From IMG/VR virus record IMGVR_UViG_3300023184_000025, positions 1-64,000 of that record: a stretch of DNA of 64,000 nt; one strand, 5' to 3'. The translations under genes were made by a program, and so were the position numbers. Positions 1 through 64,000 of this stretch are shown here, in pieces; the stretch's first letter is position 1; the number at the start of each line of letters is the position of its first letter. Below the pieces are notes generated by a model that did no database searches, was not told the origin of the DNA, and saw only the letters and a program-made list of their open reading frames with translations. The stretch comes from a virus.

Positions 1-706
1 CATTGAATGGTAATTTATGTAGATACACATATTCACCTTTTCTAATCTTGCCACTGAACAAAACCATTTGTGGATCATTGGGGAACATACCTGTATCTGA
101 CCCAGCAGTAGTTAGACCCATTGCTATGGCAACTTTAGGATCAGAGGTAGCATAGATAGCATTTTGATTACTACCAGCCGCACCACCTGTATCTACCGAT
201 TGTCTTGGCTCTAGCATAGGAATCTTTTGTCTTGACCCATGCCAAAGATAGGTATTAATAACTTTGCCTTCCGCCACACCTTGCTGTATGGTGCTTAGTC
301 TAGCAAGTTCTTGTTCACCTTCGGGAGTCAGTAACCAATAGCCGTCGGCATCTACAATCCAACCAGCGTCATATAAACTGTCATACACTCTACTTTGGGC
401 ACGGCTTAGACTCTGACTATCTTCTTGAAATCCCAAACCATGATCATTTGCAACTTCAATGGCTTTAAGTAACAAGGCTTTGCCATAACCTTTGCCGCGT
501 ACATCGTCAGTTACTTCTGCCTGATTGTGTACGTCTTCAGTCTCAGGATCCCTATAGAATGAAAAATGTCCAACATTTTTTCCATCAGCGATTGCAGTAA
601 CAGTAAAACTACTTTGATAGTTGTCTGTGGATGCTGTGCGGAATTGTACTGCCGATGCGTCTGCTTCGCCAAGGAAGCCTTCAGTGATAAACTCTTGTGC
701 TCTCAT
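1..706 (-). CDS. Capsid-targeted GNAT / ADP-ribosyltransferase-like protein, C-terminus cut by window edge
   Basis: The frame is open from an ATG at 706 to the left window edge, 235 codons without a stop. Residues 1-10 (MRAQEFITEG) resemble the capsid-targeting sequence of T4 internal head proteins (T4 IPIII begins MKTYQEFIAEA), which the prohead protease cuts after Ile-X-Glu. Residues 65-80 carry a GNAT-like acetyl-CoA loop (VTDDVRGKGYGKALL). Residues 154-159 (LWHGSR) followed by IYATSDPKVAIAMG resemble a PARP/ART NAD-binding fold. T4 Alt is a packaged ADP-ribosyltransferase, so a similar injected effector is plausible. It follows the 707-1375 gene, which starts with nearly the same ten residues, with no gap. 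The domain calls are by eye; the ART part is the less certain because it runs off the window. Confidence 0.6.
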   Translation of the reverse strand, partial: MRAQEFITEGFLGEADASAVQFRTASTDNYQSSFTVTAIADGKNVGHFSFYRDPETEDVHNQAEVTDDVRGKGYGKALLLKAIEVANDHGLGFQEDSQSLSRAQSRVYDSLYDAGWIVDADGYWLLTPEGEQELARLSTIQQGVAEGKVINTYLWHGSRQKIPMLEPRQSVDTGGAAGSNQNAIYATSDPKVAIAMGLTTAGSDTGMFPNDPQMVLFSGKIRKGEYVYLHKLPFN

Positions 707-1375
707 TTAATACACCAAACTATCTATACGTTTATATTTTATATTAAACGCATTCATTAATAATTCTACTTCACGCAGGCATTCGTCTCTGCCGCCACCA
801 ACCAAGTATGCACCATTAAAACGCTTTAGTTGACCAACACTGGCCCAGCCCACAGTCATTGGATCATCTTCCATTTCTTCTATGGCACCTTGAATCAAAC
901 TTTGTGTAGTAGTACGACGATTAAAGGCAGGGAACTCTAGGTCTCTAGTGTCAGAAACTTGTTGTGCGTACATTTCACGTATGGTTGCAATGATGGTACT
1001 TGGTTCTATTCCGTGATCCATCCAGCTACGGAGGTAGCCATAACCTTTGTCTACTATTTGAAAGCGACGCCAATCTACGGGACTTTTGGGCTCGTTGTAA
1101 TAGTCATCACCATTCTCGTCTTCGCCTTCTTCGCCTTCGGTTCCTAGTGTTTCGTCCCAGAATTGTTGTATCTGTTGAACGGAATCCCCACTCAGGCCTT
1201 GATCTTCAGCATTGACAAAGAACAGCACAGGACCAGTTTGCTTTTGTACAAAATTCATTATTTGAATAAACTTTGGATTGGCAGGTGGCCAGGGTCCGCC
1301 ATTGTATTCAGGTTGAACATCAACACAAATAACTGGCTGACTTAGGCCTTCAACAATAAAATCCTGTGCTCTCAT
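707..1375 (-). CDS. Capsid-targeted protein with isochorismatase-like fold (tentative)
   Basis: 222 residues. The N-terminus MRAQDFIVEG matches that of the downstream gene and looks like a T4-type capsid-targeting sequence with a predicted cut after Ile-Val-Glu. The next strand, VICVDVQPEY, resembles the first strand of isochorismatase-family cysteine hydrolases with its catalytic Asp, and near the C-terminus YLVGGGRDECLREVELL sits where that family has its nucleophilic Cys. Between them is an acidic low-complexity insert (EGEEGEDENGDD). The family includes nicotinamidases, but I cannot show a substrate. Its ATG shares one base with the stop of the upstream gene, so the two are cotranscribed. 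The packaging signal is more convincing than the enzyme assignment. Confidence 0.5.
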   Translation of the reverse strand: MRAQDFIVEGLSQPVICVDVQPEYNGGPWPPANPKFIQIMNFVQKQTGPVLFFVNAEDQGLSGDSVQQIQQFWDETLGTEGEEGEDENGDDYYNEPKSPVDWRRFQIVDKGYGYLRSWMDHGIEPSTIIATIREMYAQQVSDTRDLEFPAFNRRTTTQSLIQGAIEEMEDDPMTVGWASVGQLKRFNGAYLVGGGRDECLREVELLMNAFNIKYKRIDSLVY

Positions 1376-3462
1376 TACATTTTACCTGATGTCTTTAATG
1401 TAGGTGGTGTGCCAGCGGCAGTGGTATGCCAGCCCATTTTTTTGGCTTGGCGTTGTACTTCTCCGGGCTTGATGTCCACAGTTAAGGCCATACTGTAACG
1501 TGGATCACGAGCTTCCTGGTCATTAATGGGGATGTAGCCTGATGCTTCTGCTATTGGTTTTATTCTACTTAATTCGTACATGACTTTGTTGCCGGTGTCA
1601 GCACGGAAAGCACGGAAGCCCAAAGCCTTTGCATAACGCTGAACCAAACTGTCATACAGTCTTGCCCTGGTCATTGCTTTTCTTTGATCCTCATCTGGGT
1701 TAACTTCTTTTGAAGCCGAAAAGTATATTTTGTTGGGCTTGTATCTTCCCTTGGCGCCAGGCACCCTGTCAGAAACAAATGTTTGAACAGCACTTAACAC
1801 AGTGGCAAACACACGCTGTTGATCACCCTCGCCTGTTTTTTCTTGACTGTTGTTTCTATAAAACTCAACACTCCATGCTTCCTCTTTTGTATCTTGACTA
1901 AATCCCTTGGTAAACATGACACTTAGAAAGGTATTGTCATCTAATCGTGCTATTGCGTCTACATCACCATGGTCACCCTTTTCCCATCGAAGTATTTTAT
2001 AGGGTTGGTCTAATGATTCATTAACATCTTCGGGTACTACTTGCCCTTGGCGACGACGCAGATCATCTTTCATGCGCTGTAATAATTCTTCGCGAGCACC
2101 GGCAACGCCCATGTGCTTGATGGTCTGCGACGCACGCCCTATGGTTTGTATATCCTTGACTGTTTGTCCAACACCATTGGTGGTGGCGCAACCAGGTGTG
2201 CCGGCTATGCATGCTGCCGCAGCCACGGCTGCTAGTCGGTCTTTGACAGATTCCTCTAGTGGCATATCTTTAAAGAATTCTGGATACTGATCAACCCAGT
2301 GACGCATAATGCGGCCTGCCATGGCATTGGCTTCGTCTTCGTAAGGGGATCCTGTTTCACCTGCGTCCACAGGCATGTCAGCTAGTTCGTCTTGGCGAGC
2401 GTGTGTGAGCTCATGTGCTAGAGTACGCAAAATATCTAGCACATGACGGCCACTTACTGCCAGTGTAACTGAACGTGTTTCATGATCAAATTGACCGAAT
2501 GTGCCGTTTCTACGTGTCCATTCCGGGTCACGTTTTAATATGATTTTTGGGGCTTGTTCAATTCCGAGATACTCAACACAACTATCAATGAATGGTTGTA
2601 GTACTTGCTTAATGTCTTGATTAATGTCTGGAGATTCTGTGTTTTCTTGTACACTTTCGCCGCCACCATCGCCACCCTCGCTGTTGCCAAACGAGAATCC
2701 AGGCATCCAGTACCCACCATATCCGTAGCGTACTTTCTTTTTCTTGCGTTCTTGTAAACTTAGTTCATGATCTTTTGCGGCAAGCCTAGCTTCACGCAGT
2801 CGGTCAATCAAGCCGCTGGCCCTCAACAGTTTAAATGCTAGATTTTCTGGACCAAATTCTCCAGTATTGGCCAGGCCGGTTGTGCGCATTTCACGTATCT
2901 TTTTAGCCAGCAATTCCATGCGCTGTCTATCACCATCGGCAATGGCTGACTCAATTCTGCGTCCTAGATCTTCGTACTTGCTACGTGTGCTCATGTCATC
3001 AACCACAGCTTGTTGACGTTTTGGAACTTGTAGCCAGTCATTGTTCAACACTGAATACTCTCCTTGGCTTACTGGAGGTTGGTTGGCATTCTGTACATAT
3101 AACTCAACATCGTAGCCGCCAATTTTAAAATTGTGCTGATCGTTATACTGATATTTTTTAGCATCAAACAGTTCACGATAAACTTCGCTGGCATCAGCCT
3201 TGGGTAAATCTACTACCAAGTGTAGATCAATGTCTGAGTGTGGTGTATATGTGTAGGCGGCGTTTGAACCAGATATTGTGACGTCTTTTAGTTCAATGTC
3301 TGTTAGGCCAAGGAATTCACGGAAGTCATCCGCAATTGCCAATAGATGTTCACGAACATCAGGGAGAAGATTTTCGTCCTCTCCCCAAATGCGTGGGTTT
3401 AACTTGTCGTTAAACTTGATTGCGTTGCTTAAACGATAGGAATCTAGTTCATGAATGTTCAT
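1375..3462 (-). CDS. Nucleotidyltransferase-zincin fusion protein
   Basis: 695 residues with at least two recognisable domains. Residues 61-85 hold a polymerase-beta-type nucleotidyltransferase motif (GSNAAYTYTPHSDIDLHLV, with G65-S66 and D77/D79). Residues 341-380 hold a zincin motif, HELTH at 350-354, with a downstream YEDEANAMAG that could supply the third zinc ligand. A Gly/Ser/Asp-rich linker near 245-275 separates them. Near residue 404 there is a short hydrophobic Ala-rich stretch ending in a Cys. The C-terminal 200 residues are unassigned. The gene precedes two genes with capsid-targeting N-termini, so a virion-delivered multidomain protein is possible, but it lacks that N-terminal signal. 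A late-type TAAATA box ends 6 nt before the ATG. Confidence 0.6.
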   Translation of the reverse strand: MNIHELDSYRLSNAIKFNDKLNPRIWGEDENLLPDVREHLLAIADDFREFLGLTDIELKDVTISGSNAAYTYTPHSDIDLHLVVDLPKADASEVYRELFDAKKYQYNDQHNFKIGGYDVELYVQNANQPPVSQGEYSVLNNDWLQVPKRQQAVVDDMSTRSKYEDLGRRIESAIADGDRQRMELLAKKIREMRTTGLANTGEFGPENLAFKLLRASGLIDRLREARLAAKDHELSLQERKKKKVRYGYGGYWMPGFSFGNSEGGDGGGESVQENTESPDINQDIKQVLQPFIDSCVEYLGIEQAPKIILKRDPEWTRRNGTFGQFDHETRSVTLAVSGRHVLDILRTLAHELTHARQDELADMPVDAGETGSPYEDEANAMAGRIMRHWVDQYPEFFKDMPLEESVKDRLAAVAAAACIAGTPGCATTNGVGQTVKDIQTIGRASQTIKHMGVAGAREELLQRMKDDLRRRQGQVVPEDVNESLDQPYKILRWEKGDHGDVDAIARLDDNTFLSVMFTKGFSQDTKEEAWSVEFYRNNSQEKTGEGDQQRVFATVLSAVQTFVSDRVPGAKGRYKPNKIYFSASKEVNPDEDQRKAMTRARLYDSLVQRYAKALGFRAFRADTGNKVMYELSRIKPIAEASGYIPINDQEARDPRYSMALTVDIKPGEVQRQAKKMGWHTTAAGTPPTLKTSGKM

Positions 3463-3468
3463 AAACTA

Positions 3469-3476
3469 TATTTACC
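3469..3476 (-). promoter_or_regulatory. Late-type box GGTAAATA
   Basis: Ends six bases before the ATG of the nucleotidyltransferase-zincin gene. Two mismatches from the T4 late consensus. Confidence 0.4.
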
Positions 3477-3483
3477 GCTTTGA

Positions 3484-4428
3484 TTACTTAGATGCTTTTG
3501 TTTTCTTTTTAGCTAGAGCAGGCGTTTCTATTGCCTTGACTGATTTAGCCACTGCTTTAACTGGCTTGGCTTCTGTCTTGCCTTGTTTGGCTGTTTCTGT
3601 AACAGGTGATTCATTACTGGCAATAACTCGAGAAGTTGCAGACACCTCTTGTTGAGCTAACTGTGCATCTGCTAGTTTCTTAGCTTCAACATTTGCCTTG
3701 GCAATAACACTAAGGTCTTCGTACAATTTGTCCTGTGTGTTAAAATCAAACACATAGGTGCCGGTGTGCTTGAGCAATACCCGCTTGTCAATCCAGACTT
3801 TACCACCAATATCGCGCCAGTTTTCGCAGAATGTCCAGTCTTCTGAATAGTAGCGACCTTCGCGTACTGCTGTGTCGTAATATGTCTTCATGTATGGATC
3901 TAATTCTACTGGTAATCCAATGTCGTTTTTAAAGGGTTTGACTGCTTGATGTACATTGAGTTTATCAAATACATTGCGTTTTACCAACATAAAACCTGTG
4001 CCTGTTTTGCTAACTTCTTGAAGGTTGCCGTCTTCGCTGACTTCTGCATTTTCAAAACCATTAACTACCCACTTGATTGGCAAAGTTTTCATTGGATATA
4101 ATCCGCCAACAACATCTTTTTGTGAATCAAGAAGTACTAGTAAATGCCAAGGTTCCCAACCAATGTCTGCATCAATGAACATCAGGTGTGTTGAGTCTGG
4201 GTTGTTTAAGAATTTAGCAACCAGTGTATTTCTAGCACGGCTAATTAATGATTCATTGGTCATGGTTTCCATGGTCCACTCAATGCCAAGTTGTCGGCAA
4301 GTGTTGGCCCATTTGATATAACTCATGAATGTGCTTTCAGTTAACATGCCACCGTAGCAGGGCATACAGATATGCACTCTAGTGGTGCGCAGGTAGTCAA
4401 CGTTGACTTGGATTTGTTGTTCAGCCAT
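3484..4428 (-). CDS. GT-A-like glycosyltransferase
   Basis: 314 residues. An N-terminal strand VHICMPCYGG, an Asn-rich helix with SRARNTLVAKFL and the FIDADIGW motif at about residue 88 (a DxD-type metal/sugar-nucleotide motif) fit the GT-A fold as seen in conserved T4-like phage glycosyltransferases. A later KTGTGFMLVKR stretch and an aromatic SEDWTFCENW segment fit the acceptor half. The last 70 residues are Lys/Ala/Thr-rich and probably disordered. A gap of about 70 bp upstream contains a late-type box (TATTTA read on the plus strand, 4455-4460) and a GAGGAAC ribosome-binding site. Acceptor (DNA, virion protein or host glycan) cannot be told. Confidence 0.6.
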   Translation of the reverse strand: MAEQQIQVNVDYLRTTRVHICMPCYGGMLTESTFMSYIKWANTCRQLGIEWTMETMTNESLISRARNTLVAKFLNNPDSTHLMFIDADIGWEPWHLLVLLDSQKDVVGGLYPMKTLPIKWVVNGFENAEVSEDGNLQEVSKTGTGFMLVKRNVFDKLNVHQAVKPFKNDIGLPVELDPYMKTYYDTAVREGRYYSEDWTFCENWRDIGGKVWIDKRVLLKHTGTYVFDFNTQDKLYEDLSVIAKANVEAKKLADAQLAQQEVSATSRVIASNESPVTETAKQGKTEAKPVKAVAKSVKAIETPALAKKKTKASK

Positions 4429-4454
4429 ATGTTCCTCGTAAAAATATGTACTTC

Positions 4455-4462
4455 TATTTAAC
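4455..4462 (-). promoter_or_regulatory. Late-type box GTTAAATA
   Basis: 26 nt upstream of the glycosyltransferase ATG, with GAGGAAC between. Confidence 0.35.
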
Positions 4463-4499
4463 TACGTACAAAACCCTGGCTATTTTTTTACTGGCGAAG

Positions 4500-4646
4500 T
4501 TATGATGCTATTTTTAATCCAACGCCTAAAACCATTACCTTACTGCAATTTCTTAGTGGAGTCATCAATACATTAGGAGATCCATGCTGTACTGTCTTGA
4601 CAGGTAACTTTGGCGGATGAACGCGACGTTTACTTGTTTGTTTCAT
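4500..4646 (-). CDS. Short ORF with weak PAAR-like segment (doubtful)
   Basis: A 48-codon frame starts at an ATG inside the last codons of the nucleotidylyltransferase gene and ends at 4500. It contains VQHGSPNVLM, which looks like the GSPxVxxNG part of PAAR spike-tip proteins, but the following NGxPAARxGD half is not conserved. It may be a small decayed PAAR-like protein, a real short protein, or chance. There is no clear ribosome-binding site. The 200 bp between 4429 and 4629 contain no other credible gene. Confidence 0.25.
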   Translation of the reverse strand: MKQTSKRRVHPPKLPVKTVQHGSPNVLMTPLRNCSKVMVLGVGLKIAS

Positions 4647-5622
4647 CAATATAGTCATTGTTTTCGCCAATGTCAATTTCTCGACCACGTGCAATTGGAC
4701 GTCTGCCTTGCTTGTCTGAGAAATCCTCCAACCTTGCCAACGCTTGAACTTTACTTTGCATGGCACCGGCTTTGTACATTAAATGTTCAACTCCTCGATA
4801 GTTACCAACTTTGAGCATTTCTGCTAACTCAACTAATTGTTTTACTAAACTGTTTTTAAGACTGCCTTCGTTCCAGGTTCCAAGTCCACCAGTGGGACGA
4901 ATTTGAACTCCGTCATCAGGATCATTGACCAGGGTAGCTTCGTCAACTTCTTTATCAGGACCGTTTGGCATTGGCATTCCTGCATTCAATCCTCCGGCTC
5001 CTACACCAAAGGCTGGGCCTTGTAGTGCTTCTTTTACATCATTGCCCATGCCTGCATCAATTAGTTTAGTTGTTACATTGGTTAACTTTTCGTTACCTTG
5101 GGTCTGTGGATACAGTGAATTAACCAATGAGGCTTTTTGTTCTGACGACATTGCAGGCCATTTAGCACGAATTTCTGTGGCACTGGTCATGCCTGAGCCA
5201 AACTGTACCACAGGCAAATATGCTATGTAAGCATGCTGAGTCATTGGCTGTAGACCTGTGCGCTTGTATGGTTGTAAGTAGCCAGCACTACCATCCTTTT
5301 TTACATCGCCTGGCACGGGCTGTTCGTTACGATCCTTTTCACTGCGTACAAAAATTAATTGTGTGCTACCAGGATCATAATGCTGTGTAATTTCATTGGC
5401 ACGGAAAGGACTTTTAACCTGAATAAATCTGTGTGCAGGAATGCCGGCTAATTTTGCTAGTTTTTGTTTGACTGCAAAAGGAAAAGGTCTTGTTGAAGTA
5501 TCTGCTGTGGCGGCAATATAAACGTCGGCACTAGGGAAAGCCGCTTGGGCCGAATCGTATAGAGCTTTATGGCCTGCGTGAAAGGGGTGGAAACCACCGG
5601 GCATAATGACTAGTTTTTTCAT
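4630..5622 (-). CDS. HxGH-family nucleotidylyltransferase
   Basis: 330 residues. The N-terminus KKLVIMPGGFHPFHAGHKAL carries the HxGH ATP-binding signature of the nucleotidylyltransferase superfamily (NMN adenylyltransferase, CTP:phosphate-ester cytidylyltransferases, PPAT). AATADTSTRPFPF and VRSEKDR fit the middle of that fold; SATEIRAKWP (about residue 168) matches the C-terminal S(S/A)TxxR motif. About 130 extra residues follow with no known domain. Conserved phage relatives are usually called cytidylyltransferases. With NadE elsewhere in the window, NMN adenylyltransferase activity is an alternative. A late-type box ends 6 nt upstream of the ATG, which leaves almost no leader. Confidence 0.65.
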   Translation of the reverse strand: MKKLVIMPGGFHPFHAGHKALYDSAQAAFPSADVYIAATADTSTRPFPFAVKQKLAKLAGIPAHRFIQVKSPFRANEITQHYDPGSTQLIFVRSEKDRNEQPVPGDVKKDGSAGYLQPYKRTGLQPMTQHAYIAYLPVVQFGSGMTSATEIRAKWPAMSSEQKASLVNSLYPQTQGNEKLTNVTTKLIDAGMGNDVKEALQGPAFGVGAGGLNAGMPMPNGPDKEVDEATLVNDPDDGVQIRPTGGLGTWNEGSLKNSLVKQLVELAEMLKVGNYRGVEHLMYKAGAMQSKVQALARLEDFSDKQGRRPIARGREIDIGENNDYIDETNK

Positions 5623-5628
5623 ACCTTA

Positions 5629-5636
5629 TATTTAGC
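5629..5636 (-). promoter_or_regulatory. Late-type box GCTAAATA
   Basis: Ends six bases before the ATG of the 4630-5622 nucleotidylyltransferase. Confidence 0.4.
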
Positions 5637-6065
5637 CTACATGTTCTCTAAGAGCCAAAGGTATGATGGTGCTTGAAATTTAAAAATTACTTGACCGTTA
5701 CAACCAATTGCACCATAGAAAGAGTCAACAATGTTGTCTTGAGTCCCATTAAAATTATGGTGATATGCGGCTTGTTGGAATACTATCTTGCTAACGTCAA
5801 TGTCTTCAAGTTTAAAATCAGTAACAGTAACCAATACATCTTTTATAATATTTCCAAATTCATCTACTTTGGTATGATCAATGGTTTTGCCAGACATTTT
5901 AATAGTCAATGTGTATTCCTGATCAGTGTCATCAAATTCGTGGTTAATAGTTATAGGATCAACGCTGGGTTTTCCTTGAAAAATATTAACATTGTTTAAA
6001 TGAATTGACACGTCAAGCTCGGGTTCTGTAGCAGAAACCCGCAGGCTTAATGTTGAATTGTCCAT
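5637..6065 (-). CDS. Conserved hypothetical, probable beta-rich virion protein
   Basis: 142 residues with alternating hydrophobic strands and no catalytic motif I recognise. The C-terminal half (DIDVSKIVFQQ, then YGAIGCNGQVIFKF) reads like a beta-sandwich of the carbohydrate-binding type. It begins one base into the stop of the preceding gene and belongs to a run of small late genes, so a virion or adhesin role is inferred from context only. Confidence 0.5.
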   Translation of the reverse strand: MDNSTLSLRVSATEPELDVSIHLNNVNIFQGKPSVDPITINHEFDDTDQEYTLTIKMSGKTIDHTKVDEFGNIIKDVLVTVTDFKLEDIDVSKIVFQQAAYHHNFNGTQDNIVDSFYGAIGCNGQVIFKFQAPSYLWLLENM

Positions 6066-6433
6066 TAATAACTTAACATTAACTTAGTGATTGTTCCAGC
6101 GGAAAATCCCTCTACATTGGCTCTGATCCATGTAAAGTTTCCGGTGACGTTAACACTAAAATTGTTGGTGGTTGTGGTAGTTAAAGAATCAAATTCGTAT
6201 ACTTTGAACCAGTCGGCGTCCGTTGCTGGTACTGAATCAACGGTGGCTTCAATTTTAATCAATCCTTCAAATCCATTCAGATAAAAAGCCAGCGTCTGCA
6301 GGGAACCAAAGCCACCGTAATAATTAGACGCTTGTTGATTTTCTCCAGACCAGTCTAAACTGCTACCATCGTAGTTACCCGAGGGTGTGCCATATGAGGT
6401 AGTTGGCAATAGCTGGAGAGTTGTAGTTTTCAT
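6065..6433 (-). CDS. Small beta-rich hypothetical, probable virion component
   Basis: 122 residues, rich in Thr, Ser, Gly and Asn, with repeated short strands (TIKIEATVDSVPATDADW, TGNFTWIRANVEGFSAGTI type segments). This composition is typical of phage neck, tail or fibre-associated beta proteins. Its ATG overlaps the stop of the upstream 59-residue gene as ATGA, so the two are translationally coupled. No enzymatic motif is visible. Confidence 0.5.
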   Translation of the reverse strand: MKTTTLQLLPTTSYGTPSGNYDGSSLDWSGENQQASNYYGGFGSLQTLAFYLNGFEGLIKIEATVDSVPATDADWFKVYEFDSLTTTTTNNFSVNVTGNFTWIRANVEGFSAGTITKLMLSY

Positions 6434-6609
6434 TGCTCTTGACCAACTCGTTCAATTTCTACAACAACACCGTTTCCGCCAAGTTCTTCAGCCACAGCCG
6501 CTAAACTTTCTACCAGTTCTACTGTAGCGATTGTACCTTGATTTGGTGCATCATCCTTGATCAATTTTGAAAGTTTGATCACAACTATTTCTTCGTGTAT
6601 TTTTGCCAT
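6430..6609 (-). CDS. Small hypothetical protein (59 aa)
   Basis: An ATG at 6609 opens a 59-codon frame (starts MAKIHEEIVVIKLSKL) ending in an ATGA overlap with the next gene. The protein is an acidic strand-helix-strand design (EEIVVIKLSKL, a helix around VELVESLAAVAEEL, then GVVVEIERV). A late-type CATAAATA box lies 7 nt upstream of the ATG with no room for a Shine-Dalgarno sequence. Function unknown. Confidence 0.55.
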   Translation of the reverse strand: MAKIHEEIVVIKLSKLIKDDAPNQGTIATVELVESLAAVAEELGGNGVVVEIERVGQEQ

Positions 6610-6616
6610 GGTAATC

Positions 6617-6624
6617 TATTTATG
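6617..6624 (-). promoter_or_regulatory. Late-type box CATAAATA
   Basis: One mismatch from TATAAATA; ends seven bases before the ATG of the 59-residue protein. Confidence 0.45.
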
Positions 6625-7351
6625 CTTTTATTAAGGTTACAGTTTTTCTGACTGTGCTTGGACTCACAAGACTAAGCATACTTACAAAAGATTCGTGATC
6701 GTATTCTACAAAAAAGTTTCCATACAAATAACAGTACTCGTCTTTTTTTACCCAATGTGTAAGTGCAGGCCCTAATCTTATTTGCCCTTCGTAGTTTTTT
6801 AAGAAATTAACCAAATAACTTTTTTGTTGTTTGGTTATTTTTCTATCTTTAAAATATAAACGATAAGAATGCTTTGGATTTTTTAATCTAATGGTACCTT
6901 TTGCAAACGCTACATTAATCTGATATACGTGTACATTTTTTATAAACGGTAATTTGGATAATTCTTCTATATATTTTTTATTGTTGGTGTATAGATATCC
7001 ATAGCCGCCTGACTGTATTATTAGTCTTTTGGTATCCGATTCTAACGTATAAAAATTATAGAACGACAATAAATTTTCTTCTACTTCATCACCAATGGGC
7101 AATCCCTCTGATCGGCTGTGCCAGTTTCCTCCCCAATTAACGTGTCTTAGGTGATCTTTGAATTTTTTTCGTTGAGACAAGTTCCAAGAAATCATCTTAC
7201 GATCTTTATCAGGATCATTTTTTAAATTTCTTAGACAAGGTAATTCTTGAAGATAGAAAACAGCCCTATACTCAAATTGATCAAAGTATAGCTGGCTTGA
7301 ATTAACTACTTCAAACTCTGGGTTTGAATTGATCAAGGATAATGTATCCAT
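6620..7351 (-). CDS. Hypothetical protein, AT-rich
   Basis: About 243 residues from the ATG at 7351 (a GTG one codon upstream is possible). It is rich in Lys, Tyr, Phe and Asn, with segments such as LIIQSGGYGYLYTNNKKYIEEL and VHVYQINVAF that suggest an alpha/beta domain, but I recognise no family. Its start overlaps the last 40 bp of the ClpA-like gene, so it is likely translated from the same transcript. The base composition is more AT-rich than its neighbours, which could mean recent acquisition. Confidence 0.5.
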   Translation of the reverse strand: MDTLSLINSNPEFEVVNSSQLYFDQFEYRAVFYLQELPCLRNLKNDPDKDRKMISWNLSQRKKFKDHLRHVNWGGNWHSRSEGLPIGDEVEENLLSFYNFYTLESDTKRLIIQSGGYGYLYTNNKKYIEELSKLPFIKNVHVYQINVAFAKGTIRLKNPKHSYRLYFKDRKITKQQKSYLVNFLKNYEGQIRLGPALTHWVKKDEYCYLYGNFFVEYDHESFVSMLSLVSPSTVRKTVTLIKA

Positions 7352-9602
7352 CACTATTAACTGTAGGTTGAGTTGTTTCTTGCACAGGCACGTTTATGTT
7401 TGTTTCAAAGTAAATTTCTCCATCCTTTACAACAACATTTATATTGCAATCAGCAAGACGGTCAAATAAAATTTTTCTACTTAACGGAACACGAATCAGC
7501 TCGTCAATTTTTCTACCCAATGGTCGAGCTCCCATTAATGGATCATATCCACGGTCAGCCAATAGTTCAACTGCTGGCTCTGTTAAAGTTAGTTTAATAT
7601 TTTTATTAACCAAACTAGTTTTTAGTTCATCGACAAATTTGATAACAATTTTCTTAATTGCTAGTTTATCAAGCTTGCCAAATTTACAGACTGCATCCAA
7701 GCGATTTCGTAATTCAGGTTTAAAAAACTCTTTAAAGGCACGATCATCTTCGCCAGTTTTTGCCATGTCTCCAAAGCCAATGTTATTACGTTCACTGTCA
7801 GCACTACCAAGATTACTGGTCATAATAACAATGGTATTTTTACAATCAACTGTTTTTCCGTTGCTACCTGTAATTTTTCCTTCATCAAGCAATTGTAGAA
7901 AGATGTTACTTACATCAGGGTGCGCTTTTTCTACTTCGTCAAATAATAATATCGAAAATGGGTGCTTGCTCAAGTCGCTAATTAATTTGCCACCACCAAG
8001 ATTGCCATCCTCAAACCCAACATAGCCTGGCGGTGCACCAATCAAACTTGATACAGTATGCTTTTCCTGATACTCACTCATGTCGTACTTGAGTAATGTC
8101 ATATCAAGGTATTCAGCCAACATACGTGCCAATTCAGTTTTACCTGTACCAGTTGGCCCCAAGAACAAGAAACTAGACATTGGTTTTCTTGTTGTATTAA
8201 TGCCAGCAAAACTTACATAGATACGATCTAGTACTGTGTCAATGACCTGGTCTTGACCGTATACTCGTTGTTTGATATTACTTTCAAGATCAATAATACG
8301 TGTGCTCTGTTGATTGGCCAAGTGATCCATTGGTACACCGGCAACACGACTGACCTGTTGCATAATTAACTCTTTTGTGACTGTTAATGTACCTGCATCC
8401 TTGACCCTTTCACGAGCACAGGCAGCATCAATTAAATCAATGCTTTTGTCGGGATTCTTTTTGTCATGAATGTAACGACCACTTAGTTCAACTGCTGATA
8501 TAATAGCATCTGTGTCAATCATCACATTGTGAAACTTTTCCAGTCGCGGACTGAGTCCAATAAGAATTTTTTCTGTAGTTTCTTTGTTTGGTTCGTCGAT
8601 ACTGAGTCGATAGAATCTACGCATCAACGCACGATCTTTTTCAAAGCTTTCGTAGTACTCTTCCCAGGTTGTGCTGGCCACAACTTTAAGTACACCTTTG
8701 GTAATTGCTGGCTTGATCATATTAGCAAAATCAAGCTGGCTTTGTCCTGAACTGCCTGCTCCACGCATGGTGTGTGCTTCGTCAATAAACAGCACACAAT
8801 TCTTTTTACTTTCTAATGCATCAATTACCTGTTTGAGTTTTTCTTCAAACTCGCCGCGATACTTTGATCCAGCTAGTAAACTTCCGATTTCCAAACTCCA
8901 CACTTCATGATCTCTAAGGAAACTAGGAACATCATTGTTGACAATTCGCTGTGCCAGGCCTTCAATGATGGCAGTTTTGCCCACACCCGGATCTCCTACC
9001 ATTAGCACGTTGGCTTTAAATCTACGTGCTAACACAGTGACCATTTCTTCAATGTCTTTTTCTCTGCCAATCACTGGTTCAAGTTGATCTTTTTTTGCCT
9101 GATCGGTAATGTTGGTACAATGTTCTTCAAGTATCTCTGTGGCCTGTTGATTGGTGATTTTAACATCGCCGTGTTTGTAATTCTGTTCCCAAAATTTTAC
9201 AAACTCTGCTTTTGTTACACCATATTTGAGCAAGAAGTAATGTGCATGACTATTGTTTTCACTCATAAGAGCAAGATAAAGATCAATGGTGGTAATTACT
9301 CGTCGACCGGTGAACAATACTTGTGTCAGCGCACGATTAAAAATACGTTCTAGTGCATTTGTTTTTCGAGGTTGTATATCTTCTTTACTACTGCGTAAGT
9401 TTGTCAAACTTTCTAGATACGCATTAAGTTCTGACTCAAGCATGTCTATTTCTAAACCAAAATTAATTAATACAGTTCTAAATGGATTGTATTGTAGCAA
9501 CGACAGTAGCAAATGCTCAGTTAACACATACTCGTGTTTTTTGTCTCGAGCAATTCTAACTGCCGCATCAATAATTTGTTCAATTTCGGGATTATTTTGC
9601 AT
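7311..9602 (-). CDS. clpA: ClpA-like AAA+ unfoldase
   Basis: 763 residues, the usual length of ClpA (758 in E. coli). An N-domain with TEHLLLSLL comes first, then AAA module D1 with Walker A GDPGVGKT (about residue 203) and Walker B VLFIDEAH, then module D2 with GPTGTGKT (about 480), LLFDEVEKAHPDV and a sensor-2 GARPLGR. No ClpB-type coiled-coil middle domain is present. The D2 loop contains NNIGFGD, matching the IGF/L tripeptide by which ClpA and ClpX dock on ClpP, so it may work with host ClpP. A phage-encoded unfoldase could remodel host proteins or redirect proteolysis. It follows dnaJ in the same direction. Confidence 0.9.
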   Translation of the reverse strand: MQNNPEIEQIIDAAVRIARDKKHEYVLTEHLLLSLLQYNPFRTVLINFGLEIDMLESELNAYLESLTNLRSSKEDIQPRKTNALERIFNRALTQVLFTGRRVITTIDLYLALMSENNSHAHYFLLKYGVTKAEFVKFWEQNYKHGDVKITNQQATEILEEHCTNITDQAKKDQLEPVIGREKDIEEMVTVLARRFKANVLMVGDPGVGKTAIIEGLAQRIVNNDVPSFLRDHEVWSLEIGSLLAGSKYRGEFEEKLKQVIDALESKKNCVLFIDEAHTMRGAGSSGQSQLDFANMIKPAITKGVLKVVASTTWEEYYESFEKDRALMRRFYRLSIDEPNKETTEKILIGLSPRLEKFHNVMIDTDAIISAVELSGRYIHDKKNPDKSIDLIDAACARERVKDAGTLTVTKELIMQQVSRVAGVPMDHLANQQSTRIIDLESNIKQRVYGQDQVIDTVLDRIYVSFAGINTTRKPMSSFLFLGPTGTGKTELARMLAEYLDMTLLKYDMSEYQEKHTVSSLIGAPPGYVGFEDGNLGGGKLISDLSKHPFSILLFDEVEKAHPDVSNIFLQLLDEGKITGSNGKTVDCKNTIVIMTSNLGSADSERNNIGFGDMAKTGEDDRAFKEFFKPELRNRLDAVCKFGKLDKLAIKKIVIKFVDELKTSLVNKNIKLTLTEPAVELLADRGYDPLMGARPLGRKIDELIRVPLSRKILFDRLADCNINVVVKDGEIYFETNINVPVQETTQPTVNSDGYIILDQFKPRV

Positions 9603-9678
9603 AGGTTTCCTATTAGGTACTGCGATAATTCTTTAATTATAAACTCAATATGTTAAAAACACAAGCAGTACGGTTAAA

Positions 9679-10470
9679 TTATTTATTTGACTGATCTTTA
9701 AGGATATCTATTATTTCATCTGGAATATGGTCGGGCATGACTGCATTTAATTTAATCATGATATCTCCTGTTGTTCCATTGTTTGAACGCAGACCTAGTC
9801 CTCGTAATCTCAATGTGGTGTTTGGATTAGTCATCGGAGGAACAGTCACTGACATTTCTCTACCTCTAAGGTCTTGTACTACTGCGTCAGTACCGATAAT
9901 TAATTCCCAAAAAGATGCATTGTGTTTGGCATAAAGATCATTGCCTTGTCTTGACCAAATTGGGTGTGGATGGATTCTAAACTGCACAACAAGATCGGAG
10001 TTACCCGGTCCGATACCCGGATAACGTATGTTAGATCCGTCTTCAACGCCTTCGGGTATGTGTATTTCAATTGCTGACGTGCCTAAATTTGATGTCACTG
10101 CTACAGTTCTTGCGCCACCAGTGACTACGTCGTCGAGCTTGATCCATAATGTCATACGTTGAAACGACTGTCTCGGTTGATTAACATTCATCCTAGCGCC
10201 AAACATATTAAAAATAGCATCCATATCAAATGGGTCCTGGCCGGCACCCGGACCACTAGATCTAAAATTAAAATTAGTCTGTGGAGTATCGTATTGTGCT
10301 CGTTTTTCTGGATCACTTAGTGTTCTGTATGCTTCTTCTACTTCTTGAAACTTTTTTGTATCACCACCCTTATCTGGATGGTGCTGGCTGGCCAGCTTAC
10401 GATAAGCTTTTTTAATTTCATCAGCGGCAGCAGTTTTGGGCACACCTAATGTGGCATAGTGATCTGTCAT
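9679..10470 (-). CDS. DnaJ/CbpA-like co-chaperone
   Basis: 263 residues. A full J-domain occupies residues 1-65 with the Hsp70-stimulating HPD at about 31-33 (ASQHHPDKGG). A short Gly/Phe linker follows, then two C-terminal substrate-binding beta domains ending PDHIPDEIIDIL. The CxxCxGxG zinc finger is absent, so it resembles CbpA (type II/III) rather than DnaJ. It sits directly upstream of the ClpA-like gene, so the pair could hand substrates from host DnaK to the unfoldase. An intrinsic terminator immediately upstream separates it from the secreted-protein block. Confidence 0.9.
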   Translation of the reverse strand: MTDHYATLGVPKTAAADEIKKAYRKLASQHHPDKGGDTKKFQEVEEAYRTLSDPEKRAQYDTPQTNFNFRSSGPGAGQDPFDMDAIFNMFGARMNVNQPRQSFQRMTLWIKLDDVVTGGARTVAVTSNLGTSAIEIHIPEGVEDGSNIRYPGIGPGNSDLVVQFRIHPHPIWSRQGNDLYAKHNASFWELIIGTDAVVQDLRGREMSVTVPPMTNPNTTLRLRGLGLRSNNGTTGDIMIKLNAVMPDHIPDEIIDILKDQSNK

Positions 10471-10502
10471 AAAAAATCCTGTACAGTTAATTATACAGGA
10501 TT
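10471..10502 (-). terminator. Intrinsic terminator after the 69-aa secreted protein gene
   Basis: On the minus strand a 9-bp stem (AATCCTGTA pairing with TACAGGATT, 8-10 nt loop) runs straight into T residues just before the dnaJ ATG. It would end the lysis/export transcript before the chaperone genes, or act as a partial terminator in the short dnaJ leader. Confidence 0.7.
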
Positions 10503-10521
10503 GTTAGCCAAGTGTTAATAA

Positions 10522-10731
10522 TTATTTCTTGCCATCTGGGACTTTTTCACCTTCAAATTTCTTGTGTACTTTGATTTTTTTACAAGTTTGTTTTGGTGTT
10601 CCGTCGGCCTTTTTGATCACATTGCCCTTGGCGTCCTTGACGTCTGTGCAAACTTGTTTTTCTTCTCCACCAGCTACTGATGGGCCGGATAATACCAAAC
10701 ATAGACCTGCTACAAATATAACATTTTTCAT
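10522..10731 (-). CDS. Small secreted Lys-rich protein (69 aa)
   Basis: The ATG at 10731 starts MKNVIFVAGLCLVLSGPSVAGG, a signal peptide with likely cleavage after SVA-G. The mature part is about 47 residues, very Lys-rich, with two cysteines (QVCTDVKDAKG, TPKQTCKKIK) that may form a disulfide. A longer in-frame extension upstream overlaps the 40-aa gene and is less likely. It is the last gene of the lysis/export block. Function unknown. Confidence 0.6.
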   Translation of the reverse strand: MKNVIFVAGLCLVLSGPSVAGGEEKQVCTDVKDAKGNVIKKADGTPKQTCKKIKVHKKFEGEKVPDGKK

Positions 10732-10733
10732 TT

Positions 10734-10856
10734 TTATGTTTCTTTCTTGGCCAACATAGCTTGAATTTTTTCCTGAATGATCTTTGCCCAAAACGGTTGT
10801 GGGAAATTCCATCCTACAAATGCTCCTAGTGCTATCCAAAATAATGTATCTAACAT
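10734..10856 (-). CDS. Small membrane protein (40 aa)
   Basis: An ATG at 10856 opens a 40-codon frame starting MLDTLFWIALGAFVGWNFPQ, one transmembrane helix followed by a basic amphipathic tail (KIIQEKIQAMLAKKET). It fits exactly between the holin-like gene and the next signal-peptide gene, with an AGGAATAAGTT leader. Small single-span proteins in lysis blocks are often holin regulators (antiholins), but this is inference from position. Confidence 0.6.
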   Translation of the reverse strand: MLDTLFWIALGAFVGWNFPQPFWAKIIQEKIQAMLAKKET

Positions 10857-10868
10857 AACTTATTCCTA

Positions 10869-11453
10869 TTAAATTTCTGGGTTAACCTGAGGCGGCGGTG
10901 CTTTCTTTCCACCAAACCCAATGGTAATTGGCGCTGGATTACTGGCAGTCACTGCTGGTGAGCCAAAGTCGCTGCCAAATCCTGCTGGCGCTGGGGGTAC
11001 TGCTCCAAATCCAGGTGCTGAACTTCCGAACCCACCACCAATGGGTGCGGTGCCCCAGGACTGTGTGACTGTTGTTGCTGTTGGTGCACCAAATGCACCG
11101 GGTCCGGACTGTTGTACTGCGCCCGGCGTTTGATATGTTGTTCCGACATTTGGTGGTAAGTTGATTCCGCCATTATTTGCTCCTGCTAATTTTTCTTGTG
11201 TACGACCGTATGCAGCCAGACCAAGTACAGCACCCATACTAATGTGAAATAGTCCTGCGCCTTGTAGCGTCAACGGTTGCCATTGGACATTTACTCCGCC
11301 ATGAAATAATGCTTGTGTCAGACTCCATAATACTGGAGCAATCACAAAGTCAAATATGCACACGCCCATGTACATCCATCCCATCATAGGGCGCCACTTT
11401 GAGTTCATCCAGTCTTCTTTTTTCTTTTCTGACTCGCTTATTTTTTCTGACAT
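10869..11453 (-). CDS. Holin-like protein with Gly/Ala/Pro-rich tail
   Basis: About 194 residues from the ATG at 11453 (GGAG six bases upstream; a TTG two codons earlier is possible). A charged N-terminus is followed by KWRPMMGWMYMGVCIFDF and two to three hydrophobic segments up to residue 95, resembling the three-TM holin family found in phages and gene transfer agents. The last 95 residues are a Gly/Ala/Pro-rich tail with repeated GFG motifs, which is unusual for a holin. The position beside endolysin and spanin genes supports a role in membrane permeabilisation. Confidence 0.55.
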   Translation of the reverse strand: MSEKISESEKKKEDWMNSKWRPMMGWMYMGVCIFDFVIAPVLWSLTQALFHGGVNVQWQPLTLQGAGLFHISMGAVLGLAAYGRTQEKLAGANNGGINLPPNVGTTYQTPGAVQQSGPGAFGAPTATTVTQSWGTAPIGGGFGSSAPGFGAVPPAPAGFGSDFGSPAVTASNPAPITIGFGGKKAPPPQVNPEI

Positions 11454-11471
11454 TGTCAACTCCGTTTTATA

Positions 11472-12416
11472 TTAATTTGGATTAGCAAAATAAATGGTAG
11501 CACCCTGTGGCTGTACAGCACGGGCATTGCCATCAGGGAATACTGTTTTAAATTGTGCTACTTGTGCCACTGACAACTGGATGGGTTGTCTAAACAGTAC
11601 CCAAGAAACAATTTGTGGATATGCTTGTTGAGTCAATTGACGCTGTGGATTGCCCCACCATGGACGACTGTTGGCAGGGTTAGTGGTGGCAACACAGGTG
11701 CTATTGGCACCCAGCGTACCAATTGAAATTGGTGCAGTTAATCCGCCACTGTATCTATAACTTGGTGCTGTGTTGAAGTTGGCCATGCCCATCATTGATG
11801 CAATGTTGAAACTGACAGTCTGACCAGAATTTGCACCGCTGGCGTTGGCAGCCGGAATTGCATTAAACACACTGGCCCAGGCAGCATTTGGTGTATTACC
11901 ATTGCCCACCATGCGTTGACCTAATACCAACAAACTGTCAGAGTTACACAATCCATAAGGACCAGTAAAATCTGCCAATTTGAAATAAACAAAGTGTACT
12001 TCTAAATCAGTAACTGAATTATTAATCCAATGCTCTGCTGGTCCATGAAAGTGAAACTCTAGCAAGCAGTATTGAGCACCCCCAAATACAATACCAGGAG
12101 CACATGAACCTGCATTGGGATTGTTGAGTTTGTAGGTACCCCAACGTGTGTTGGCAATAGGATATGCGTTTGCACCAGCAGATGCTGTGGGTAAAGTACA
12201 CACATCACCTGCGCCACTGTTGCAAAATGCGGAATTTAGTGTGTTTTGAGTTGCAAAAGTAAATGTGGCATTTAACCCACTGTAACTGGTAAACTGGGCT
12301 GGGCTACCTTGTGGAGTAGTTGCTGTGATGTTTACTGGTGTTTGGCTCTGAGAATTGACCTGCAATGAAGTTAATCCAAGAATAAAAATTGTAGTTAATA
12401 TTCTAATATATTTCAT
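11472..12416 (-). CDS. Secreted alpha-carbonic anhydrase
   Basis: 314 residues with a signal peptide (cleavage near residue 22). The alpha-class signature is present: H122 and H124 in EFHFHGPAEHW plus H141 in LEVHFVYF are the expected three zinc ligands, E128-H129 match the second-shell pair, and T227 in GGLTAP fits the gatekeeper Thr199 of human CAII, although Thr200-Pro-Pro-Cys is not conserved. VSWVLFRQPIQLS, then QVAQFKTVF and NARAVQP match the family C-terminus. The enzyme would interconvert CO2 and bicarbonate in the host periplasm. It sits inside the lysis/export block, cotranscribed with a Cys-rich secreted protein upstream. I know of no well-characterised phage alpha-CA. Confidence 0.88.
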   Translation of the reverse strand: MKYIRILTTIFILGLTSLQVNSQSQTPVNITATTPQGSPAQFTSYSGLNATFTFATQNTLNSAFCNSGAGDVCTLPTASAGANAYPIANTRWGTYKLNNPNAGSCAPGIVFGGAQYCLLEFHFHGPAEHWINNSVTDLEVHFVYFKLADFTGPYGLCNSDSLLVLGQRMVGNGNTPNAAWASVFNAIPAANASGANSGQTVSFNIASMMGMANFNTAPSYRYSGGLTAPISIGTLGANSTCVATTNPANSRPWWGNPQRQLTQQAYPQIVSWVLFRQPIQLSVAQVAQFKTVFPDGNARAVQPQGATIYFANPN

Positions 12417-12417
12417 T

Positions 12418-13029
12418 TTATTTTCCTTTTGTTTTGTATTCTGCTTTGTCTTGCGCCTTAATTGGAAGACTCACAGGATATTTAGCACATGCATCAGGAT
12501 CACCCTGACCGGCTTCGGTCAAAAATGATGTTGCTGGTGGTACTTGACCTGTAGGACATGAACATACTGCTATACCGTCAGCACCTTTGACACAATTCCA
12601 ACTAAAACAGTTGCTTGATTGTGCGCCAAGATTTAAACTAGCATCACACTTTTGTACTGTGGCCTTTTGTTTCCAAGGCAATGGGCTAAAGTTGTTGGCT
12701 TCCTGTGGATAAAAGATTTTAGGTGCAAACAAACTCCAGACATGATTGCTATCTGTTGCGGCACAGCTTCCCTTCATATTACCAGCACTAGTATCAGCAA
12801 TAGAAACACCATTAAGAATAGGACAACGACATTCTACTTCAGGGTAAGGTACGCCATTGTTACCAGTGATCATTTTTGATGTTCCATCTTTGTTCAGGAC
12901 TGGTTTACAAGTACTTGCGGCACATAGTGCATATTCTCCTGTACAAGTCGTAATGCCAGCTGGAGATGGTTGAGCAAATACCGAGGTTGATAGCATTAAG
13001 AATGCCAGGATTGTTAATAGTTTTTTCAT
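12418..13029 (-). CDS. Secreted Cys-rich hypothetical protein
   Basis: 203 residues with a clear signal peptide (MKKLLTILAFLMLSTSVFAQ). The mature protein holds about a dozen cysteines in spaced pairs (CTGEYALC, CRCP, CSCPTGQVPP), as in disulfide-stabilised extracellular or periplasmic proteins. No family recognised. Its stop lies two bases before the alpha-carbonic anhydrase ATG, so the two export products are probably made together. The AAAGGAAAC ribosome-binding site is good. Confidence 0.6.
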   Translation of the reverse strand: MKKLLTILAFLMLSTSVFAQPSPAGITTCTGEYALCAASTCKPVLNKDGTSKMITGNNGVPYPEVECRCPILNGVSIADTSAGNMKGSCAATDSNHVWSLFAPKIFYPQEANNFSPLPWKQKATVQKCDASLNLGAQSSNCFSWNCVKGADGIAVCSCPTGQVPPATSFLTEAGQGDPDACAKYPVSLPIKAQDKAEYKTKGK

Positions 13030-13039
13030 TTGTTTCCTT

Positions 13040-13228
13040 TTATACTAATTTCATTGCTATGTTGCAAGCTTGCACAACATAGCGGAATAATTCTTCGTTG
13101 CCAGCGCATTCTTGAGCGGCACGAATGTCACGTATCTCGGTAAGAAGATAATTGTGTTCATCTTCTGAGATGTTGCCCATCTGGCATTGTTCAACAATGG
13201 CCTGAATTTCTTGTTCTAGTGTGTGCAT
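13040..13228 (-). CDS. Small acidic helical protein (62 aa)
   Basis: Begins MHTLEQEIQAIVEQ and reads as two or three helices, with two cysteines. Its ATG shares a base with the stop of the lipoprotein gene. There is no signal peptide, unlike its neighbours, so it is probably cytoplasmic. Function unknown. Confidence 0.5.
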   Translation of the reverse strand: MHTLEQEIQAIVEQCQMGNISEDEHNYLLTEIRDIRAAQECAGNEELFRYVVQACNIAMKLV

Positions 13229-13581
13229 TATCTTCCTTGCCAGGCCAGCTTGGCAGCCTGTATACGTTGTGCGGCAGTTTTTTTTCCTAATTCGCAGAAC
13301 ATTTTACTACCGCCTTGACTCATACGCTCTGTATGTGTTTGTAGACCTTTTAAGTTTGGAGCCTGTGGATCTCCACGCCAGTCACTAAAACGTGCTAGAC
13401 GAGTTGCTAGATCAACCGCCTTTGACCAGTCTGGTAACTCACAATTAATACGCTCGACAGCAATATCTGTGTCAACTAATGCACCAAACATTTCAGGATC
13501 GTGTTCTCTGGGCCAGTACTCTTTGATAGTACTGCATCCTGTTAATGTAACAATTGCAACTAGTAATAAAACACGCTTCAT
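13228..13581 (-). CDS. Predicted lipoprotein (117 aa)
   Basis: The ATG at 13581 overlaps the o-spanin stop (ATGA). MKRVLLLVAIVTLTGCS is a lipoprotein signal with lipobox LTGC. The mature protein is hydrophilic and contains two further cysteines (INCELPDW, KMFCELGKK). An in-frame upstream extension lacks the signal peptide and is less likely. It is encoded with the lysis genes and may assist outer-membrane disruption, or protect the infected cell surface; neither is shown. Confidence 0.65.
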   Translation of the reverse strand: MKRVLLLVAIVTLTGCSTIKEYWPREHDPEMFGALVDTDIAVERINCELPDWSKAVDLATRLARFSDWRGDPQAPNLKGLQTHTERMSQGGSKMFCELGKKTAAQRIQAAKLAWQGR

Positions 13582-13841
13582 TTTATGTCCTCGTATATTT
13601 TCTTCTGCACATGATACCATTCAATCCACATGTCAACCTTTACAGCACATTCGTAATAGGTTCCATAGTTTTCAGCTATAGTTTTAGACACATCACTGAG
13701 CACAGGATCTTCTTTTAACTTTTTTAAATTAGGGCAACGTTCTAGTGTATTTTTGCCCGGTGTGTTGGGAAAACTAGGAACAACAGGCACAGACGTACAA
13801 GCCGACAAGAACATAACTAGTGAGATAATAATATATTTCAT
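13578..13841 (-). CDS. Outer-membrane spanin lipoprotein (o-spanin)
   Basis: 87 residues: MKYIIISLVMFLSACTSVP is a lipoprotein signal with lipobox LSAC, followed by a Pro-containing linker and a short helical region. It starts with a 4-bp overlap inside the end of the putative i-spanin gene, the usual arrangement of Rz/Rz1-type pairs. The pair would fuse inner and outer membranes in the last lysis step. The host is therefore Gram-negative. Confidence 0.7.
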   Translation of the reverse strand: MKYIIISLVMFLSACTSVPVVPSFPNTPGKNTLERCPNLKKLKEDPVLSDVSKTIAENYGTYYECAVKVDMWIEWYHVQKKIYEDIK

Positions 13842-14299
13842 TTCTTGGGTACCTCTGCTGAATCATTATGTGCTCGAATAAATTCTGTTGGTATTTCGCA
13901 CTGGCCTCCTGGCATAAATTTAGTATCGTATTTTATAATCTCTTTGTCTATGTAACGTGTGACATATTCGGTGCGTCCTTTAATATATCTAACTTTGTCT
14001 TCACCTTTTTTGGCCAATGCTTCGTTGGCTTTGTTGGATTCTTGTTCTGCTTTTGCTACCTGTGCCTGCGCTTCATCAACCTTGGCACGCCAGGCCATTT
14101 CAGTGTCATATCCGCCACGTAACCATACGCCCAACAATAGAATAACAACACCAGTTGGTTTTAATATATGTGCATAGCTTCCATAAAATGGAATAAATTT
14201 ACCTAACCAACCTAACACAATGCTGATTACGCCAACTGCAATAATTGTCCAGTACACCCAGTTTAGCATTGCATCAGGTATGAGGTTTAGTATCCACAT
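13838..14299 (-). CDS. Inner-membrane spanin-like protein (i-spanin)
   Basis: 153 residues. Two to three hydrophobic helices lie within residues 1-65 (WVYWTIIAVGVISIVLGWLG and GVVILLLGVWLRGG), followed by a coiled coil (AKVDEAQAQVAKAEQ) and a polar C-terminus. The coiled coil after membrane segments, and the position between endolysin and an overlapping lipoprotein gene, suit an i-spanin. The extra membrane helix also allows a holin or a holin-spanin hybrid. Confidence 0.6.
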   Translation of the reverse strand: MWILNLIPDAMLNWVYWTIIAVGVISIVLGWLGKFIPFYGSYAHILKPTGVVILLLGVWLRGGYDTEMAWRAKVDEAQAQVAKAEQESNKANEALAKKGEDKVRYIKGRTEYVTRYIDKEIIKYDTKFMPGGQCEIPTEFIRAHNDSAEVPKK

Positions 14300-14300
14300 A

Positions 14301-14936
14301 TCAATCTCCTAATATGTGCAGAGCATGATTGTAGTGTTTAATACGATCGTCTAAGCCAATGGTACCACCGTTGATGCGTTTGGTGGCAGTGAGCACATCA
14401 CCTTTGTCGGCCCACTGATTTAGATTGTTGGTTTCCCAAAACCAACAGGCTGATTGTACAGCACCTTCAAAGGTTGCTAGATATTCAGGCACATCCTCTA
14501 CAGCGGTTTCAATGCTCATGGCAAAATTTTCATAGTTGGACTTGCCAGTTAACTGAATTAGTCCCCGGCCACAATAACGATAACCATCTCCGGATTCTTC
14601 TGGACCGTTGCCCATTCTATTAGCATATATTCTATTGGCAATTGCTTCTTGTTTGTTGGGCAAACTGGCATATTGAGTGGCCATTGCATCATTGGGGAAA
14701 TATTTTGGAAATATCTTGCGTAAACTTGCTGCCTTGTAATTTAAATTTTCTTTAATGGCTCGAAAACCTCCAGATTCGTGTGCGCATTGTGCAATAAACA
14801 TTGCCACACGAGATTTAGTATTGATGTCGTAATCGGGTAATATTTCTGCCACTGCTTCGTACCAATGATCAATATAGGGATTACCAGGAACCATTTGATT
14901 TAATTGTTGCTGTGTAAATTCAAAGTCAAAACTCAT
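14301..14936 (-). CDS. GH19 chitinase-like endolysin
   Basis: 211 residues. The GH19 lysozyme-like signature is clear: FIAQCAHESGGFRAI with the catalytic Glu at 54, then a helical lobe, then YCGRGLIQLTGKSNY at about 120-135 and a C-terminal RINGGTIGLDDR. It would cut peptidoglycan glycan strands. There is no signal peptide, so it needs a holin; the next gene downstream encodes a membrane protein and then an o-spanin. A late-type CATAAATA box lies 22 nt upstream with an AGGAC ribosome-binding site. Confidence 0.9.
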   Translation of the reverse strand: MSFDFEFTQQQLNQMVPGNPYIDHWYEAVAEILPDYDINTKSRVAMFIAQCAHESGGFRAIKENLNYKAASLRKIFPKYFPNDAMATQYASLPNKQEAIANRIYANRMGNGPEESGDGYRYCGRGLIQLTGKSNYENFAMSIETAVEDVPEYLATFEGAVQSACWFWETNNLNQWADKGDVLTATKRINGGTIGLDDRIKHYNHALHILGD

Positions 14937-14957
14937 AATATTGTCCTATTTGAAAAG

Positions 14958-14965
14958 TATTTATG
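14958..14965 (-). promoter_or_regulatory. Late-type box CATAAATA for the endolysin
   Basis: One mismatch from TATAAATA, 21 nt upstream of the endolysin ATG, followed by AGGAC. A leadered late promoter. Confidence 0.5.
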
Positions 14966-14978
14966 GAATTCAGAATTT

Positions 14979-14986
14979 TATAAGTA
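14979..14986 (+). promoter_or_regulatory. Late-type box TATAAGTA
   Basis: One mismatch from TATAAATA, ends seven bases before the ATG of the plus-strand sulfotransferase-like gene. Divergent from the endolysin promoter. Confidence 0.45.
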
Positions 14987-14993
14987 TATTATA

Positions 14994-16127
14994 ATGAATG
15001 TTTTGATTCTCACTCCCGACCGTGTTGGCAGTACTCTACTACAACGATTAATCACTGTTTACATGAATGCACACGCATTTGATCAGCCTGTGATTAATTT
15101 ACATGAATTAACCAACGGCATTATGAAGTATTATAGCCCTACATTCAATCAAGAAGTGCTGGGCAAGTTTGAAGACCGACAAAAATGGGGGTATTATCAA
15201 ACTCTTGAAGAAATCACAGAACTTCTTGGCTCAGTTGAACATTATAAAACCACAAGACTAGCACATTATCATATTAAAAAACGACAGGACACTATTGCTA
15301 GTCAAGTTCCTTTTTACGAATACCTAAATCAAAATTTCTACATCATCAGTGCCCAACGAGACAATTTGTTTGAGCATGGACTCAGTTGGTGTATATCAAA
15401 CGAGTCAAAGAAATTAAATGTGTTTAGCCATCAAGAAAAAGTTGATGCATTTTCTAACATTTATAAAAATAAAATCAACGTTGATCCATTGGCGCTGATA
15501 AAATACCTTGACCAGTATGTTGAGTATCTGGCCTGGGTAGACAATCACTTTGACGTTAACTCGTATTTTAAATACGACAAAGATATGTCAAGACTTGAAG
15601 AGTACATACTTGGGCTGTCTATCTTTAGCCAGCAACCAAACAAAAGGTCCTGGAAAGACATCTTTGAACTAGAGTTTGCTGACTGGAACAAGTGTCATTA
15701 CCTAATCAGCGATCTAAGCGGAATCAGCACACAACTACCATCTGTTGACCATCCAAAGTTGACCTATGACGGAAAAGAATCCAACTTTGATAATGTGCAA
15801 CTACAAAGCCTGGCAAGAACAGAGATACCAAAGTCTTTGTCTGTGGTCGATCAACGGTTCTTAATAAAAAATGGCCCAGGGTATCAAAAAGCACACAATG
15901 CTATCAACCAGCTGGTAGAAAACAAAGTACTAGTTACGCCTGTGCCAATAAAACTGCAAACAATGCTGGAAAAGAAGTTATTAATTAATAATTTTTCTCA
16001 GTGTGTTGATGTGTATAACAAATGGTCAGAGTCAACAGGCATGGGTATTCAGTACTCTGATGAAGATATTGAGTTGTCAATAAAAGAAGAAATCAAAACC
16101 TGGCATGCTACTGCTTTGTTAAAGTAA
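14994..16127 (+). CDS. Sulfotransferase-like protein
   Basis: 377 residues from the ATG at 14994. The N-terminus MNVLILTPDRVGSTLLQRLI resembles the 5'-phosphosulfate-binding loop of PAPS-dependent sulfotransferases (PxRSGTTxL), and FYIISAQRDNLFEHGLSWCIS resembles the 3'-phosphate-binding Arg/Ser motif. The acceptor is unknown. It is one of the few plus-strand genes and overlaps the end of the convergent SGNH gene by 9 bp. A TATAAGTA box 7 nt before the ATG suggests a late promoter with almost no leader. An in-frame upstream extension passes through this promoter and is unlikely. Confidence 0.55.
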   Translation: MNVLILTPDRVGSTLLQRLITVYMNAHAFDQPVINLHELTNGIMKYYSPTFNQEVLGKFEDRQKWGYYQTLEEITELLGSVEHYKTTRLAHYHIKKRQDTIASQVPFYEYLNQNFYIISAQRDNLFEHGLSWCISNESKKLNVFSHQEKVDAFSNIYKNKINVDPLALIKYLDQYVEYLAWVDNHFDVNSYFKYDKDMSRLEEYILGLSIFSQQPNKRSWKDIFELEFADWNKCHYLISDLSGISTQLPSVDHPKLTYDGKESNFDNVQLQSLARTEIPKSLSVVDQRFLIKNGPGYQKAHNAINQLVENKVLVTPVPIKLQTMLEKKLLINNFSQCVDVYNKWSESTGMGIQYSDEDIELSIKEEIKTWHATALLK

Positions 16128-16964
16128 CTCTGTAATTTTGTCCACAAAGGCAGAGGCAGTTTTGATATCATAATGATATCCGTCCCGGGCAAGATCTAAT
16201 TTTTCAAATTCAGGAATAAATTGTACATCTGGCAATTGCTCTTGAAACATTGATTTAAAACCAGACGCACAGAAATTTGGAATAACGCTGTGAATTATGT
16301 TGCAGTTGCCTTTGTTTTCTTCTATCTTGTTAATACAATCAATAGTTAATGCTATGTCTGCTTCATCTGTGCTTTTGACAAAATGCAGTTTTAAATCCTC
16401 GTCACTGACGTTTGTCCAAGATTGATCAGAATTTTTTAATTCTTCTTGAATAAAGTTGGGTAGGATATCTATATCAATGACGTTGGGACATGCGGGCCAG
16501 GAAGAATCTTTTACATTGTTATAAAAGTCCTTCCACTTTTTATTTAAGACTGTTTGATATTCATTTTCTCTACGATGCAGATAACTCCAGTGTATGATCA
16601 CCATTTCAGGAACAATTTCTTCAATAACTGTTAATGCTTTTCTTGTAATCCATGAATTACTACCACCGTCCATGCTTACATTTACAATTCTTTGTTTCAA
16701 CTGAGACTGTAGTATATTTGGCCAAGTGTGAGATAACGGGCTTCCAATGCCCACAGTAAAGCTATCACCAATGCACCAAATTGATCTTTTTAAATCTACT
16801 GGCCATTCAGAATCTCTGAAGCCTCGACTGTTGTGTTTGTAATCTACAACAAATTTATATCTAGTAAAATGATTTTTATCTAGTGCCAATTTAATGTTGT
16901 CAATGCCACTGTATTCCCAACGTTGATTTATCCTACTAGGTAAAATAAAATCAGGTAAAATCAC
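16119..16964 (-). CDS. SGNH/GDSL-like hydrolase
   Basis: 281 residues from a GTG that overlaps the upstream stop (GTGA). Block I IWCIGDSFTVGIGS supplies the GDS nucleophile region; VSMDGGSNSW resembles block II; and the C-terminal DLARDGYHYDIKTA supplies the D-x-x-H pair, so the catalytic triad looks complete. Such enzymes deacylate sugars or lipids. It is the last gene of the six-gene operon with sulfotransferase-like proteins, so it may act on the same molecule. Confidence 0.65.
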   Translation of the reverse strand: MILPDFILPSRINQRWEYSGIDNIKLALDKNHFTRYKFVVDYKHNSRGFRDSEWPVDLKRSIWCIGDSFTVGIGSPLSHTWPNILQSQLKQRIVNVSMDGGSNSWITRKALTVIEEIVPEMVIIHWSYLHRRENEYQTVLNKKWKDFYNNVKDSSWPACPNVIDIDILPNFIQEELKNSDQSWTNVSDEDLKLHFVKSTDEADIALTIDCINKIEENKGNCNIIHSVIPNFCASGFKSMFQEQLPDVQFIPEFEKLDLARDGYHYDIKTASAFVDKITELL

Positions 16965-17824
16965 TCAAGACCCATGCTCTTACGAATTTTAGTTGCGCTG
17001 ATATCAGTTATTGATGAGTCAAATGACTCTTGTTCAATCTTATAGCCAACATCTCTACCATAGGTAATGTTTACAATGTTAGGTACAACCTGTATTTCAT
17101 ACTGTCCTTGATACAAAGTATCTAAGTCACGCCGTATGAAAGATTTGACTTTTTCAATTTCAAATGGGTTAGAGCCTTGCCACCCTTGACAGTCACGTAT
17201 TTGAATTACCACTTGCCCTGTCTTGGCAATAGCACGTTCAAACAAAGCTCGATGGCCAGCATGCCAGGGCTGCCAACGACCTAACATTTGTACAGTTTCT
17301 TTTTGCCAATCAAACACTGGCCGACGGCGATTTTCTAATATATGCGATCCAATAAACTCAGCCCATTTTTCAGCATTTTGTTCTGTAATTCTAAAGTCAT
17401 ATACTTCAGGCGGAACAAAGGCCTTGTTGGTATCTTCGTAACGGCCTTTATCAATGGTGTCAACCCAGATGGTCCAATCAGCTTTGAAATTGTTGCGCAT
17501 CTCTACCAATGGTGCAACAAAGTCACAGATCACATATTCTCCTGAGCACTCTATGGCAAATTGGAACATACGCAAACTTTGACGAATACGTCCAGCATCA
17601 GAAAAATCCCAATCGTTATACTTTTTACGAATGTCGTCGGCATTGAACCAATCAACACCTACATTCATAAAGTTGGGACCGGGTATTCCTTCATAATTCA
17701 TTACTCGACTGGGATTAATTTTCATTAAATCCCCATTGGTTTCAATATATTGTTTTAGTGCCTGTGCTAGATATGTTTTGCCTGCACCGGGCAAGCCCAT
17801 TATTAAAATACGTTGTGTGCTCAT
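16961..17824 (-). CDS. APS-kinase-like / nucleotidylyltransferase fusion (PAPS synthase-like or NadR-like)
   Basis: 287 residues from the ATG at 17824, which gives an ATGA overlap and puts AAGGA seven bases upstream. Residues 1-165 form a P-loop kinase: GLPGAGKT (10-17), DDIRKKYNDWDFS near 63 and DKGRYEDTNKAF, all like APS kinase. Residues 175-287 form an HxGH nucleotidylyltransferase with GRWQPWHAGH (182-191) and ISATKIR (275-281). Kinase-then-HxGH is the order of animal PAPS synthases, but the second domain reads more like NMN adenylyltransferase than ATP sulfurylase. So either PAPS production (for the neighbouring sulfotransferase-like genes) or nicotinamide riboside salvage is possible. 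Confidence 0.65.
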   Translation of the reverse strand: MSTQRILIMGLPGAGKTYLAQALKQYIETNGDLMKINPSRVMNYEGIPGPNFMNVGVDWFNADDIRKKYNDWDFSDAGRIRQSLRMFQFAIECSGEYVICDFVAPLVEMRNNFKADWTIWVDTIDKGRYEDTNKAFVPPEVYDFRITEQNAEKWAEFIGSHILENRRRPVFDWQKETVQMLGRWQPWHAGHRALFERAIAKTGQVVIQIRDCQGWQGSNPFEIEKVKSFIRRDLDTLYQGQYEIQVVPNIVNITYGRDVGYKIEQESFDSSITDISATKIRKSMGLE

Positions 17825-18447
17825 TTCCATTTCCTTGAAGAGTGTTTTGCTAAATCATCTGTGGGATGATAATCCACAGGTTGAAAGTATTTACGATTGG
17901 TATCATCTTGTAAAATTTTATTTAATACTGGGTCTTTAAAATCTATTGGGAATTCCAATTGCTTTGAAATTTGCCGCAAATAATTTTCTTTATAAAGATG
18001 CAGTAACTCATAACTTAGGAATACAGGACTCCATGTTGTTAATTTTTCATATTCTGCCAGTGCTATATCAAATGTGGGTTCGCCGCGCACACGAGTTTCT
18101 TGACAGTTTAATACATTACGATCTCTACCAATGATAGCAATCTTTACCTGTATGCCCAGACCCATTGCAGTGGCAGCAAAACGCACAATATTGGGCACAG
18201 TACGCTCACCGTTCATCATGTACGGTGTACTTACACTGGTCACAAAGTACTTGCATTCACCCCAGACAAACTCTTTTAATAGATCGGGGTTCTCCCAACA
18301 GGCCGCAAAGGGTTCTTGATCATGCCCTATCCAGTATTCGTGTAACAAGGCATGCCATGCATACACATCAGGGTGTAAGGCAAAGATCTTGCTCCATAAA
18401 TGATTTCCCGAACCCTGCGGTCCTGTCAGGATTAACAGAGTTTTCAT
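17821..18447 (-). CDS. Sulfotransferase-like P-loop protein
   Basis: 208 residues. LLILTGPQGSGNHLWSKIF at the N-terminus is a P-loop of the sulfotransferase type, and VKIAIIGRDRNVLNCQE fits the 3'-phosphate-binding strand-helix. The gene overlaps both neighbours by 4 bp, between the 2OG-oxygenase and the APS-kinase-like fusion. A kinase function cannot be excluded because the loop is not a canonical PxxSGTT. Confidence 0.55.
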   Translation of the reverse strand: MKTLLILTGPQGSGNHLWSKIFALHPDVYAWHALLHEYWIGHDQEPFAACWENPDLLKEFVWGECKYFVTSVSTPYMMNGERTVPNIVRFAATAMGLGIQVKIAIIGRDRNVLNCQETRVRGEPTFDIALAEYEKLTTWSPVFLSYELLHLYKENYLRQISKQLEFPIDFKDPVLNKILQDDTNRKYFQPVDYHPTDDLAKHSSRKWK

Positions 18448-19109
18448 CTTGGCAAATGAGCTAGAAATTCTTGTGTGCGATCAGTTATAACGCCTGTTAA
18501 TTGTAGCGTTACTCGGGGATGGTGCCCAGCATTAGCAGTCGAGTGTGGCATGTTGACCCAGTCAAATGTGCTGACATCACCGGAACGCCATTGATTCCAG
18601 TGATGGTTACCATATTCCCAGAACTGTCCAGGTTGCCAGTCTGTGAGCTGAACAAATATACGCATCACACGTGAGGGATCTTCAGGATTCCATTTCTGTA
18701 ATTTATCCATGTGTAGGTTCCAAACTTCCCCAGGCTGTTGCACATGAATACGTTCCATGCAGTCGTCTAGCGCAAACTGGTTGGAAATCTTTTTGAGCGA
18801 CTCGGGCATGTTCCAGTTTAAATGAGTGATAATTATTTTGGGGTCTACACCCACACGCTCTAGATCATATTCTTCTGCCACCAGGTCCTCACGTGGAGGC
18901 AACACACCCTCGCCTTTGTAACCACGTGTTTCCCAGGTGGCCGGCTTGGAATTGGCCACTATGTCAGCAACATCAGCTGACCACGTGGGTTCAATGTGTC
19001 CTAGATGTGCAATTACATCTTCAAAACGATCCAATCTTTTACTATCAAAATGGTATGTGCTGGTGCTTTTGGTGAAATCCCAACTGCTTTTAAATTCGTC
19101 TGTTATCAT
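18444..19109 (-). CDS. 2-oxoglutarate/Fe(II)-dependent oxygenase
   Basis: 221 residues. The C-terminal half has the double-stranded beta-helix pattern: H133 and D135 in NLHMDKLQKW, then RIFVQLTDWQPGQFW, H189 in NMPHSTANAG and R199 (HHPRVTLQLTG), giving the HxD...H iron triad and the Arg that binds 2-oxoglutarate. It resembles phage and bacterial aspartyl/prolyl-hydroxylase-like proteins. Substrate unknown. It lies between two sulfotransferase-like genes with ATGA overlaps on both sides. Confidence 0.72.
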   Translation of the reverse strand: MITDEFKSSWDFTKSTSTYHFDSKRLDRFEDVIAHLGHIEPTWSADVADIVANSKPATWETRGYKGEGVLPPREDLVAEEYDLERVGVDPKIIITHLNWNMPESLKKISNQFALDDCMERIHVQQPGEVWNLHMDKLQKWNPEDPSRVMRIFVQLTDWQPGQFWEYGNHHWNQWRSGDVSTFDWVNMPHSTANAGHHPRVTLQLTGVITDRTQEFLAHLPR

Positions 19110-19735
19110 ATTACTTTTACCCTTATGTCGTTTACTGCGTACTCTTGTGTGTATTCTGCGGGAGGTGCATCTATGCCCAGGGCCGCAGCCAGTCGTAGAT
19201 TGTTGTCCATTACAGGTTTATCATTGTATTTCCACCATGCGGCCAATATGTCTCGATTCTGGCTGCAAATGATCTGTGCCATGTTCTTTAAGTCTCGAAA
19301 ATACTCATGATAGTCAGGATATGTTATATCAAAATGCCCGCATTTGACCCACCAGCCCAGGCATGCGTCATCATTTCGATGCACAATTACAATGGGTGTT
19401 TCGGGGAATAGGTCGCGCAAATAGTCAATGTGATTTGAGAACACATGACTTTTGATAATACGCACACCCTTGGATTCTTTAAATTGAAATGGCTCAGCAA
19501 ATATTTCTTCTAGTTGCTGTCTGTTTAATGTTGTCAAATCCTCAGGCAGTGGGCTAATCATGCCTGGATCAAAGTACGCACCCAGATGCATGAGTTCCAT
19601 TTTGCCCGATGCATCATGATAGTAAGTCCATTCATCTCTATAGTCCGAACGATCAATGTCAGGACTATAGTAGATGTTTTTGACTACACTACTCCATTTT
19701 GAGCCCGGAGCACCGGCTACAAAGATATATTTCAT
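19106..19735 (-). CDS. Sulfotransferase-like P-loop protein
   Basis: 209 residues. KYIFVAGAPGSKWSSVVKNIY is a modified 5'-phosphosulfate loop, and PIVIVHRNDDACLGWW closely matches the sulfotransferase 3'-phosphate motif (RNPxDxxxS type), here with Cys for the Ser. IIKSHVFSNHIDYL resembles the segment that carries the catalytic His in cytosolic enzymes. It is the second gene of the operon, starting in the stop of the TctC-like gene. Confidence 0.6.
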   Translation of the reverse strand: MKYIFVAGAPGSKWSSVVKNIYYSPDIDRSDYRDEWTYYHDASGKMELMHLGAYFDPGMISPLPEDLTTLNRQQLEEIFAEPFQFKESKGVRIIKSHVFSNHIDYLRDLFPETPIVIVHRNDDACLGWWVKCGHFDITYPDYHEYFRDLKNMAQIICSQNRDILAAWWKYNDKPVMDNNLRLAAALGIDAPPAEYTQEYAVNDIRVKVI

Positions 19736-20715
19736 TCTTTACTTAAATCAATTCGACTCAACACAGGAATAAATGCCGCACGTAATTCGTCCATTTGCTT
19801 TCGAAGCCCTGCAGGAGTCAACTCATCTTCAGCATAGAAAATAACATTGGCTTCTCTGTATTCTGCATATTCTCGGCTACGAACCGCGGCACTAAATTGT
19901 TGTTGATACCAGGCAACAATTTCTCGATCTGTCCCAGGAGGCAATTGTATACTCCAGGCCGCATATACATTGATGCCAGGGGCAATGGTGTTCAACAACG
20001 GGACACCAGGAAACTGTGCCATCTTTTGTGTGCCTGTGAACCCAATAGGCTTTACCTTGCCTGCGTCAACCAGAGATTTGGCCACTGTAATCGGTATAAT
20101 AGCAAATTCAGTACCTGTTTTGCCGTCATAACTTGCGGCACTGGTTACTGCTGGCATAGGGCCGTTGAACCTTACAGGATTAACCATGTCTCTATTGCCT
20201 TTTCCTTTGTCCATCAAGTATTCATATGCTGTGCGATGTGCTCCACCGCCGACTGCAATATTAATTGTTCTGCCTGACTGAATATACTTCACAAACTCCT
20301 GTGGAGTATTAACACCGCTCTTGACACCGGCCACTAATACCAATGGTGATTTGCCCATGGTCAACACATCAATGAATGAGTCGTAATTGTATTTCTTTAT
20401 ATTCTTTTCCCAAATATCATTTGTTACATAACTGCTCATGTGGCTGGGCAAGTTAATAGTATGGCCGTCATTGACTGCTTCCAAAAACCGGTTGTTGGCA
20501 ATAACCGAATCGGCTCCGGGAATGTTTTGCACAACATAAACAAATTTAGGGTTTTGTTTCTGTACAATATCCGCCAGTTTACGAAAGGCCATTTCATTGC
20601 CAGCACCGGGTGTGTTACCAATATACACAGTGACAGGCTTAGTTGGTTCCCATGCGTGAACTAGTGTGCTTGCAGTAACAAGCAATAAAGCAACAAACTT
20701 TTTTAATGTACTCAT
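19732..20715 (-). CDS. TctC/Bug-family periplasmic solute-binding protein
   Basis: 327 residues with a signal peptide ending near HAW. WEPTKPVTVYIGNTPGAGNE, MAFRKLADIVQ, VVQNIPGADSVIANN, a long alpha/beta body with LVLVAGVKSG, and INVYAAWSIQLPPGTDRE are typical of the tripartite tricarboxylate transporter binding proteins (Bug proteins), which are greatly expanded in Betaproteobacteria. Such proteins capture carboxylates in the periplasm for a TctAB permease, which is not encoded here, so it would serve a host permease. It leads the six-gene operon; AAGGAG precedes the ATG. A late box and a 5' hairpin lie upstream. Confidence 0.88.
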   Translation of the reverse strand: MSTLKKFVALLLVTASTLVHAWEPTKPVTVYIGNTPGAGNEMAFRKLADIVQKQNPKFVYVVQNIPGADSVIANNRFLEAVNDGHTINLPSHMSSYVTNDIWEKNIKKYNYDSFIDVLTMGKSPLVLVAGVKSGVNTPQEFVKYIQSGRTINIAVGGGAHRTAYEYLMDKGKGNRDMVNPVRFNGPMPAVTSAASYDGKTGTEFAIIPITVAKSLVDAGKVKPIGFTGTQKMAQFPGVPLLNTIAPGINVYAAWSIQLPPGTDREIVAWYQQQFSAAVRSREYAEYREANVIFYAEDELTPAGLRKQMDELRAAFIPVLSRIDLSKE

Positions 20716-20740
20716 ATTATCTCCTTAAATATACTTAATT

Positions 20741-20777
20741 AAAAAAACAAGACCAGTAAAATTTTTACAGGTCTTGT
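20741..20777 (-). promoter_or_regulatory. Stem-loop with T tract in the TctC operon leader
   Basis: On the minus strand ACAAGACC pairs with GGTCTTGT, with GTAAAA/TTTTAC pairing inside, and seven Ts follow. The late-type GATAAATA box at 20783-20790 would start transcription at about 20777, the first base of the stem. It could be a 5' mRNA stabiliser, an attenuator, or a terminator for antisense transcripts coming through the plus-strand methyltransferase gene. Confidence 0.6.
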
Positions 20778-20782
20778 AAAAT

Positions 20783-20790
20783 TATTTATC
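20783..20790 (-). promoter_or_regulatory. T4-type late promoter box for the TctC operon
   Basis: GATAAATA on the minus strand, one mismatch from the T4 late consensus TATAAATA, 68 bp upstream of the TctC-like start. The expected +1 is six bases downstream, at the hairpin described separately. Confidence 0.5.
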
Positions 20791-20808
20791 TCAAAGGTAA
20801 AATTTTAT

Positions 20809-21534
20809 ATGAATACCAAAATTTTTGACTTATTAACTAAAAATTTGCAGGCCGCCTTTAATTTACCCAAGTATCAGAGAATTCTTGACACCATTGGGCC
20901 GGACACAGAAGTTGACAAACTTCCTTGGACTCCGGCTAGATATCGTAAATTCAAAGACGCTGTGGATGCTGAATTGCAGTTGTCCTGCGATTATGTTGGT
21001 ACATTAAAGAACATAACAGCTGATCTCAGCGAACGTTATATCAATCACTTTTTTGGCGAAATCTGGAAACCCAGAACTGGCGACTATGACTACACAGGCT
21101 GGCAGTTGGCTGAAGAAATTAATCAACTCAATCCACATAGTGTACTAGATGTTGGTTGTGGATATCATCCTTTTAAAGGTCGTATTAACAACGTTGTTGG
21201 TATTGATCCCTATAACAACTGCGCCGATTACATGGTTGACATTCTGGACTATGCTGGTAGTCACGATGTTATTATTGCTTTGGGATCAATTAACTTTAAT
21301 AGTCGTGATGAGATTGAATCACGCTTTGCTAAGTGTGTTGATCTATTAGAATCAGGCGGCAAATTTTATCTACGAGCAAACCCTGGAATCACACACAAAA
21401 CAGGACCATATGTTGACATATTCCCCTGGAGTTTTGAAATAGTCAAAGAGTTTGCTGACAAGTACAAGTTAAAGTTGTTAGAGTTTAAAAAAGACAACAA
21501 CGATAGACTGTACTTTGTGTATTCTAAACCTTGA
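20809..21534 (+). CDS. Class I SAM-dependent methyltransferase
   Basis: 241 residues. The SAM-binding motif HSVLDVGCGYHPFKGRI sits at about 112-128, followed by NVVGIDPYNN (acidic end of strand 2), DYMVDILDYAGSHDVIIALGSINF and a C-terminal LLESGGKFYLRANPG. About 100 residues precede the Rossmann core. Substrate unknown. It is a plus-strand gene between minus-strand units and overlaps the convergent SGNH gene by 11 bp. AAAGG lies 11 bases before the ATG. Confidence 0.75.
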   Translation: MNTKIFDLLTKNLQAAFNLPKYQRILDTIGPDTEVDKLPWTPARYRKFKDAVDAELQLSCDYVGTLKNITADLSERYINHFFGEIWKPRTGDYDYTGWQLAEEINQLNPHSVLDVGCGYHPFKGRINNVVGIDPYNNCADYMVDILDYAGSHDVIIALGSINFNSRDEIESRFAKCVDLLESGGKFYLRANPGITHKTGPYVDIFPWSFEIVKEFADKYKLKLLEFKKDNNDRLYFVYSKP

Positions 21535-22165
21535 TATCTTTGATTAAATCAAAGGCAGCCAAATGAGCTTGTTCTAAAGGGTGTAGTGTGTTGCTAATAG
21601 GATATCCTTTGACCTGGCTCCACTCTAAGAAATTCTTATCTTCAAACTTGGTCATGTAAGGACGTACATAGTTTTGTAGGTCCATAATTCCTGGCGGTGC
21701 ATGATATTTACTGTCAAAGGTTAAGTCGTCCATGTAGGTCATTATAAATGGACAGTTCTTTTCTTTAAGTGTGTCTATGGCCAAGCGCATACACATTAGA
21801 GTATTGAGTTTATCTCTGTACTCAGAGTGTAGGTTTTTAAAATAAAAAGTAGAATTGGTATCTTTTTCAATAGGGCGTAGTGTTAGCCAATCATCTTTGT
21901 GATCAGTGTGATCAAATCGATCAATCCAGGTCCATCCGATCACAAACAAGCTGTGTTCATTGCAGCCTGCTTGATTTAGCACACGGTCAAGTATGCTGAG
22001 ATTGCCAATGCCTGGGCGGGCATAACAAATATATTGGTAATCTAAATGATTAGCAAGATGTGCGGGCCAGGTTAGTTTACTGGGTGTGGCCCAAAGAGCA
22101 CCATTTCCGTCGTCAGATAAATCTGTTCCAAAAATGAAACTGCACCCAAAGCTTTTGAGTTTCAT
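21524..22165 (-). CDS. SGNH/GDSL-like hydrolase
   Basis: 213 residues. KSFGCSFIFGTDLSD is a block I variant with Cys-Ser in place of Asp-Ser, and SNTLHPLEQAHLAAFDLI supplies a C-terminal His in the block V position, so an SGNH fold is likely. YARPGIGNLS resembles block II. Similar proteins are common among T4-like marine phages. Substrate unknown. Confidence 0.5.
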   Translation of the reverse strand: MKLKSFGCSFIFGTDLSDDGNGALWATPSKLTWPAHLANHLDYQYICYARPGIGNLSILDRVLNQAGCNEHSLFVIGWTWIDRFDHTDHKDDWLTLRPIEKDTNSTFYFKNLHSEYRDKLNTLMCMRLAIDTLKEKNCPFIMTYMDDLTFDSKYHAPPGIMDLQNYVRPYMTKFEDKNFLEWSQVKGYPISNTLHPLEQAHLAAFDLIKDIKV

Positions 22166-22173
22166 AGGTATAG

Positions 22174-22716
22174 TTATATACCAGCGGCGGCCTGTAGACT
22201 GCGAATATCTTTTTCGCGTTCAAAAATTTGTTTTGGTTGAATACCTGCGGCTATGCGCATTTCGTTTAGTCCTGACTCTTTTTCTTTACGATACAGTTTA
22301 GGACTTAGCGGAACTAAGCTATCAAATATTTCTTCAGTAAAAGGGTGCTCTTTTCCTTCGTAGCGCATGGTCCAGTCGTCAGGGCCAAACTCGGTGAGTG
22401 TACTTAAATCGTCAACTAACTCTGCTGTGTGCTTGCCAGAAGTACTACGTCTACGCATTTCTACGTAGACCAGATATCTACCGGCTTTGATTTCTCCTGG
22501 ACTGGTGTCTGAATCCAACACAAAGTCATAGCCTTTTTCAAACCAATTCACAAGATCCTTTGCGGCTTGTTTACTGCGAACAAAAAAGCTTAGTACAATA
22601 ATTTCGTCGTCGTCGCCCATTTTACTAGCAAATTCGTCCACGTGAATTGTGGGCTTCATCATGCCCTCTAGGTCCTTGTACTCAAGGCCTTCAAACAGCG
22701 GCTGGTTGTTGTGCAT
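22174..22716 (-). CDS. Conserved T4-like phage hypothetical protein
   Basis: About 180 residues from the ATG at 22716, which has GGAGG five bases upstream. MHNNQPLFEGLEYKDLEG opens a protein with an alpha/beta centre (DEIIVLSFFVRSKQAAKDLV, AGRYLVYVEMRRR) and a helical C-terminus. I associate this type of protein with T4-like marine phages but know no function. Its start overlaps the end of the next gene upstream, so the two form a pair. Confidence 0.6.
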   Translation of the reverse strand: MHNNQPLFEGLEYKDLEGMMKPTIHVDEFASKMGDDDEIIVLSFFVRSKQAAKDLVNWFEKGYDFVLDSDTSPGEIKAGRYLVYVEMRRRSTSGKHTAELVDDLSTLTEFGPDDWTMRYEGKEHPFTEEIFDSLVPLSPKLYRKEKESGLNEMRIAAGIQPKQIFEREKDIRSLQAAAGI

Positions 22717-23281
22717 CTTGTCCTCCAATTGCTGGTTGTTGTACGTCGTCTTGCCGGAATTCTTCTTGGTCTAGATCTTCTTCGTAGGCGCTGTCTAGAT
22801 CTTCTAGGTCAATTTGTTCGCCTTCCATCTCAATGGAGCCTGTGCGAATATCAGACATCAATGTCTTGGGCATGACTATTTCAACCAGCCATACTTTTTT
22901 ATCGATTAATCGTGCTTTGTGTGTACCAGGAATGAAATCATCGGGATCCTCAATTTTAATTGGAATCTTTATGTTTTTCTTCATGTATTTTACTTCGCAG
23001 TCAAAGGGAAGTAAACGACGAGCCCCACGTGGGTCGGGCATGAGTTTTTCAGGCCACATAAAAATACAGCCAACTTTGTATTTTCCGATAGTTGGACCTT
23101 GTACTAGTTCACCCAAAATCCAATTTTTAAATGCATAGATATCTAGCTCATCCAGCACACGTTCAAAGTCCAACAGGCTCAACAGACTACCTTCAGACAT
23201 GTAGATGTTTTTAATATTGTCGGCTACCAGCCAGTAATCACTGTGGTCTTTGAAGATATCTTTATCAAGTTTATTGCTCAT
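22691..23281 (-). CDS. Conserved T4-like phage hypothetical protein
   Basis: 196 residues. Contains KVGCIFMWPEKLMPDPRGARRLLPFDCEVKY-type sequence, which I associate with T4-like marine phages, and ends in an acidic, Gln-rich tail (QEEFRQDDVQQPAIGGQD). It precedes the 22174-22716 gene. No motif points to a function. It starts divergently from phoH with 155 bp between them. Confidence 0.6.
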   Translation of the reverse strand: MSNKLDKDIFKDHSDYWLVADNIKNIYMSEGSLLSLLDFERVLDELDIYAFKNWILGELVQGPTIGKYKVGCIFMWPEKLMPDPRGARRLLPFDCEVKYMKKNIKIPIKIEDPDDFIPGTHKARLIDKKVWLVEIVMPKTLMSDIRTGSIEMEGEQIDLEDLDSAYEEDLDQEEFRQDDVQQPAIGGQDAQQPAAV

Positions 23282-23402
23282 ACTATTATTTATTGTTCTT
23301 TAGAAACTAGTTGGTTTTTGCTTTATTGTCAGGATCCGGACAGCCTAATACTTATGACATAATTTACCGAAATACAGATACACTAAACTTATTTTTATAA
23401 TG

Positions 23403-23410
23403 CCTAAATA
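23403..23410 (+). promoter_or_regulatory. Late-type promoter box upstream of phoH
   Basis: CCTAAATA 26 nt before the phoH ATG, leaving room for the AAAGGGAG ribosome-binding site. In the same divergent gap a TATAAT at 23396-23401 overlaps it but has no clear -35. Confidence 0.35.
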
Positions 23411-23436
23411 CCTGTGCCCAGGAAAGGGAGTTAACT

Positions 23437-24189
23437 ATGTTCAAAGGAGAACCGAACTTGAGTAGAAACCGAGGCGCCAAGGCGCAAAAACGCATCCAAA
23501 CAGTTACTGAAAATACCATTCAATTTAACTTACAACCCAACTTAAAACAACGAGCAATAGAACTTATACCCAAAACTAAAAACCAAGAAAACCTTATATT
23601 AAATCTACTCGACGTAGATCAGCACATCATAGTAACAGCAGGGCCAGCAGGAACTGGTAAAACTTATCTAGCCATGCTGGCAGCGGTCAAAGCATTTAGA
23701 AGTGGAGAAGCCAAGCGTATCGTTCTAACTCGTCCCGCCATTGGCGTGGAGGATGAACAACATGGCTTTTTACCCGGCAATCTAGTGGCCAAAATGGAAC
23801 CCTGGACAAGACCCCTGCTTGATGTACTGCGTGAATACTACCGACCCACTGAGATCACTGCAATGATTGAAGATGGTACTATTGAAATTTCACCCTTAGC
23901 CTACATGCGTGGACGCACGTTCAAGCATTCCTGGATTATTGCAGATGAAATGCAAAACGCTACTCCTGCACAGATGAAAATGCTATTAAGCCGTATAGGC
24001 ACAGGCAGTCGTATTGTGGTCACCGGAGATGTGGAACAAGCAGATCGACAACAGGATAACAATGGGTTGTTGGATCTATGCTTAAAATTAGAAGCAAGAC
24101 CCATCAACGGAATGGCTGTGTGCAGAATGACCGGCCGAGATATACAAAGACACCCAATAATTGGAGAGGTACTACAATTATATCAATAA
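23437..24189 (+). CDS. phoH: PhoH-like P-loop ATPase
   Basis: 250 residues. HIIVTAGPAGTGKTYLAMLAAV supplies Walker A at about residue 66, SWIIADEMQNATPAQMKMLL the Walker B/Q-loop of the PhoH family, and IVVTGDVEQAD the sensor. PhoH is widespread in T4-like marine phages; its role is unsettled (RNA handling and phosphate starvation have both been proposed). Plus-strand gene with its own leader and a strong AAAGGGAG. Confidence 0.93.
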   Translation: MFKGEPNLSRNRGAKAQKRIQTVTENTIQFNLQPNLKQRAIELIPKTKNQENLILNLLDVDQHIIVTAGPAGTGKTYLAMLAAVKAFRSGEAKRIVLTRPAIGVEDEQHGFLPGNLVAKMEPWTRPLLDVLREYYRPTEITAMIEDGTIEISPLAYMRGRTFKHSWIIADEMQNATPAQMKMLLSRIGTGSRIVVTGDVEQADRQQDNNGLLDLCLKLEARPINGMAVCRMTGRDIQRHPIIGEVLQLYQ

Positions 24190-24212
24190 ACATTTAACAA
24201 CAAAGGGCAGAC

Positions 24213-24220
24213 TATAAATA
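24213..24220 (+). promoter_or_regulatory. Perfect T4-type late promoter (TATAAATA)
   Basis: Exact T4 late consensus, ending five bases before the radical SAM ATG. With T4 spacing (+1 six bases after the last A) the transcript would begin on the A of the ATG, i.e. leaderless. Confidence 0.6.
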
Positions 24221-24225
24221 TTTGA

Positions 24226-25212
24226 ATGATTAAAATAGACCAAATCCGTGCATTACACATTGAACTTAGTTCTCGTTGCAATGCACGATGTCCCATGTGT
24301 ATGCGTAACTACCGGGGCGTGGATTTTAATGGAGGGTATCCGTTGACTGAGTTGTCACTCAGTGATATTCAACACATATTCCCTTCACACTTTTTAAAAC
24401 AAATTAACCGTATTAACTTTAACGGAAATCTTGGAGATTTTAGTCTGGCCAGCGATGCGTTGGAAATAGTTGACTACTTTTTATCTAATAGTACTGCTCA
24501 AATACAGATTGAAACAAATGGTAGTACACGTTCTACTGCCTGGTGGCAGAAATTAAACAACCATCGAATTAAAGTATTATTTGCATTAGACGGACTCAAA
24601 GACACACACAATCTGTACCGTCAGAACACTGATTGGGAAAAAATAATAGATAATGCTGTGGCGTTAATCCAATCAGGCGGAAATGCTGTTTGGAAATTTA
24701 TTCCGTTTAAACATAACCAACATCAATTTAATAGTTGTCAGACACTGAGCCGTCAGTTGGGATTTTCAGATTTTACAGTACGAGATCAGGGACGTAATCA
24801 AGGACCGGTATTTACAAGAAACGGCGAGTTTAGTCATTGGCTTGGCGATGCACAATCTGACATACCCGATTCTAATGCTTTAATTGAAGATCATTTGACC
24901 TGGTTTGATTATAAAAAGAAAATTCCCTGGGTTAATGATAATGCACAAATAGATTGTGGCCATATAAAACAAAAAGAGATTTATATAGCTGCCGACGGAT
25001 CTGTGTATCCTTGTTGTTATCTGGGATATTTTCCAAAGACAATGCATCAACCAGGAAACAGTCAATTTAAAGATCTTGTCAAAGAAAACAATGCATTAGA
25101 ATACAGTCTAGAGCATTGCATTGATTGGTTTGACCAGGTAGAAAAAACCTGGACTTTACCCAGTGTGGCACAGGGTAAGTTGTATACGTGTGTTAGTGCC
25201 TGCGGACACTAA
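24226..25212 (+). CDS. Radical SAM enzyme with SPASM/twitch-like C-terminus
   Basis: 328 residues. HIELSSRCNARCPMCMRNYRG places C18, C22 and C25 in the CxxxCxxC motif that binds the SAM-cleaving 4Fe-4S cluster; FNGNLGDF and IQIETNGSTRS follow the TIM-barrel pattern. IDCGHIKQKEIYIAADGSVYPCCYLGY and later Cys residues (IDWF..., YTCVSACGH) look like an auxiliary cluster domain. Substrate (peptide, sugar or nucleic acid) unknown. The plus-strand gene begins five bases after a late promoter box and ends in a hairpin. Confidence 0.85.
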   Translation: MIKIDQIRALHIELSSRCNARCPMCMRNYRGVDFNGGYPLTELSLSDIQHIFPSHFLKQINRINFNGNLGDFSLASDALEIVDYFLSNSTAQIQIETNGSTRSTAWWQKLNNHRIKVLFALDGLKDTHNLYRQNTDWEKIIDNAVALIQSGGNAVWKFIPFKHNQHQFNSCQTLSRQLGFSDFTVRDQGRNQGPVFTRNGEFSHWLGDAQSDIPDSNALIEDHLTWFDYKKKIPWVNDNAQIDCGHIKQKEIYIAADGSVYPCCYLGYFPKTMHQPGNSQFKDLVKENNALEYSLEHCIDWFDQVEKTWTLPSVAQGKLYTCVSACGH

Positions 25213-25219
25213 CACTTTT
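25191..25219 (+). terminator. Terminator after radical SAM gene
   Basis: TGTTAGTG pairs with CACTAACA across an 7-base loop, followed by CTTTTCT. The stop codon lies inside the second arm. It would stop plus-strand transcription before the convergent HAD gene. Confidence 0.55.
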
Positions 25220-25843
25220 CTATTCACCAATGATAATATTGTAGAGTTCTTTCCAATTTTTTACTATTGGAATTGATTCATGGTAATGGTTCATGTTATG
25301 CCCGTGTTCAATGAGAATTGATTTGAGTCCAATATCAAACCCAACTTTGGCATTTTCGGGTTTGTCTTCTACCCACCAGCACCCTGAGTTTCTATAAGGC
25401 TCAAGTGCTTCGTGTTTGTCAGCACCTGTAGGCAAACAAACAATCTCTTCAAATACTGTATCGCCAAACAATTTGTCAAGATTCATTCTGCGTAATTTTT
25501 GTGCGTTGGGATCTGTACTAAGGCTAGTAATACAATGAAACACATAGCCATGTTCTTCATGAAGACGTTTTACATAGTACATGGCATCACGCAGGGGTGG
25601 CAAGAATCCAATTGCGGCGCTTTCATTGAACATCTTGATCAGTTTGCGACCTTGTTCGTAAGAGATATTGTAACGTTCCCCAATATCGTAGTTTAACTCG
25701 CCGCCGGGTACCTTTGTAAATCCATGTTCGTCCATCCAGATAGCAAAGGCGTACTCCCAATTAAGCAGTACTCCGTCACAGTCAACTAGGATTACCTGAC
25801 TGTTCACCTGGCTGAGAGATCGGTTCTTGTTTAGTAATTTCAT
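25220..25843 (-). CDS. HAD-superfamily hydrolase (5'-nucleotidase-like)
   Basis: 207 residues. VILVDCDGVLLNWEYAF is HAD motif I (DxDGV), CITSLSTDPNA motif II and GCWWVEDKPENAKVGFDIG motif IV. The cap and length fit phage 5'(3')-deoxyribonucleotidase-like proteins acting in nucleotide salvage or phosphate handling. Its N-terminus overlaps a fragment duplicated from the 26754-27059 gene, which suggests rearrangement at this junction. Confidence 0.75.
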   Translation of the reverse strand: MKLLNKNRSLSQVNSQVILVDCDGVLLNWEYAFAIWMDEHGFTKVPGGELNYDIGERYNISYEQGRKLIKMFNESAAIGFLPPLRDAMYYVKRLHEEHGYVFHCITSLSTDPNAQKLRRMNLDKLFGDTVFEEIVCLPTGADKHEALEPYRNSGCWWVEDKPENAKVGFDIGLKSILIEHGHNMNHYHESIPIVKNWKELYNIIIGE

Positions 25844-25874
25844 ATCCGTTTTCTTTAAATAATCGTGTAATGGT
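25836..25874. repeat. 39-bp direct repeat copy A (remnant of duplicated gene end)
   Basis: Thirty-six of 39 bases match 26806-26844. Read on the minus strand it would encode TITRLFKENGYEI, the same segment as TITRLLKENGYEI in the intact 101-residue protein. A stop codon just upstream shows that only the 3' part of the gene is present here. Confidence 0.75.
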
Positions 25875-25889
25875 CAATATAATATTAAG

Positions 25890-26741
25890 TCAATGTAAAC
25901 GAGCAGTGATTGTATTGTATAGATAATCAGCCCAAATCTCATGACCAAGTTCAGTTGGATGTTTTGTGGCTTTTTGGTAATTTAACTTGCTTTTTTCTAA
26001 CCATGAGATTGCCAATTCACTGCTGGCATATAGACTCATAAATTGGAATTTATATTTTTTATACAGGTCAATATCTTTGAGTAGCTTGTGCAATGGTACC
26101 AGCGCAATGCCAGAAAGAAATCTAACATCTGTAGGATAATCTTGATTACTCTGATACTCAGCCAAACAATCGACCCAGATTTTTTTAGTTAGATAATCTT
26201 CAAGCACTGAAATATTACTATCAAAACTGTAGGTAAAGTTTCTAGAAATTACAAATTGAACCAAACTATGTTGCTTGCATGTTTGAGCAAGATTCTCAAA
26301 CATATTTTTTTCGTATTCACACAAATATTCTTCAAGACTGGGTTGTTCTTCAGGAACCCAAACTCTGTCCCAATATGATTCTCGGCAGTTTTCAGTTAGA
26401 GTAATTGTCACAATAATCTTTTTATATTTTGTCTCAACTATAGGTAAAAGACTTTTTACCCAATCACAAAACTCTATATTGGCACCACCACACTTGGCAA
26501 GATTGATAAAATCAGCATCTAGTTTTTTTGCCAGCAATGCACCATATATTTTGTTGACTCTGTTGGGATGGTCATGCTTACCAGCTTCAGCATCAATATC
26601 AAGAAGACTATCTCCCCAGGTCCAGCTGTCCCCAGCTGTGATCAACAAAGTATCTTTGTTGTGTAGTGATTCATGATACCACGATCTTGCTGGAGATGAA
26701 AGATTGTTGTGTATTTCAGCTAATAAATTAAAATAACCCAT
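25890..26741 (-). CDS. SGNH/GDSL-like hydrolase
   Basis: 283 residues. LLITAGDSWTWGDSL is block I with the nucleophilic Ser, LAKCGGANIEF resembles block II and KHPTELGHEIWADYL supplies a C-terminal His. The gene lies between two copies of a 39-bp sequence that codes for the end of the downstream 101-residue protein, so it may be an insertion. Promoter and substrate unknown. Confidence 0.65.
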   Translation of the reverse strand: MGYFNLLAEIHNNLSSPARSWYHESLHNKDTLLITAGDSWTWGDSLLDIDAEAGKHDHPNRVNKIYGALLAKKLDADFINLAKCGGANIEFCDWVKSLLPIVETKYKKIIVTITLTENCRESYWDRVWVPEEQPSLEEYLCEYEKNMFENLAQTCKQHSLVQFVISRNFTYSFDSNISVLEDYLTKKIWVDCLAEYQSNQDYPTDVRFLSGIALVPLHKLLKDIDLYKKYKFQFMSLYASSELAISWLEKSKLNYQKATKHPTELGHEIWADYLYNTITARLH

Positions 26742-26753
26742 TGATCTAAGTTG

Positions 26754-27059
26754 TTAGGGCAACAGCGTTGCCGATTGTTTGTTCATTGGCTTTTCTTCTT
26801 TTTTAATTTCGTACCCGTTTTCTTTAAGTAATCGTGTAATGGTTGACTCGTAGTACTGATAAAAATAAGTGATAATTTTGTCCCAGTCCTTGGGTAAATT
26901 TTGACCTTCCAGGGTGCATTTTACCACCTCAAGTTTTTTAAAGTCTAAGATAACACTACAGGTCTGGATGTCTTTGGTTTTGACATTTTTAGATACAGTC
27001 ATGACTTCGTCAATTTTGCCATCAGCTTTTCTAAAGTATGTAATAAGCATGTATCTCAT
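26754..27059 (-). CDS. Conserved T4-like phage protein next to clamp loader
   Basis: 101 residues beginning MRYMLITYFRKADGKIDEVM, a small alpha/beta protein that I associate with T4-like marine phages near the clamp-loader genes. It contains KTKDIQTCSVILDFKKL and ends in a Lys-rich tail. Its ATG overlaps the gp44-like stop (ATGA type). Function unknown; gp62 is longer and does not match. Confidence 0.65.
   Translation of the reverse strand: MRYMLITYFRKADGKIDEVMTVSKNVKTKDIQTCSVILDFKKLEVVKCTLEGQNLPKDWDKIITYFYQYYESTITRLLKENGYEIKKEEKPMNKQSATLLP
26806..26844. repeat. 39-bp direct repeat copy B (inside intact gene)
   Basis: Matches 25836-25874 at 36 of 39 bases, same orientation. It is part of the coding sequence of the 26754-27059 gene. 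Together the copies bracket the SGNH gene. Confidence 0.75.
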
Positions 27060-27976
27060 AGCTGACTTAACTCTACTAGTGTCGCTGACAAATTAATTTC
27101 TTGGTCTGCCATCATTGGAATGTTTACAATTCCTTGTCTAATGATAACAATGGCCTGATCTTGCTTTGCAGGATTATCACTCCATAAATCAAGATTATCA
27201 TACATCCAACGATACACTTCTTCCATTTCTTCTGGACGCACACTTGAACATAGCAAAATACGTGCTTCTTTAACTCGACCAGCTTTGAATAAATTGACTA
27301 CATCCAATTTCCAGTCTTTGATTGCACCGCCTTCGTCGCCCCTAGGAGAAGTAAGTTGTCCACTAGTGGAATTCATCTGACACATGTTAAGACATTTACG
27401 CAGATCAGGATACGTTGCTTTTACATAAGTATCCAAGGTATCCAAGTCAAACTCCATGCCTTCTGTGACCAACACAGTGGCAACACGAGCAGTAAACTCA
27501 GTGACGTCCACACGTTCAATGTGAAAACCCTGGCACCTAGAATGTAGCGCAGGAATAATACGGTTAGGGTAGTTACAAGTAAGAATGAAACGAGCACTGG
27601 CATGATATGTTTCCATGACACCGCGCAATGCAGCCTGCCCATTTGGAGTGATATAGTCTGCTTCGTCTAACAGTACAACTTTAAATTCACCAAACGGCAT
27701 TGTTTGCACAAAGCCAGTGATCTTATCTCTGATTGTTTCTACAGAGTTTTCTCTCGATGCGTTAATTTCTAACACATCATATTCGTCAATGCCCAATTGA
27801 TGTATCAGGATTTTGGCCAAGGTAGTTTTGCCCACACCCGGAGCTCCACTAAACAACAAGTGAGGTATTGAAGCCGACTTGACCCATCCTGCTACCTGTT
27901 CCTTTTGTGCATTGTCTCTAAATACATAACCATCCAAATCTATAGGGCGGTATTTTTCTGTCCAAAGTTCTTTCAT
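27056..27976 (-). CDS. 44: Sliding-clamp loader ATPase subunit (gp44-like)
   Basis: 306 residues. LWTEKYRPIDLDGYV opens an RFC/gp44-type AAA+ protein: Walker A FSGAPGVGKTTL (43-53), Walker B VVLLDEADYIT (about 100-110), sensor 1 FILTCNYPNRI, and the Arg-finger segment LHSRCQGF. T4 gp44 (319 residues) with gp62 loads the gp45 clamp on DNA. No gp62 or gp45 is in the window. The next genes upstream are small conserved phage proteins. Confidence 0.92.
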   Translation of the reverse strand: MKELWTEKYRPIDLDGYVFRDNAQKEQVAGWVKSASIPHLLFSGAPGVGKTTLAKILIHQLGIDEYDVLEINASRENSVETIRDKITGFVQTMPFGEFKVVLLDEADYITPNGQAALRGVMETYHASARFILTCNYPNRIIPALHSRCQGFHIERVDVTEFTARVATVLVTEGMEFDLDTLDTYVKATYPDLRKCLNMCQMNSTSGQLTSPRGDEGGAIKDWKLDVVNLFKAGRVKEARILLCSSVRPEEMEEVYRWMYDNLDLWSDNPAKQDQAIVIIRQGIVNIPMMADQEINLSATLVELSQL

Positions 27977-27977
27977 G

Positions 27978-28160
27978 TTACCAACTCTCCACGTCTGTTA
28001 TATCTAATTTAATTGTTGACTTAGGATCAAACTCAATGCTAACATTGGGTCCAATGCCGCTGGTAGATTCTTCAGACCACGTTACTGTATCAATATCATA
28101 CATTTCAAAAACTTCTTTGAGTTTTTGAAATTGCGTTTTAGTAATTACGATTGTTTTCAT
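27978..28160 (-). CDS. Small hypothetical protein (60 aa)
   Basis: Begins MKTIVITKTQFQKLKEVF; a short alpha/beta protein with an acidic middle (WSEESTSGIGPNVSIEFD). One base separates its stop from the gp44-like ATG. Function unknown. Confidence 0.5.
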   Translation of the reverse strand: MKTIVITKTQFQKLKEVFEMYDIDTVTWSEESTSGIGPNVSIEFDPKSTIKLDITDVESW

Positions 28161-28383
28161 TTCTTTTTAATACCTCAATCATTCTGTCTTGTTCCCACCG
28201 ATCTTCATCAGTGAATTTGGGCAAGTCTGCATACAAATCTTCTATAAAACATTTTACACGATATAAGTCTTGTTTGCAACAGGAAGAGGTAAAACCGTCA
28301 TTGTACGGAGAACGAACTTGGCTGGCAATAGAACGCAGTTGCTGAAAGATATCAGCAATGTCCCAGTTTTGTTTAAAACCCAT
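28138..28383 (-). CDS. Conserved small phage protein (81 aa)
   Basis: Helical, with an aromatic start (MGFKQNWDIADIFQQL) and a Cys pair (SSCCKQDLY). It overlaps the next gene by about 20 bp and starts one base into the GroES-like stop. Similar small proteins occur in T4-like marine phages; no function known. Confidence 0.55.
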   Translation of the reverse strand: MGFKQNWDIADIFQQLRSIASQVRSPYNDGFTSSCCKQDLYRVKCFIEDLYADLPKFTDEDRWEQDRMIEVLKRNENNRNY

Positions 28384-28757
28384 TAACGGCGTGAGGATGC
28401 TTGAATAGCGTCTGACAGAGTGTCATCGGACGGCTGTGTTTTAGATATCAATAAAATGTCTTTTGGGTCAACTTTTCGGATTGTTTTTGCTCCAACGTCA
28501 TCTTCAATTTCAACACCACGTGTCCAACGACCATGTGCCACGCAAATCCATTGTCCAACAGTGACATCTTTTTGTTCTGGACCAACGGCATAAACTTCAC
28601 CCCAGCGTGGTCTTATTCCGGCTGTGGTACCATTGTCGTTTAGTAGTAAAATACCGCTTTGTAGTTTGCGGCCTGAAAACTCCATTTCGGCAACAATCAC
28701 TGTGTCACCTAGTGGTCTTAGTTTGGAAATTCTATGCGGTGCAAAAGCTAATTTCAT
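28383..28757 (-). CDS. GroES/gp31-like co-chaperonin
   Basis: 124 residues. RISKLRPLGDTVIVAEMEF and LQSGILLLNDN correspond to the first strands and the region of the GroES mobile loop; GEVYAVGPEQKDVTVGQWICVAHGRW and DVGAKTIRKVDPKDILLI complete the Cpn10 beta-barrel. T4 gp31 replaces GroES to fold the major capsid protein with host GroEL; the same role is likely here. The loop is longer than in GroES, as in gp31. Confidence 0.8.
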   Translation of the reverse strand: MKLAFAPHRISKLRPLGDTVIVAEMEFSGRKLQSGILLLNDNGTTAGIRPRWGEVYAVGPEQKDVTVGQWICVAHGRWTRGVEIEDDVGAKTIRKVDPKDILLISKTQPSDDTLSDAIQASSRR

Positions 28758-28758
28758 C

Positions 28759-29184
28759 TTAAATTTTCCTGTTTTCTTCCTGTGCCATCTGACGTGCTGT
28801 TTTTAATGGTTCTTGTTTGACCTGTCTTGCTCTGGCAATGGCCGCGGCTAAACCAACAACTTCCTGAGCCTCGGGCACATCAATTGGTTTAACAAAATCA
28901 TCGTTGAAGTCTTCCGGTGCATCAGGTATGTCAACCACAGGAGTTGATGCTTCTGCTGATTTGGCACTAGAATAAATCTTTGTATCTTGTACATTTGTTT
29001 GACGTCCATATTGTTTGTTTACTCGATTGTTTCGAGAATCAATAGGACGATTCATACTGTCAATTAAATCACCACGAGCATTTACGCCCATATTACCTAC
29101 AGCACGTACTTCTTCGTTCTGAAGTTGTAGTGCCCCAAGGTCAACGGTTTTTCCGTTGGCAGTTTTATAAATTTTGCGTGTCAT
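28759..29184 (-). CDS. Conserved T4-like phage protein, unknown function
   Basis: 141 residues beginning MTRKIYKTANGKTVDLGALQ, with VRAVGNMGVNARGDLIDS, a stretch I recall as conserved in T4-like marine phages. The C-terminal half is Pro/Asp-rich and then a basic helix, likely disordered. It stands between the DnaE-like fragment and GroES-like genes. Confidence 0.6.
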   Translation of the reverse strand: MTRKIYKTANGKTVDLGALQLQNEEVRAVGNMGVNARGDLIDSMNRPIDSRNNRVNKQYGRQTNVQDTKIYSSAKSAEASTPVVDIPDAPEDFNDDFVKPIDVPEAQEVVGLAAAIARARQVKQEPLKTARQMAQEENRKI

Positions 29185-29207
29185 TGTCTATCCTCTTAAA
29201 ATTTTAT

Positions 29208-29732
29208 TTAACGTAAAAACTCGGTAGGGTCTAAATCATAGTGTAGACTGTCTACTTGATGTACTTCTAACAAGTACAACACATAACTGGCCACGCTAGA
29301 TCCTCGACCCACTCCCCAAATTACACGATTTTCCTTCATTACATCTACTAAGTATTTCAGATAACGCAGTAGTCCAAATAAATTACGTGCTTGAAATAAT
29401 AATAATTCTTGCCCTACTCTTTGTAGTTCTGTATCAGTTTTACAAAGAGTTAACACATGTTCAGCAATATCTAAATTTTTATAAGCATCGGGCATATACC
29501 AAGTGTCTTGTTTAAATCTGTCCCAATCTGGAATAGAAACATCACTGTTATCCGGAAATGTCCAGGTGGTCAACGACTCCGGCGCTTCCTCTAAGATTGA
29601 TACCAATTGTTCAATGTTTACAGATTCGTCAACTATGATTCCAGGCATTGAACAAACATTATACCCTTGCATGGTAAGGTCACATAGATCATGGTCGGAG
29701 AATATTAATTCTCCAAATTTATTTTTTTTCAT
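29208..29732 (-). CDS. DNA polymerase III alpha-like fragment
   Basis: 174 residues. The C-terminal VIWGVGRGSSVASYVLYLLEVHQVDSL...YDLDPTEFL closely matches the GRGSGAGSLVAYALxIxxxDPL segment of bacterial DnaE, but the catalytic aspartates and the rest of the polymerase are missing. The same free-standing piece is annotated in T4-like cyanophages, so it is a conserved phage gene and not a local truncation. Its job is unknown. It overlaps the upstream gene by 14 bp. Confidence 0.75.
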   Translation of the reverse strand: MKKNKFGELIFSDHDLCDLTMQGYNVCSMPGIIVDESVNIEQLVSILEEAPESLTTWTFPDNSDVSIPDWDRFKQDTWYMPDAYKNLDIAEHVLTLCKTDTELQRVGQELLLFQARNLFGLLRYLKYLVDVMKENRVIWGVGRGSSVASYVLYLLEVHQVDSLHYDLDPTEFLR

Positions 29733-30330
29733 CTTTTAAAAAATCTGCAAATAACACAGTACTATGATCTTTGTCGTTTGTCAACTCGGTATTTCCCCAG
29801 TCTAGATCTAACTCTTTCCATTCAGGCATTCTATCCAATGTAATGACTTTGCTAGTTCCACGTTTCTTTTTGGAGTTATTTGCCCAACAAGGTTTAGAGT
29901 CGTTCCACCAACCTGTGTATTCAAATCCATTGATAGATTCATTTTCGTTGTGTGCATAAATCATACTGTCGCCGTGTCCACTGGATATTTCTAGGTCTGT
30001 AATAATCAGTCTAGACTCTGTGATTGCATTAAATTTTGAAAATAACACAAATCCAATCACTTGGTCAACAGGTTCACTTGGTAGGGCAATTAATCGTTGT
30101 CCAGTTTCCCTATAAGCTGTGATTATTTCGCTGTCATCAGCAATCAATACACCGTCATTCAATACTGAATCAATCCAGTAACGTATTCTTTCGTAGGCAA
30201 TATTTTGCTCATCGGGGTCACTGGTTGCTGTAATCATTTTTAATTCTATGGAATACAAGTTAATTAAAAACTTTTTTTGATAGACCATGCCTGCGGCAAA
30301 GTCAAATGTTTTTCTTAATTTAACATTCAT
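29719..30330 (-). CDS. Hypothetical protein coupled to DnaE-like fragment
   Basis: 203 residues. KLRKTFDFAAGMVYQKKF opens a mixed alpha/beta protein; the C-terminus is acidic (WKELDLDWGNTELTNDKDHS). No motif recognised. The 14-bp overlap with the DnaE-like gene suggests that the two proteins are made together. Confidence 0.5.
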   Translation of the reverse strand: MNVKLRKTFDFAAGMVYQKKFLINLYSIELKMITATSDPDEQNIAYERIRYWIDSVLNDGVLIADDSEIITAYRETGQRLIALPSEPVDQVIGFVLFSKFNAITESRLIITDLEISSGHGDSMIYAHNENESINGFEYTGWWNDSKPCWANNSKKKRGTSKVITLDRMPEWKELDLDWGNTELTNDKDHSTVLFADFLKDEKK

Positions 30331-30566
30331 GATATATCTATTTTATCTGAAAAATCAGGACCTGATTTTTTATTTGCATCATACATTTTTTGTGTTTTTT
30401 CTCGATATTTGTTGGTGTATGTTTCTATGGCCATTCTTATTTGACCAGACAAAAATGCATTTCCTGTACGATGTGCAAAACTTAATTTTTTGTTCAAGTC
30501 GGATATCTTAGATTGTAATTCTTCTAAGCTCAGTCCGTCAATGTTGTTTATTAGTGGATGTTCCAT
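30327..30566 (-). CDS. Small helical protein (79 aa)
   Basis: Start chosen at the ATG at 30566 (MEHPLINNIDGLSLEEL), because the sigma-70 promoter at 30589-30617 lies inside any longer form and predicts +1 near 30582, leaving AAGGG upstream of this ATG. The protein is a Lys-rich helical hairpin. It overlaps the next gene by 4 bp. Function unknown. Confidence 0.6.
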   Translation of the reverse strand: MEHPLINNIDGLSLEELQSKISDLNKKLSFAHRTGNAFLSGQIRMAIETYTNKYREKTQKMYDANKKSGPDFSDKIDIS

Positions 30567-30570
30567 GAAT

Positions 30571-30605
30571 AAAAAAGCCCTTGATGCTATTATAGCAATA
30601 AGGGC
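30571..30605 (-). terminator. Intrinsic terminator with an embedded promoter
   Basis: On the minus strand GCCCTT...AAGGGC enclose a second stem TGCTA-TAA-TAGCA, followed by six Ts. It would end the tail-protein transcript just after the 30627-31508 gene. The TATAAT of a sigma-70 promoter forms the loop and inner stem of the same hairpin. Confidence 0.8.
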
Positions 30606-30617
30606 CTGTGAGGTCAA
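30589..30617 (-). promoter_or_regulatory. Sigma-70 promoter, TTGACC-17-TATAAT
   Basis: -35 TTGACC at 30612-30617, -10 TATAAT at 30589-30594, spacer 17. Drives the 79-residue gene and the core genes downstream. The only promoter of this type found left of 44 kb. Confidence 0.75.
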
Positions 30618-30626
30618 GTGTTTTGG

Positions 30627-31508
30627 TTAAGCAAATGTCACACCGTTTGCACCAATTGCAAACCATTTTGAGTTAATATACATCAGTGTACATGCATCGC
30701 CAATGTCGTTGAATGTAATTGTGCCTGTGCCTGATGACTTCCATCCTGCATTGGTTACAGTGATAACCATATCCCCGGCGTCAGCGTACATGGCAAATAC
30801 CTTGACCTGACCAGTGTAACCGGCTGCCAGGGTAGCAGTTTCGGCAGCTGACGTGCTGAAATATGATGTAGTCAACAATATGTTTGCGGCGCCACCAGAT
30901 GCCAAGTCTTCTGAACTTGGCAAGTAAATTGGATCTAAGTTTCTGTTTTGGTCAATGATGGTAATTGTACTTCCACCATCACCAGTTTCAAATTCAAATT
31001 CATAGGTACCTGTTTTGTTAAATGTAATAATATTGCTGGCAAGGCCTTGAATGTTACTAATGCCCAGGCTAACGGCAGCAGGCAACGTCAGCGTGTGGCC
31101 GGTACTGGCCACTGTTATTTGCAAACGTAAACGTGCCACTGATCCTGCGGCTGGAAAATTAGTAAAAGAAAGAGTAATAGCGCCAGATGTTGTCAGTGTA
31201 TAGTATGGTCCGGCGGCATAGTTAATTGTTTGTGATCCAGTAACTGTTCCTAGTGCAACACGAGTTTCACTCATGTCTTGTAACTGGGCATTTTGCAATA
31301 TGCTGCCTCCCATGTTATTATCCAAGGTTGATCCGGTTAGCGCCGCTTTTAAAATTACCTTGCTCTGTAGGTCGCTGATTTCAGCCGACGCATAAGCAAA
31401 ATTGGTTTTTGTGTTGGTAAAGTTGTCACGAAAACCTTGACTGTCGTTGTCCTGACCAGCAACTGGGTAGGTGCCGTCGATGTTGTTTGGGTTGATATTA
31501 CTTGCCAT
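30627..31508 (-). CDS. Tail fibre / virion protein with docking-type N-terminus
   Basis: 293 residues. DNDSQGFRDNFTNTKTNF near residue 20 resembles the short N-terminal module shared by other fibre-type proteins in this window. The rest is a beta-rich, Thr/Ser/Gly-rich sequence (ITLSFTNFPAAGSVARLRL) ending in a compact KWFAIGANG. No enzyme motif. It is the last gene of the tail block and is followed by a strong terminator. Confidence 0.7.
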   Translation of the reverse strand: MASNINPNNIDGTYPVAGQDNDSQGFRDNFTNTKTNFAYASAEISDLQSKVILKAALTGSTLDNNMGGSILQNAQLQDMSETRVALGTVTGSQTINYAAGPYYTLTTSGAITLSFTNFPAAGSVARLRLQITVASTGHTLTLPAAVSLGISNIQGLASNIITFNKTGTYEFEFETGDGGSTITIIDQNRNLDPIYLPSSEDLASGGAANILLTTSYFSTSAAETATLAAGYTGQVKVFAMYADAGDMVITVTNAGWKSSGTGTITFNDIGDACTLMYINSKWFAIGANGVTFA

Positions 31509-31511
31509 ATT

Positions 31512-34500
31512 TTATCCTAAAATTGTCCTCTTTGGAAATACCAGATATTTATCGTACACATCGGTGTTTGTTAATATATTAACTGGTGATATAAATCTAG
31601 TACTATTACCATCAAAGATGGTAGGAGTTGTTGGTCTTTCTGGAATATAAGTCCAGGCTCGGTAGGTTAATCCGGGTGGCGCCGCGTAAGGAACATACAG
31701 CTCTTGTCCCCTGTAGGTATTTCCATGTACAATTTTAACATAGTCATCGGCCATTACAGGCAATACTTCAGTTAAAAATACCACATTTTCAGCAGTGATA
31801 GAGATTCTATAAACACTCAAACGTTCAAGTGGAGGTATTATCACTGACTCATCATAGGTGTCATCATCGTAGGGAACTATAGCCGGTTGTGTGGGATCGT
31901 ACCCCCCTAGATAATTGCTAAAGGCTTCATCTATAGTCATTCCACCAAAGTTTTCTTGCTTCTTTAAGATAAGAGTTTCGCCGTTCAAATAACGTCCTGA
32001 TGCTCCATCTATACCACCTAGAGTTCTAATGTAATCTAACGTTTGATTATTAATTTGTGAGTACGCTAGTGTAGTAGCATACCCAACTTGTCCAATGTAT
32101 CTTAATCCCAGCGGGCGTTCTACAGTATCAAATGTGGTGGCCGCTGGTGGATACGGAATCCACTTGCCACCAAATACACTATCTTCATAAGGGAACCAGT
32201 TATAAGTCAGCGAGCGGTCTAGTTCATATCTATCAACTTCAAAGTCAATGATATTAAGCTCTTGACCAAACAGTTCTTTGATGTTATAGGCAATTCTGCC
32301 AGAACTGCCTGGGTTAACATACGCAATTACCCAGGCGGTTGTAAATCCTAAAATTTTCCCATTTGATTGTTTTGATGTCATCCACAATGGTAATACTGGA
32401 CTAATTTGTCCAACAACGTCAATCACTTGATCTCGCATGTCAACTAAACTATTTGGATACACTACTGATATCTCAGTTGAATCACCAGCATTAACAGGGT
32501 AAGCAAGGGTTACAGACTTGCCAACGCTTTGTCCTTCGTTGTTGACCAAATTGTCAATGACTTCACTGTAGACAACTTCATAGATAACCTTGCCATTGTT
32601 GTCAAGTGCTTGTGCAGTTTTAATGTCGCCAAGTGTTAGATTTTTCCAATAGTGGTTGATGTCTAAGCTAGAAATATATTTTTCTAAACTTGATGCAGTT
32701 AATCCATATGCGTGATCATATACCACATTCTGTGATATTCCAAAATTAGCATCATCCGAGCGATATATCAACTCTGCAGGAATAATATCCTGATTTTGTA
32801 CCAATTGTCCAATGATTGCACGGTCATTAAGCGGTGGCATGGCCTTGATATATAATCTTTCGTAAGGCTCGTTGTATGCACGATTCACTGTGATAGAAAA
32901 TCTACGGAACACAGACACGAGATTTATATTTGCTGTATCTTCAACTTGTACTGTGGCTGTTGCTCCAACGCCGCCACCGCCAGTGATGGTAACAGTTGGC
33001 GGAGTTACGTATCCAAATCCGCCGTTGCCCAGAGCAATACTAGTAATAACTCCGCCAACTATGGTCACTACGCCAGCACTTGCACGTTCTGACTTTGAAG
33101 TGCTTGGGGGAGCGGAAATAGTCACAGTTGGGGCGGATACATATCCTGATCCGCCGTTGGTAATCTGAATTGCCGAAACTCTATAACCCGAAACTGCTGT
33201 CTGGGGACTATATGCATTGACAGTAAAATCAAACTTTAAGTCAAATGTGGTTGGATCAGCAACAACTCGGGTACTAGGATCTGTATCAAACGTGGTTGTT
33301 CCGCTGTCCAAGGCAAATGTATTAAAACTGACTTTACCTACTATATTCCCCGAAGGCAATAATCTAAGACCCTGCGGAAGTTTGCTGTCGGAACCTGACA
33401 CCAGTTGATATTCCAAAGGACGACCCCCGGTGTTGTATGCTTCCACAGAGTAGAGACTAATAGCACCATTATCTATAATGCCTAAATCTGGGTCAGTCAA
33501 CCAAATAACATCTGTTTCCACATTGCCAATGATGGTCATTGTGTAATAGTAAAACTCAGAAATGATTGTGGGGTCGTTGGCTTTTAATACACGGATTGCA
33601 AACTTGTAGGTATTTTCTGTTGCTCCAATTGCTGGAATATACCCATAGAACCAACCAGTTGTGGGATTTAGTGAAAGACCAGGTGGGAGACTAAATGTTC
33701 CACGGTCAAAACCAACACCGTCTTCGTCGTATACTGTTCCGCTGGCGTCAAATCCAATGCCGGCGCCCACAGTTAAACTGTATTCAATTGGATCCCCGTC
33801 AAAGTCTATGGCGTCAAATTTAAATGCAAAGAAATTGTCAGCTCTGATCCTGCCTAGGTCGCCAGGAGGGGTAATCATCACTGGAGTACGTATAGGAACA
33901 ACGTCGGCAGTGATAAATGTGTTGTCTGCTGTGAAATCTGTGGTGTCGGCACTCATTGAATCTTTGCTGTATACAAATATTTCAAAAGTGCGTATGTTAC
34001 TGTCTTTGCCATCACTGAGTTCTAGGCTAAATTGATAATTTTTACTGGTACTACGTGTTGAAAAATCAAAAGGATATTGTTCATACTGAGACATATCGTA
34101 GCCGGGTTCGGCTGTGCCTGGCACCCCAGTCAATGGTTTAATAATTCCAGTTATTAATCCTGAAGAAGTAACAATTAATCCAGGAGGAAGTGTGCCCGAC
34201 AAGTAACTGACTTTTACAGTATCACCAGGATCAGTGTCTATGTACTGAATCTGGATGTGTACTTCTGTACCGTCATAGAATGTGCCAATGTTGCCTGGTG
34301 GAGTAATAAAGTCAGGAGCATCTTGCCCTGTAACTGTTAGCTCAAAGGTGCGGTCAGTCAGGCGGTCTACAACTTCTTTTCCGTTGACTAATTTTTCAGT
34401 GTATGCTCGGACTGCAAATCTATAGGTAACATCTCTAGAAACCTCTGCAGGAACACCTTGTAGACTGGCAATTGCTTTTGGGACGCCTTCAATAATACCA

Positions 34501-34661
34501 GTTTTACGACATTGGATTCCATCGGGCAGTTGTCCGGCAATCATTCGGTAATAAACGTCTTCGCCGTATGTTTCAGCCAAAATTGGAACTTGGTAAAATA
34601 TACCCTCGGGTATAGTACCTAAGTTGCCAGCCGCGGTGATCCAAGTTGGTTGGATTGACAT
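31512..34661 (-). CDS. Large tail/baseplate protein with repeated putative Ig-like domains
   Basis: 1049 residues. The N-terminal half contains repeated cadherin/Ig-like modules, each with a pattern such as GTLPPGLIVTSSGLITG, LPPGLSLNPTTGWFYGYIP and LPQGLRLLPSGNIVGK (at least four copies), and a Gly-rich segment (GGFGYVTPPTVTITGGGG). The C-terminal half is non-repetitive. Large proteins of this kind sit in the baseplate or fibres of T4-like marine phages and may bind host polysaccharide. Which T4 protein it replaces cannot be told from sequence alone. Confidence 0.75.
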   Translation of the reverse strand: MSIQPTWITAAGNLGTIPEGIFYQVPILAETYGEDVYYRMIAGQLPDGIQCRKTGIIEGVPKAIASLQGVPAEVSRDVTYRFAVRAYTEKLVNGKEVVDRLTDRTFELTVTGQDAPDFITPPGNIGTFYDGTEVHIQIQYIDTDPGDTVKVSYLSGTLPPGLIVTSSGLITGIIKPLTGVPGTAEPGYDMSQYEQYPFDFSTRSTSKNYQFSLELSDGKDSNIRTFEIFVYSKDSMSADTTDFTADNTFITADVVPIRTPVMITPPGDLGRIRADNFFAFKFDAIDFDGDPIEYSLTVGAGIGFDASGTVYDEDGVGFDRGTFSLPPGLSLNPTTGWFYGYIPAIGATENTYKFAIRVLKANDPTIISEFYYYTMTIIGNVETDVIWLTDPDLGIIDNGAISLYSVEAYNTGGRPLEYQLVSGSDSKLPQGLRLLPSGNIVGKVSFNTFALDSGTTTFDTDPSTRVVADPTTFDLKFDFTVNAYSPQTAVSGYRVSAIQITNGGSGYVSAPTVTISAPPSTSKSERASAGVVTIVGGVITSIALGNGGFGYVTPPTVTITGGGGVGATATVQVEDTANINLVSVFRRFSITVNRAYNEPYERLYIKAMPPLNDRAIIGQLVQNQDIIPAELIYRSDDANFGISQNVVYDHAYGLTASSLEKYISSLDINHYWKNLTLGDIKTAQALDNNGKVIYEVVYSEVIDNLVNNEGQSVGKSVTLAYPVNAGDSTEISVVYPNSLVDMRDQVIDVVGQISPVLPLWMTSKQSNGKILGFTTAWVIAYVNPGSSGRIAYNIKELFGQELNIIDFEVDRYELDRSLTYNWFPYEDSVFGGKWIPYPPAATTFDTVERPLGLRYIGQVGYATTLAYSQINNQTLDYIRTLGGIDGASGRYLNGETLILKKQENFGGMTIDEAFSNYLGGYDPTQPAIVPYDDDTYDESVIIPPLERLSVYRISITAENVVFLTEVLPVMADDYVKIVHGNTYRGQELYVPYAAPPGLTYRAWTYIPERPTTPTIFDGNSTRFISPVNILTNTDVYDKYLVFPKRTILG

Positions 34662-34662
34662 A

Positions 34663-34923
34663 TTAGAAAGTTGATCCGGCTACTCTTTTCCAAACATTAC
34701 TGCTGCCGTCGTAGTCTTGATAGCAGTAATAAAAATATTGATCATCGTAGGCAATCATTCCAGCTAGATCGCCAGTGGTGCCCACGGACGTTCCTGGAGG
34801 AATATCTTGTACACGACTATATAATTCGCCAAAATTATTGTTACATTTTGTGTATGCTGTGCGTAGAGGATCGCCAGTGCCATCGTTTGGCGAGGTTCCT
34901 ACGTTGATAATTTCTCTTGACAT
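34663..34923 (-). CDS. Small virion protein with PNDGTGDPLR docking module
   Basis: 86 residues from the ATG at 34923 (AAGGA upstream, late-type box at 34942-34949). MSREIINVGTSPNDGTGDPLR is almost the same as the first 21 residues of the 1219-residue fibre. The remaining 50 residues form a small aromatic beta domain (YDDQYFYYCYQDYDG). It may occupy the same docking site on the virion as the long fibre. Confidence 0.7.
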   Translation of the reverse strand: MSREIINVGTSPNDGTGDPLRTAYTKCNNNFGELYSRVQDIPPGTSVGTTGDLAGMIAYDDQYFYYCYQDYDGSSNVWKRVAGSTF

Positions 34924-34941
34924 GCTAATCCTTGTTCTCAA

Positions 34942-34949
34942 TATTTATG
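34942..34949 (-). promoter_or_regulatory. Late-type box CATAAATA
   Basis: 18 nt upstream of the ATG at 34923, with AAGGA between. Heads the 34.9-30.6 kb tail gene run. Confidence 0.5.
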
Positions 34950-34954
34950 GCGTT

Positions 34955-35686
34955 TTACAATCCGTAGTCCAGTGCTAGAGCATTGTAGTTTTGTTTTATT
35001 TGGTCAGCATTTAAGGCTCGTCCATAAATGGCACATACACCCATGTCACCACGCCAGTAGTTGTCTGACCGAGCCACTGCTTCTATTCCACTGTTTATAA
35101 ATTGAGTAAATGTTATGCCGGTTGCTGGTGTGCCTATCTGTTGTCCGTTGACGTAATAAGTCACTACTCCACCGGTGGTTTGTGTAACAGCTACCACTAT
35201 CCACTGGTTATCTGTCACTGTGAAAGATGAAGATATTGGGCCTGCCCATGGACTATTGGGACCGGTGCTAAACTGCATTTGCCAAGTGCTTCCCGACACG
35301 TGATACATGTAGGTATTGAAGTTACGAGCGTTACCGCTGCCACCAAACAAGTTACGATAAATGGCATTGCCGGTGTTGGCACTAACAGTTCTAATTGCAA
35401 ACATTGTGGTTTTACCTGTATAGACCACATTCATTTTAGATGTTGTCACAGGAGCATACTGACTAGTACCATTGAAACTGAAGTAACTGGCTGTGCCAGC
35501 ATTGGTAAAGGTTGGACTGCCAGTCAGGGTAGCATTGTTTTGATAAATGCTAAGGTCTGTCCAGGTAGTTCCTGAACCTGAATAACTGGCGCTGTTACCA
35601 GCGTCTAGGTATAGCAGGGCACCGTTGCTGTTAAACGATGCATCGTACGCTGATATTCCTGTTAATGTTACACCTTGTATGATCAT
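34955..35686 (-). CDS. LamG/concanavalin A-like lectin-domain protein
   Basis: 243 residues. LYLDAGNSASYSGSGTTWTDLS, then ATLTGSPTFTNAGTASYFSFNG, and a C-terminal VVTYYVNGQQIGTP...GDMGVCAIYGRALNADQIKQNY match the jelly-roll fold of LamG/pentraxin-type lectin domains. It is a paralogue of the next gene upstream. Probably a receptor- or glycan-binding virion decoration. Confidence 0.75.
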   Translation of the reverse strand: MIIQGVTLTGISAYDASFNSNGALLYLDAGNSASYSGSGTTWTDLSIYQNNATLTGSPTFTNAGTASYFSFNGTSQYAPVTTSKMNVVYTGKTTMFAIRTVSANTGNAIYRNLFGGSGNARNFNTYMYHVSGSTWQMQFSTGPNSPWAGPISSSFTVTDNQWIVVAVTQTTGGVVTYYVNGQQIGTPATGITFTQFINSGIEAVARSDNYWRGDMGVCAIYGRALNADQIKQNYNALALDYGL

Positions 35687-36403
35687 TTAGACTCCGTACC
35701 TTGTTCGTATTGTTGTGTAGTTGTCTTGTATTTCAGTTGATGTCAAGGCACGGTTGTATATCAATGCCTGCCCAATTTTACCATTTAAATATTCAGCACC
35801 AGATGTTTTTGCTATTTGTATTGCACTAGATGTTACATTGTGCCCACTTGTAGTTTGTGTACCAATTTGTACTCCGTTGACCCAAATACTTCTATTAGTT
35901 CCATCATACTGTGCCACAGCATTAAACCACTGAGTAGCAGGTGATAGTGTTGCAGTTGCAGAAAAATCATTGGCCCACCAATAATTTAACAAAACATTAG
36001 TACCGCTAGCTCTAAAAGCATTTGATTGATTGCTAGAACCAAATGGTCCAACGCTTATCATGCCACTACTGCCCCAACTTGAGCCTAGTTGTATCCACAC
36101 GCTTAGTGTATAGTTACTGTTGCCAGTCGGAAGATTTGTTCCGGTAGCATTGGTAAACCAACCGCTGGATCCAGTAGTAAAGTATGCTCCGTTCGACCTG
36201 GTAAATGAGATACTGCCCGAGTTTTGCATCGCAACATCGTTGCTGTTGCCGCTTAAATCATACCAGGTAGTACCCGAACCGGAATAACTTGAGGAACTGG
36301 CCGCATCTAGATACAGTTGTAATCCCGATGTCACTGGCACAGGATCAAATGGAACAGTGACCGCAACATTATTATTGATCAGGGCCATCATTGCTCCACT
36401 CAT
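35687..36403 (-). CDS. LamG/concanavalin A-like lectin-domain protein, paralogue
   Basis: 238 residues. LYLDAASSSSYSGSGTTWYDLSG, ISFTRSNGAYFTTGSSGWF and RSIWVNGVQIGTQ...GKIGQALIYNRALTSTEIQDNY align with the 34955-35686 protein over most of the length, so this is a tandem duplication. The sequence differs most in the central loops, where a lectin would contact its ligand. Confidence 0.75.
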   Translation of the reverse strand: MSGAMMALINNNVAVTVPFDPVPVTSGLQLYLDAASSSSYSGSGTTWYDLSGNSNDVAMQNSGSISFTRSNGAYFTTGSSGWFTNATGTNLPTGNSNYTLSVWIQLGSSWGSSGMISVGPFGSSNQSNAFRASGTNVLLNYWWANDFSATATLSPATQWFNAVAQYDGTNRSIWVNGVQIGTQTTSGHNVTSSAIQIAKTSGAEYLNGKIGQALIYNRALTSTEIQDNYTTIRTRYGV

Positions 36404-37035
36404 TATGCCACTCCAGTGCCGTTAATGAACCAAGTATTGGTGGCAACTTTTATCAGAGTGGCCATGCCAAATGTGGATACGGTTCTGTTGCCAGCAGTGG
36501 CATTGCCAGCTAGATATAGTGTAACGCCGGACCCTTGTGCCACTGTGATATTACCGGTACCTTGATTGATAACAGTCACTGCCGATCCAGTCTGAAATGC
36601 TTGACTGGCATTGTTGGCAATGGTCAGTATGTAGTTGATGCTCTGTGTAGAATAGAAATGCTTGCCAGCGTCAGCAGTAGCTACAGTGGCATTGCCTGTG
36701 AATGCCACCTGCGGTATGTCTCGATAACCCAGAGAAAAGCCGCTGACATTGCCAGTCACGTTGCCACCAGTAACCAAGTTGTCACCTGTGACATTTCCTG
36801 ACGCTAAAATTTCACCAGTGACTGCTAACCCATCTTCTATGTTCACATAAGATGAATCATCACTAACAATATTGTTAATTACAAGATTAACTGCTGATAA
36901 ATTTCCACCAGTGATATTGCCTGTGGCTGTCAGCGTGTTTGTTTTGATATCGTCAAGTGCTACATCACCAATAGAGCCCTCTAATGGATTGCGTATTGTT
37001 CTTGCTATGCCATCTGTGCCTTTTAAAAATCCCAT
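36403..37035 (-). CDS. Tail fibre protein with GN(V/I)TG repeats
   Basis: 210 residues. The first half repeats short strands of the form TGNITGGNL, SGNVTGDNLV, GGNVTGNVSG, typical of a trimeric beta-helical fibre shaft; the second half (VAFTGNATVATADAGKHFYSTQSINY) is a globular tip-like domain shared in style with the 30627-31508 protein. One base overlaps the lectin gene downstream. Confidence 0.75.
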   Translation of the reverse strand: MGFLKGTDGIARTIRNPLEGSIGDVALDDIKTNTLTATGNITGGNLSAVNLVINNIVSDDSSYVNIEDGLAVTGEILASGNVTGDNLVTGGNVTGNVSGFSLGYRDIPQVAFTGNATVATADAGKHFYSTQSINYILTIANNASQAFQTGSAVTVINQGTGNITVAQGSGVTLYLAGNATAGNRTVSTFGMATLIKVATNTWFINGTGVA

Positions 37036-37106
37036 AACTGTTCCTTTGTTTTTTGTGTTATTTTGATATAATCATTAGATCAATCTTTCAATCATTGATC
37101 GATACA

Positions 37107-40100
37107 TTAACTGATTGCGATCCAACCGTAACGCACAGTTTGAGCACTACCGCTGGTGTTATTGATACCAAAGTCAAATCTATTGGTTGTTGCACTTGGC
37201 GCGGTATTACTGCGAACTATGGCATTTGCTGTACCTACAAACTGATTGGGTATGCTGGTAAAGTCAATGGGTGTGCCGCCGCCGTTGTAGACCCAGGCAT
37301 ACTGATAACCCACAACAGGCACATTGGTATTAGTAACAGTAGCCGTGGCGTTCCAAACCAAGATACCATTGGGAATATTGCAATCAACCCACATTTGATA
37401 GGTCTCGTTGATACCCACAGTGAAACTTTGAGTGCTGTTGCCTGTAGGCACAGTCCAAGTGCTTGAAAACCTTGTGACCGCATCCACTGGTGTGTTGTTG
37501 GCATAGTTTACGGCAAATGTGTTGCCGGGCAAAGTCAAGTTGCCGGTGTTGTTAAATGTCCAATTGTATGAACCGGCTACTAGGGTCACATTGGCGCTGG
37601 TTCCTTGAACATTGCCTGTGATACTAATATTACCAATCAAGTTGCCGGCTGTGATGTTGCCTGTAGTACTAATAGTATTGCTACCATATGCAGCCAAGAA
37701 TGTGGCCACATTGGCATTGCCGTAACTTGCGGCTATACCAGTTAGTTGTGATCCGTTACCAATAAAAAAGTTACCAGAAACATTGGCGGTTGTTGTAATA
37801 TTACCAGTTGAGCTGATTGGATTTGAGCCAAGTGCAGCCAAGTTGGCTACCACATTAGCATTGCCATATGTGGCTGGTAATCCAGTAAGTTGACTGCCGT
37901 TACCAATAAAGTAGTTGCCAGTGACGTTGCCTGTGGCCGAGATCAAACCATTTGTTAATATGTTACCACCAGTGATGTTGCCAGAGGAGGGCTCAACAGT
38001 GGCATAGTTTACATACTTTATGACGCCATCATAGGTCATTATACTCATGGCACCGTTGGAGGTGATATCTTGTGTGACTACAGGAGCCGGCAAGTTAGTC
38101 AATTCACTGCCGTTGCCTTTAATGTAAGCACCGGTGACATTGCCTGTAGCACTGATGTTGCCAGGCGCTGCCAAGTTACCACTAGCACCAAACACCCAAG
38201 TGTTGCCACCGGTTTCAATATTGACATGGCCTTCGTTGGCTTGACCATTGCCTGAAGCACCGCCCCAGATATTGACATTGCCACCGGTTGCGGTACCATA
38301 CCCACCGTATATTTTTACATCGCCACCTATGGTGTTACCTTGACCGCCGGTTACATTAACATATCCACCCACAGTATTACTGTAACCGCCGGTGATATCA
38401 ATATAACCTGGGTTGCCACCGGTAGTGGCTGCATCGCCTGCTTCCATACGAATGTATCCGCCTGAACCACCTGCACCACCTACTGTGTTTGCACCACCTT
38501 GACCACCACGAATTTTAATGTCTCCGCCTGAACCACTAGCATTGCCACCACGTCCGGCCCATAAGTAGATGTCACCACCTTCACCACCTTGATAACCTTC
38601 GCCTGGATTAATTACTAGTCGCTGACTACTATCACCATTAATACCGAGTACACCATCCGGTGTTGAAATGATTGCTTCTTGTGTGGCATTGCCAAACAAT
38701 AATGTTTGGCCGCTAATTGTGCCACTTGGATTGTCACCGCGCTGTGTAGTTAATGTTGGGAATATGGTTTCACCAGCCGCACCAAATGTCCAGTTGGACT
38801 CTACAAAGTTGTTGTTGCCTTGATTGCCCAGTACATTATATTGGGTCAGTCTAAATGTTGCCGCACCATTGCCAGCAGTCATGGTGATCACATCACCGTC
38901 CTGATAGTTTCCATCACCTGGATTGATAACTGAAGCATTGACCACCTGACCACTTAGGCCATAACCATACGCCACTGTGAGTCCTGTACCCGAACCGCCA
39001 GTGGTGGCTGAAAAACTGCCACCACCACCATAACCACTGCCACCGGTCAGTATGGTGCAGATGTTGAATTGTCCACCGGCTGTTAAGGTCAATCCTTCTA
39101 GGTTGACTACCCTGCCAGTGGTGTCAAATGTCCACTGCGCTGAGTTGCCCACATTATCATTGCTGTTGATCACAACATTGCCGGTGTTGGCCAGCTTGAC
39201 ATACAAGTTATCGTTGCCCAGGAACAGTTCAGTGTTGTACAAGTTACCCGAGGTCAAGTGCAAGTGATTGGCATCAGCGGTAGGATCAGCCGTTGGATAA
39301 ATCAACAACTGTTGATCAGTACTGGTTCCGCCCTGTGGTGTTAAGGCAATGGTATTGCCAGACAATACACCTCCAGGAATATTGGTTTCATAAACTATGC
39401 CACCCCGTGGTAGAGTTAAATTACCGTCGTATTCAAACGTCCAAGTATAAGGGGTTCCCGCATCAGATTGTATAGAAACCTTGCCATCAACATTGACAGC
39501 GACATTGGCACCTGTATCACGGCCAATGATGACATTTTCACCGTTGCCGGCAATATGAATGTCTGGGCCTGCACCACCCGTTAAGAAGATATCTAAATAA
39601 GCACTGGCATTAGCAGGATCTGGCTGTAAACGCAAGTTACCATCACCAATGATGTTGACGTCATCAAAGGTCACATTGCCGGTGTCGGCAGTTGAGATGC
39701 CAGTGAGTTGACTACCGTTGCCAAGGAAATAATCCGCAGTGACGTTGCCTCGAGTCTCTATGTCCCCGATCACATTGAGTCCGTCTTGGATGGTCACAAA
39801 CGAACTGTCATCACTGCTGATGTTATTGGTAATGATAGTGGATGCAGTAACGGTACCATCTGTGCTGATTACCAAAGGAATAGTACTTGCTGTTCTGTTC
39901 CGGACACTGAAGTCGTTGCTGCCATTGCCTAGGATACCAAAGTCCCATTGTTGGGTTGCATTTGCTTGGTCCTGAACTGACATGTAAGCACTACGGGGTG
40001 TGTTGTAGTTGTCATCATAGCCAACCACTGTTATACCCGGTCCGGCAACGATATCAAAATCTGTACTTTCCACTCTTGGTGTGTTGACTGTCACATAAGA

Positions 40101-40766
40101 CGTGTAGTCAACTCTTGGTTGATAAGCTGTGGTGCCGTTGACGTTCAATAAACCATCACTGTCAAATTGCATAGTGCTATAGGTATCGCCCGGTGTGCCG
40201 CCTTGGTTACTAAACCCCTCCAGCCAGTTTATCTGTACTGCTCCGTTGTTTCCAGTAGGAACTCCATACGGACTACCATTGGCATAGAAATAGTCATCTG
40301 TATAAATTGCCCCGGCTCGTAGTACATTGTCAATGGCATCAACCATTATGGTGCTGTCATCTGCAAACACACTACCTTTTAAATCCCCAACAAAAACGTT
40401 GCTGGTGTAACTGATATTTCCTGCTGACAAGTTTCCTGTAATTGTCACGTTGCCGTCAATGTTTAGGCCGGTAAAATAACCTGTACGATATCGTAGATTT
40501 GCGCTGCCAATGTCATACACCTGTGACACACCAGGGCGAACATGATTTCTAGTAGAAATTACACCTGTGCCGTTGGTGGCCAACTCTAAATTACCGTTGG
40601 TATTGGTAACTTGTATGGTGTTGTTGAGTATGGTAATGTTTGAGCCAACAGGACCGGTGGCCCAGATTTGGTCAAAATTATTGTCGGTTTTTATGAATGC
40701 TACACGTAACGGATCACCTGTGCCGTCGTTGGGTGCGGCTCCGTAATTGATAATTTCTTGGGACAT
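37107..40766 (-). CDS. Long tail fibre with glycine-rich repeat region
   Basis: 1219 residues. The N-terminus MSQEIINYGAAPNDGTGDPLR is the docking module shared with the 34663-34923 protein. A long shaft of GNVTxTGN-type repeats follows. Residues about 725-850 are a regular glycine-rich array (GGDIKIRGGQGG, GGYVNVTGGQGNTIGG, GGDVKIYGGYG, GGNVNIWGG), like the polyglycine layers of T4-type gp38 adhesins. Residues 900-1050 hold two near-identical copies of GNGSQLTG...YGNANV units. The C-terminus is a compact beta domain. It is likely a host-recognition fibre; a late box (40792-40799) and AAAAGGATC lead it. Confidence 0.85.
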   Translation of the reverse strand: MSQEIINYGAAPNDGTGDPLRVAFIKTDNNFDQIWATGPVGSNITILNNTIQVTNTNGNLELATNGTGVISTRNHVRPGVSQVYDIGSANLRYRTGYFTGLNIDGNVTITGNLSAGNISYTSNVFVGDLKGSVFADDSTIMVDAIDNVLRAGAIYTDDYFYANGSPYGVPTGNNGAVQINWLEGFSNQGGTPGDTYSTMQFDSDGLLNVNGTTAYQPRVDYTSYVTVNTPRVESTDFDIVAGPGITVVGYDDNYNTPRSAYMSVQDQANATQQWDFGILGNGSNDFSVRNRTASTIPLVISTDGTVTASTIITNNISSDDSSFVTIQDGLNVIGDIETRGNVTADYFLGNGSQLTGISTADTGNVTFDDVNIIGDGNLRLQPDPANASAYLDIFLTGGAGPDIHIAGNGENVIIGRDTGANVAVNVDGKVSIQSDAGTPYTWTFEYDGNLTLPRGGIVYETNIPGGVLSGNTIALTPQGGTSTDQQLLIYPTADPTADANHLHLTSGNLYNTELFLGNDNLYVKLANTGNVVINSNDNVGNSAQWTFDTTGRVVNLEGLTLTAGGQFNICTILTGGSGYGGGGSFSATTGGSGTGLTVAYGYGLSGQVVNASVINPGDGNYQDGDVITMTAGNGAATFRLTQYNVLGNQGNNNFVESNWTFGAAGETIFPTLTTQRGDNPSGTISGQTLLFGNATQEAIISTPDGVLGINGDSSQRLVINPGEGYQGGEGGDIYLWAGRGGNASGSGGDIKIRGGQGGANTVGGAGGSGGYIRMEAGDAATTGGNPGYIDITGGYSNTVGGYVNVTGGQGNTIGGDVKIYGGYGTATGGNVNIWGGASGNGQANEGHVNIETGGNTWVFGASGNLAAPGNISATGNVTGAYIKGNGSELTNLPAPVVTQDITSNGAMSIMTYDGVIKYVNYATVEPSSGNITGGNILTNGLISATGNVTGNYFIGNGSQLTGLPATYGNANVVANLAALGSNPISSTGNITTTANVSGNFFIGNGSQLTGIAASYGNANVATFLAAYGSNTISTTGNITAGNLIGNISITGNVQGTSANVTLVAGSYNWTFNNTGNLTLPGNTFAVNYANNTPVDAVTRFSSTWTVPTGNSTQSFTVGINETYQMWVDCNIPNGILVWNATATVTNTNVPVVGYQYAWVYNGGGTPIDFTSIPNQFVGTANAIVRSNTAPSATTNRFDFGINNTSGSAQTVRYGWIAIS

Positions 40767-40791
40767 GCGCCTAGATCCTTTTGGTTTGAAG

Positions 40792-40799
40792 TATTTACC
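40792..40799 (-). promoter_or_regulatory. Late-type box GGTAAATA for the long fibre
   Basis: 25 nt upstream of the fibre ATG, with AAAAGGATC between. Confidence 0.45.
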
Positions 40800-40826
40800 G
40801 CAAACCTGCGCATGTTAGAGTTACAG

Positions 40827-41147
40827 TTAAACGCTAAAACTTGACCCGCATCCACAGGTTGTAGCGGCCTGTGGGTTATTGATCACAAAACTACTGCCCC
40901 ATTCGTTTTCATCAAAGCGAATTTCGCATTCTTGCATGTAGGTCATTGACATAGAGTCAACCACAATAGTTAAATCGTCAAACTTGAAATCAAAATCGTC
41001 TTCATTTTGTTCTTCATCAAAGGTAAATCCGTATTGAAAACCCGAGCATCCTCCACCTTGCACAAACACACGGAATTTGAGGTTGGGATTGTTTTCTTCT
41101 AGTTTTAACTCTTTGAGCCGAGTAACTGCTGATTCTGATATGTTCAT
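40827..41147 (-). CDS. A-type Fe-S carrier (IscA/ErpA-like)
   Basis: 106 residues. The three cluster cysteines are present: C34 in QGGGCSGFQYG and C98/C100 in TTCGCGSSF, with VDSMSMTYM and NNPQAATTCGCG at family positions. It would deliver or hold 2Fe-2S/4Fe-4S clusters. HesB/IscA-like genes are known from T4-like marine phages. Here it is next to superoxide dismutase and in the same genome as a radical SAM enzyme, a possible client. Confidence 0.88.
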   Translation of the reverse strand: MNISESAVTRLKELKLEENNPNLKFRVFVQGGGCSGFQYGFTFDEEQNEDDFDFKFDDLTIVVDSMSMTYMQECEIRFDENEWGSSFVINNPQAATTCGCGSSFSV

Positions 41148-41159
41148 AATGTATGTATA

Positions 41160-41708
41160 TTATAGGCGTTGGTTGCAAACGTCCCAGTCAATGATCTTCC
41201 AGATATTGTCTAGGTACTTTTCTTTATCACTTTGATAGTCCAGAGCCCAAACATGCTCCCACCAATCCACCAACACACAGATGTCTGTGCGTACTGCATG
41301 ATTGGCAATGGTCTTGATATCTCCCCCAGTGCTCAAGTAGACCCAACCAGATCCTTGAATCTTCATTGCAGTTTCCTTAAAAGCTTCTCGAAAATCTTCA
41401 TAGGTTTTAAACTTTTCTTCTATCAGCGCAAGCACAGCGCCACGAGGGCGGTTGGCACCTTTTGGAGCTCGAAGCTGAGGGAAAAACTTGTTGTGTAAAA
41501 AACTGCCAGCACGATTAAAATCCGCATTACCTTCTCCTGCGTTGTAACGCTTGGCGTAGCCTCGGGCCAGGTGTCCATAATGGTATTCTAAGCTTTCTTT
41601 ACTCAGCACTGGCTCAAGGTCTTTTTCGCCGTAAGGTAAAGGAGTAGTTTCCAGCTTGGCCGGACGGGTGCTGGCTTCCACAAGATTGATGTGATCACGT
41701 AATTCCAT
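41160..41708 (-). CDS. Fe/Mn superoxide dismutase with possible capsid-targeting N-terminus
   Basis: 182 residues. Metal ligands are in place: H43 (SLEYHYGHL), H72 (RAGSFLHNKFF), D148 and H152 (VLVDWWEHVWALDYQ). GSGWVYL is also conserved. The enzyme disproportionates superoxide. The first 20 residues are not part of a normal SOD; MELRDHINLVEAS resembles a T4 capsid-targeting peptide with Leu-Val-Glu followed by Ala, so it may be packaged in the head. A late-type GGTAAATA box ends five bases before the ATG, predicting a leaderless transcript. Confidence 0.85.
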   Translation of the reverse strand: MELRDHINLVEASTRPAKLETTPLPYGEKDLEPVLSKESLEYHYGHLARGYAKRYNAGEGNADFNRAGSFLHNKFFPQLRAPKGANRPRGAVLALIEEKFKTYEDFREAFKETAMKIQGSGWVYLSTGGDIKTIANHAVRTDICVLVDWWEHVWALDYQSDKEKYLDNIWKIIDWDVCNQRL

Positions 41709-41713
41709 ATATG

Positions 41714-41721
41714 TATTTACC
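41714..41721 (-). promoter_or_regulatory. Late-type box GGTAAATA for superoxide dismutase
   Basis: Ends five bases before the ATG; with T4 spacing the +1 is the A of the ATG. It overlaps the last codons of infA. Confidence 0.45.
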
Positions 41722-41935
41722 GGCGTCGAGTGATACGCCCACGTGTGAGATCATATGGACTAAACTCTACTTCTACTGTGTCGCCTAGTAGAATTTTAAT
41801 GTTATGTTGTCGCATTTTTCCTGAAATTACGCCTGTTACAGGCTGTTCCATGTGTGCAAGTTTTACTCTAAACATTGCATTGGGCAACACGTCGATCACT
41901 TGCCCATCTATTTTAAAACCTTCTTCTTTAGCCAC
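41717..41935 (-). CDS. infA: Translation initiation factor IF-1
   Basis: 72 residues from the GTG at 41935, exactly the length of E. coli IF-1. The protein starts [13 protein letters not shown] and continues with [28 protein letters not shown] and [10 protein letters not shown], matching the S1/OB-fold of IF-1 almost residue by residue. IF-1 binds the 30S A site and modulates start-codon selection. A TTG ten codons upstream is an alternative start. It follows the metallophosphoesterase gene and precedes sod; AAGGAA is 13 bases upstream. Confidence 0.92.
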
Positions 41936-41973
41936 TTTTTGAAATATTTCCTTTTTAGTAAACAATTACTTAT

Positions 41974-42807
41974 TCAAATTTCCACCAGCATTGGTTTCCA
42001 ATGCTCAGCTCTATCTTCGTAGTCAATATATCCACGTGGGTTACACACAACTCTAGTAGACCCAATCATGTAGTCAAAATCTTCATGAGTATGCCCATGT
42101 GTCCACAGTTTAATCTGCGGATGATCCAGGATAAACTCATCTAGACTACTGCTATAGGCTCCATTCATGAGAGTCTGATCAGCGTATTTTTCATGTGTGC
42201 TCATGCGACTGGGTGCCATGTGTCCCACAACTACAAATTTTGTGTCATGTTTTTCTGCCACAACTGATCTAATGTAGCCCACACTTTTTTTGTGTGCCTG
42301 TGCCACGTGTGCAGGGCGCAAGGTAGTAAATCCAAGATCACTGTTGCGAATGATCTTAAAATCGTTCATCATGTCAGCTACAGCATGCAAGGTAAGAGGA
42401 TCTCCGTTGTTCATGTCAGTCCACAATGTGGCACCAATAAAGGTAACATCGTTGATGGTTTTGCAGTCGTTTTCCATAAAGTACACATTGGGAAACTTGG
42501 CACATTCTTCTCGTAGGTATTGTAGACCAATGGGCCACTTGCCATGATAGAATTCGTGGTTACCTGCAATGTAGACCACATGCGGAAACTGAAAACTGCA
42601 ACGCTTTAAGAAGTCACGAAACCGTTGTGCGGCCACTTGCCTGCTTCCCAGTGACACTAGTGGATTGATACTATCTTCGGGATGATCATGTAGATCCTGC
42701 GCTAACATGATGTCGCCACCGAGGATCAGAACTTCAGCATTGTGCTCATTCTTGATCATACAATCACCAAACTCAAGATGAATATCGCTGGTTACATAAA
42801 TTTTCAT
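41974..42807 (-). CDS. Calcineurin-like metallophosphoesterase
   Basis: 277 residues with all five family motifs: IYVTSDIHLEF, LILGGDIM, YIAGNHEFY, FVVVGHMAPS and LWTHGHTHEDFD. A two-metal phosphoesterase; the substrate may be nucleotides, cyclic nucleotides or nucleic acid ends. Its ATG overlaps the end of the small gene upstream. Single-domain enzymes like this are common in large phages. Confidence 0.85.
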   Translation of the reverse strand: MKIYVTSDIHLEFGDCMIKNEHNAEVLILGGDIMLAQDLHDHPEDSINPLVSLGSRQVAAQRFRDFLKRCSFQFPHVVYIAGNHEFYHGKWPIGLQYLREECAKFPNVYFMENDCKTINDVTFIGATLWTDMNNGDPLTLHAVADMMNDFKIIRNSDLGFTTLRPAHVAQAHKKSVGYIRSVVAEKHDTKFVVVGHMAPSRMSTHEKYADQTLMNGAYSSSLDEFILDHPQIKLWTHGHTHEDFDYMIGSTRVVCNPRGYIDYEDRAEHWKPMLVEI

Positions 42808-43043
42808 TTGAATGCCTTTAATTCAGCTGGCTTAACAATTATAATATTATGCACAGTATCTTTATATTTGATTGGTAAGTCCAAGTGTACGCTCACCCTG
42901 GGACCTTCAACCAGGTTAATCACAGTATCATTGCCAACTGTGCCAACAAAGGGAATTCGGTTCCATTTGCCCGTTACACGATCGCCAATAAACCAAGTTG
43001 GCTTATAAGCATTACGCTCAAAATAGTCAGTGAGATTGCCCAT
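42804..43043 (-). CDS. Small beta-rich hypothetical protein (79 aa)
   Basis: Contains KPTWFIGDRVTGKWNRIPFVG and GPRVSVHLDLP, a pattern of an SH3-like or KOW-like small barrel, but no family is certain. Starts inside the end of the 49-residue membrane protein gene and overlaps the phosphoesterase start (ATGA). Confidence 0.5.
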   Translation of the reverse strand: MGNLTDYFERNAYKPTWFIGDRVTGKWNRIPFVGTVGNDTVINLVEGPRVSVHLDLPIKYKDTVHNIIIVKPAELKAFK

Positions 43044-43176
43044 CGCCCCGCCATTGTTTTTTGGCTAGTTTAAATTCTTCAATTATTTTTAGAATTAACT
43101 TATAAAATAATGGACCAAATAATCCAAGAATAAATCCTGCCAAGAACAAATTTATTGCGTTAACTAATTCTGTCAT
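43027..43176 (-). CDS. Small membrane protein (49 aa)
   Basis: An ATG at 43176 opens a 49-codon frame: MTELVNAINLFLAGFILGLF continues into a second hydrophobic run and then a basic amphipathic helix (KIIEEFKLAKKQW). One transmembrane segment is predicted. It overlaps the ends of both neighbouring genes by about 17 bp. Function unknown. Confidence 0.5.
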   Translation of the reverse strand: MTELVNAINLFLAGFILGLFGPLFYKLILKIIEEFKLAKKQWRGDGQSH

Positions 43177-43432
43177 AATCAAAGTCCTTGCTGTGATGTT
43201 TTTTTAGTTCAAAATCCATGTGTAATTTGTCAATTGATTTTTCCAAAGTACATTTTACAATGCTCAGGTCATAGGTAGTATATGCACAATGTGTTGGAGT
43301 TTGATTAATAGATTCGATACATTCTCTAACTGTGAGTTCGATTAGTTTTTCTACATCCATAGTGCTCATCCAACGTCCACTGACATCTGTTCCTACTTTT
43401 TTAATTAATTTTTCTACAATTTCTTTGTTCAT
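43160..43432 (-). CDS. Small conserved phage protein (90 aa)
   Basis: MNKEIVEKLIKKVGTDVSGR and VEKLIELTVRECIESI resemble a family of short T4-like phage proteins; the 51165-51344 gene shares the ELIVREC motif. Helical, no catalytic signature. Its ATG follows directly the stop of the upstream gene. Confidence 0.55.
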   Translation of the reverse strand: MNKEIVEKLIKKVGTDVSGRWMSTMDVEKLIELTVRECIESINQTPTHCAYTTYDLSIVKCTLEKSIDKLHMDFELKKHHSKDFDYDRIS

Positions 43433-43825
43433 TTATCGTCTCATTGTTGAAATTGCAATGGCCTCCTCATCACTGAAGATGGGGACAGCATTGCTTTTAT
43501 GCATGGTACCAATGCCTTTGACTTTGGTACCAGTATATTGTGGCGACGCCTTGTACGTTGCAACACCAACTTCTCCTGTATTAAGAGAAGGAATATTAGA
43601 AGTAGACCTACCTGGGGGTGGGTCTAATTTATAAACCAAAGTCTCAGCTGACATAGCACGACGACGACGTCGTTCTTCCTGCTCAATACCTTGAGACTTC
43701 AACAGCTCTCGCCAGGACTCTTCAAGTTCGCGGGCACGTTGTGCTTCAGCGGCATTACGGAATTTGACCTTGCCACGCTTCTTGCCGTTGAGGCTCAAGC
43801 TAGGGTGATGTAAGTGCATGCTCAT
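43433..43825 (-). CDS. Basic hypothetical protein (130 aa)
   Basis: Start chosen at the ATG at 43825, which overlaps the upstream stop (ATGA). MSMHLHHPSLSLNGKKRGK is followed by a highly charged coiled-coil-like region (EAQRARELEESWREL, EEERRRRRAM) and a Ser/Pro/Gly-rich C-terminus. It may bind nucleic acid. A 40-codon extension upstream overlaps the preceding gene and is unlikely. Confidence 0.5.
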   Translation of the reverse strand: MSMHLHHPSLSLNGKKRGKVKFRNAAEAQRARELEESWRELLKSQGIEQEERRRRRAMSAETLVYKLDPPPGRSTSNIPSLNTGEVGVATYKASPQYTGTKVKGIGTMHKSNAVPIFSDEEAIAISTMRR

Positions 43826-44085
43826 TTTTTTATTCCTAATACAAATGCAGTGGCAATACCGCCTGACAAAAAACGAAAGCCTTGTTTGCAGGGCCAGTAG
43901 TGTCGCCCTGCTTGGTAACCATGTTGTGCTAGCCACCGGATCCAACGTTCTCGACGGGCGGACAGTTCGTTGCGAGCTTCAAGGAAGTCGCCTATTTTGT
44001 GCCGGCCTTCAAGTATGTCCATGAGATCCTGTACCCATGGACCAGTGTCCACAACAACATTACAGTGAGAATGTACAAGTTTCAT
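43822..44085 (-). CDS. Small hypothetical protein, predicted leaderless
   Basis: 87 residues beginning MKLVHSHCNVVVDTGPWVQD, then an Arg-rich helix and an aromatic segment (GRHYWPCKQGFRFL). The sigma-70 promoter at 44092-44120 predicts +1 on the A of this ATG, so the mRNA would have no leader. The next internal ATG would remove a quarter of the protein. Function unknown. Confidence 0.55.
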   Translation of the reverse strand: MKLVHSHCNVVVDTGPWVQDLMDILEGRHKIGDFLEARNELSARRERWIRWLAQHGYQAGRHYWPCKQGFRFLSGGIATAFVLGIKK

Positions 44086-44091
44086 GCTAGT

Positions 44092-44120
44092 ATTATAGCA
44101 CGAGTAAAATTACTGGTCAA
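44092..44120 (-). promoter_or_regulatory. Sigma-70 promoter, TTGACC-17-TATAAT
   Basis: -35 at 44115-44120, -10 at 44092-44097. +1 is expected at 44085, the A of the ATG of the 43822-44085 gene. The -35 lies inside the end of nadE. Confidence 0.75.
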
Positions 44121-44904
44121 CTGGTATTTTACAAACCGGAATTGGTTCCATTTTGTGCAAATTTCGGGCACGTATAGCACGGTATGCTTTGAGCTTTTTC
44201 TTTTCTTGTGTATTATCAACACCTGAATTGGTTTCTGCCTGTGTCATAGCCAACTCTAATTCCGGATAAGTCATGCCCAATTGATCTTCATCTGTGCGGC
44301 CATCTGTCCATAATCCGTCTGTGGGTGCCGCATCAATAATTTCCTGAGGCAAACCAAATTCACGACCCATGTCCCACACCGCAGTTTTCATGCAGTCACC
44401 AATTGGGCTGATATCCACTCCACCATCGCCGTATTTGGTAAAGAATCCCACACCAAAGTCTTCTACACGATTACCTGTGCCCACTACAATACCACCATGG
44501 CTTTGTGCAATTTGGTACAAGGTCATCATGCGCAGTCTAGCACGTGAGTTGGCAAATGCAAGATTAACCCTTTGTTCATCTACATTTTCTCTACAGTAGG
44601 GTATGAGATTTTTTTCAAATGAATCAAAAACTTTGGTCAAGTCCATGCTCATGTGTGTGACTGTTTCCTTGTGGCGTTCCAGCAACCAATCTGCCTGCAT
44701 TGAGCTACAATTATCTAGTTTCTTGTTTTGCCTAATTGGCATTTGTACCACAATGGTTCGGAGTCCGGTGTTGGCACAAAGTGCGCTGACAACTGAGCTG
44801 TCAATGCCTCCTGAAATACCAACAACTAAAGTATCAACTTTGGCACTACGAGCGTAGTCTTTGATCCACTTGGTAATGTGTTTAATGCGTTGCTTGGGTG
44901 TCAT
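44110..44904 (-). CDS. nadE: NAD+ synthetase
   Basis: 264 residues from the ATG at 44904, which overlaps the upstream stop (ATGA). The PP-loop VVGISGGIDSSVVSALC (residues 29-45) and downstream ARLRMMTLYQIAQ, VVGTGNRVEDFGVGFFTKYGDGGVD-type and SPIGDCMKT segments are those of NadE. It makes NAD from nicotinate adenine dinucleotide, ATP and ammonia; the glutaminase domain is absent, as in the ammonia-dependent form. Phages that encode NAD synthesis can rebuild NAD used in infection or depleted by host defences. Confidence 0.9.
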   Translation of the reverse strand: MTPKQRIKHITKWIKDYARSAKVDTLVVGISGGIDSSVVSALCANTGLRTIVVQMPIRQNKKLDNCSSMQADWLLERHKETVTHMSMDLTKVFDSFEKNLIPYCRENVDEQRVNLAFANSRARLRMMTLYQIAQSHGGIVVGTGNRVEDFGVGFFTKYGDGGVDISPIGDCMKTAVWDMGREFGLPQEIIDAAPTDGLWTDGRTDEDQLGMTYPELELAMTQAETNSGVDNTQEKKKLKAYRAIRARNLHKMEPIPVCKIPVDQ

Positions 44905-45458
44905 TCGATCTCCGGTGGTGGCATGCTCTTGAGTGTATCCCACATTTTGGTTTTTTCTTTAAACTCAGCTTCAAGTTTTCTATACTGGTCGCCTACTTCA
45001 CGTAGTTGGTCCCATTCAGCTTCTAATTCAGGATTGGGTTGAAGTAAATTAAGACGGTCTTGAATTACTTTTAGTGTGTCACAGAGACTGACTCCGTTGA
45101 TTTTGATATCAGCGTTTTCACCCTTGACATCAATAACACCACTGCCTTGATTGGAGTTAATATTCACAGCAGATGGCTGTTGAGTGGTATTGATATTACT
45201 CCAGTTAAATCCTGGTCCAGAGCCGCTGGTTGTTATTGGCCCAATTGTATATACTGGACTTCCACCTGTTATTGTCATTGATCCGTATCCTGACCCCAGT
45301 GTGATTGTATCCACAGTAGCAGAGGACGCCATGGTATTTTGATCAAGCCACGAATTGTCAACTGTTGAATCTGTCAGATCTAAACTTAGTGTATCATGTA
45401 TAGAGGACATACTATTAAACAAATCTAATTGTTCTGTATAATCTTTTTTAATTCCCAT
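44901..45458 (-). CDS. Hypothetical protein with coiled-coil tail
   Basis: 185 residues from the ATG at 45458. The N-terminal two thirds are Ser/Thr/Gly-rich beta-type sequence (SGYGSMTITGGSPVYTIG), followed by NADIKINGVSLCDTLKVIQ, a pattern seen in T4-like phage proteins, and a C-terminal coiled coil (EWDQLREVGDQYRKLEAEF). Overlaps nadE by 4 bp and the 57-residue gene upstream by about 30 bp. Function unknown. Confidence 0.5.
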   Translation of the reverse strand: MGIKKDYTEQLDLFNSMSSIHDTLSLDLTDSTVDNSWLDQNTMASSATVDTITLGSGYGSMTITGGSPVYTIGPITTSGSGPGFNWSNINTTQQPSAVNINSNQGSGVIDVKGENADIKINGVSLCDTLKVIQDRLNLLQPNPELEAEWDQLREVGDQYRKLEAEFKEKTKMWDTLKSMPPPEIE

Positions 45459-45599
45459 GATCCATCCTTTAAGTCTGTCCAATTAAGTACATCACCTTCT
45501 TGCCAACCGGCAGCTTCTAACAATTCCTCAGGGAACTTAAGAATAGCATCACCGGTTTCTGGGTCTTCTTCAACTGTGAGAGTCCAGGACTGAGTCATT
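45426..45599 (-). CDS. AbrB/MazE-like small protein (57 aa)
   Basis: The ATG at 45599 opens MTQSWTLTVEEDPETGDAIL, followed by KFPEELLEAAGWQEGDVLNW and SWELKK. This is the swapped-hairpin pattern of AbrB/SpoVT/MazE DNA-binding or antitoxin proteins (a short beta strand, LPxxLLxxxGWxxGDxLxW, a final strand). No partner toxin is visible. It follows a histone-H1-like gene with almost no gap. Confidence 0.6.
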
Positions 45600-45785
45600 T
45601 TATTTTGTTGCCAAAGCTTCTTTTTCTGCTGTGATTTCTTTACGGCGCTCTTTGATGCCTTTGCTCATTTCTTGCAAGGCCTTGCGAGCACGGGCGGCGG
45701 CTGCCTTAACACCCTTTTGGGTAAACTTCTCATTTTCTGCCAGGTAGCTTTCGTAAGCGGCTACGATTTGTTCATGTTGTGTCAT
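45600..45785 (-). CDS. Small basic helical protein (61 aa)
   Basis: MTQHEQIVAAYESYLAENEK is followed by KGVKAAAARARKALQEM and Lys/Arg-rich helix. Similar short phage proteins are sometimes labelled histone-like because of their Ala/Lys composition. It may bind DNA. Promoter with -10 TAAAAT at 45812-45840 and TAAGGAG ribosome-binding site upstream. Confidence 0.6.
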   Translation of the reverse strand: MTQHEQIVAAYESYLAENEKFTQKGVKAAAARARKALQEMSKGIKERRKEITAEKEALATK

Positions 45786-45811
45786 TGTAATCTCCTTAAG
45801 TTGACTTTAGT

Positions 45812-45840
45812 ATTTTATGATTAAATGCCACCAATGTCAA
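45812..45840 (-). promoter_or_regulatory. Sigma-70 promoter, TTGACA-17-TAAAAT
   Basis: -35 TTGACA at 45835-45840, -10 TAAAAT at 45812-45817, spacer 17. Leads the operon from the basic helical protein to nadE. Confidence 0.65.
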
Positions 45841-45855
45841 TAGTTTTTGGCACTC

Positions 45856-46092
45856 TTAGTCTATATGTCTTTTGTTCCAGCAATCCCAGATTGTGACATT
45901 GTCCCAATCATGAGACCAATTAAGATGGAATACAGATAATCCTCTTTGCTCAAATATTTTCATACGATTGTTTTCTATGGAGACCTGAACATTTGAATCT
46001 TTGGCCCATTGTTTGAGCAGTTGCTCTGCATTCTTATCTCGCAGAATAACTATGTACAGAGCTTCTTGAGCTCTGAAATTACTTATACTCAT
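45856..46092 (-). CDS. Small hypothetical protein (78 aa)
   Basis: MSISNFRAQEALYIVILRDK with a compact alpha/beta pattern and Trp-rich C-terminus (NWSHDWDNVTIWDCW). It follows the 46094-46348 gene with one base between. No family recognised. Confidence 0.5.
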   Translation of the reverse strand: MSISNFRAQEALYIVILRDKNAEQLLKQWAKDSNVQVSIENNRMKIFEQRGLSVFHLNWSHDWDNVTIWDCWNKRHID

Positions 46093-46093
46093 T

Positions 46094-46348
46094 TTAATGT
46101 ATGGTTGTACCGATTGGTATTGTTATATCGTTCAACAGAGATTGATCAGTTTCGTGAATCAACTCTTCAAACGCATGGTTAAGTTCTATGTAGTCTTCAT
46201 CATATTTACTAGCAGACTTAGAATCCATTCCTAAAAGACGCATTATGTTTCCCATGCGTATTTTTTTATAACCATATGAGTGCATTACTTTGCATAAATC
46301 AAGAAGTAATAATTTTATTGTGTCCTCAGAGACTTTGTCATCTAGCAT
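46094..46348 (-). CDS. Small helical hypothetical protein (84 aa)
   Basis: MLDDKVSEDTIKLLLLDLCK; helical throughout with GYKKIRMGNIMRLLGMDSKSASKYDE, which could be a small DNA-binding helix bundle. T4-like phages carry many such genes; function unknown. Confidence 0.5.
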   Translation of the reverse strand: MLDDKVSEDTIKLLLLDLCKVMHSYGYKKIRMGNIMRLLGMDSKSASKYDEDYIELNHAFEELIHETDQSLLNDITIPIGTTIH

Positions 46349-46424
46349 ATTTTTAATTATGATTGAAACAAAGATATGGCGTTTTTGGCACTCTAATAAT
46401 TTATGGTTTAAGATTAAGAGGCCA

Positions 46425-46449
46425 TAAAAAAGCGGCCTCTAGGGCCGCT
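46425..46449 (-). terminator. Intrinsic terminator after the 46470-46829 gene
   Basis: Minus strand: AGCGGCC, five-base loop, GGCCGCT, then five Ts. Placed 20 bp after the stop codon. The 120 bp between 46349 and 46469 contain nothing else that I recognise. Confidence 0.85.
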
Positions 46450-46469
46450 TGTTAATACAAGCATTGCGC

Positions 46470-46829
46470 TTATACTTGGGCTTCAGGAGCCTTTGCTTCT
46501 GTTTTTGCAACAGGAGCCTTGGTTGCCACAGTCTTTGCAGACTTTGCAGTTACCTTGATCTCGCCTTTCTTGGCAAGCTTGGTCTTCTCAGACAGCTTGT
46601 TAGCTACAGCATAGCTGGCATCACCAGTATAGCCTTGCGTGTCTTGCAAGAACTGCAGAGCTTGCAGTTTTGTCATGGGCAAGGGCAGTTCCATCAAATT
46701 GATGTTAGTGCATCCTGCCTTGTTGAGGATCTTGATGCGAGCGACCAAGTCGTTAGCAAAGCGAGCCTTTGTGGTACCGTCTGCGTTAGTTGCGGTACCT
46801 GCTACTGTAAAAAGTTTAGATTCTGACAT
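46470..46829 (-). CDS. Hypothetical early protein with Ala/Lys-rich tail (119 aa)
   Basis: MSESKLFTVAGTATNADGTTK is followed by a compact helical domain (RFANDLVARIKILNKAG, MTKLQALQFLQDTQGY) and a tail of AKSAKTVATKAPVAKTEAKA type, probably disordered and DNA- or RNA-contacting. It has its own strong promoter, a 5'-end hairpin and a terminator, so it is a high-level single-gene unit. Function unknown. Confidence 0.65.
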   Translation of the reverse strand: MSESKLFTVAGTATNADGTTKARFANDLVARIKILNKAGCTNINLMELPLPMTKLQALQFLQDTQGYTGDASYAVANKLSEKTKLAKKGEIKVTAKSAKTVATKAPVAKTEAKAPEAQV

Positions 46830-47007
46830 TGTGTTGCCTTTCGGAGTTGCCTGTTAAGTTAAAGTTTGTATGCTGTTTTATCAGCATATCATTAGTATAG
46901 CAAAAAAGGGTTTTTGTGTCAACCTTTTCTGCTACATTTGAGCAAGTAAATGTGTTGTTTTTTTGCAACACATTTACCCGCTCAAAACTGGTTAATTTTT
47001 TGTCCAT
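46816..47007 (-). CDS. Possible leaderless 63-aa ORF (doubtful)
   Basis: The ATG at 47007 lies exactly where the promoter at 47014-47042 would start transcription. The frame runs MDKKLTSFERVNVLQKNNTF and on through the downstream promoter and hairpin into the start of the next gene. Its path through regulatory DNA makes a functional protein doubtful; it may be a leader peptide or chance. Confidence 0.25.
   Translation of the reverse strand: MDKKLTSFERVNVLQKNNTFTCSNVAEKVDTKTLFCYTNDMLIKQHTNFNLTGNSERQHNVRI
46869..46888 (-). promoter_or_regulatory. 5'-terminal stem-loop of the 46470-46829 mRNA
   Basis: TATGCTG pairs with CAGCATA around ATAAAA. The promoter at 46894-46922 predicts +1 near 46887, so the message would begin at the base of this hairpin, as T4 and other phage mRNAs protected from 5'-end decay. 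Confidence 0.55.
46894..46922 (-). promoter_or_regulatory. Sigma-70 promoter, TTGACA-17-TATACT
   Basis: -35 at 46917-46922, -10 at 46894-46899, spacer 17. Proximal promoter of the 46470-46829 gene. Confidence 0.75.
46946..46977. repeat. 12-bp stem hairpin between tandem promoters
   Basis: GTAAATGTGTTG pairs perfectly with CAACACATTTAC around an eight-base T-rich loop. No T tract follows on the minus strand, so it is more like an RNA structure or protein-binding palindrome than a terminator. Confidence 0.6.
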
Positions 47008-47013
47008 GTATGT

Positions 47014-47042
47014 ATTATAGCACGAATCAATTAATTGGTCAA
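47014..47042 (-). promoter_or_regulatory. Sigma-70 promoter, TTGACC-17-TATAAT
   Basis: -35 at 47037-47042, -10 at 47014-47019, spacer 17. Distal of two tandem promoters upstream of the 46470-46829 gene. Confidence 0.75.
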
Positions 47043-47047
47043 CCATT

Positions 47048-47467
47048 TTATTGGTAGTCTTTGTCCAATTTGACATTGGTTAAACCTGCAATGGTTTGGA
47101 AACGATCCCAGGCATCCTGGGCCGCAGGGTTACGGGTTAGTTCACTGCTGGGAAGTACTGCTTCTAACCAAATCTCTGGGCGACGGCTTGGATGCGCACC
47201 AAACTTGCGAGGTTGGTGTAACTTGCCTTGTTCCCAAAGTTCAATGCTAACACTACGAAATTTAGCTTCATCTTCGTCTGAATAGTGCGCCCATTCAGGA
47301 TTGCTCCACCCACTTCTCAAATGGTATCCTGACCAAATACCTGTCCATTGTTCATCATCATGAGGATCAAAATCCGTGCGACTGATGATAATCAAAACGT
47401 CGTTGATGTCTACTCGACCGTCTACAATATCTCGAACACAACGACTATAACTAAGTCCAATTTTCAT
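47048..47467 (-). CDS. Conserved early hypothetical protein (139 aa)
   Basis: MKIGLSYSRCVRDIVDGRVD, then VLIIISRTDFDPHDDEQWTG and EIWLEAVLPSSELTRNPAAQ. I associate this type with large T4-like phages. It has an alpha/beta composition and no known motif. It is the last gene of a co-directional run that starts at 49645. Confidence 0.55.
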   Translation of the reverse strand: MKIGLSYSRCVRDIVDGRVDINDVLIIISRTDFDPHDDEQWTGIWSGYHLRSGWSNPEWAHYSDEDEAKFRSVSIELWEQGKLHQPRKFGAHPSRRPEIWLEAVLPSSELTRNPAAQDAWDRFQTIAGLTNVKLDKDYQ

Positions 47468-47473
47468 AATATG

Positions 47474-47896
47474 TTACCAACTAGAATTATAAAATACTTT
47501 GAGTCCCATGAACAACTCAGCTCGAGCGTTCCGTATAAATTCAAGATCAAGATCTTGATAGTGGTCATCTGCGTCGTTGCCAAAAAAGAATCCTGATGTA
47601 CCCGGTAATGTACCTGCAATGACATCAAGCTCAAGTCGTTCTAAATCATCATAAGTTAACTCAAGTTCAATACCATTAAAGGTGTTGCCATCCTGATTGC
47701 CACCGTTGCGTTGATTCCATAACTGTTCCATCCAACCATGCAGGTTAGGGTGCTTGCGCCAGTAGGCAAGTTCACGTGGTTTAGATACCACCTTGTTGAC
47801 AAAATCCCTAGAATCTTGGTCAAATTCGGCACCCTCGTAAAACTCACTTTGTTGGCCAGCCCTTGCGGCCACGTATGCGTACATATCAAGTCCCAT
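47474..47896 (-). CDS. MGLDMY-type conserved hypothetical protein
   Basis: 140 residues beginning MGLDMYAYVAAR and containing ELAYWRKHPNLHGWM, LTYDDLERLEL and GTSGFFFGN. This pattern is shared by a widespread family of phage and bacterial proteins of unknown function. Six bases separate it from the next gene. No enzymatic residue set is known to me. Confidence 0.65.
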   Translation of the reverse strand: MGLDMYAYVAARAGQQSEFYEGAEFDQDSRDFVNKVVSKPRELAYWRKHPNLHGWMEQLWNQRNGGNQDGNTFNGIELELTYDDLERLELDVIAGTLPGTSGFFFGNDADDHYQDLDLEFIRNARAELFMGLKVFYNSSW

Positions 47897-47907
47897 GCTG
47901 GTGCTCC

Positions 47908-48249
47908 TTATCTAATTGCAATTGCATTTTCGTCACGTCGATTGCTGTAATAACGATGACCGATTCTGCGAATGGTATCTGCGGCCATCTGCGGATCAGC
48001 ATCAAACATATCCTGAACGTCATCTTTGGTAATGCCTTCTTGAGCATTAAAAATATAAATTTCGTAGTGTCGTTGACTATTATAACGTGCTCTGAGTTCA
48101 AGGTGCATTAGATTGGGAATCCTTACAGTATCGGGTTCACCTTTTAGTGCGGCCCAAACTTTAGCGCCTTGTGTTTCCGTAATGTCAATCAAAGTTTCAA
48201 GACCATAACAGTCCCACATGGCTAGAAATTGATGATCTTTGGGATTCAT
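47908..48249 (-). CDS. Hypothetical early protein (113 aa)
   Basis: MNPKDHQFLAMWDCYGLETL opens an alpha/beta protein with HLELRARYNSQRHYEIYIF. Overlaps the upstream gene by 4 bp, part of the run from 49645. No family recognised. Confidence 0.55.
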   Translation of the reverse strand: MNPKDHQFLAMWDCYGLETLIDITETQGAKVWAALKGEPDTVRIPNLMHLELRARYNSQRHYEIYIFNAQEGITKDDVQDMFDADPQMAADTIRRIGHRYYSNRRDENAIAIR

Positions 48250-48494
48250 AGATGAAACTTTTTCAAATAGTTTTTGGCCAAGGTCAAATCTTCTTTGTTA
48301 ATGGTATTGATGGTTTCATCAACTAGTTCTAGTAGAATTAGGCGCATGAGTGTTTCGCTCATTTCTCGTTCTTCAAGATCCAAAGTTGCCTGCCAAGCTT
48401 CTATGTCCTCATAGTGTTCAAGGCTCCACATTATGTCCAGCATTTCAACCTGACGACCAGTGAGATTACTAATATTAATATCTTTATCAAACAT
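48246..48494 (-). CDS. Small acidic helical protein (82 aa)
   Basis: MFDKDINISNLTGRQVEMLD; helix-rich, acidic. SNLTGRQVEMLDIMWSL resembles the first helix of a winged-helix domain but the evidence is slight. Shares a base with the stop of the gene upstream. Confidence 0.5.
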   Translation of the reverse strand: MFDKDINISNLTGRQVEMLDIMWSLEHYEDIEAWQATLDLEEREMSETLMRLILLELVDETINTINKEDLTLAKNYLKKFHL

Positions 48495-49225
48495 TATAAC
48501 ACCTTGACACGATTGAGTTGGGTTTTGTTGTCACGGTGAGCTTTTACAGTACCAACCAATTTGATTTGGATGCCCGAATTCAGCTGAGATTTGTAGCTGA
48601 AAAACAAGGCTCGATTATCTTGAGTAATTGCAGTAACCCAAAAAATGTTGTATGTGTTGCTCCAATTGGCACTTACAACTTCTGCGTCCAATGCTACTTT
48701 GTCGCTGACATTGCCAACATAGCCGCCGCTGGCATTGCGTACACGATCCTGGATTGATTGGCGCACCAATGCACGTTGGTGGCTCTGTGGCAAACATGCA
48801 ACCACAGCCAGTTCCAGGCGATGTTGTACTGAGTCAAATTCTTCTTCAACAGCTACAACTTTACTGACGCTTGCATCAAATGCACTTAGCTGACCTTTGA
48901 GCGCACGGAAGGTAAGGTCATTTTGCAAGAACCTACGGCACTCCTGCCCAATCACACGATCCTCGTCGGTGATGGAGCCGGGTACAGCCAGGAAGTCCAT
49001 CATAATGTCACGATTGCGCTTCTTGATAGTTTCATGAGTACCATCTTCAGTGATATTAATTTTATCTTCTTTGAGATATTCTCCGTTGACACGTTGTGCC
49101 GCTACAGCCGCACCCCAAACATCATCAACAGAATACTTAAATGAATTCACTGTGGCTTTGGTGCGACGAACACCATAACGAGGATTGTAACCATTTGCTG
49201 GGGTAAAATAAGTCTTGGGATTCAC
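48494..49225 (-). CDS. Hypothetical early protein (243 aa)
   Basis: Starts at a GTG with AGGAG six bases upstream: MNPKTYFTPANGYNPRYGV. A helical middle (EDRVIGQECRRFLQNDL, VVAVEEEFDSVQHRLELAVV) precedes a C-terminal beta domain that could be an OB-fold (IFWVTAITQDNRALFFSYKS, KLVGTVKAHRDNKTQLNRV). The end resembles phage single-strand- or RNA-binding modules only in a general way. Function unknown. Confidence 0.55.
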   Translation of the reverse strand: MNPKTYFTPANGYNPRYGVRRTKATVNSFKYSVDDVWGAAVAAQRVNGEYLKEDKINITEDGTHETIKKRNRDIMMDFLAVPGSITDEDRVIGQECRRFLQNDLTFRALKGQLSAFDASVSKVVAVEEEFDSVQHRLELAVVACLPQSHQRALVRQSIQDRVRNASGGYVGNVSDKVALDAEVVSANWSNTYNIFWVTAITQDNRALFFSYKSQLNSGIQIKLVGTVKAHRDNKTQLNRVKVL

Positions 49226-49237
49226 GGTGTCTCCTGT

Positions 49238-49645
49238 TTACTTAACTAATACGTAGGGCTTGCTCCACTCACCAATATTCAAGTGAATGTAAAAAGCGGT
49301 GTCAAAATAATCTGTCATTGCATCACTGCGGTCGTACCACTGACGCTCGGGTGAAGTTTTAATGATACGCAAGAACTGATCGATTGCGTCCTTGGCTTCG
49401 CCAGTAAAATGATCTTGGAACCAGTAGGGGTTAATCTGCATGTAACCTTCTGCAAGACGACTGTCAACATGACGGTGATCTATGGTCTGATTGTGATTTT
49501 CAAAGAAATCAATAGGACCAGATTTAACAGTGACTTCAACGCTGAGCGAACCACTGCCTTTACGGGCACTGAATTTAAACTTGGGGAATTGTGCTTTGAG
49601 TGCTTCGCGAATTGACTTGACTTCTTGTGCTCCGATGTATGCCAT
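49238..49645 (-). CDS. LPD29-like domain protein
   Basis: 135 residues. VKSIREALKAQFPKFKFSAR, then SLSVEVTVKSGPIDFFENH match the beginning of the large-polyvalent-protein-associated domain 29, found in multidomain phage and mobile-element proteins; here it stands alone. Function unknown. First gene after the promoter at 49678-49706, with CAGGAGCAG before the ATG. Confidence 0.6.
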   Translation of the reverse strand: MAYIGAQEVKSIREALKAQFPKFKFSARKGSGSLSVEVTVKSGPIDFFENHNQTIDHRHVDSRLAEGYMQINPYWFQDHFTGEAKDAIDQFLRIIKTSPERQWYDRSDAMTDYFDTAFYIHLNIGEWSKPYVLVK

Positions 49646-49677
49646 TTTCTGCTCCTGTTTTGTTAGTGTATGTGTAT

Positions 49678-49706
49678 ATTATAGCAAATTGGGAATTATT
49701 GGTCAA
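49678..49706 (-). promoter_or_regulatory. Sigma-70 promoter, TTGACC-17-TATAAT
   Basis: -35 at 49701-49706, -10 at 49678-49683. Leads the run of genes from 49645 to 47048. Confidence 0.78.
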
Positions 49707-49712
49707 CCAAAA

Positions 49713-49964
49713 TCAATTGGCCATCAAATTGATTTGGACCTGGTGACCTTCGTGTGTAATCACGGTGCCCACTGGCCGGCCTTCGCCCAGAACTGGACTA
49801 CGACGACGAATTTCCGCCAGATACTCCACAGCATATCGCAGAGCCGCACCATGTGATACTGTGGCTGTTTTTGTAAAAACATCGTTGATGGTTGCGTACA
49901 TACCAAATCCGTCAATGATAAAACGAATTCGGGTGCTGTTGCTAAAACCAGATACATGACGCAT
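49713..49964 (-). CDS. Small early hypothetical protein (83 aa)
   Basis: MRHVSGFSNSTRIRFIIDGF with a strand-rich start and a helix ALRYAVEYLAEIRRR. It follows the 49977-50240 gene and shares its promoter. Function unknown. Confidence 0.5.
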   Translation of the reverse strand: MRHVSGFSNSTRIRFIIDGFGMYATINDVFTKTATVSHGAALRYAVEYLAEIRRRSPVLGEGRPVGTVITHEGHQVQINLMAN

Positions 49965-49976
49965 TTTGCTTTCCTT

Positions 49977-50240
49977 TCAGCGGCTGAGATTCATAACACG
50001 GGCATCAAATTCCATGAAGCTGACTTCAAATGGAACCGATACTTCTTTGCCAACACGGCCAGCATCTTCGGCATCGCTCCAGCTGTCTTTGGTTACTACA
50101 ATCACAAAACAATCGTAGCCACGGTTGTCAATTTTTTGAACAACACCTTCAACAAAACAATCTTCGCGGCCTACCATGGGTTTGAAGTCATATGCACGGA
50201 TTGTGTCGCCAACTCGGGCAATTTTTGCAAATTTTAACAT
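49977..50240 (-). CDS. Small beta-rich early protein (87 aa)
   Basis: Start set at the ATG at 50240 (MLKFAKIARVGDTIRAYDFK) because AAAAAGGAG precedes it and the promoter at 50270-50298 gives a 23-nt leader. Strands with Gly-Asp turns and FVEGVVQKIDNRG, DCFVIVVTKDSW suggest a small barrel such as an SH3 or KOW type. Function unknown. Confidence 0.55.
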   Translation of the reverse strand: MLKFAKIARVGDTIRAYDFKPMVGREDCFVEGVVQKIDNRGYDCFVIVVTKDSWSDAEDAGRVGKEVSVPFEVSFMEFDARVMNLSR

Positions 50241-50269
50241 ACCAGCTCCTTTTTGTTTACTATACAAGT

Positions 50270-50298
50270 ATTATAGCAAAATGGGCAATTCTGGTCAA
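50270..50298 (-). promoter_or_regulatory. Sigma-70 promoter, TTGACC-17-TATAAT, in hairpin cassette
   Basis: -35 at 50293-50298, -10 at 50270-50275. Preceded by the hairpins at 50307-50364 and followed by a TATAGTAAACAAAAAGGAG leader, like those at 52.3, 52.7 and 53.2 kb. Confidence 0.8.
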
Positions 50299-50302
50299 CC
50301 AG

Positions 50303-50551
50303 CTATTTCTGCGACTTTTTTAAGCAGAAAAACGTGGCATCTACTGTGTTGCGAAAATACAACAGAACTTTTAACTCTGATTTTCTGCCTTTTCTGCGCC
50401 ATTCTTCGTTGAGAAATTGCACACGATAAAACCAACGTCGACCTGCTTGGGTACCCGGGAGGCCAAACATCTCGGTGGCTGTTGCCACAGCACCAACCTT
50501 CCAATCATCGGTCCAACTAATTTTACCGCCATCAACTCGTGTGGTTTTCAT
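50303..50551 (-). CDS. Small basic early protein (82 aa)
   Basis: MKTTRVDGGKISWTDDWKVG, with a beta-rich aromatic middle (GRRWFYRVQFLNEEWRRKG) and a C-terminus that reads through the hairpin module. Its ATG shares a base with the stop of the zinc-ribbon gene. The C-terminal 20 residues may therefore be constrained by RNA structure rather than protein function. Confidence 0.5.
   Translation of the reverse strand: MKTTRVDGGKISWTDDWKVGAVATATEMFGLPGTQAGRRWFYRVQFLNEEWRRKGRKSELKVLLYFRNTVDATFFCLKKSQK
50307..50364 (-). repeat. Two-hairpin module of an early promoter cassette
   Basis: Stem 1 TTCTGC/GCAGAA at 50307-50329; stem 2 TGTTG/CAACA at 50347-50364. Same order and similar sequence as the modules at 52734-52799 and 53270-53314. 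Here it lies within the 3' end of the 50303-50551 frame. Confidence 0.6.
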
Positions 50552-50847
50552 TAGTCACCTGAATCAATTTGATAACGATCGCCACAGTGGACACAATCAT
50601 AATTGGTCAAACATCGCCCGGCATTACTGCTTTGATAATGGTGGGTGCATGGATCACCTTGTGAGTTCAATCGGACTTTGCCACGTGGAGTGCCAAACAT
50701 GTACTGACCGCCACAATTAGAACAGCCCAGGGTGTCTGTGTCTTTGTCGTATCCAGAGTATACGTGTTTGTATTTTTGTTGCTCGAGACTCGGTGTCACA
50801 CGACCGGAGCCGTTGCACACAGGACAAGTTCTGTATTCTACTGTCAT
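50551..50847 (-). CDS. Zinc-ribbon protein (98 aa)
   Basis: Three CxxC pairs are visible: CPVCNGSGRV (a DnaJ-type CxxCxGxG knuckle), GCSNCGGQY and DCVHCGDRYQ, plus single Cys and His residues between them. Probably binds two zinc ions and may contact nucleic acid or proteins. Nine bases separate it from the gene upstream. Confidence 0.7.
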   Translation of the reverse strand: MTVEYRTCPVCNGSGRVTPSLEQQKYKHVYSGYDKDTDTLGCSNCGGQYMFGTPRGKVRLNSQGDPCTHHYQSSNAGRCLTNYDCVHCGDRYQIDSGD

Positions 50848-50856
50848 TTTATTTCC

Positions 50857-51165
50857 TTACGCAACCAACCACAACAGTTCTTCTTTGACTTCAATGCTTT
50901 CGCTACCGTCGTACTCGTGTATTCTAAATTCAGCACCTACGTCAAGCCAGGCAATTTCTAGATCTCTCATGCCACCATCATAGATGTCAGGATATTTGAG
51001 GCTAACATAAACTGCTAATTCATCCCATTGTTCTTTTTCTACAAAATCTACAATCACAGGATTAAACAACAGCTCGGGCAACTCTTGATTCCAAGTTGAC
51101 CAACCAGCACCAAAGCCGGGTGAGTATAATACTGCTACTTTACCGTCTCTGATTATTTTTTTCAT
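50857..51165 (-). CDS. Small acidic early protein (102 aa)
   Basis: MKKIIRDGKVAVLYSPGFGAGWSTW-type start, then EKEQWDELAVYVSLKYPDIY and a strand-rich acidic C-terminus. Similar proteins starting with a Lys/Asp-rich strand and PGFGAGW occur in large phages and some bacteria. Function unknown. Confidence 0.55.
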   Translation of the reverse strand: MKKIIRDGKVAVLYSPGFGAGWSTWNQELPELLFNPVIVDFVEKEQWDELAVYVSLKYPDIYDGGMRDLEIAWLDVGAEFRIHEYDGSESIEVKEELLWLVA

Positions 51166-51344
51166 TATTTGACTCCAAAATGTTCTTTGATCTGCATCAT
51201 AGCATCGTCATAGCCATTTAGATACAAGTTAGACATGCATTCTCTCACAATCAACTCGGCAAACTGTTCATAATCAAAATATAGTACAGTACCTTTATCA
51301 CAAACCTTGCATTGACTGTGCAATTGTCGAATTCGGTCGTTCAT
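51165..51344 (-). CDS. Small conserved phage protein (59 aa)
   Basis: ATG at 51344: MNDRIRQLHSQCKVCDKGTV, then FAELIVRECMSNL. Two Cys (CKVC) could bind metal. The ELIVREC motif is shared with the 43160-43432 gene. The stop overlaps the next ATG as TAATG. Confidence 0.6.
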   Translation of the reverse strand: MNDRIRQLHSQCKVCDKGTVLYFDYEQFAELIVRECMSNLYLNGYDDAMMQIKEHFGVK

Positions 51345-51574
51345 TCTACAATTCCTACACTTTTCTTAATCTCATAACGAGCAATCTTCTCGTCAAAGTA
51401 CATGCGAGTACCTTCATTGAAAGGGCTCGCTACCACAATCTCGCCTAGCTCTGTGGCTAATAATTGTGCAAAGCGAGCAAGAATACTCTGAGTGTCTTCC
51501 ATCTGGTCCATGGGGTCTCGGTCCAGAATCACTTGGTAATCATTAATGAGTTTTTGTACGTTCTGATGAATCAT
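51341..51574 (-). CDS. Small helical early protein (77 aa)
   Basis: Start set at the ATG at 51574 (MIHQNVQKLINDYQVILDRD), two bases after the stop of the 47-residue gene. Helical N-terminus then short strands. A longer frame to 51691 would overlap the neighbouring gene completely. Function unknown. Confidence 0.5.
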   Translation of the reverse strand: MIHQNVQKLINDYQVILDRDPMDQMEDTQSILARFAQLLATELGEIVVASPFNEGTRMYFDEKIARYEIKKSVGIVE

Positions 51575-51575
51575 T

Positions 51576-51719
51576 TTAGACTCCGGTATGCAAAGGGTTA
51601 CGTCGACGCAGGTGGGCCAGTGCCCCTTCCTTGGTTTCAAAACGTCCTGAGATGGGCGTTTGATGTGCGCCACGCACAATGTACCAACCACCTAGCAAAG
51701 CATTATATACGACTTTCAT
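51576..51719 (-). CDS. DUF2188-like small protein (47 aa)
   Basis: ATG at 51719: MKVVYNALLGGWYIVRGAHQ followed by GRFETKEGALAHLRRRN. The strand-strand-helix pattern with Thr-Lys-x-x-Ala resembles DUF2188-type small proteins. Overlaps the next gene upstream by 4 bp. Confidence 0.5.
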   Translation of the reverse strand: MKVVYNALLGGWYIVRGAHQTPISGRFETKEGALAHLRRRNPLHTGV

Positions 51720-51976
51720 ACTGCCTCCGCTGTTTTAGGAAAACGATCATAAGCCTCACTGGCTCCGTCACATGAGAATTTGCTAGAGCCAAACTGATTG
51801 ATCACATGCACAAGGATGTCATCATAAGCGGCCCACTCAATGCACTCTTTGCGAGCTGTTTGATAGTTATTTGTTGTCAACAAAATTTGACGCCCGAATA
51901 CATCTATGACAGCATCTTCCTTGGATGATACTTTAGTTACTACTCGATATTTGTAAGGCATGTTACCGTATCGCAT
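51716..51976 (-). CDS. Small early hypothetical protein (86 aa)
   Basis: Start set at the ATG at 51976, directly after the stop of the preceding gene, with GGAG upstream: MRYGNMPYKYRVVTKVSS. It has a beta-rich first half and a helix EAYDRFPKTAEAV at the end. Function unknown. Confidence 0.5.
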   Translation of the reverse strand: MRYGNMPYKYRVVTKVSSKEDAVIDVFGRQILLTTNNYQTARKECIEWAAYDDILVHVINQFGSSKFSCDGASEAYDRFPKTAEAV

Positions 51977-51977
51977 A

Positions 51978-52256
51978 TCAATTGCTCCAAAATGCTTCGC
52001 TGTCAACTCGGCAAGCCCAAGGTGTATCAGCGTCGATTTCCACAGGAACACCTGTCATTAAATTACGAACAGTGATCTTGGGTGCGGTGTAAGTGTCACG
52101 GCTCACAATGTTCAATTGGCTTTCGTTCCAACCTGCTTTGTTGCAAAGACGGGTGCGAGTTGCTTTGGCGGCACCAAAAGTTTTGTATGCACGGGTTCGG
52201 TTGGGACCGTCAGTAACAATTAAACCAGTACCTTTTGAGACGATTACGTATGACAT
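51978..52256 (-). CDS. Small early hypothetical protein (92 aa)
   Basis: MSYVIVSKGTGLIVTDGPNR, then YKTFGAAKATRTRLCNKAGW. Phage proteins of the type strand-strand-helix with 'FGAAKAT' are common in marine T4-like phages. First gene after the promoter at 52287-52315, with AAAAAGGAG before the ATG. Confidence 0.55.
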   Translation of the reverse strand: MSYVIVSKGTGLIVTDGPNRTRAYKTFGAAKATRTRLCNKAGWNESQLNIVSRDTYTAPKITVRNLMTGVPVEIDADTPWACRVDSEAFWSN

Positions 52257-52286
52257 ATCTAACTCCTTTTTAATTACTATACAAGT

Positions 52287-52315
52287 ATTATAACAGATCG
52301 GAATTTATTGGTCAA
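52287..52315 (-). promoter_or_regulatory. Sigma-70 promoter, TTGACC-17-TATAAT
   Basis: -35 at 52310-52315, -10 at 52287-52292, with the shared TATAGTAATTAAAAAGGAG leader downstream. The -35 is inside the last codons of the 52312-52665 gene. Confidence 0.78.
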
Positions 52316-52665
52316 TCTAACCGTGAACCTGCGTAAACACGATCCAGACCCAGCTTGTTCTTCAGTACTTCGGCATAGGCTTCTGCACCCGCTTCCAAGA
52401 TGCTGATGCTTTGGGTAGGATAACCGCTGGGATTCCACATGCACAAGGAGCCGGTGTAGTCTTTACGGAAGCCGTGAGCCTGAAGTGCTTTGCCAATCTT
52501 GCTGTTAGAACGAACACCCCAAACGTTGACCCAGGCAAACCCACAGGCATCACGATCACCGTGTTTTGCATAAAACGCCTTGGCGGCTGTACGGGCGGCC
52601 ATTGCGGCTTCGTTGCAAGCGTCCTGGACTGCTTCTACATTTACTACTGTTGCGATTGCCTTCAT
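52312..52665 (-). CDS. Early hypothetical protein (117 aa)
   Basis: MKAIATVVNVEAVQDACNEA begins a compact alpha/beta protein with YAKHGDRDACGFAWVNVWGV and SGYPTQSISILEAGAEAYAEVL. I recall similar proteins from large phages but no function. Own promoter (52696-52724) and AAAAAGGAG. Confidence 0.55.
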   Translation of the reverse strand: MKAIATVVNVEAVQDACNEAAMAARTAAKAFYAKHGDRDACGFAWVNVWGVRSNSKIGKALQAHGFRKDYTGSLCMWNPSGYPTQSISILEAGAEAYAEVLKNKLGLDRVYAGSRLD

Positions 52666-52695
52666 TTCAAACTCCTTTTTAATTACTATGCTGTT

Positions 52696-52724
52696 ATTAT
52701 AACAAATTGGGTATTTTTGGTCAA
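52696..52724 (-). promoter_or_regulatory. Sigma-70 promoter, TTGACC-17-TATAAT, in hairpin cassette
   Basis: -35 at 52719-52724, -10 at 52696-52701. Downstream of the hairpins at 52734-52799. Confidence 0.8.
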
Positions 52725-52733
52725 CCGTTTTGT

Positions 52734-52799
52734 GTGTTGTGAAAAAACAACACTTTCTGTCTATTTTTTAAGCAGATTTAGTGTTGTTTTTACGCAACA
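52734..52799 (-). repeat. Hairpin module of an early promoter cassette
   Basis: GTGTTGT/ACAACAC (52734-52753) and TGTTG/CAACA (52782-52799) flank an imperfect CTGC...AGCAG-like element. Lies right after the SprT-like stop codon. Confidence 0.65.
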
Positions 52800-52801
52800 G
52801 T

Positions 52802-53203
52802 TTAAAGCTCAATGGCTCTGCGGAACAGGATTTCTTGCTTGGAAAATGCTTGGATTTCCCAAGGCTGTTCCAGATACGGAACCCGGCGTCCGTAGTACTT
52901 GCCTTTCCACAGTTTGCCACGTGGAGTTAACTGTAGTGTGCCTTTGGCAAATTGTGCAACATGGGTGAGCTCGTGTGCTAGAGTGGCGCCCATGGCCTGC
53001 AGATCTTTAACAGGCTTGAGCACAACCAAATAGGTGTCCAGACCTTTGAGAGGAACTGTGGTACCCAGGTCTTCAAGATCAGGGTCTAATATGATGTGCA
53101 GGAGTTTTTTATGTTTTGTGAGCTTCAACTGCTCTATCATAGAAGGTAGAAGTGATTCTACGTATTTTCTAGATTTAGTGGTGCCTTCAACATAAAATTC
53201 CAT
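52802..53203 (-). CDS. SprT-like zinc metallopeptidase
   Basis: 133 residues. MGATLAHELTHVAQFAKG carries the HExxH zinc motif at about 76-80; WEIQAFSKQE supplies a possible third ligand Glu. Small SprT-like proteins of this kind are typical of T4-like marine phages; cellular relatives (Spartan) cut DNA-protein crosslinks. It has its own promoter and AAGGAG. Confidence 0.72.
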   Translation of the reverse strand: MEFYVEGTTKSRKYVESLLPSMIEQLKLTKHKKLLHIILDPDLEDLGTTVPLKGLDTYLVVLKPVKDLQAMGATLAHELTHVAQFAKGTLQLTPRGKLWKGKYYGRRVPYLEQPWEIQAFSKQEILFRRAIEL

Positions 53204-53230
53204 GCATTACTCCTTGTTGCTATAACTTCT

Positions 53231-53259
53231 ATTATAACAAACCAGGGAATTCCAGTCAA
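53231..53259 (-). promoter_or_regulatory. Sigma-70 promoter, TTGACT-17-TATAAT, in hairpin cassette
   Basis: -35 at 53254-53259, -10 at 53231-53236. Preceded by AAATAGCTGG as at 50.3 kb. Confidence 0.78.
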
Positions 53260-53269
53260 CCAGCTATTT

Positions 53270-53314
53270 CTGCTTAATTTTTAAGCAGTTTTTGGGTGTT
53301 GTTTTTACGCAACA
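53270..53314 (-). repeat. Hairpin module of an early promoter cassette
   Basis: Perfect 8-bp stem CTGCTTAA/TTAAGCAG (53270-53288) and TGTTG/CAACA (53297-53314). The stop codon of the 53305-54006 gene lies in the loop of the second hairpin. Confidence 0.68.
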
Positions 53315-54006
53315 AAATCTATGTAACCAGATTCAGCAGTCCAGTCCATAGTTGACAATTTCTTTGCAATAGCAGTCAGTGTTTCTTCTTTAGAAAACTC
53401 TGAATTCTTTTTAATCCAACGTTGGTGGTTCTTTGCCAACACATCAATGTTGTTTGTCCAACCTTGTTGCTGTAGGTTGTTGACAAAATTTTCTTTAAAC
53501 AACAAATTAAAATTAATGTTTTTACCGTAGGTATTTGCAACACGATCGTACATGGTCTGCATCCATAATCTTTTTGATTGTTCAAACCAATACGAAGCGG
53601 CTTTTTCAAACTTTCCATTGAGGCAAAGAGTTTTAGCTATCTCAAACCAAGATTCGCCAGGTGCCACTTTAATTGCAAGTTTTTGTAGTTTCATTTGTCT
53701 TAGAACAACTTGTTCTTGCACTTGTGGATCAGTGACTATAATATTAATTAATGACCAGTTGCTGTTGATAATTGGCTCAAATAAATGTGTGCTAACAAAT
53801 CCATTTGGGGGTGTTGGCAATTGTTGAACAGCATCTTCCACAGACATTTCGTTGTCTTGTATTTTTCTTTCAAACTTTTTTAAAGAATAGTCAGAGGGAA
53901 CACTGATACCAGACATGCGAGTTAACAAAATACCATTGCAACTGGTCACAAATAAATCACCGGCGGTGCCTCCGTTGTAGGAAACAAAAGTATAATCAGT
54001 ATTCAT
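53305..54006 (-). CDS. Hypothetical protein, possible P-loop-like N-terminus
   Basis: 233 residues from the ATG at 54006: MNTDYTFVSYNGGTAGDLFV resembles the nucleotide-binding start of phage sulfotransferase-like proteins, but the loop lacks Lys. The rest is helical (AKTLCLNGKFEKAASYWFEQSKRLW). Last gene of the operon that starts at 57195; it overlaps the asparagine-synthase-like gene by 11 bp. Confidence 0.5.
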   Translation of the reverse strand: MNTDYTFVSYNGGTAGDLFVTSCNGILLTRMSGISVPSDYSLKKFERKIQDNEMSVEDAVQQLPTPPNGFVSTHLFEPIINSNWSLINIIVTDPQVQEQVVLRQMKLQKLAIKVAPGESWFEIAKTLCLNGKFEKAASYWFEQSKRLWMQTMYDRVANTYGKNINFNLLFKENFVNNLQQQGWTNNIDVLAKNHQRWIKKNSEFSKEETLTAIAKKLSTMDWTAESGYIDFVA

Positions 54007-55027
54007 TTTTATGTTTGCAGATATGAGAAAGCCAACTGGGATTCCAGCGATCAATTAAATCCTTCTGTAACTGTCCTGTGGCCAGTTGTTTAATCAAATC
54101 CTCTGTGTCTAGACTGATCACCGTCAAAAACAATTCAGGGTCTCTGTAAGGATCTAGTATTTGAAAATCACCAAACCATTGCTGGAACGTTGGTCTCGAA
54201 TGCAATTTAACAATTGCTGATCTCAATAAATTAACATTGTCAAATGTATGCTCAGGGCCATATGTTGCAGTATCGTAACAGTCAAATTTTTGATCAACTA
54301 ATTTTGAAGATTGTGCGTACAGTTCACCGTGATGCAAGAGTGCCAGATCGCCGTAGTATCCTGTGACCAAGTTGTTAATATTGTAAAATGCCGGCTTGAC
54401 ATTGTCTATCTGACTATACGGATAATCTATTGTTTCTTGAGTGTCACTGTAGACCACGTCAAATGGAAGTTTGTTAAAATAAGACCTTGTGTGATTGGCC
54501 ACAACTCCAGTAAACTCAACCTGATGATGCAATGCCAAAAACGCAAGAGTACTGGAGTCAAGTCCGCCCGAGAATGCAATCTGTGTTTTATCACTGATGT
54601 TTGCGCAAGTTTGTAAATTAGACAACAACCTTAGCTCAATGTCAACAAGTACCTGTTCCCAAGTTTTAATTTCAGGAACAATAGCAGATTTGATTTTTTT
54701 ATACTGTAACCAATTGATTCCCAGCTCGTCGTGACAATTAAATTTAACCGTCAACGGAGATATTGCTGTGTCTATGTACTTGTTAATATTGGTAAGAATA
54801 ATGCCTTTGCCAAACCCAAGATTAAAATCTTTATAAAAACTAAACTCAACTGTGACTTCTTCGTCACCAAACTCAAACTCAACAAAGTTTCCACCGTGCT
54901 CGCCTAAACGATAACCAAAAAATTTATCTTGATTAATATTATAGTAGGCATTAACCCAAAGATGAGGGGCTAGTTGATGACGATATGGGAACTCTGTGAG
55001 CTCTTGTTCAGCGATGCAAAAGTACAT
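53996..55027 (-). CDS. Asparagine-synthase-like ATP pyrophosphatase
   Basis: 343 residues. IAFSGGLDSSTLAFLALH (about residues 148-165) is the PP-loop of N-type ATP pyrophosphatases; the surrounding YPYSQIDNVKP and helical C-terminus are most like the synthetase half of asparagine synthase B. The N-terminal 120 residues are beta-rich and lack the Cys1 glutaminase. The enzyme would adenylate a carboxyl or oxo group and amidate it; substrate unknown. One-base overlap with the next gene upstream. Confidence 0.7.
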   Translation of the reverse strand: MYFCIAEQELTEFPYRHQLAPHLWVNAYYNINQDKFFGYRLGEHGGNFVEFEFGDEEVTVEFSFYKDFNLGFGKGIILTNINKYIDTAISPLTVKFNCHDELGINWLQYKKIKSAIVPEIKTWEQVLVDIELRLLSNLQTCANISDKTQIAFSGGLDSSTLAFLALHHQVEFTGVVANHTRSYFNKLPFDVVYSDTQETIDYPYSQIDNVKPAFYNINNLVTGYYGDLALLHHGELYAQSSKLVDQKFDCYDTATYGPEHTFDNVNLLRSAIVKLHSRPTFQQWFGDFQILDPYRDPELFLTVISLDTEDLIKQLATGQLQKDLIDRWNPSWLSHICKHKNEY

Positions 55028-55590
55028 TAAGGTTGTTGAATAAGATAGTTATAATACTCGTAGTGCTTGTCTAACGTCCAGGCGGCTAGATCAACGTCGG
55101 TGCCATCGTGAGTTCGAAATCTTGCATTAAAAATATCAGTATAACGTTGCCACGGATTCCAAACACTTGGAGTATGACTGCCCCAACCCGATTCCTTAAG
55201 CAAATGATGTTTTTCTCTGCTGAGTTTTACAGTGGGACAATTAAGGGCTTGATCAATAGTAATTAGTCCTACAATCATTAAGTCCCGAATTCTCGCGGCA
55301 GGAATCAAGTGTTCAAAGTCTGTTTCAACGTCGGCGCCAATTTCGTGATAATGAGCACCCATGCCGTCACGTTGTTTAATGCAGTACTCATGACACCTTC
55401 TTAGCAAATTGTCCATGTCATCTCTGACCTGGCTCAGAGTCTGTTGGTCATTGGTACTGTTGCGATATATGTCTAGCACAGAAACTAAACGATCATGACA
55501 GTAGCGATAAGTGGCTCGGTATGCTTCTTGGTTACGGGGCGTCTTTGAATACACTGGCGCAACAAAGTTTTCAAGTAGTTGTTGATTCAT
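55027..55590 (-). CDS. HNH-like hypothetical protein
   Basis: 187 residues. FEHLIPAARIRDLMI and TVKLSREKHHLLKESGW resemble the two halves of an HNH nuclease core (His in strand 1, His in the helix) found in similar T4-like phage proteins; the central Asn is not obvious. If active it would cut DNA or RNA. It overlaps the SGNH gene by 20 bp. Confidence 0.45.
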   Translation of the reverse strand: MNQQLLENFVAPVYSKTPRNQEAYRATYRYCHDRLVSVLDIYRNSTNDQQTLSQVRDDMDNLLRRCHEYCIKQRDGMGAHYHEIGADVETDFEHLIPAARIRDLMIVGLITIDQALNCPTVKLSREKHHLLKESGWGSHTPSVWNPWQRYTDIFNARFRTHDGTDVDLAAWTLDKHYEYYNYLIQQP

Positions 55591-56158
55591 CTATTAATCC
55601 TATCAAGCGTTTGGCCCATTGTGCATGACAGTTGGCGCTGTGATGCATTCCATCACTGCCTTTGCTATCTACTATCCAAGATAGTCCTGGTAGTTTTTCA
55701 TCAACATGCAAAATAATATTTTGATTGTTTAATACTGTATGGTATTGTTGATTGATGTTTTCAATCATGATGTTAACAATTGGAACCTTGGCAAGATTAC
55801 ACAATAAATTACAAGTGATGATTGTTTGTAGCCAAGGATTATAAAAGTTTTCTTCACCTGATGTCAATAGCTGTTTAAAAACAGCGCCATTACTTTGAAT
55901 GTTTTCGTTTGCGGCATAGCCATTGATCCAGGTGGTACGTCTAAAAACATTAGGCCACTGGCATATTACAAAATCAGGTAAATTTATTTTTAGTTCATGA
56001 ACTAAATGTTTTTCTACATGAAAACAATTACCGCCGGGTGTTCCTAAATTTTTTACAGAAAGTTGATAATGTTTGCTTAGTAAGCTTACATAGCATTCGT
56101 CAGGATTTACACCCACACCTGCGGTATGGCTACACCCTAGTGCAAGTGCGTGGTTCAT
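55571..56158 (-). CDS. SGNH/GDSL-like hydrolase
   Basis: 195 residues. ALALGCSHTAGVGV is block I with Ser, LGTPGGNCFHV resembles block II and SDGMHHSANCHAQWAKRL gives a C-terminal His-x-x-His region. In the same operon as an ATP pyrophosphatase. Overlaps the DGQHR gene by 4 bp. Confidence 0.55.
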   Translation of the reverse strand: MNHALALGCSHTAGVGVNPDECYVSLLSKHYQLSVKNLGTPGGNCFHVEKHLVHELKINLPDFVICQWPNVFRRTTWINGYAANENIQSNGAVFKQLLTSGEENFYNPWLQTIITCNLLCNLAKVPIVNIMIENINQQYHTVLNNQNIILHVDEKLPGLSWIVDSKGSDGMHHSANCHAQWAKRLIGLIDESTTT

Positions 56159-57195
56159 TGCATTAGTCCCGGAGCAACAACACCTTCTTCAACGCCCATC
56201 TTGGAACCGTCACCGTGGAATGGTAGTTCCAGTTTGCCGCCACCAATGATGTGTACTTCTCGCAGGAAGTTGCTCATTGCAGTTGGCGCAGTCCAAGTGG
56301 CGCCATCACCTTTGTAAAAGGCCCATTGTTGGCGTCCTTTGGCATGCACTACACCGGAGTCATTCCATACATCTGAAATGCTGACACACAATTTACGCAT
56401 CCAGCCATCGGGCATGGTCAATCCTGCACTACCAGCCAGGCGGAATAGCTCGTACAAGCCAATAAAGCAACCTTGATCAATTTCTTCTTGATCAGGCCAT
56501 GTGTGTTGAATTGCATCAAGTACATTAAACAACACTCGACCCGTTGGGTCTGCGTCAATTACTTTTTGTGCATACTTAAAGTGACTGAAGAAGTAGTCAC
56601 TGTCGCCACGCAAGGCCACGCTCTTACGAGTGTTTTTATCTTCAAGGTCAATACCCAGTGCATCAAATTGATCTTGCATTTTACGGGCACGAACAGTTTT
56701 GGTTTCTCTACTGCCATTTTTGTAACGCACCAACGCATTGCGATGAAGGTCGCCAGGGTTAAGGCGTTTGACTCCGGTGTCGTTGAGCATTTCAAATGCA
56801 TAGCTGGGGAAGTTAGGGTCGTCTGTTTCTACCACAGCACAAGGTACTTCCGTGTAGCCCAGAATGGCCGCGGCCAGGGTACGGTGCTGTCCATCGTATG
56901 TTTCCACCCTGTCACGACCCAACACACGACATGCGCTCACCGGGGAGCAGATGCGAGGATCCCATTTTTTCATGATGCTAAGAATGTGCTTGTGAATTAC
57001 ATCACGCTGGACTTCATAGTCAATCCATAAAATATCAATTTTTTCTTGGTTGCTGGTTGGAAAATGCACAGCCAAAGCCTGGACTCGATTGCGCATTGCA
57101 TCAATCTGTCCTTTGGTGATATTTAATTCTTTGATGATTGTAGCTTCAACTTCTGATGCTACTTCGGTGAGTTTACGTGTGAGGCGTTTAGACAT
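56155..57195 (-). CDS. DGQHR/ParB-like domain protein
   Basis: 346 residues. VETYDGQHRTLAAAILGYTE is the DGQHR motif of the ParB/Srx-like superfamily, which includes the phosphorothioation regulator DndB and phage nucleases. The helical C-terminal half has no known domain. First gene of a five-gene overlapping operon; the promoter at 57275-57303 gives a 73-nt leader. Confidence 0.7.
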   Translation of the reverse strand: MSKRLTRKLTEVASEVEATIIKELNITKGQIDAMRNRVQALAVHFPTSNQEKIDILWIDYEVQRDVIHKHILSIMKKWDPRICSPVSACRVLGRDRVETYDGQHRTLAAAILGYTEVPCAVVETDDPNFPSYAFEMLNDTGVKRLNPGDLHRNALVRYKNGSRETKTVRARKMQDQFDALGIDLEDKNTRKSVALRGDSDYFFSHFKYAQKVIDADPTGRVLFNVLDAIQHTWPDQEEIDQGCFIGLYELFRLAGSAGLTMPDGWMRKLCVSISDVWNDSGVVHAKGRQQWAFYKGDGATWTAPTAMSNFLREVHIIGGGKLELPFHGDGSKMGVEEGVVAPGLMQ

Positions 57196-57274
57196 AGTAT
57201 CTTTCTTTCGGTGTTAATGAAAGTATCATCGTTACAAGCACCATGCTCGATCTGTTTGATACCGTTCAAGTGTT

Positions 57275-57303
57275 AGTATAACAAAGTGTCAATTATTTGT
57301 CAA
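57275..57303 (-). promoter_or_regulatory. Sigma-70 promoter, TTGACA-17-TATACT
   Basis: -35 at 57298-57303, -10 at 57275-57280. Drives the DGQHR operon. The -35 lies within 12 bp of the stop of the 57315-57620 gene. Confidence 0.75.
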
Positions 57304-57314
57304 CCTAGTACTTT

Positions 57315-57620
57315 TTACTTAAAAAAGATCAAGACCATTAGACTACTTTGAATAATAAACCCAAGTGCAATGGTAACAATGTTGAGGAAGTTGCGTTGTA
57401 CCACTGCTTGTGCAAACATAGCAGTTAGTCCTGACCAAGTCAACAACACCATGTCTACACTGGGCATCCGATCACTGAGTCCAGTTAACACAGCAATCAG
57501 TGTTGGCAATGTAGCAGAGTGTAATAGTACAACTGCCAACCAACTTAGCGTGGCTGCCGAGATTGGAGCAACCCATTCTTGTAGCCAGGCCACAGTTTTT
57601 TCAATATCAAAGTTTTTCAT
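57315..57620 (-). CDS. Three-TM membrane protein, holin-like (101 aa)
   Basis: MKNFDIEKTVAWLQEWVAPI is followed by three hydrophobic segments (AATLSWLAVVLLHSATLPTL, VDMVLLTWSGLTAMFAQAV, NIVTIALGFIIQSSLMVLIF). The size and topology suit a class I holin or a superinfection-exclusion protein. It follows the SleB-like hydrolase gene and shares its promoter, outside the main lysis block. Confidence 0.6.
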   Translation of the reverse strand: MKNFDIEKTVAWLQEWVAPISAATLSWLAVVLLHSATLPTLIAVLTGLSDRMPSVDMVLLTWSGLTAMFAQAVVQRNFLNIVTIALGFIIQSSLMVLIFFK

Positions 57621-58187
57621 TTAAATGTCCTTGTAAAAGATATGACGTCCAATTTTTGTTACACGTTTTTTGTTCCACTGCGGGTTTACATAGTCTGCAT
57701 GATAGTAAAGTGCATCTTTAAGTTCAGGCAGTCGGAATCCATCAATCATGACCATCTTGGCGGCTTCAGCACTCTCATCCCATAGCTTTTTATGAACAGG
57801 CTTGGTTTTGAAATTCTGCTCACAGTACCATGAGAATTGGCAAAGCACTCGTTCATAAATTACGTTCTTTTGGTGAACTACCTGACACGGATCACTAGGA
57901 AATTTTCCGCTTTCTACACGATTCATAACCACCTGTGCTACTGCCAGCTTTCCTTCTGCTGGTTCGCTGGCAGCTTCCCAGTAGACATTCTGTGTCATAC
58001 ATTGTAGTTTGCGTTCTTTTTCTTTAAGAGCTGTTTTAAAAGCCCCAATTGAGCCTACTTCTCCAAAATTAACATTGGTCAGGCTATCGAGTTTGTTTTG
58101 GACCACTGTAGTAACTAGTCCTATGCCAAATAAGGCAATTATCAAAAATATTGACAAATTAACTGTCATTTTGATATATTTTGTCAT
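57621..58187 (-). CDS. SleB-type cell wall hydrolase with N-terminal membrane anchor
   Basis: 188 residues. Residues 7-30 form a single hydrophobic anchor (LSIFLIIALFGIGLVTTVVQ). From residue 60 the sequence matches Hydrolase_2/SleB: QNVYWEAASEPAEGKLAVAQ with the probable catalytic Glu, VVMNRVESGKFPSDPCQVV, CQFSWYC. It would cut peptidoglycan in the periplasm, perhaps as a signal-arrest-release enzyme. Its promoter is early-type with a 117-nt leader containing a CAAGAGC/GCTCTTG hairpin. Confidence 0.78.
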   Translation of the reverse strand: MTKYIKMTVNLSIFLIIALFGIGLVTTVVQNKLDSLTNVNFGEVGSIGAFKTALKEKERKLQCMTQNVYWEAASEPAEGKLAVAQVVMNRVESGKFPSDPCQVVHQKNVIYERVLCQFSWYCEQNFKTKPVHKKLWDESAEAAKMVMIDGFRLPELKDALYYHADYVNPQWNKKRVTKIGRHIFYKDI

Positions 58188-58310
58188 TGGTTTCTCCTTT
58201 GGTTATAGTGCGCAGTTGCCTGTGCACCAAGAGCCTGAAAATATACAAAAGCTCTTGATTTTCCATACTCTAAATTTCCGAGGACGTAAGTTTATATATG
58301 GGATATGTAT

Positions 58311-58339
58311 ATTATATAAACTATACTTTATTGTGTCAA
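58311..58339 (-). promoter_or_regulatory. Consensus sigma-70 promoter, TTGACA-17-TATAAT
   Basis: -35 at 58334-58339, -10 at 58311-58316: both hexamers perfect. A structured 117-nt leader (hairpin CAAGAGC/GCTCTTG) separates +1 from the SleB-like ATG. Confidence 0.82.
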
Positions 58340-58351
58340 CTAATTTGATAA

Positions 58352-58609
58352 CTATGCCCATTTTAACAGAAACGCACAGCAATCTCGGTCAGAATCAAAA
58401 TAAAATCGATAACGTCCCGGGCGCTGATCCGAGCTTACCTCTACCAATTGCCAGCGCCACTCATTGATTAATTCAGATTTGGACCAAGAAATTATATCAT
58501 CAATTGCGCCGTGTGGTTTGGAAATCTCCTTGACATAAGGAAAGGTGTCCCCGGCTCTGCTGACATAGGATTCGTATTCCGGAACAGGGGTAAGTTGTAT
58601 TGTGCCCAT
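58352..58609 (-). CDS. Small early hypothetical protein (85 aa)
   Basis: MGTIQLTPVPEYESYVSRAG with alpha/beta composition and an aromatic end (RYRFYFDSDRDCCAFLLKW). One-base overlap with the next gene upstream. Function unknown. Confidence 0.5.
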   Translation of the reverse strand: MGTIQLTPVPEYESYVSRAGDTFPYVKEISKPHGAIDDIISWSKSELINEWRWQLVEVSSDQRPGRYRFYFDSDRDCCAFLLKWA

Positions 58610-58857
58610 TAGACCTTTATATAGTTCTTGTGAATATACTGGTCTGCACTTTCTGCGGAGGGTTTGTAAAACAATACATGATCTGTTATGTTAAAATAAT
58701 TGCAGAACGACTGCCCCAATCTTGTTCCATATTTCAAAGACTCAAATGTATATTCTTTTTTAAATTGCTCGTATTGCTGTGATTCTAGAAACGTTTCTCG
58801 AACAACTGGATTAATGTCTTTGATTAGTGGTTGAAACCACGGTTGTTTAATAGTCAA
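58609..58857 (-). CDS. Small early hypothetical protein (82 aa)
   Basis: Starts at a TTG overlapping the upstream stop (TTGA): MTIKQPWFQPLIKDINPVVR. KYGTRLGQSFCNYFNI is also found, in related form (KYGGTLSDFRATLGKLVCGDLNI), in the protein encoded just upstream, so the two may share a fold. Function unknown. Confidence 0.5.
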   Translation of the reverse strand: MTIKQPWFQPLIKDINPVVRETFLESQQYEQFKKEYTFESLKYGTRLGQSFCNYFNITDHVLFYKPSAESADQYIHKNYIKV

Positions 58858-59558
58858 AAGATTACCTCGGCATTACCAAGTTGGTAGTAGGCACGTGCTC
58901 GATGGTATCCACGATGTTGTTTGGGAAACAAATAAGATCGTAGACGTATATTATCTTGCGCCAATACACCAGTAAGCATGTACAACAATGGATTCTGATG
59001 ATCTACTGATATCAAGCAAGGAGATCTACAGAGGTCTGACATGAGCCAAAAATCCATTGACTCCTTGGATCGACGACTCTTAAAGACACGCTCAATCAAT
59101 CGATAGGTTCCATCTATTTGGCCTAGATTTATTCCAATAATTTTATTCTTAGTTACATCATCAGAAGTTTGTTCTATTACACGATCCATGGCACAATCCT
59201 CGGCATAAAAATAAGGAAGTCGGTAAATCATGCCAAGCTCATTTTTAGTAATATTTAAATCACCGCAGACTAATTTTCCAAGTGTGGCACGAAAGTCACT
59301 TAGAGTCCCGCCATACTTGAGTTGGTCCCAAGTGATACGACCTCTGTAGTATTCTCTAATTTTACTGGCTGTGTTCCGGTCCTCAACGGTGGCAGTTACA
59401 GCATCAAGGTCAAGCCAGCGTGTACCAGGATGACTCAACCAATGTCGATAGCTTGCACATGATAGTGCAATTGGGTCGTCTTTAAAAGATATACAGGGCA
59501 GAGTTGGATTGAGCAGAGATTCAAGTGCGGTTAACGCATTATTTTCAGAAAGATTCAT
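58854..59558 (-). CDS. Early hypothetical protein (about 234 aa)
   Basis: Start placed at the ATG at 59558 (MNLSENNALTALESLLNPTL). ATGs at 59585 and 59597 are in frame, but the promoter at 59600-59628 predicts +1 near 59593, which excludes the longest form. WDQLKYGGTLSDFRATLG and RSPCLISVDHQNPLLYML are notable; the C-terminus is basic. No family recognised. Confidence 0.55.
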   Translation of the reverse strand: MNLSENNALTALESLLNPTLPCISFKDDPIALSCASYRHWLSHPGTRWLDLDAVTATVEDRNTASKIREYYRGRITWDQLKYGGTLSDFRATLGKLVCGDLNITKNELGMIYRLPYFYAEDCAMDRVIEQTSDDVTKNKIIGINLGQIDGTYRLIERVFKSRRSKESMDFWLMSDLCRSPCLISVDHQNPLLYMLTGVLAQDNIRLRSYLFPKQHRGYHRARAYYQLGNAEVIF

Positions 59559-59599
59559 AGTATTTTCCAATATCAAATCAGTCATAGTTGCAGTCATTC

Positions 59600-59628
59600 A
59601 TTATAGCACAAGTTGTATTATTTGTCAA
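59600..59628 (-). promoter_or_regulatory. Consensus sigma-70 promoter, TTGACA-17-TATAAT
   Basis: -35 at 59623-59628 inside the end of the 59618-60097 gene, -10 at 59600-59605. Both hexamers perfect. Confidence 0.8.
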
Positions 59629-60097
59629 TTTCCATCCAGGTATGGTCGCCCATGTATTTTACTTGAGTAATATACTCATAATCAACTGGTGCACCGGTAT
59701 TCCAATCATTGGGTCCGTGATGTGTTAGTAACATCTTTTTTTTTCGTTTGTCCCATGCTAGCCAATAACATTGTCCCATTACAACTTGAAATTGATATTC
59801 AGCCGCATGTACAGCATCTGTAACATCTAGCCTACGTTTGATATCCTGTGCTTGTTTTTCTAATACTGCAACCAGTTCCATGATTCTATCATATTCTTGC
59901 TGGGCATATATCCTAGCATGATTGATCATTATATCTTTTTGTTTGGTAACAGGTACTAGATCAAATTTAGGTCCACCAGATTCAGTTGCGTAAGGAGTTA
60001 CGTTCCTATTAAAGAAATGAATCAGTGTGTTGCCTGTGGCAACGTCAAAACTGGTTCGGCCTTTGGCAGAGTTTGGCTGGTCTTCCATTAATCCCAT
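59618..60097 (-). CDS. Early hypothetical protein (159 aa)
   Basis: MGLMEDQPNSAKGRTSFDVA; the ATG three codons later at 60088 overlaps the upstream stop (TAATG) and is a good alternative start. A coiled-coil-like helix (QEYDRIMELVAVLEKQAQDI) precedes a beta-rich C-terminus (VVMGQCYWLAWDKRKKKML). The Trp-rich end resembles small hydrolase-substrate sensing domains but no family is clear. Confidence 0.5.
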   Translation of the reverse strand: MGLMEDQPNSAKGRTSFDVATGNTLIHFFNRNVTPYATESGGPKFDLVPVTKQKDIMINHARIYAQQEYDRIMELVAVLEKQAQDIKRRLDVTDAVHAAEYQFQVVMGQCYWLAWDKRKKKMLLTHHGPNDWNTGAPVDYEYITQVKYMGDHTWMEIDK

Positions 60098-60813
60098 AGA
60101 CCCTGGTAGTACTTGCCAAATAAGCTGAAGCCGTTTTGAATACGTGCTTCTACTACCTTCATGCCTTCATAATCACATTTATATGTATTTTTAGGACCGT
60201 CCTTCATTTGAAAGAACTTGTGCTCACCCTTGGGTACTTCGTTACCATCCTTGTCCACAGGAACACTAATCCAATCAATATCACCTGAACGATAAGCATC
60301 CTGCCAGGAGTCATCCATCTTGCACTCAAACGCAAAGATCATTTCGTCCATGACCCAATCCCAGCGTTTGAAGTGATTGTCATCAATGTCCCACTCGTTT
60401 TCTTTGGGTGGTGCGGCTGTGCTACGTAGGTGTTCAGGCACATCCTCATCTTCCACTAGCGGGCTACCATGTTTGGTTGCTTTGAGCTGTCGCAACATGG
60501 GCAACACAATATGAGCCAAGGTATGATCCATGCTCCAAGTATCGTAGCGATCAATTTTAACATATTCAATCTTTGGATGCACTCGATCCAACACCCACAT
60601 GATACCTTTGCTAATAGGCTCAAGACGATCACTCCACTTTTCACACCACTCGGGCCGCTCTACGTATGTGGACTTTTCTTGGCGTTCGTCTTCTAGTGTT
60701 TGCAGAAGTTTCCAACGAGCACATTTTGACCAGTCAGTCCAGAAGAACATGTAGTCCAGCATGGTATAAGGTGAGATCCAATGATCTCGATATCCGCTGA
60801 TATAAACTTTCAT
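60088..60813 (-). CDS. Conserved T4-like phage protein (241 aa)
   Basis: Start at the ATG at 60813 with GGAAAG upstream: MKVYISGYRDHWISPYTMLD, then FWTDWSKC, DTWSMDHTLAHIVLPMLRQL and HFKRWDWVMDEMIFAFECK. I recall close relatives in most T4-like cyanophages, where it has no assigned function. ATGA overlap with the 57-residue gene upstream. Confidence 0.7.
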   Translation of the reverse strand: MKVYISGYRDHWISPYTMLDYMFFWTDWSKCARWKLLQTLEDERQEKSTYVERPEWCEKWSDRLEPISKGIMWVLDRVHPKIEYVKIDRYDTWSMDHTLAHIVLPMLRQLKATKHGSPLVEDEDVPEHLRSTAAPPKENEWDIDDNHFKRWDWVMDEMIFAFECKMDDSWQDAYRSGDIDWISVPVDKDGNEVPKGEHKFFQMKDGPKNTYKCDYEGMKVVEARIQNGFSLFGKYYQGLWD

Positions 60814-60983
60814 TTTATTTCTTTCCACTTTAACATTGCTACCAGTTCCTTTTTTGTGTCTTTAAATTCAATAGCCCAGGAATCGTTGTACCAAGCCCAA
60901 CAATAATCTTGACCTGTTTCAAACCCAATACTAGATAACCAATTGGAAATTTCTAGTAGTCTCCAGGAATCAAATACCATCAT
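60810..60983 (-). CDS. Small early protein (57 aa)
   Basis: ATG at 60983 (a second ATG follows at once): MMVFDSWRLLEISNWLSSIG, then CWAWYNDSWAIEFKD. Trp-rich, strand-forming. The stop overlaps the next ATG (ATGA). Function unknown. Confidence 0.55.
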   Translation of the reverse strand: MMVFDSWRLLEISNWLSSIGFETGQDYCWAWYNDSWAIEFKDTKKELVAMLKWKEIK

Positions 60984-60991
60984 TTGTCTGA

Positions 60992-61315
60992 TTAACCAGT
61001 AGACTTAAATCGCTGAATAACAGCGTCATCACCGTCGGTGATCTTGATTTGTAATTGCTTACTCGACAGTTTGTCCTGAATCTCTTTAACTGACCGTCCT
61101 TGTACTACAAATTCATTGGTAGCGGTGTTCCAAACGTAAAACATTCCGCCAACTTCTTCTATTCGTGCTCCGATAATTAATTCTGATATACGAAGAGTTT
61201 CTTGACTGTTTGCATCAATTAGCATGTCTGCAAGTCTCCCTAGCACAATATATGCTAGCCATATACAAACAATAATTCCAACCAACAATCCTAATAAAAA
61301 ATCAGCTAATTCCAT
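60992..61315 (-). CDS. Single-TM membrane protein (107 aa)
   Basis: Start at the ATG at 61315 (MELADFLLGLLVGIIVCIWL): one transmembrane helix, N-out or N-in undecided, followed by an 80-residue soluble domain with a beta hairpin (GGMFYVWNTATNEFVVQGRS). A longer frame to 61405 would overlap the upstream gene. Function unknown. Confidence 0.55.
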   Translation of the reverse strand: MELADFLLGLLVGIIVCIWLAYIVLGRLADMLIDANSQETLRISELIIGARIEEVGGMFYVWNTATNEFVVQGRSVKEIQDKLSSKQLQIKITDGDDAVIQRFKSTG

Positions 61316-61316
61316 T

Positions 61317-62045
61317 TTATTCCTTGCGCTTTCTACAATTCCAATACAACTCATGAATCTCTGCGGCAGACTCGTAGTGTTTTTTAAATTCAAAGTACTC
61401 AACACATTTTGTATATAGCCCTTTATTTAAATCAATATTGTGTAAGGACTCTGCGTCGACAACACAATATTCTTCAGGTACAGGACGAACATGTTTTATT
61501 AAATTATGAACTTCTACTGCTTCTGCAATTACTGTTGTGGGTGCTGTTTCATAAAATTCTTTAGCAGAATCATACCAGGTCCAGTTTTCTTCTTTGATTC
61601 CTTGATAGAATTCTCTCCAGTCGTTGCCTTGAACGCTGGACTTAAAGGCATTGAAATCATCTATGTATTGTTGTACCGGTCTACCACCCAGTGTTGGATG
61701 AACATTTAAGTAATGTGCTAAACAACTTTTTTCATCGTCAAAATTCAATATCAATAGTTTATCATAATCGTAGGCTGGCCAATCATGTGTGTGTAATATC
61801 TGCATAAAAGAATCTAATTTTTCTCTATGTAAAAATTCACTTTTCAACCAATTTTTTTGACTACGGTTTGAGCTATAAACTTCTCTGCGAATAAATTCAA
61901 GTTTGGCATCAACAGTATTATCAATGTCAATATCAAAAATATCAGCATAGTTACATTTGTCATCAAGAGACAGCAACCATCTCAAATGATTGCCACAGCC
62001 GCCCCTGGGGAAAATTATACCTCTACGCAAGTTTTTATTTGGCAC
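61317..62045 (-). CDS. Sulfotransferase-like protein (tentative)
   Basis: 242 residues from a GTG inside the end of the cupin gene. GIIFPRGGCGNHLRWLLSL resembles the P-loop-like start of the other sulfotransferase-like genes (compare GPQGSGNHLW at 18.4 kb), and KLLILNFDDEKSC could be a later strand. The conserved Arg of the 3'-phosphate motif is not obvious. Coupling with a cupin gene suggests shared metabolism. Confidence 0.42.
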   Translation of the reverse strand: MPNKNLRRGIIFPRGGCGNHLRWLLSLDDKCNYADIFDIDIDNTVDAKLEFIRREVYSSNRSQKNWLKSEFLHREKLDSFMQILHTHDWPAYDYDKLLILNFDDEKSCLAHYLNVHPTLGGRPVQQYIDDFNAFKSSVQGNDWREFYQGIKEENWTWYDSAKEFYETAPTTVIAEAVEVHNLIKHVRPVPEEYCVVDAESLHNIDLNKGLYTKCVEYFEFKKHYESAAEIHELYWNCRKRKE

Positions 62046-62484
62046 GATTGTTAAGATATTGTTCGTGTTGTATCCATTTATTTTTTACCAAGAATCCCCA
62101 TTCACGTTTCTGTGTACCGGGCATGAACATGGTCCAACATTCTACACTAGGGTCTAGTTCAATGCGATGAAAACTATTAGCACTACAAGTGCGAAAATGA
62201 CCAGGCTTCCGCCAATGTGCAATTTCTCCAACTTTCTCTCCTTGGTTATTAAACTGTGGAATCCATTCCCAGTAGCCACCTTTTAAAATGAGAGTGGCAT
62301 AAGGCCAAGGATGGTCATGCACATCATCAGGATCTGATTTGAGAAACTTGTGTATAAAGATGTTAAATGGAAACCATTTCCTATCTTTGAGAAAAACATA
62401 GTATCGTTCCAGATATGGTTCGTTGCTTTGTCGATCCAGAATCAATCGATACCGTCCTAGTCGATGCATGAGTGTTTTAATCAT
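62035..62484 (-). CDS. Cupin-fold protein, predicted leaderless
   Basis: 149 residues from the ATG at 62484 (MIKTLMHRLGRYRLILDRQS). DDVHDHPWPYATLILKGGYW and FHRIELDPSVECWTMFMPG form the two cupin motifs, with likely metal-binding His residues. Phage proteins of this type are sometimes called 2OG-oxygenase- or sugar-isomerase-like, but the reaction is unknown. The promoter at 62491-62519 predicts +1 on the A of this ATG, so there would be no leader. An ATG at 62499 lies upstream of +1. Confidence 0.6.
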   Translation of the reverse strand: MIKTLMHRLGRYRLILDRQSNEPYLERYYVFLKDRKWFPFNIFIHKFLKSDPDDVHDHPWPYATLILKGGYWEWIPQFNNQGEKVGEIAHWRKPGHFRTCSANSFHRIELDPSVECWTMFMPGTQKREWGFLVKNKWIQHEQYLNNRAK

Positions 62485-62490
62485 ATATGT

Positions 62491-62519
62491 ATTATACACT
62501 AAAATAATTTATTAGTCAA
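62491..62519 (-). promoter_or_regulatory. Sigma-70 promoter, TTGACT-17-TATAAT
   Basis: -35 at 62514-62519, -10 at 62491-62496, spacer 17. +1 at about 62484. Divergent from a late-type box for the plus-strand gene at 62547. Confidence 0.75.
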
Positions 62520-62531
62520 GTTTAATGTAGA

Positions 62532-62539
62532 GTTAAATA
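62532..62539 (+). promoter_or_regulatory. Late-type promoter box (GTTAAATA)
   Basis: Two mismatches from TATAAATA; ends seven bases before the ATG at 62547. No Shine-Dalgarno sequence fits in the remaining space. Confidence 0.4.
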
Positions 62540-62546
62540 TTGCACT

Positions 62547-63206
62547 ATGGAATTCTCCGCTACTAATTGGTTGACTTGGCAACGTGCTTCTAATGCTGTT
62601 AATTTTTTGGATCCACCATTTAGATTAGGCAACTATTATCCAGATTGGTTCAAAAATCTTAAAGCTGACGTTAGACATTACTTGCCCCAAGGTCATATGC
62701 AAAATAACACAGCCCGGGTATGTTTAGGCTTACGTGGTATCAATAGTGTGGGATGGACCATCATTGATCCAAAGTACCCATACATTGGCGGCGCCGTGGT
62801 ATTCCATCCTGAGCAGTTACATGGTACCAAGTGGTGCGAAAAAGATTCTTCTGGTGAATATGTTTGGAAAATAGTCCTTAATGCATTACCCTGGAGAGCA
62901 AAAATGGCTCCAGGATGGAGATTGATTGTTGGAGATTATCCATTGGCATTCAGTGAGGATTGGCATACATTTTCAGGTTGTGTGGATGCAAACTACAAGA
63001 TCAATGATGATGGCCAATTGGGATCCTTTTACAAATATGATGAGCCCATTGACCCCAACTTTAACTATTACAATATTGAATCAGTGATGGCTGTTAAACA
63101 GCACATGGTTGCTACTCCATCAGGAGCTGTGACTTTTTCAATCATTCCATATTATGATCCTGATTATCAGGCACCGATGTTCAAAGGCTATCCAAGTCTT
63201 GATTAA
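62547..63206 (+). CDS. Conserved T4-like phage hypothetical protein
   Basis: 219 residues: MEFSATNWLTWQRASNAVNF, then FKNLKADVRHYLPQGH, VGWTIIDPKYPYIGGAVVFH and a beta-rich C-terminus. I recall similar proteins among marine T4-like phages. Trp/Tyr-rich, with HPEQLHGTKWCE as a possible metal site. Plus-strand gene ending before a bidirectional terminator. Confidence 0.55.
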   Translation: MEFSATNWLTWQRASNAVNFLDPPFRLGNYYPDWFKNLKADVRHYLPQGHMQNNTARVCLGLRGINSVGWTIIDPKYPYIGGAVVFHPEQLHGTKWCEKDSSGEYVWKIVLNALPWRAKMAPGWRLIVGDYPLAFSEDWHTFSGCVDANYKINDDGQLGSFYKYDEPIDPNFNYYNIESVMAVKQHMVATPSGAVTFSIIPYYDPDYQAPMFKGYPSLD

Positions 63207-63216
63207 TCAGTCAAGC

Positions 63217-63241
63217 AAAAGCCCTACTTGGTAGGGCTTTT
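63217..63241. terminator. Bidirectional intrinsic terminator
   Basis: AAAAGCCCTAC, three-base loop, GTAGGGCTTTT: an 11-bp stem with A and T tracts on both sides, between convergent genes. A second hairpin (GTCCAG/CTGGAC) follows at 63251-63268. Confidence 0.85.
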
Positions 63242-63287
63242 GGCAAATGTGTCCAGTTTGGGCTGGACAGCGAATCTAGATTCTAGA

Positions 63288-63557
63288 TTAGACTAAACCA
63301 AGGGCCAGAGCCTTGTAACCAGCGGCAACAATCTTGCGGCTTGGCTTGCCGAGTGCGTACTCGGTAACACGAATGCCATTACCGGCTGTGCGGCTGTTGG
63401 CATAAACAGCAAAGCCGTTTTGGCGGATGCGGCTTACTTCAGCACCCAAGTTACCAACGCCAAAGCGTTTCTTGGCCTCAGCTGGGCTGAGTGTTTCACC
63501 GCTTTGCAAGGCGCGGAAGACCTTGTAAGTTTTAGTAGTTTCGTTAAAATGTTTCAT
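63288..63557 (-). CDS. Small winged-helix-like conserved phage protein (89 aa)
   Basis: MKHFNETTKTYKVFRALQSG, then LSPAEAKKRFGVGNLGAEVSRIR, an HTH-like unit, and a beta wing GNGIRVTEYALG. Close relatives in T4-like cyanophages are well known to me by sequence, without function. Could be a DNA-binding regulator. GAAAGG precedes the ATG. Confidence 0.7.
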   Translation of the reverse strand: MKHFNETTKTYKVFRALQSGETLSPAEAKKRFGVGNLGAEVSRIRQNGFAVYANSRTAGNGIRVTEYALGKPSRKIVAAGYKALALGLV

Positions 63558-63612
63558 AGTTTTTACCTTTCAGATTTAAAATAATGATGTTTTGTTTTTG
63601 CATCATGTGCTT

Positions 63613-63641
63613 ATTATAATATGTTTAGCGTAGATATGCAA
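63613..63641 (-). promoter_or_regulatory. Sigma-70 promoter, TTGCAT-17-TATAAT
   Basis: -35 TTGCAT at 63636-63641, -10 TATAAT at 63613-63618, spacer 17. Drives the winged-helix-like gene with a 49-nt leader. Confidence 0.7.
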
Positions 63642-63649
63642 TAGCGTTT

Positions 63650-63700
63650 GGCAAACTAAGTTAAAACAGTTTGCCGATTACATGGACAATGTTTATTTTA
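63650..63700 (-). terminator. Tandem hairpins after the 63698-63931 gene
   Basis: GGCAAACT/AGTTTGCC (63650-63675) and TGGACA/TGTCCA (63682-63700), the second enclosing the stop codon. No long T tract, so termination efficiency is uncertain. Confidence 0.45.
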
Positions 63701-63931
63701 TGTCCACTTCAACAACGATATAGTGTAATCTTTTGGATCTGACCATGTAACCCATTCTATTTCGGCATCAACATTGAATCCGTTGATCTGCAAAAACTTG
63801 AGAGCTTCTTCTCGGGCCTGTAGTCGTTTGGTCTGATCAAAGTTGGCTAATCTTGCGCCAAATCTCTGATCCAACTCGGTGCGAAGTCTAGCAAAATTGT
63901 TAAGTTGGTGAAATCTAATGCGTTTGGTCAT
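63698..63931 (-). CDS. Small early hypothetical protein (77 aa)
   Basis: MTKRIRFHQLNNFARLRTEL; a basic helical start followed by a helix (AREEALKFLQINGFNVDAEIE) and a terminal strand (TWSDPKDYTISLLKW). Starts in the stop of the partial gene at the window edge (ATGA). Function unknown. Confidence 0.5.
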   Translation of the reverse strand: MTKRIRFHQLNNFARLRTELDQRFGARLANFDQTKRLQAREEALKFLQINGFNVDAEIEWVTWSDPKDYTISLLKWT

Positions 63932-64000
63932 ACTGTGATTTTAACGTGTTTACAGTCGCCGCGAAATCTAAAACCACTACAAGTACAAGAATAGGTTCCG
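63928..64000 (-). CDS. Partial gene: C-terminus of a SWIM-like zinc-finger protein
   Basis: The frame enters from the right window edge and ends at 63928; 23 residues are visible. YSCTCSGFRFRGDCKHVKI matches the CxC...CxH pattern of SWIM zinc fingers, which bind DNA or proteins. The N-terminus is outside the window. Confidence 0.6.
   Translation of the reverse strand, partial: GTYSCTCSGFRFRGDCKHVKITV

Follow-up and report, generated by a model that had tools for sequence, protein, structure and literature searches.

A conserved viral operon with an APS-kinase-like/nucleotidylyltransferase fusion and sulfotransferase-like genes: a probable sulfation module

Bifunctional PAPS synthetases (animal PAPSS and the sulfurylase/APS kinases of Aquifex and Thiobacillus) join an APS-kinase domain to an HxxH-type nucleotidylyltransferase, and in the animal enzymes the kinase comes first. 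NadR, an NMN adenylyltransferase/nicotinamide riboside kinase, is built from an HxGH half with a GRxQPxHxGH motif and a P-loop kinase, in the reverse of the order reported here. An APS-kinase homologue is also involved in the biosynthesis of phosphoramidate in Campylobacter. Among viruses, SUP05 viral contigs carry phage tctA and 2OG-Fe(II) oxygenase genes as auxiliary genes, whose role is left unknown in the relevant passages of that study (PMC4164917). Our literature search, which mostly covered journals outside subscription, listed no paper that describes the operon presented below or a phage PAPS synthetase.

We analysed a window of 64,000 nucleotides from the 345-kb record of a very large bacterial virus (IMGVR_UViG_3300023184_000025). 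Inspection of the open reading frames confirmed a six-gene operon on the minus strand at 16119-20715, with the genes in the order given by a preliminary description of this DNA; the end at 20790 given there lies 75 bp beyond the start of the first gene. The 4-bp overlaps described for the junctions are present at four of them, and the ST2/FUS overlap is 10 bp when FUS is taken to start at its first ATG and 4 bp when it is taken to start at the ATG two codons downstream. The operon is real: its gene order is conserved in other contigs, which excludes chance. A further gene, ST3, converges onto the end of SGNH. The features are as follows, listed in operon order and then with the two flanking genes.

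19732-20715, minus strand: TctC, TctC-type solute-binding protein, 327 aa (Pfam and PDB profile matches, signal-peptide-like N-terminus)
19106-19735, minus strand: ST1, sulfotransferase-like, 209 aa (Sulfotransfer_3 match just under the cut-off, invariant residues)
18444-19109, minus strand: OG, 2OG-Fe(II) oxygenase-like, 221 aa (invariant motif residues)
17821-18447, minus strand: ST2, sulfotransferase-like, 208 aa (profile comparison with Pfam-positive sulfotransferases)
16961-17830, minus strand: FUS, the whole fusion (kinase half and nucleotidylyltransferase half)
17318-17830, minus strand: kinase half of FUS, residues 1-171, APS-kinase-like (AF2 model, fold, APS-site residues)
16961-17317, minus strand: nucleotidylyltransferase half of FUS, residues 172-289, HxGH type (motifs, fold)
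16119-16964, minus strand: SGNH hydrolase, 281 aa, GTG start, variable member (conserved Ser, Gly, Asn and DxxH)
14994-16127 (from its ATG), plus strand: ST3, possibly sulfotransferase-like, 377 aa, convergent (weak profile match)
20809-21534, plus strand: MT, divergent methyltransferase-like gene, 241 aa, constant neighbour (conservation, DVGCG motif)

Co-occurrence in relatives had been named beforehand as a test that could refute the sulfation idea, and loci with TctC do conserve ST1, OG, ST2 and, mostly, FUS. Many TctC loci come from overlapping contigs; merging TctC proteins of at least 97% identity reduced 48 loci to 36, of which 10 were dropped for their short flanks. The 26 non-redundant loci that remained contain MT at 23, ST1 at 23, ST2 at 23, OG at 21 and FUS at 19; all five occur together at 13, and FUS is absent at seven. 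The run TctC-ST1-OG-ST2 is retained at 20 of the 26 loci with very short junctions, so that these four genes form a conserved module together with the divergent MT (DVGCG motif recognized by eye; Pfam match at E 0.07 only). Neighbour order varies, and FUS, SGNH and ST3 come and go among loci. A second set comprised 44 records selected by clamp loader. ST2 is present in 14 of them, 13 of which also have the kinase (Fisher p 8e-4), and TctC and kinase presence are associated at p 0.06 only; these p values are too small because relatedness and near-duplicates (e.g., G002-G005) were ignored.

TctC is readily recognized by Pfam (E 2.9e-18, 66.8 bits against a cut-off of 27) and matches TctC/Bug/terephthalate-binding proteins in the PDB with E values down to 4.7e-21. 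A role in uptake, as proposed previously, is consistent with the signal-peptide-like N-terminus seen by eye in each of the 24 aligned sequences and with some relatives in which TctA adjoins the same genes, including split kinase and nucleotidylyltransferase halves; against it, TctA has no match within this virus record. TctA is present in 16 of 45 records, none of them among the 16 records with this type of TctC. The relatives bearing TctA encode a second TctC-type protein, which matches the present TctC by profile (E 4.3e-7 over 105 columns including the signal peptide), has no Pfam or PDB match and is classed as TctC-like only. To look for a host, bacterial genomes were scanned once by pattern, starting from the TctC alignment, and one distant relative of 22% identity was obtained.

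ST1 matches Pfam Sulfotransfer_3 just below the cut-off (E 1.3e-5; 26.0 bits against 27), and its relatives exceed the cut-off in four of the 44 records. The K-S-H residues and R120 are invariant in 24 aligned ST1 sequences. No credible Pfam match was found for ST2, ST3 or OG, and no PDB profile match for ST1 or ST2. The assignment of ST2 as sulfotransferase-like is supported by its profile match to a Pfam-positive sulfotransferase family (E 1.1e-5, probability 82), compared with E 0.49 in a control against OG. ST1 matches ST2 by profile at E 0.023 and family A8 at only E 0.0066. For ST3, which the preliminary description listed as a third gene of this type on the plus strand, a sulfotransferase-like identity is weakly supported: its first ~90 residues match family A9 by profile (E 1.7e-4, probability 50), and A8 gave no profile match. 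OG had no significant PDB match; the defining HxD...H and Arg pattern (H133-x-D135, H189, R199) is invariant in 22 aligned sequences, which identifies it as 2OG-Fe(II) oxygenase-like. SGNH has conserved Ser, Gly, Asn and DxxH residues in 10 sequences and only weak GDSL matches in Pfam; it is a real but variable rather than constant member of the operon.

The kinase half of FUS was proposed to be an APS kinase, and fold, profile and APS-site residues all support an APS-kinase-like assignment. FUS matches Pfam APS_kinase above the cut-off (E 7.1e-5; 23.3 bits against 21.1), and the profile of the kinase half matches that of an APS kinase at E 1.3e-14. Its AF2 model (mean pLDDT 90.4) retrieves APS kinases or APS-kinase-type domains at ranks 1-30 of the fold search (VIA Z 18.7-15.9; next 14.9), the best superimposing 146 aligned residues with an rmsd of 2.2 (Z 18.7). 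Counterparts of Mycobacterium tuberculosis CysC Asp480, Arg483, Phe492 and Arg497 are kept in 56 of 56 aligned FUS relatives, and Phe576 is represented by Tyr or Phe in all 56; APS-contacting roles are ascribed to these five residues in the sections of PMC4373884 that deal with them. The kinase half is without ~19 columns of the lid, including the catalytic Lys and the ATP-stacking Arg. In the LDGD motif, the first Asp is replaced by Asn in 55 sequences and by Glu in one. FUS also matches PHROG 10255 (E 8.7e-46), a family labelled 'kinase' with no stated function.

The nucleotidylyltransferase half (~115 residues) is of the HxGH type and carries the motifs GRWQPWHxGH, NPF, the invariant loop YGRDVGY and ISATKIR. 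No sequence likeness to ATP sulfurylase was recovered: FUS has no match to PF01747, and in sequence this half looks most like NMN adenylyltransferase (NMNAT). The GRxQPxHxGH motif and the C-terminal S/T-x-x-R motif, as in NMNAT, are invariant or nearly so in 56 sequences. The closest profiles are archaeal NMNAT and NadM, and NCBIfam NMNAT models rank first for FUS at scores far below their cut-offs (25.9 bits against 127, and lower). In fold, PPAT and NMNAT are tied (Z 11.0-10.3); ATP sulfurylase is not among the best 50 fold matches, which excludes nothing. The stretch from NPF to the S/T-x-x-R motif spans 57 residues, compared with 80 in MJ0541, so that the NMN-side segment is ~23 residues shorter.

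We mapped the surroundings of FUS. Fifty FUS records were chosen at a length of at least 31 kb, not at random; carriers of TctC were meant to be excluded, but L167, L172 and L185 were included nonetheless. The sulfotransferase family PF13469 matches in 19 of these records and not in the other 31. Its nearest match lies within 5 kb of FUS in 15 of the 19 (14 of 18 without L172), where 3.8 would be expected; none of 20,000 random placements reached this value. One match lies 48 kb away. Sulfotransferases occur near FUS at 87 of 191 loci, a count that is descriptive and carries no test, since the profiles were partly built from such neighbours. DUF2061 is found near FUS at 38 of the 191 loci; at 13 bacterial loci, DUF2061 is fused to APS kinase at three, and PF01507 (CysD/CysH-type) genes are present at five. 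In 45 records, we found no NadV, no PAPS reductase and no classical ATP sulfurylase (PF01747) as a separate gene; these absences are soft because many of the records are fragments. The lack of PAPS reductase speaks against cysteine synthesis as the purpose. In L351, a gene at 3113-4351 that appeared amidinotransferase-like by eye has no Pfam or NCBIfam match, and we claim nothing for it.

We consider it probable that this viral operon serves sulfation, with phage-made PAPS feeding phage sulfotransferases and TctC helping uptake. Such an interpretation was already put forward in the preliminary description; the operon, the APS-kinase-like half, the proximity of sulfotransferases and the co-occurrence in relatives uphold it in part, and an ATP-sulfurylase likeness in sequence does not. 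The action of all the enzymes on one molecule and a deacylation, also envisaged there, are conjectural; SGNH is a variable member. The kinase half of FUS would phosphorylate APS (adenosine 5'-phosphosulfate) at the 3' position, giving PAPS, and the small HxGH half most likely makes APS out of ATP and sulfate. If it does supply APS, FUS would be a PAPS synthetase with a novel architecture; APS formation by so small a nucleotidylyltransferase is the weakest step. With PAPS as donor, ST1 and ST2, and perhaps ST3, would sulfate an acceptor that may be hydroxylated by OG and, in some phages, trimmed by SGNH. TctC would be exported and deliver a small carboxylate to the host's permease here, and to the phage-encoded TctA in relatives. 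As a guess, the acceptor is the imported acid or a part of the host envelope. A serious but tentative possibility is that the HxGH half represents a minimal sulfate adenylyltransferase of a new class, derived from an NMNAT-like ancestor. Fused to the lid-less APS kinase, or encoded next to it, it would provide PAPS with which the phage sulfates a molecule that is imported or belongs to the envelope. In a bolder form, a different 3'-phosphoadenylyl compound would replace PAPS as the donor, and the group moved by the 'sulfotransferases' would be another one.

Alternatively, the kinase may be a genuine APS kinase acting on host-made APS, with the HxGH half adenylylating or cytidylylating another small phosphate, for instance for a sulfated sugar or lipid. 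The HxGH class of enzymes produces NDP-linked compounds, the HxGH half has no proven feature specific for sulfate, and a second small CTP_transf_like gene lies near FUS at 20 of the 191 loci; four further records of the 44, which have the kinase half alone, would also fit. Nevertheless, the two halves are fused (13 records) or encoded by close separate genes (7 records, after ST2 in two) in 20 of the 44 records, as expected for consecutive steps, and we regard this alternative as unlikely.

Also unlikely is NAD salvage, an alternative raised in the preliminary description; here FUS would be a nicotinamide riboside kinase/NMN adenylyltransferase that restores NAD after a host NAD-depleting defence, with the sulfotransferases as unrelated neighbours. 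The GRxQPxHxGH motif and the closeness to archaeal NMNAT and NadM agree with it, and phages are known to carry NadR, itself a kinase-NMNAT fusion, according to the part of PMC9503650 concerned with it. In addition, a NADAR gene directly precedes FUS in four cultured Casjensviridae phages. However, NADAR occurs in 421 phage records and FUS in five, the kinase half is APS-kinase-like with the APS-site residues, and the NMN-side segment is short. Sulfate activation is favoured over NAD salvage because of the nearby sulfotransferases, the neighbouring DUF2061 and the absence of NadV, PAPS reductase and ATP sulfurylase from the 45 records. In favour of sulfation, a gene two positions upstream of FUS matches Sulfotransfer_4 in each of the four Casjensviridae phages that have FUS (above the cut-off in three), and among 50,697 phage records it is full-length only in these four. 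Against sulfation, no sulfotransferase was found among the neighbours tested in DLP6.

That the genes form an island of loosely related auxiliary neighbours with no shared pathway, as their variable order could suggest, is very unlikely given the retained TctC-ST1-OG-ST2 run and a FUS-sulfotransferase spacing far closer than random, although the spacing control is itself compatible with a general auxiliary-gene island.

Hundreds of viral contigs encode FUS (at least 599 relatives), yet only five of the 50,697 deposited phage records do. If FUS makes PAPS, uncultured phages would commonly carry out sulfation and would have, as their own solution, a new small enzyme that activates sulfate. The four cultured Casjensviridae phages, with their pair of FUS and sulfotransferase genes, make the question testable now; Stenotrophomonas phages Suzuki and Bhz60 are examples of phages with this pair.

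FUS shares the kinase-first order of animal PAPSS; it differs from the PAPS synthetases in its small nucleotidylyltransferase half with an NMNAT-like motif and no PF01747 match, and in a kinase lid that is mostly missing. From NadR, it differs in having an APS-kinase-like kinase half. Compared with the SUP05 viral contigs, which have the same types of gene, the present operon is conserved and additionally contains sulfotransferases and a kinase/nucleotidylyltransferase. The link between DUF2061 and APS kinase is common to the phages and to the bacterial loci where DUF2061-APS kinase lies beside CysD-type genes, but in the phages CysD/CysN are replaced by the small HxGH protein.

Six minus-strand ORFs (16119–20715) encode, in gene order, TctC, a sulfotransferase-like protein (ST1), a 2OG-Fe(II) oxygenase-like protein (OG), a second sulfotransferase-like protein (ST2), a fusion (FUS) of an APS-kinase-like half with an HxGH nucleotidylyltransferase half, and an SGNH hydrolase; reading of the ORFs agrees with the preliminary description in order, strand and tight overlaps. 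The virus record containing the window comprises 345,154 bases, and its clamp loader is T4-like (PHROG 168, E 7.9e-74). In the Pfam search, TctC receives a clear name, the APS kinase match of FUS lies slightly above the cut-off and the Sulfotransfer_3 match of ST1 slightly below it, while ST2, OG and the convergent plus-strand gene ST3 gave no credible match. Two further genes of the window are:
24226–25212, plus strand, encoding a Radical SAM/SPASM protein (Radical_SAM E 1.4e-7) close to the module and to PhoH
21524–22165, minus strand, SGNH-like by eye, a likeness that Pfam did not support; in relatives often upstream of the divergent methyltransferase-like gene (MT)

Relatives of TctC occur at 35 loci in viral contigs, the longest of 525 kb; the annotated phage collection yielded none at E 1e-5. 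Merging all retrieved loci at 97% TctC identity and requiring enough flank left 26 TctC loci. MT lies within 7 kb at 23 of these; ST1 and ST2 are each present at 23, OG at 21 and FUS at 19. ST1, OG and ST2 occur jointly at 20 loci and all five genes at 13; OG and ST2 exchange order at some, and few loci were matched by SGNH and ST3. From these counts, the conserved core is MT / TctC-ST1-OG-ST2, usually with FUS.

The AlphaFold2 model of the kinase half (56-row alignment) has a mean pLDDT of 90.4. In the VIA fold search, ranks 1–30 are APS kinases or APS-kinase-type domains (Z 18.7–15.9), some of the latter being parts of bifunctional enzymes or of fungal ATP sulfurylase; gluconate kinase follows at Z 14.9. 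The best APS kinase in a PDB profile search has E 1.3e-14. The residues binding APS in Mycobacterium tuberculosis CysC are known (PMC4373884), and by motif and alignment D65, R68, F76 and R81 are kept in 56/56 relatives; position 131 is aromatic in all 56. The Mg-side Asp of the LDGD motif is replaced by Asn in 55/56, and about 19 lid residues, including the catalytic Lys and the ATP-stacking Arg, are missing. The acceptor site is APS-kinase-like and the ATP side unusual; we do not class this half as a standard APS kinase.

DUF2061 lies near FUS at 38/191 non-redundant FUS loci. It also occurs in 12 of 198 bacterial genomes, all from one phylum, at 13 loci of about 3 kb or less each. A PF01507 (CysD/CysH-type) gene adjoins it at five loci, and a sixth has an APS kinase ORF nearby. 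At three of the 13, all beside PF01507 genes, DUF2061 is fused to APS kinase (APS_kinase E 8e-46, 9.9e-54 and 4.9e-38):
L369:1474–2193, bacterial DUF2061–APS kinase fusion
L372:955–1698, bacterial DUF2061–APS kinase fusion
L377:937–1683, bacterial DUF2061–APS kinase fusion
This linkage ties DUF2061, and through it the two halves of FUS, to sulfate activation.

The nucleotidylyltransferase half, modelled by itself (mean pLDDT 88.5), gave a tie of phosphopantetheine and NMN adenylyltransferases (Z 11.0–10.3) in the fold search. Its best profile match is NMNAT (E 2.9e-10), covering the first ~70 residues only, and NPF is 57 residues from the C-terminal motif, versus 80 in MJ0541. In the YGRDVGY motif, GR and the following VGY are invariant and the position between is Asp in 44 and Gly in 12; a GRD motif is also present in ATP sulfurylases. 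We infer that this half makes APS, because of its kinase partner, DUF2061 and the absence of another sulfurylase.

A sequence scan found at least 599 stretches related to FUS, and the relative from phage DLP6 as query yielded 139 more, some perhaps identical to those of the first scan. As a descriptive count, a sulfotransferase-like gene lies within eight genes of FUS at 87/191 non-redundant loci. We compared Pfam PF13469 matches in 50 FUS records with 20,000 random placements. Matches were present in 19 records and absent from 31; the nearest lay within 5 kb of FUS in 15 of the 19 (3.8 expected; no random placement reached 15) and within 8 kb in 18, and in one record it was 48 kb away. Another phage group, comprising 12 loci (L193:4381–5984 and relatives), has a tandem pair of paralogous sulfotransferase-like genes immediately before FUS. 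A separate small CTP_transf_like nucleotidylyltransferase family (locus L035:3544–4035) lies near FUS at 20/191 loci.

FUS occurs in 5 of 50,697 phage records. The four Casjensviridae among them, so closely related that they carry little weight as independent cases, each have a gene of Sulfotransfer_4 type two positions upstream of FUS (three matches above the cut-off, E 1.2e-5, 8.3e-6 and 6e-5; one below it, E 8.6e-4), with a NADAR gene in between:
L378:2975–4735, Stenotrophomonas phage Suzuki, Sulfotransfer_4-type gene, NADAR and FUS in a row
No phage record beyond these four has the Sulfotransfer_4-type gene at full length, although phage FoX4 (two records) gave a match over half the length; NADAR is present in 421 phage records, versus five for FUS. 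In DLP6, genes for a metallophosphatase and for a 2OG-Fe(II) oxygenase adjoin FUS. Previous annotations of FUS in cultured phages read hypothetical protein or kinase.

An independent sample, chosen by clamp loader, comprised 44 records with a minimum length of about 40 kb. FUS is fused in 13, its halves are close separate genes in seven, and four have the kinase without the nucleotidylyltransferase; the remainder had no match, or weak ones only to other nucleotidylyltransferases. ST2 matched strongly in 14, 13 of them also with the kinase. TctC of the window type and TctA are found in 16 records each and never together. The TctA permease is phage-encoded (16/45 records), beside OG, ST2, kinase or nucleotidylyltransferase:
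L352:8701–10140, TctA (PF01970 E about 1e-90); gene order TctA, TctC-like, ST2, kinase, nucleotidylyltransferase, OG
L353:3135–4589, TctA (PF01970 E about 1e-90); row of TctA, TctC-like, OG, kinase, DUF2061 and nucleotidylyltransferase
L351:1605–3116, TctA (PF01970 E about 1e-90); gene order TctC-like, TctA, OG, ST2, kinase, nucleotidylyltransferase
A further locus, L350, has ST1, TctC, kinase, nucleotidylyltransferase and DUF2061. These gene sets indicate two arrangements joining TctC and a transporter to the same enzymes.

The reading that we moderately favour as the best is that these genes form a conserved module for viral sulfation, including a putative compact PAPS-making enzyme. Our search of the accessible literature found neither a phage PAPS synthetase of the FUS build nor a TctC–sulfotransferase operon. 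Phage NAD-salvage enzymes have been reviewed (PMC9503650), and cysC and cysNC appear as unvalidated viral genes in a published list (PMC12713726). On contigs of SUP05 viruses, phage tctA and 2OG-Fe(II) oxygenase genes, with their role given as unknown, have been noted (PMC4164917).
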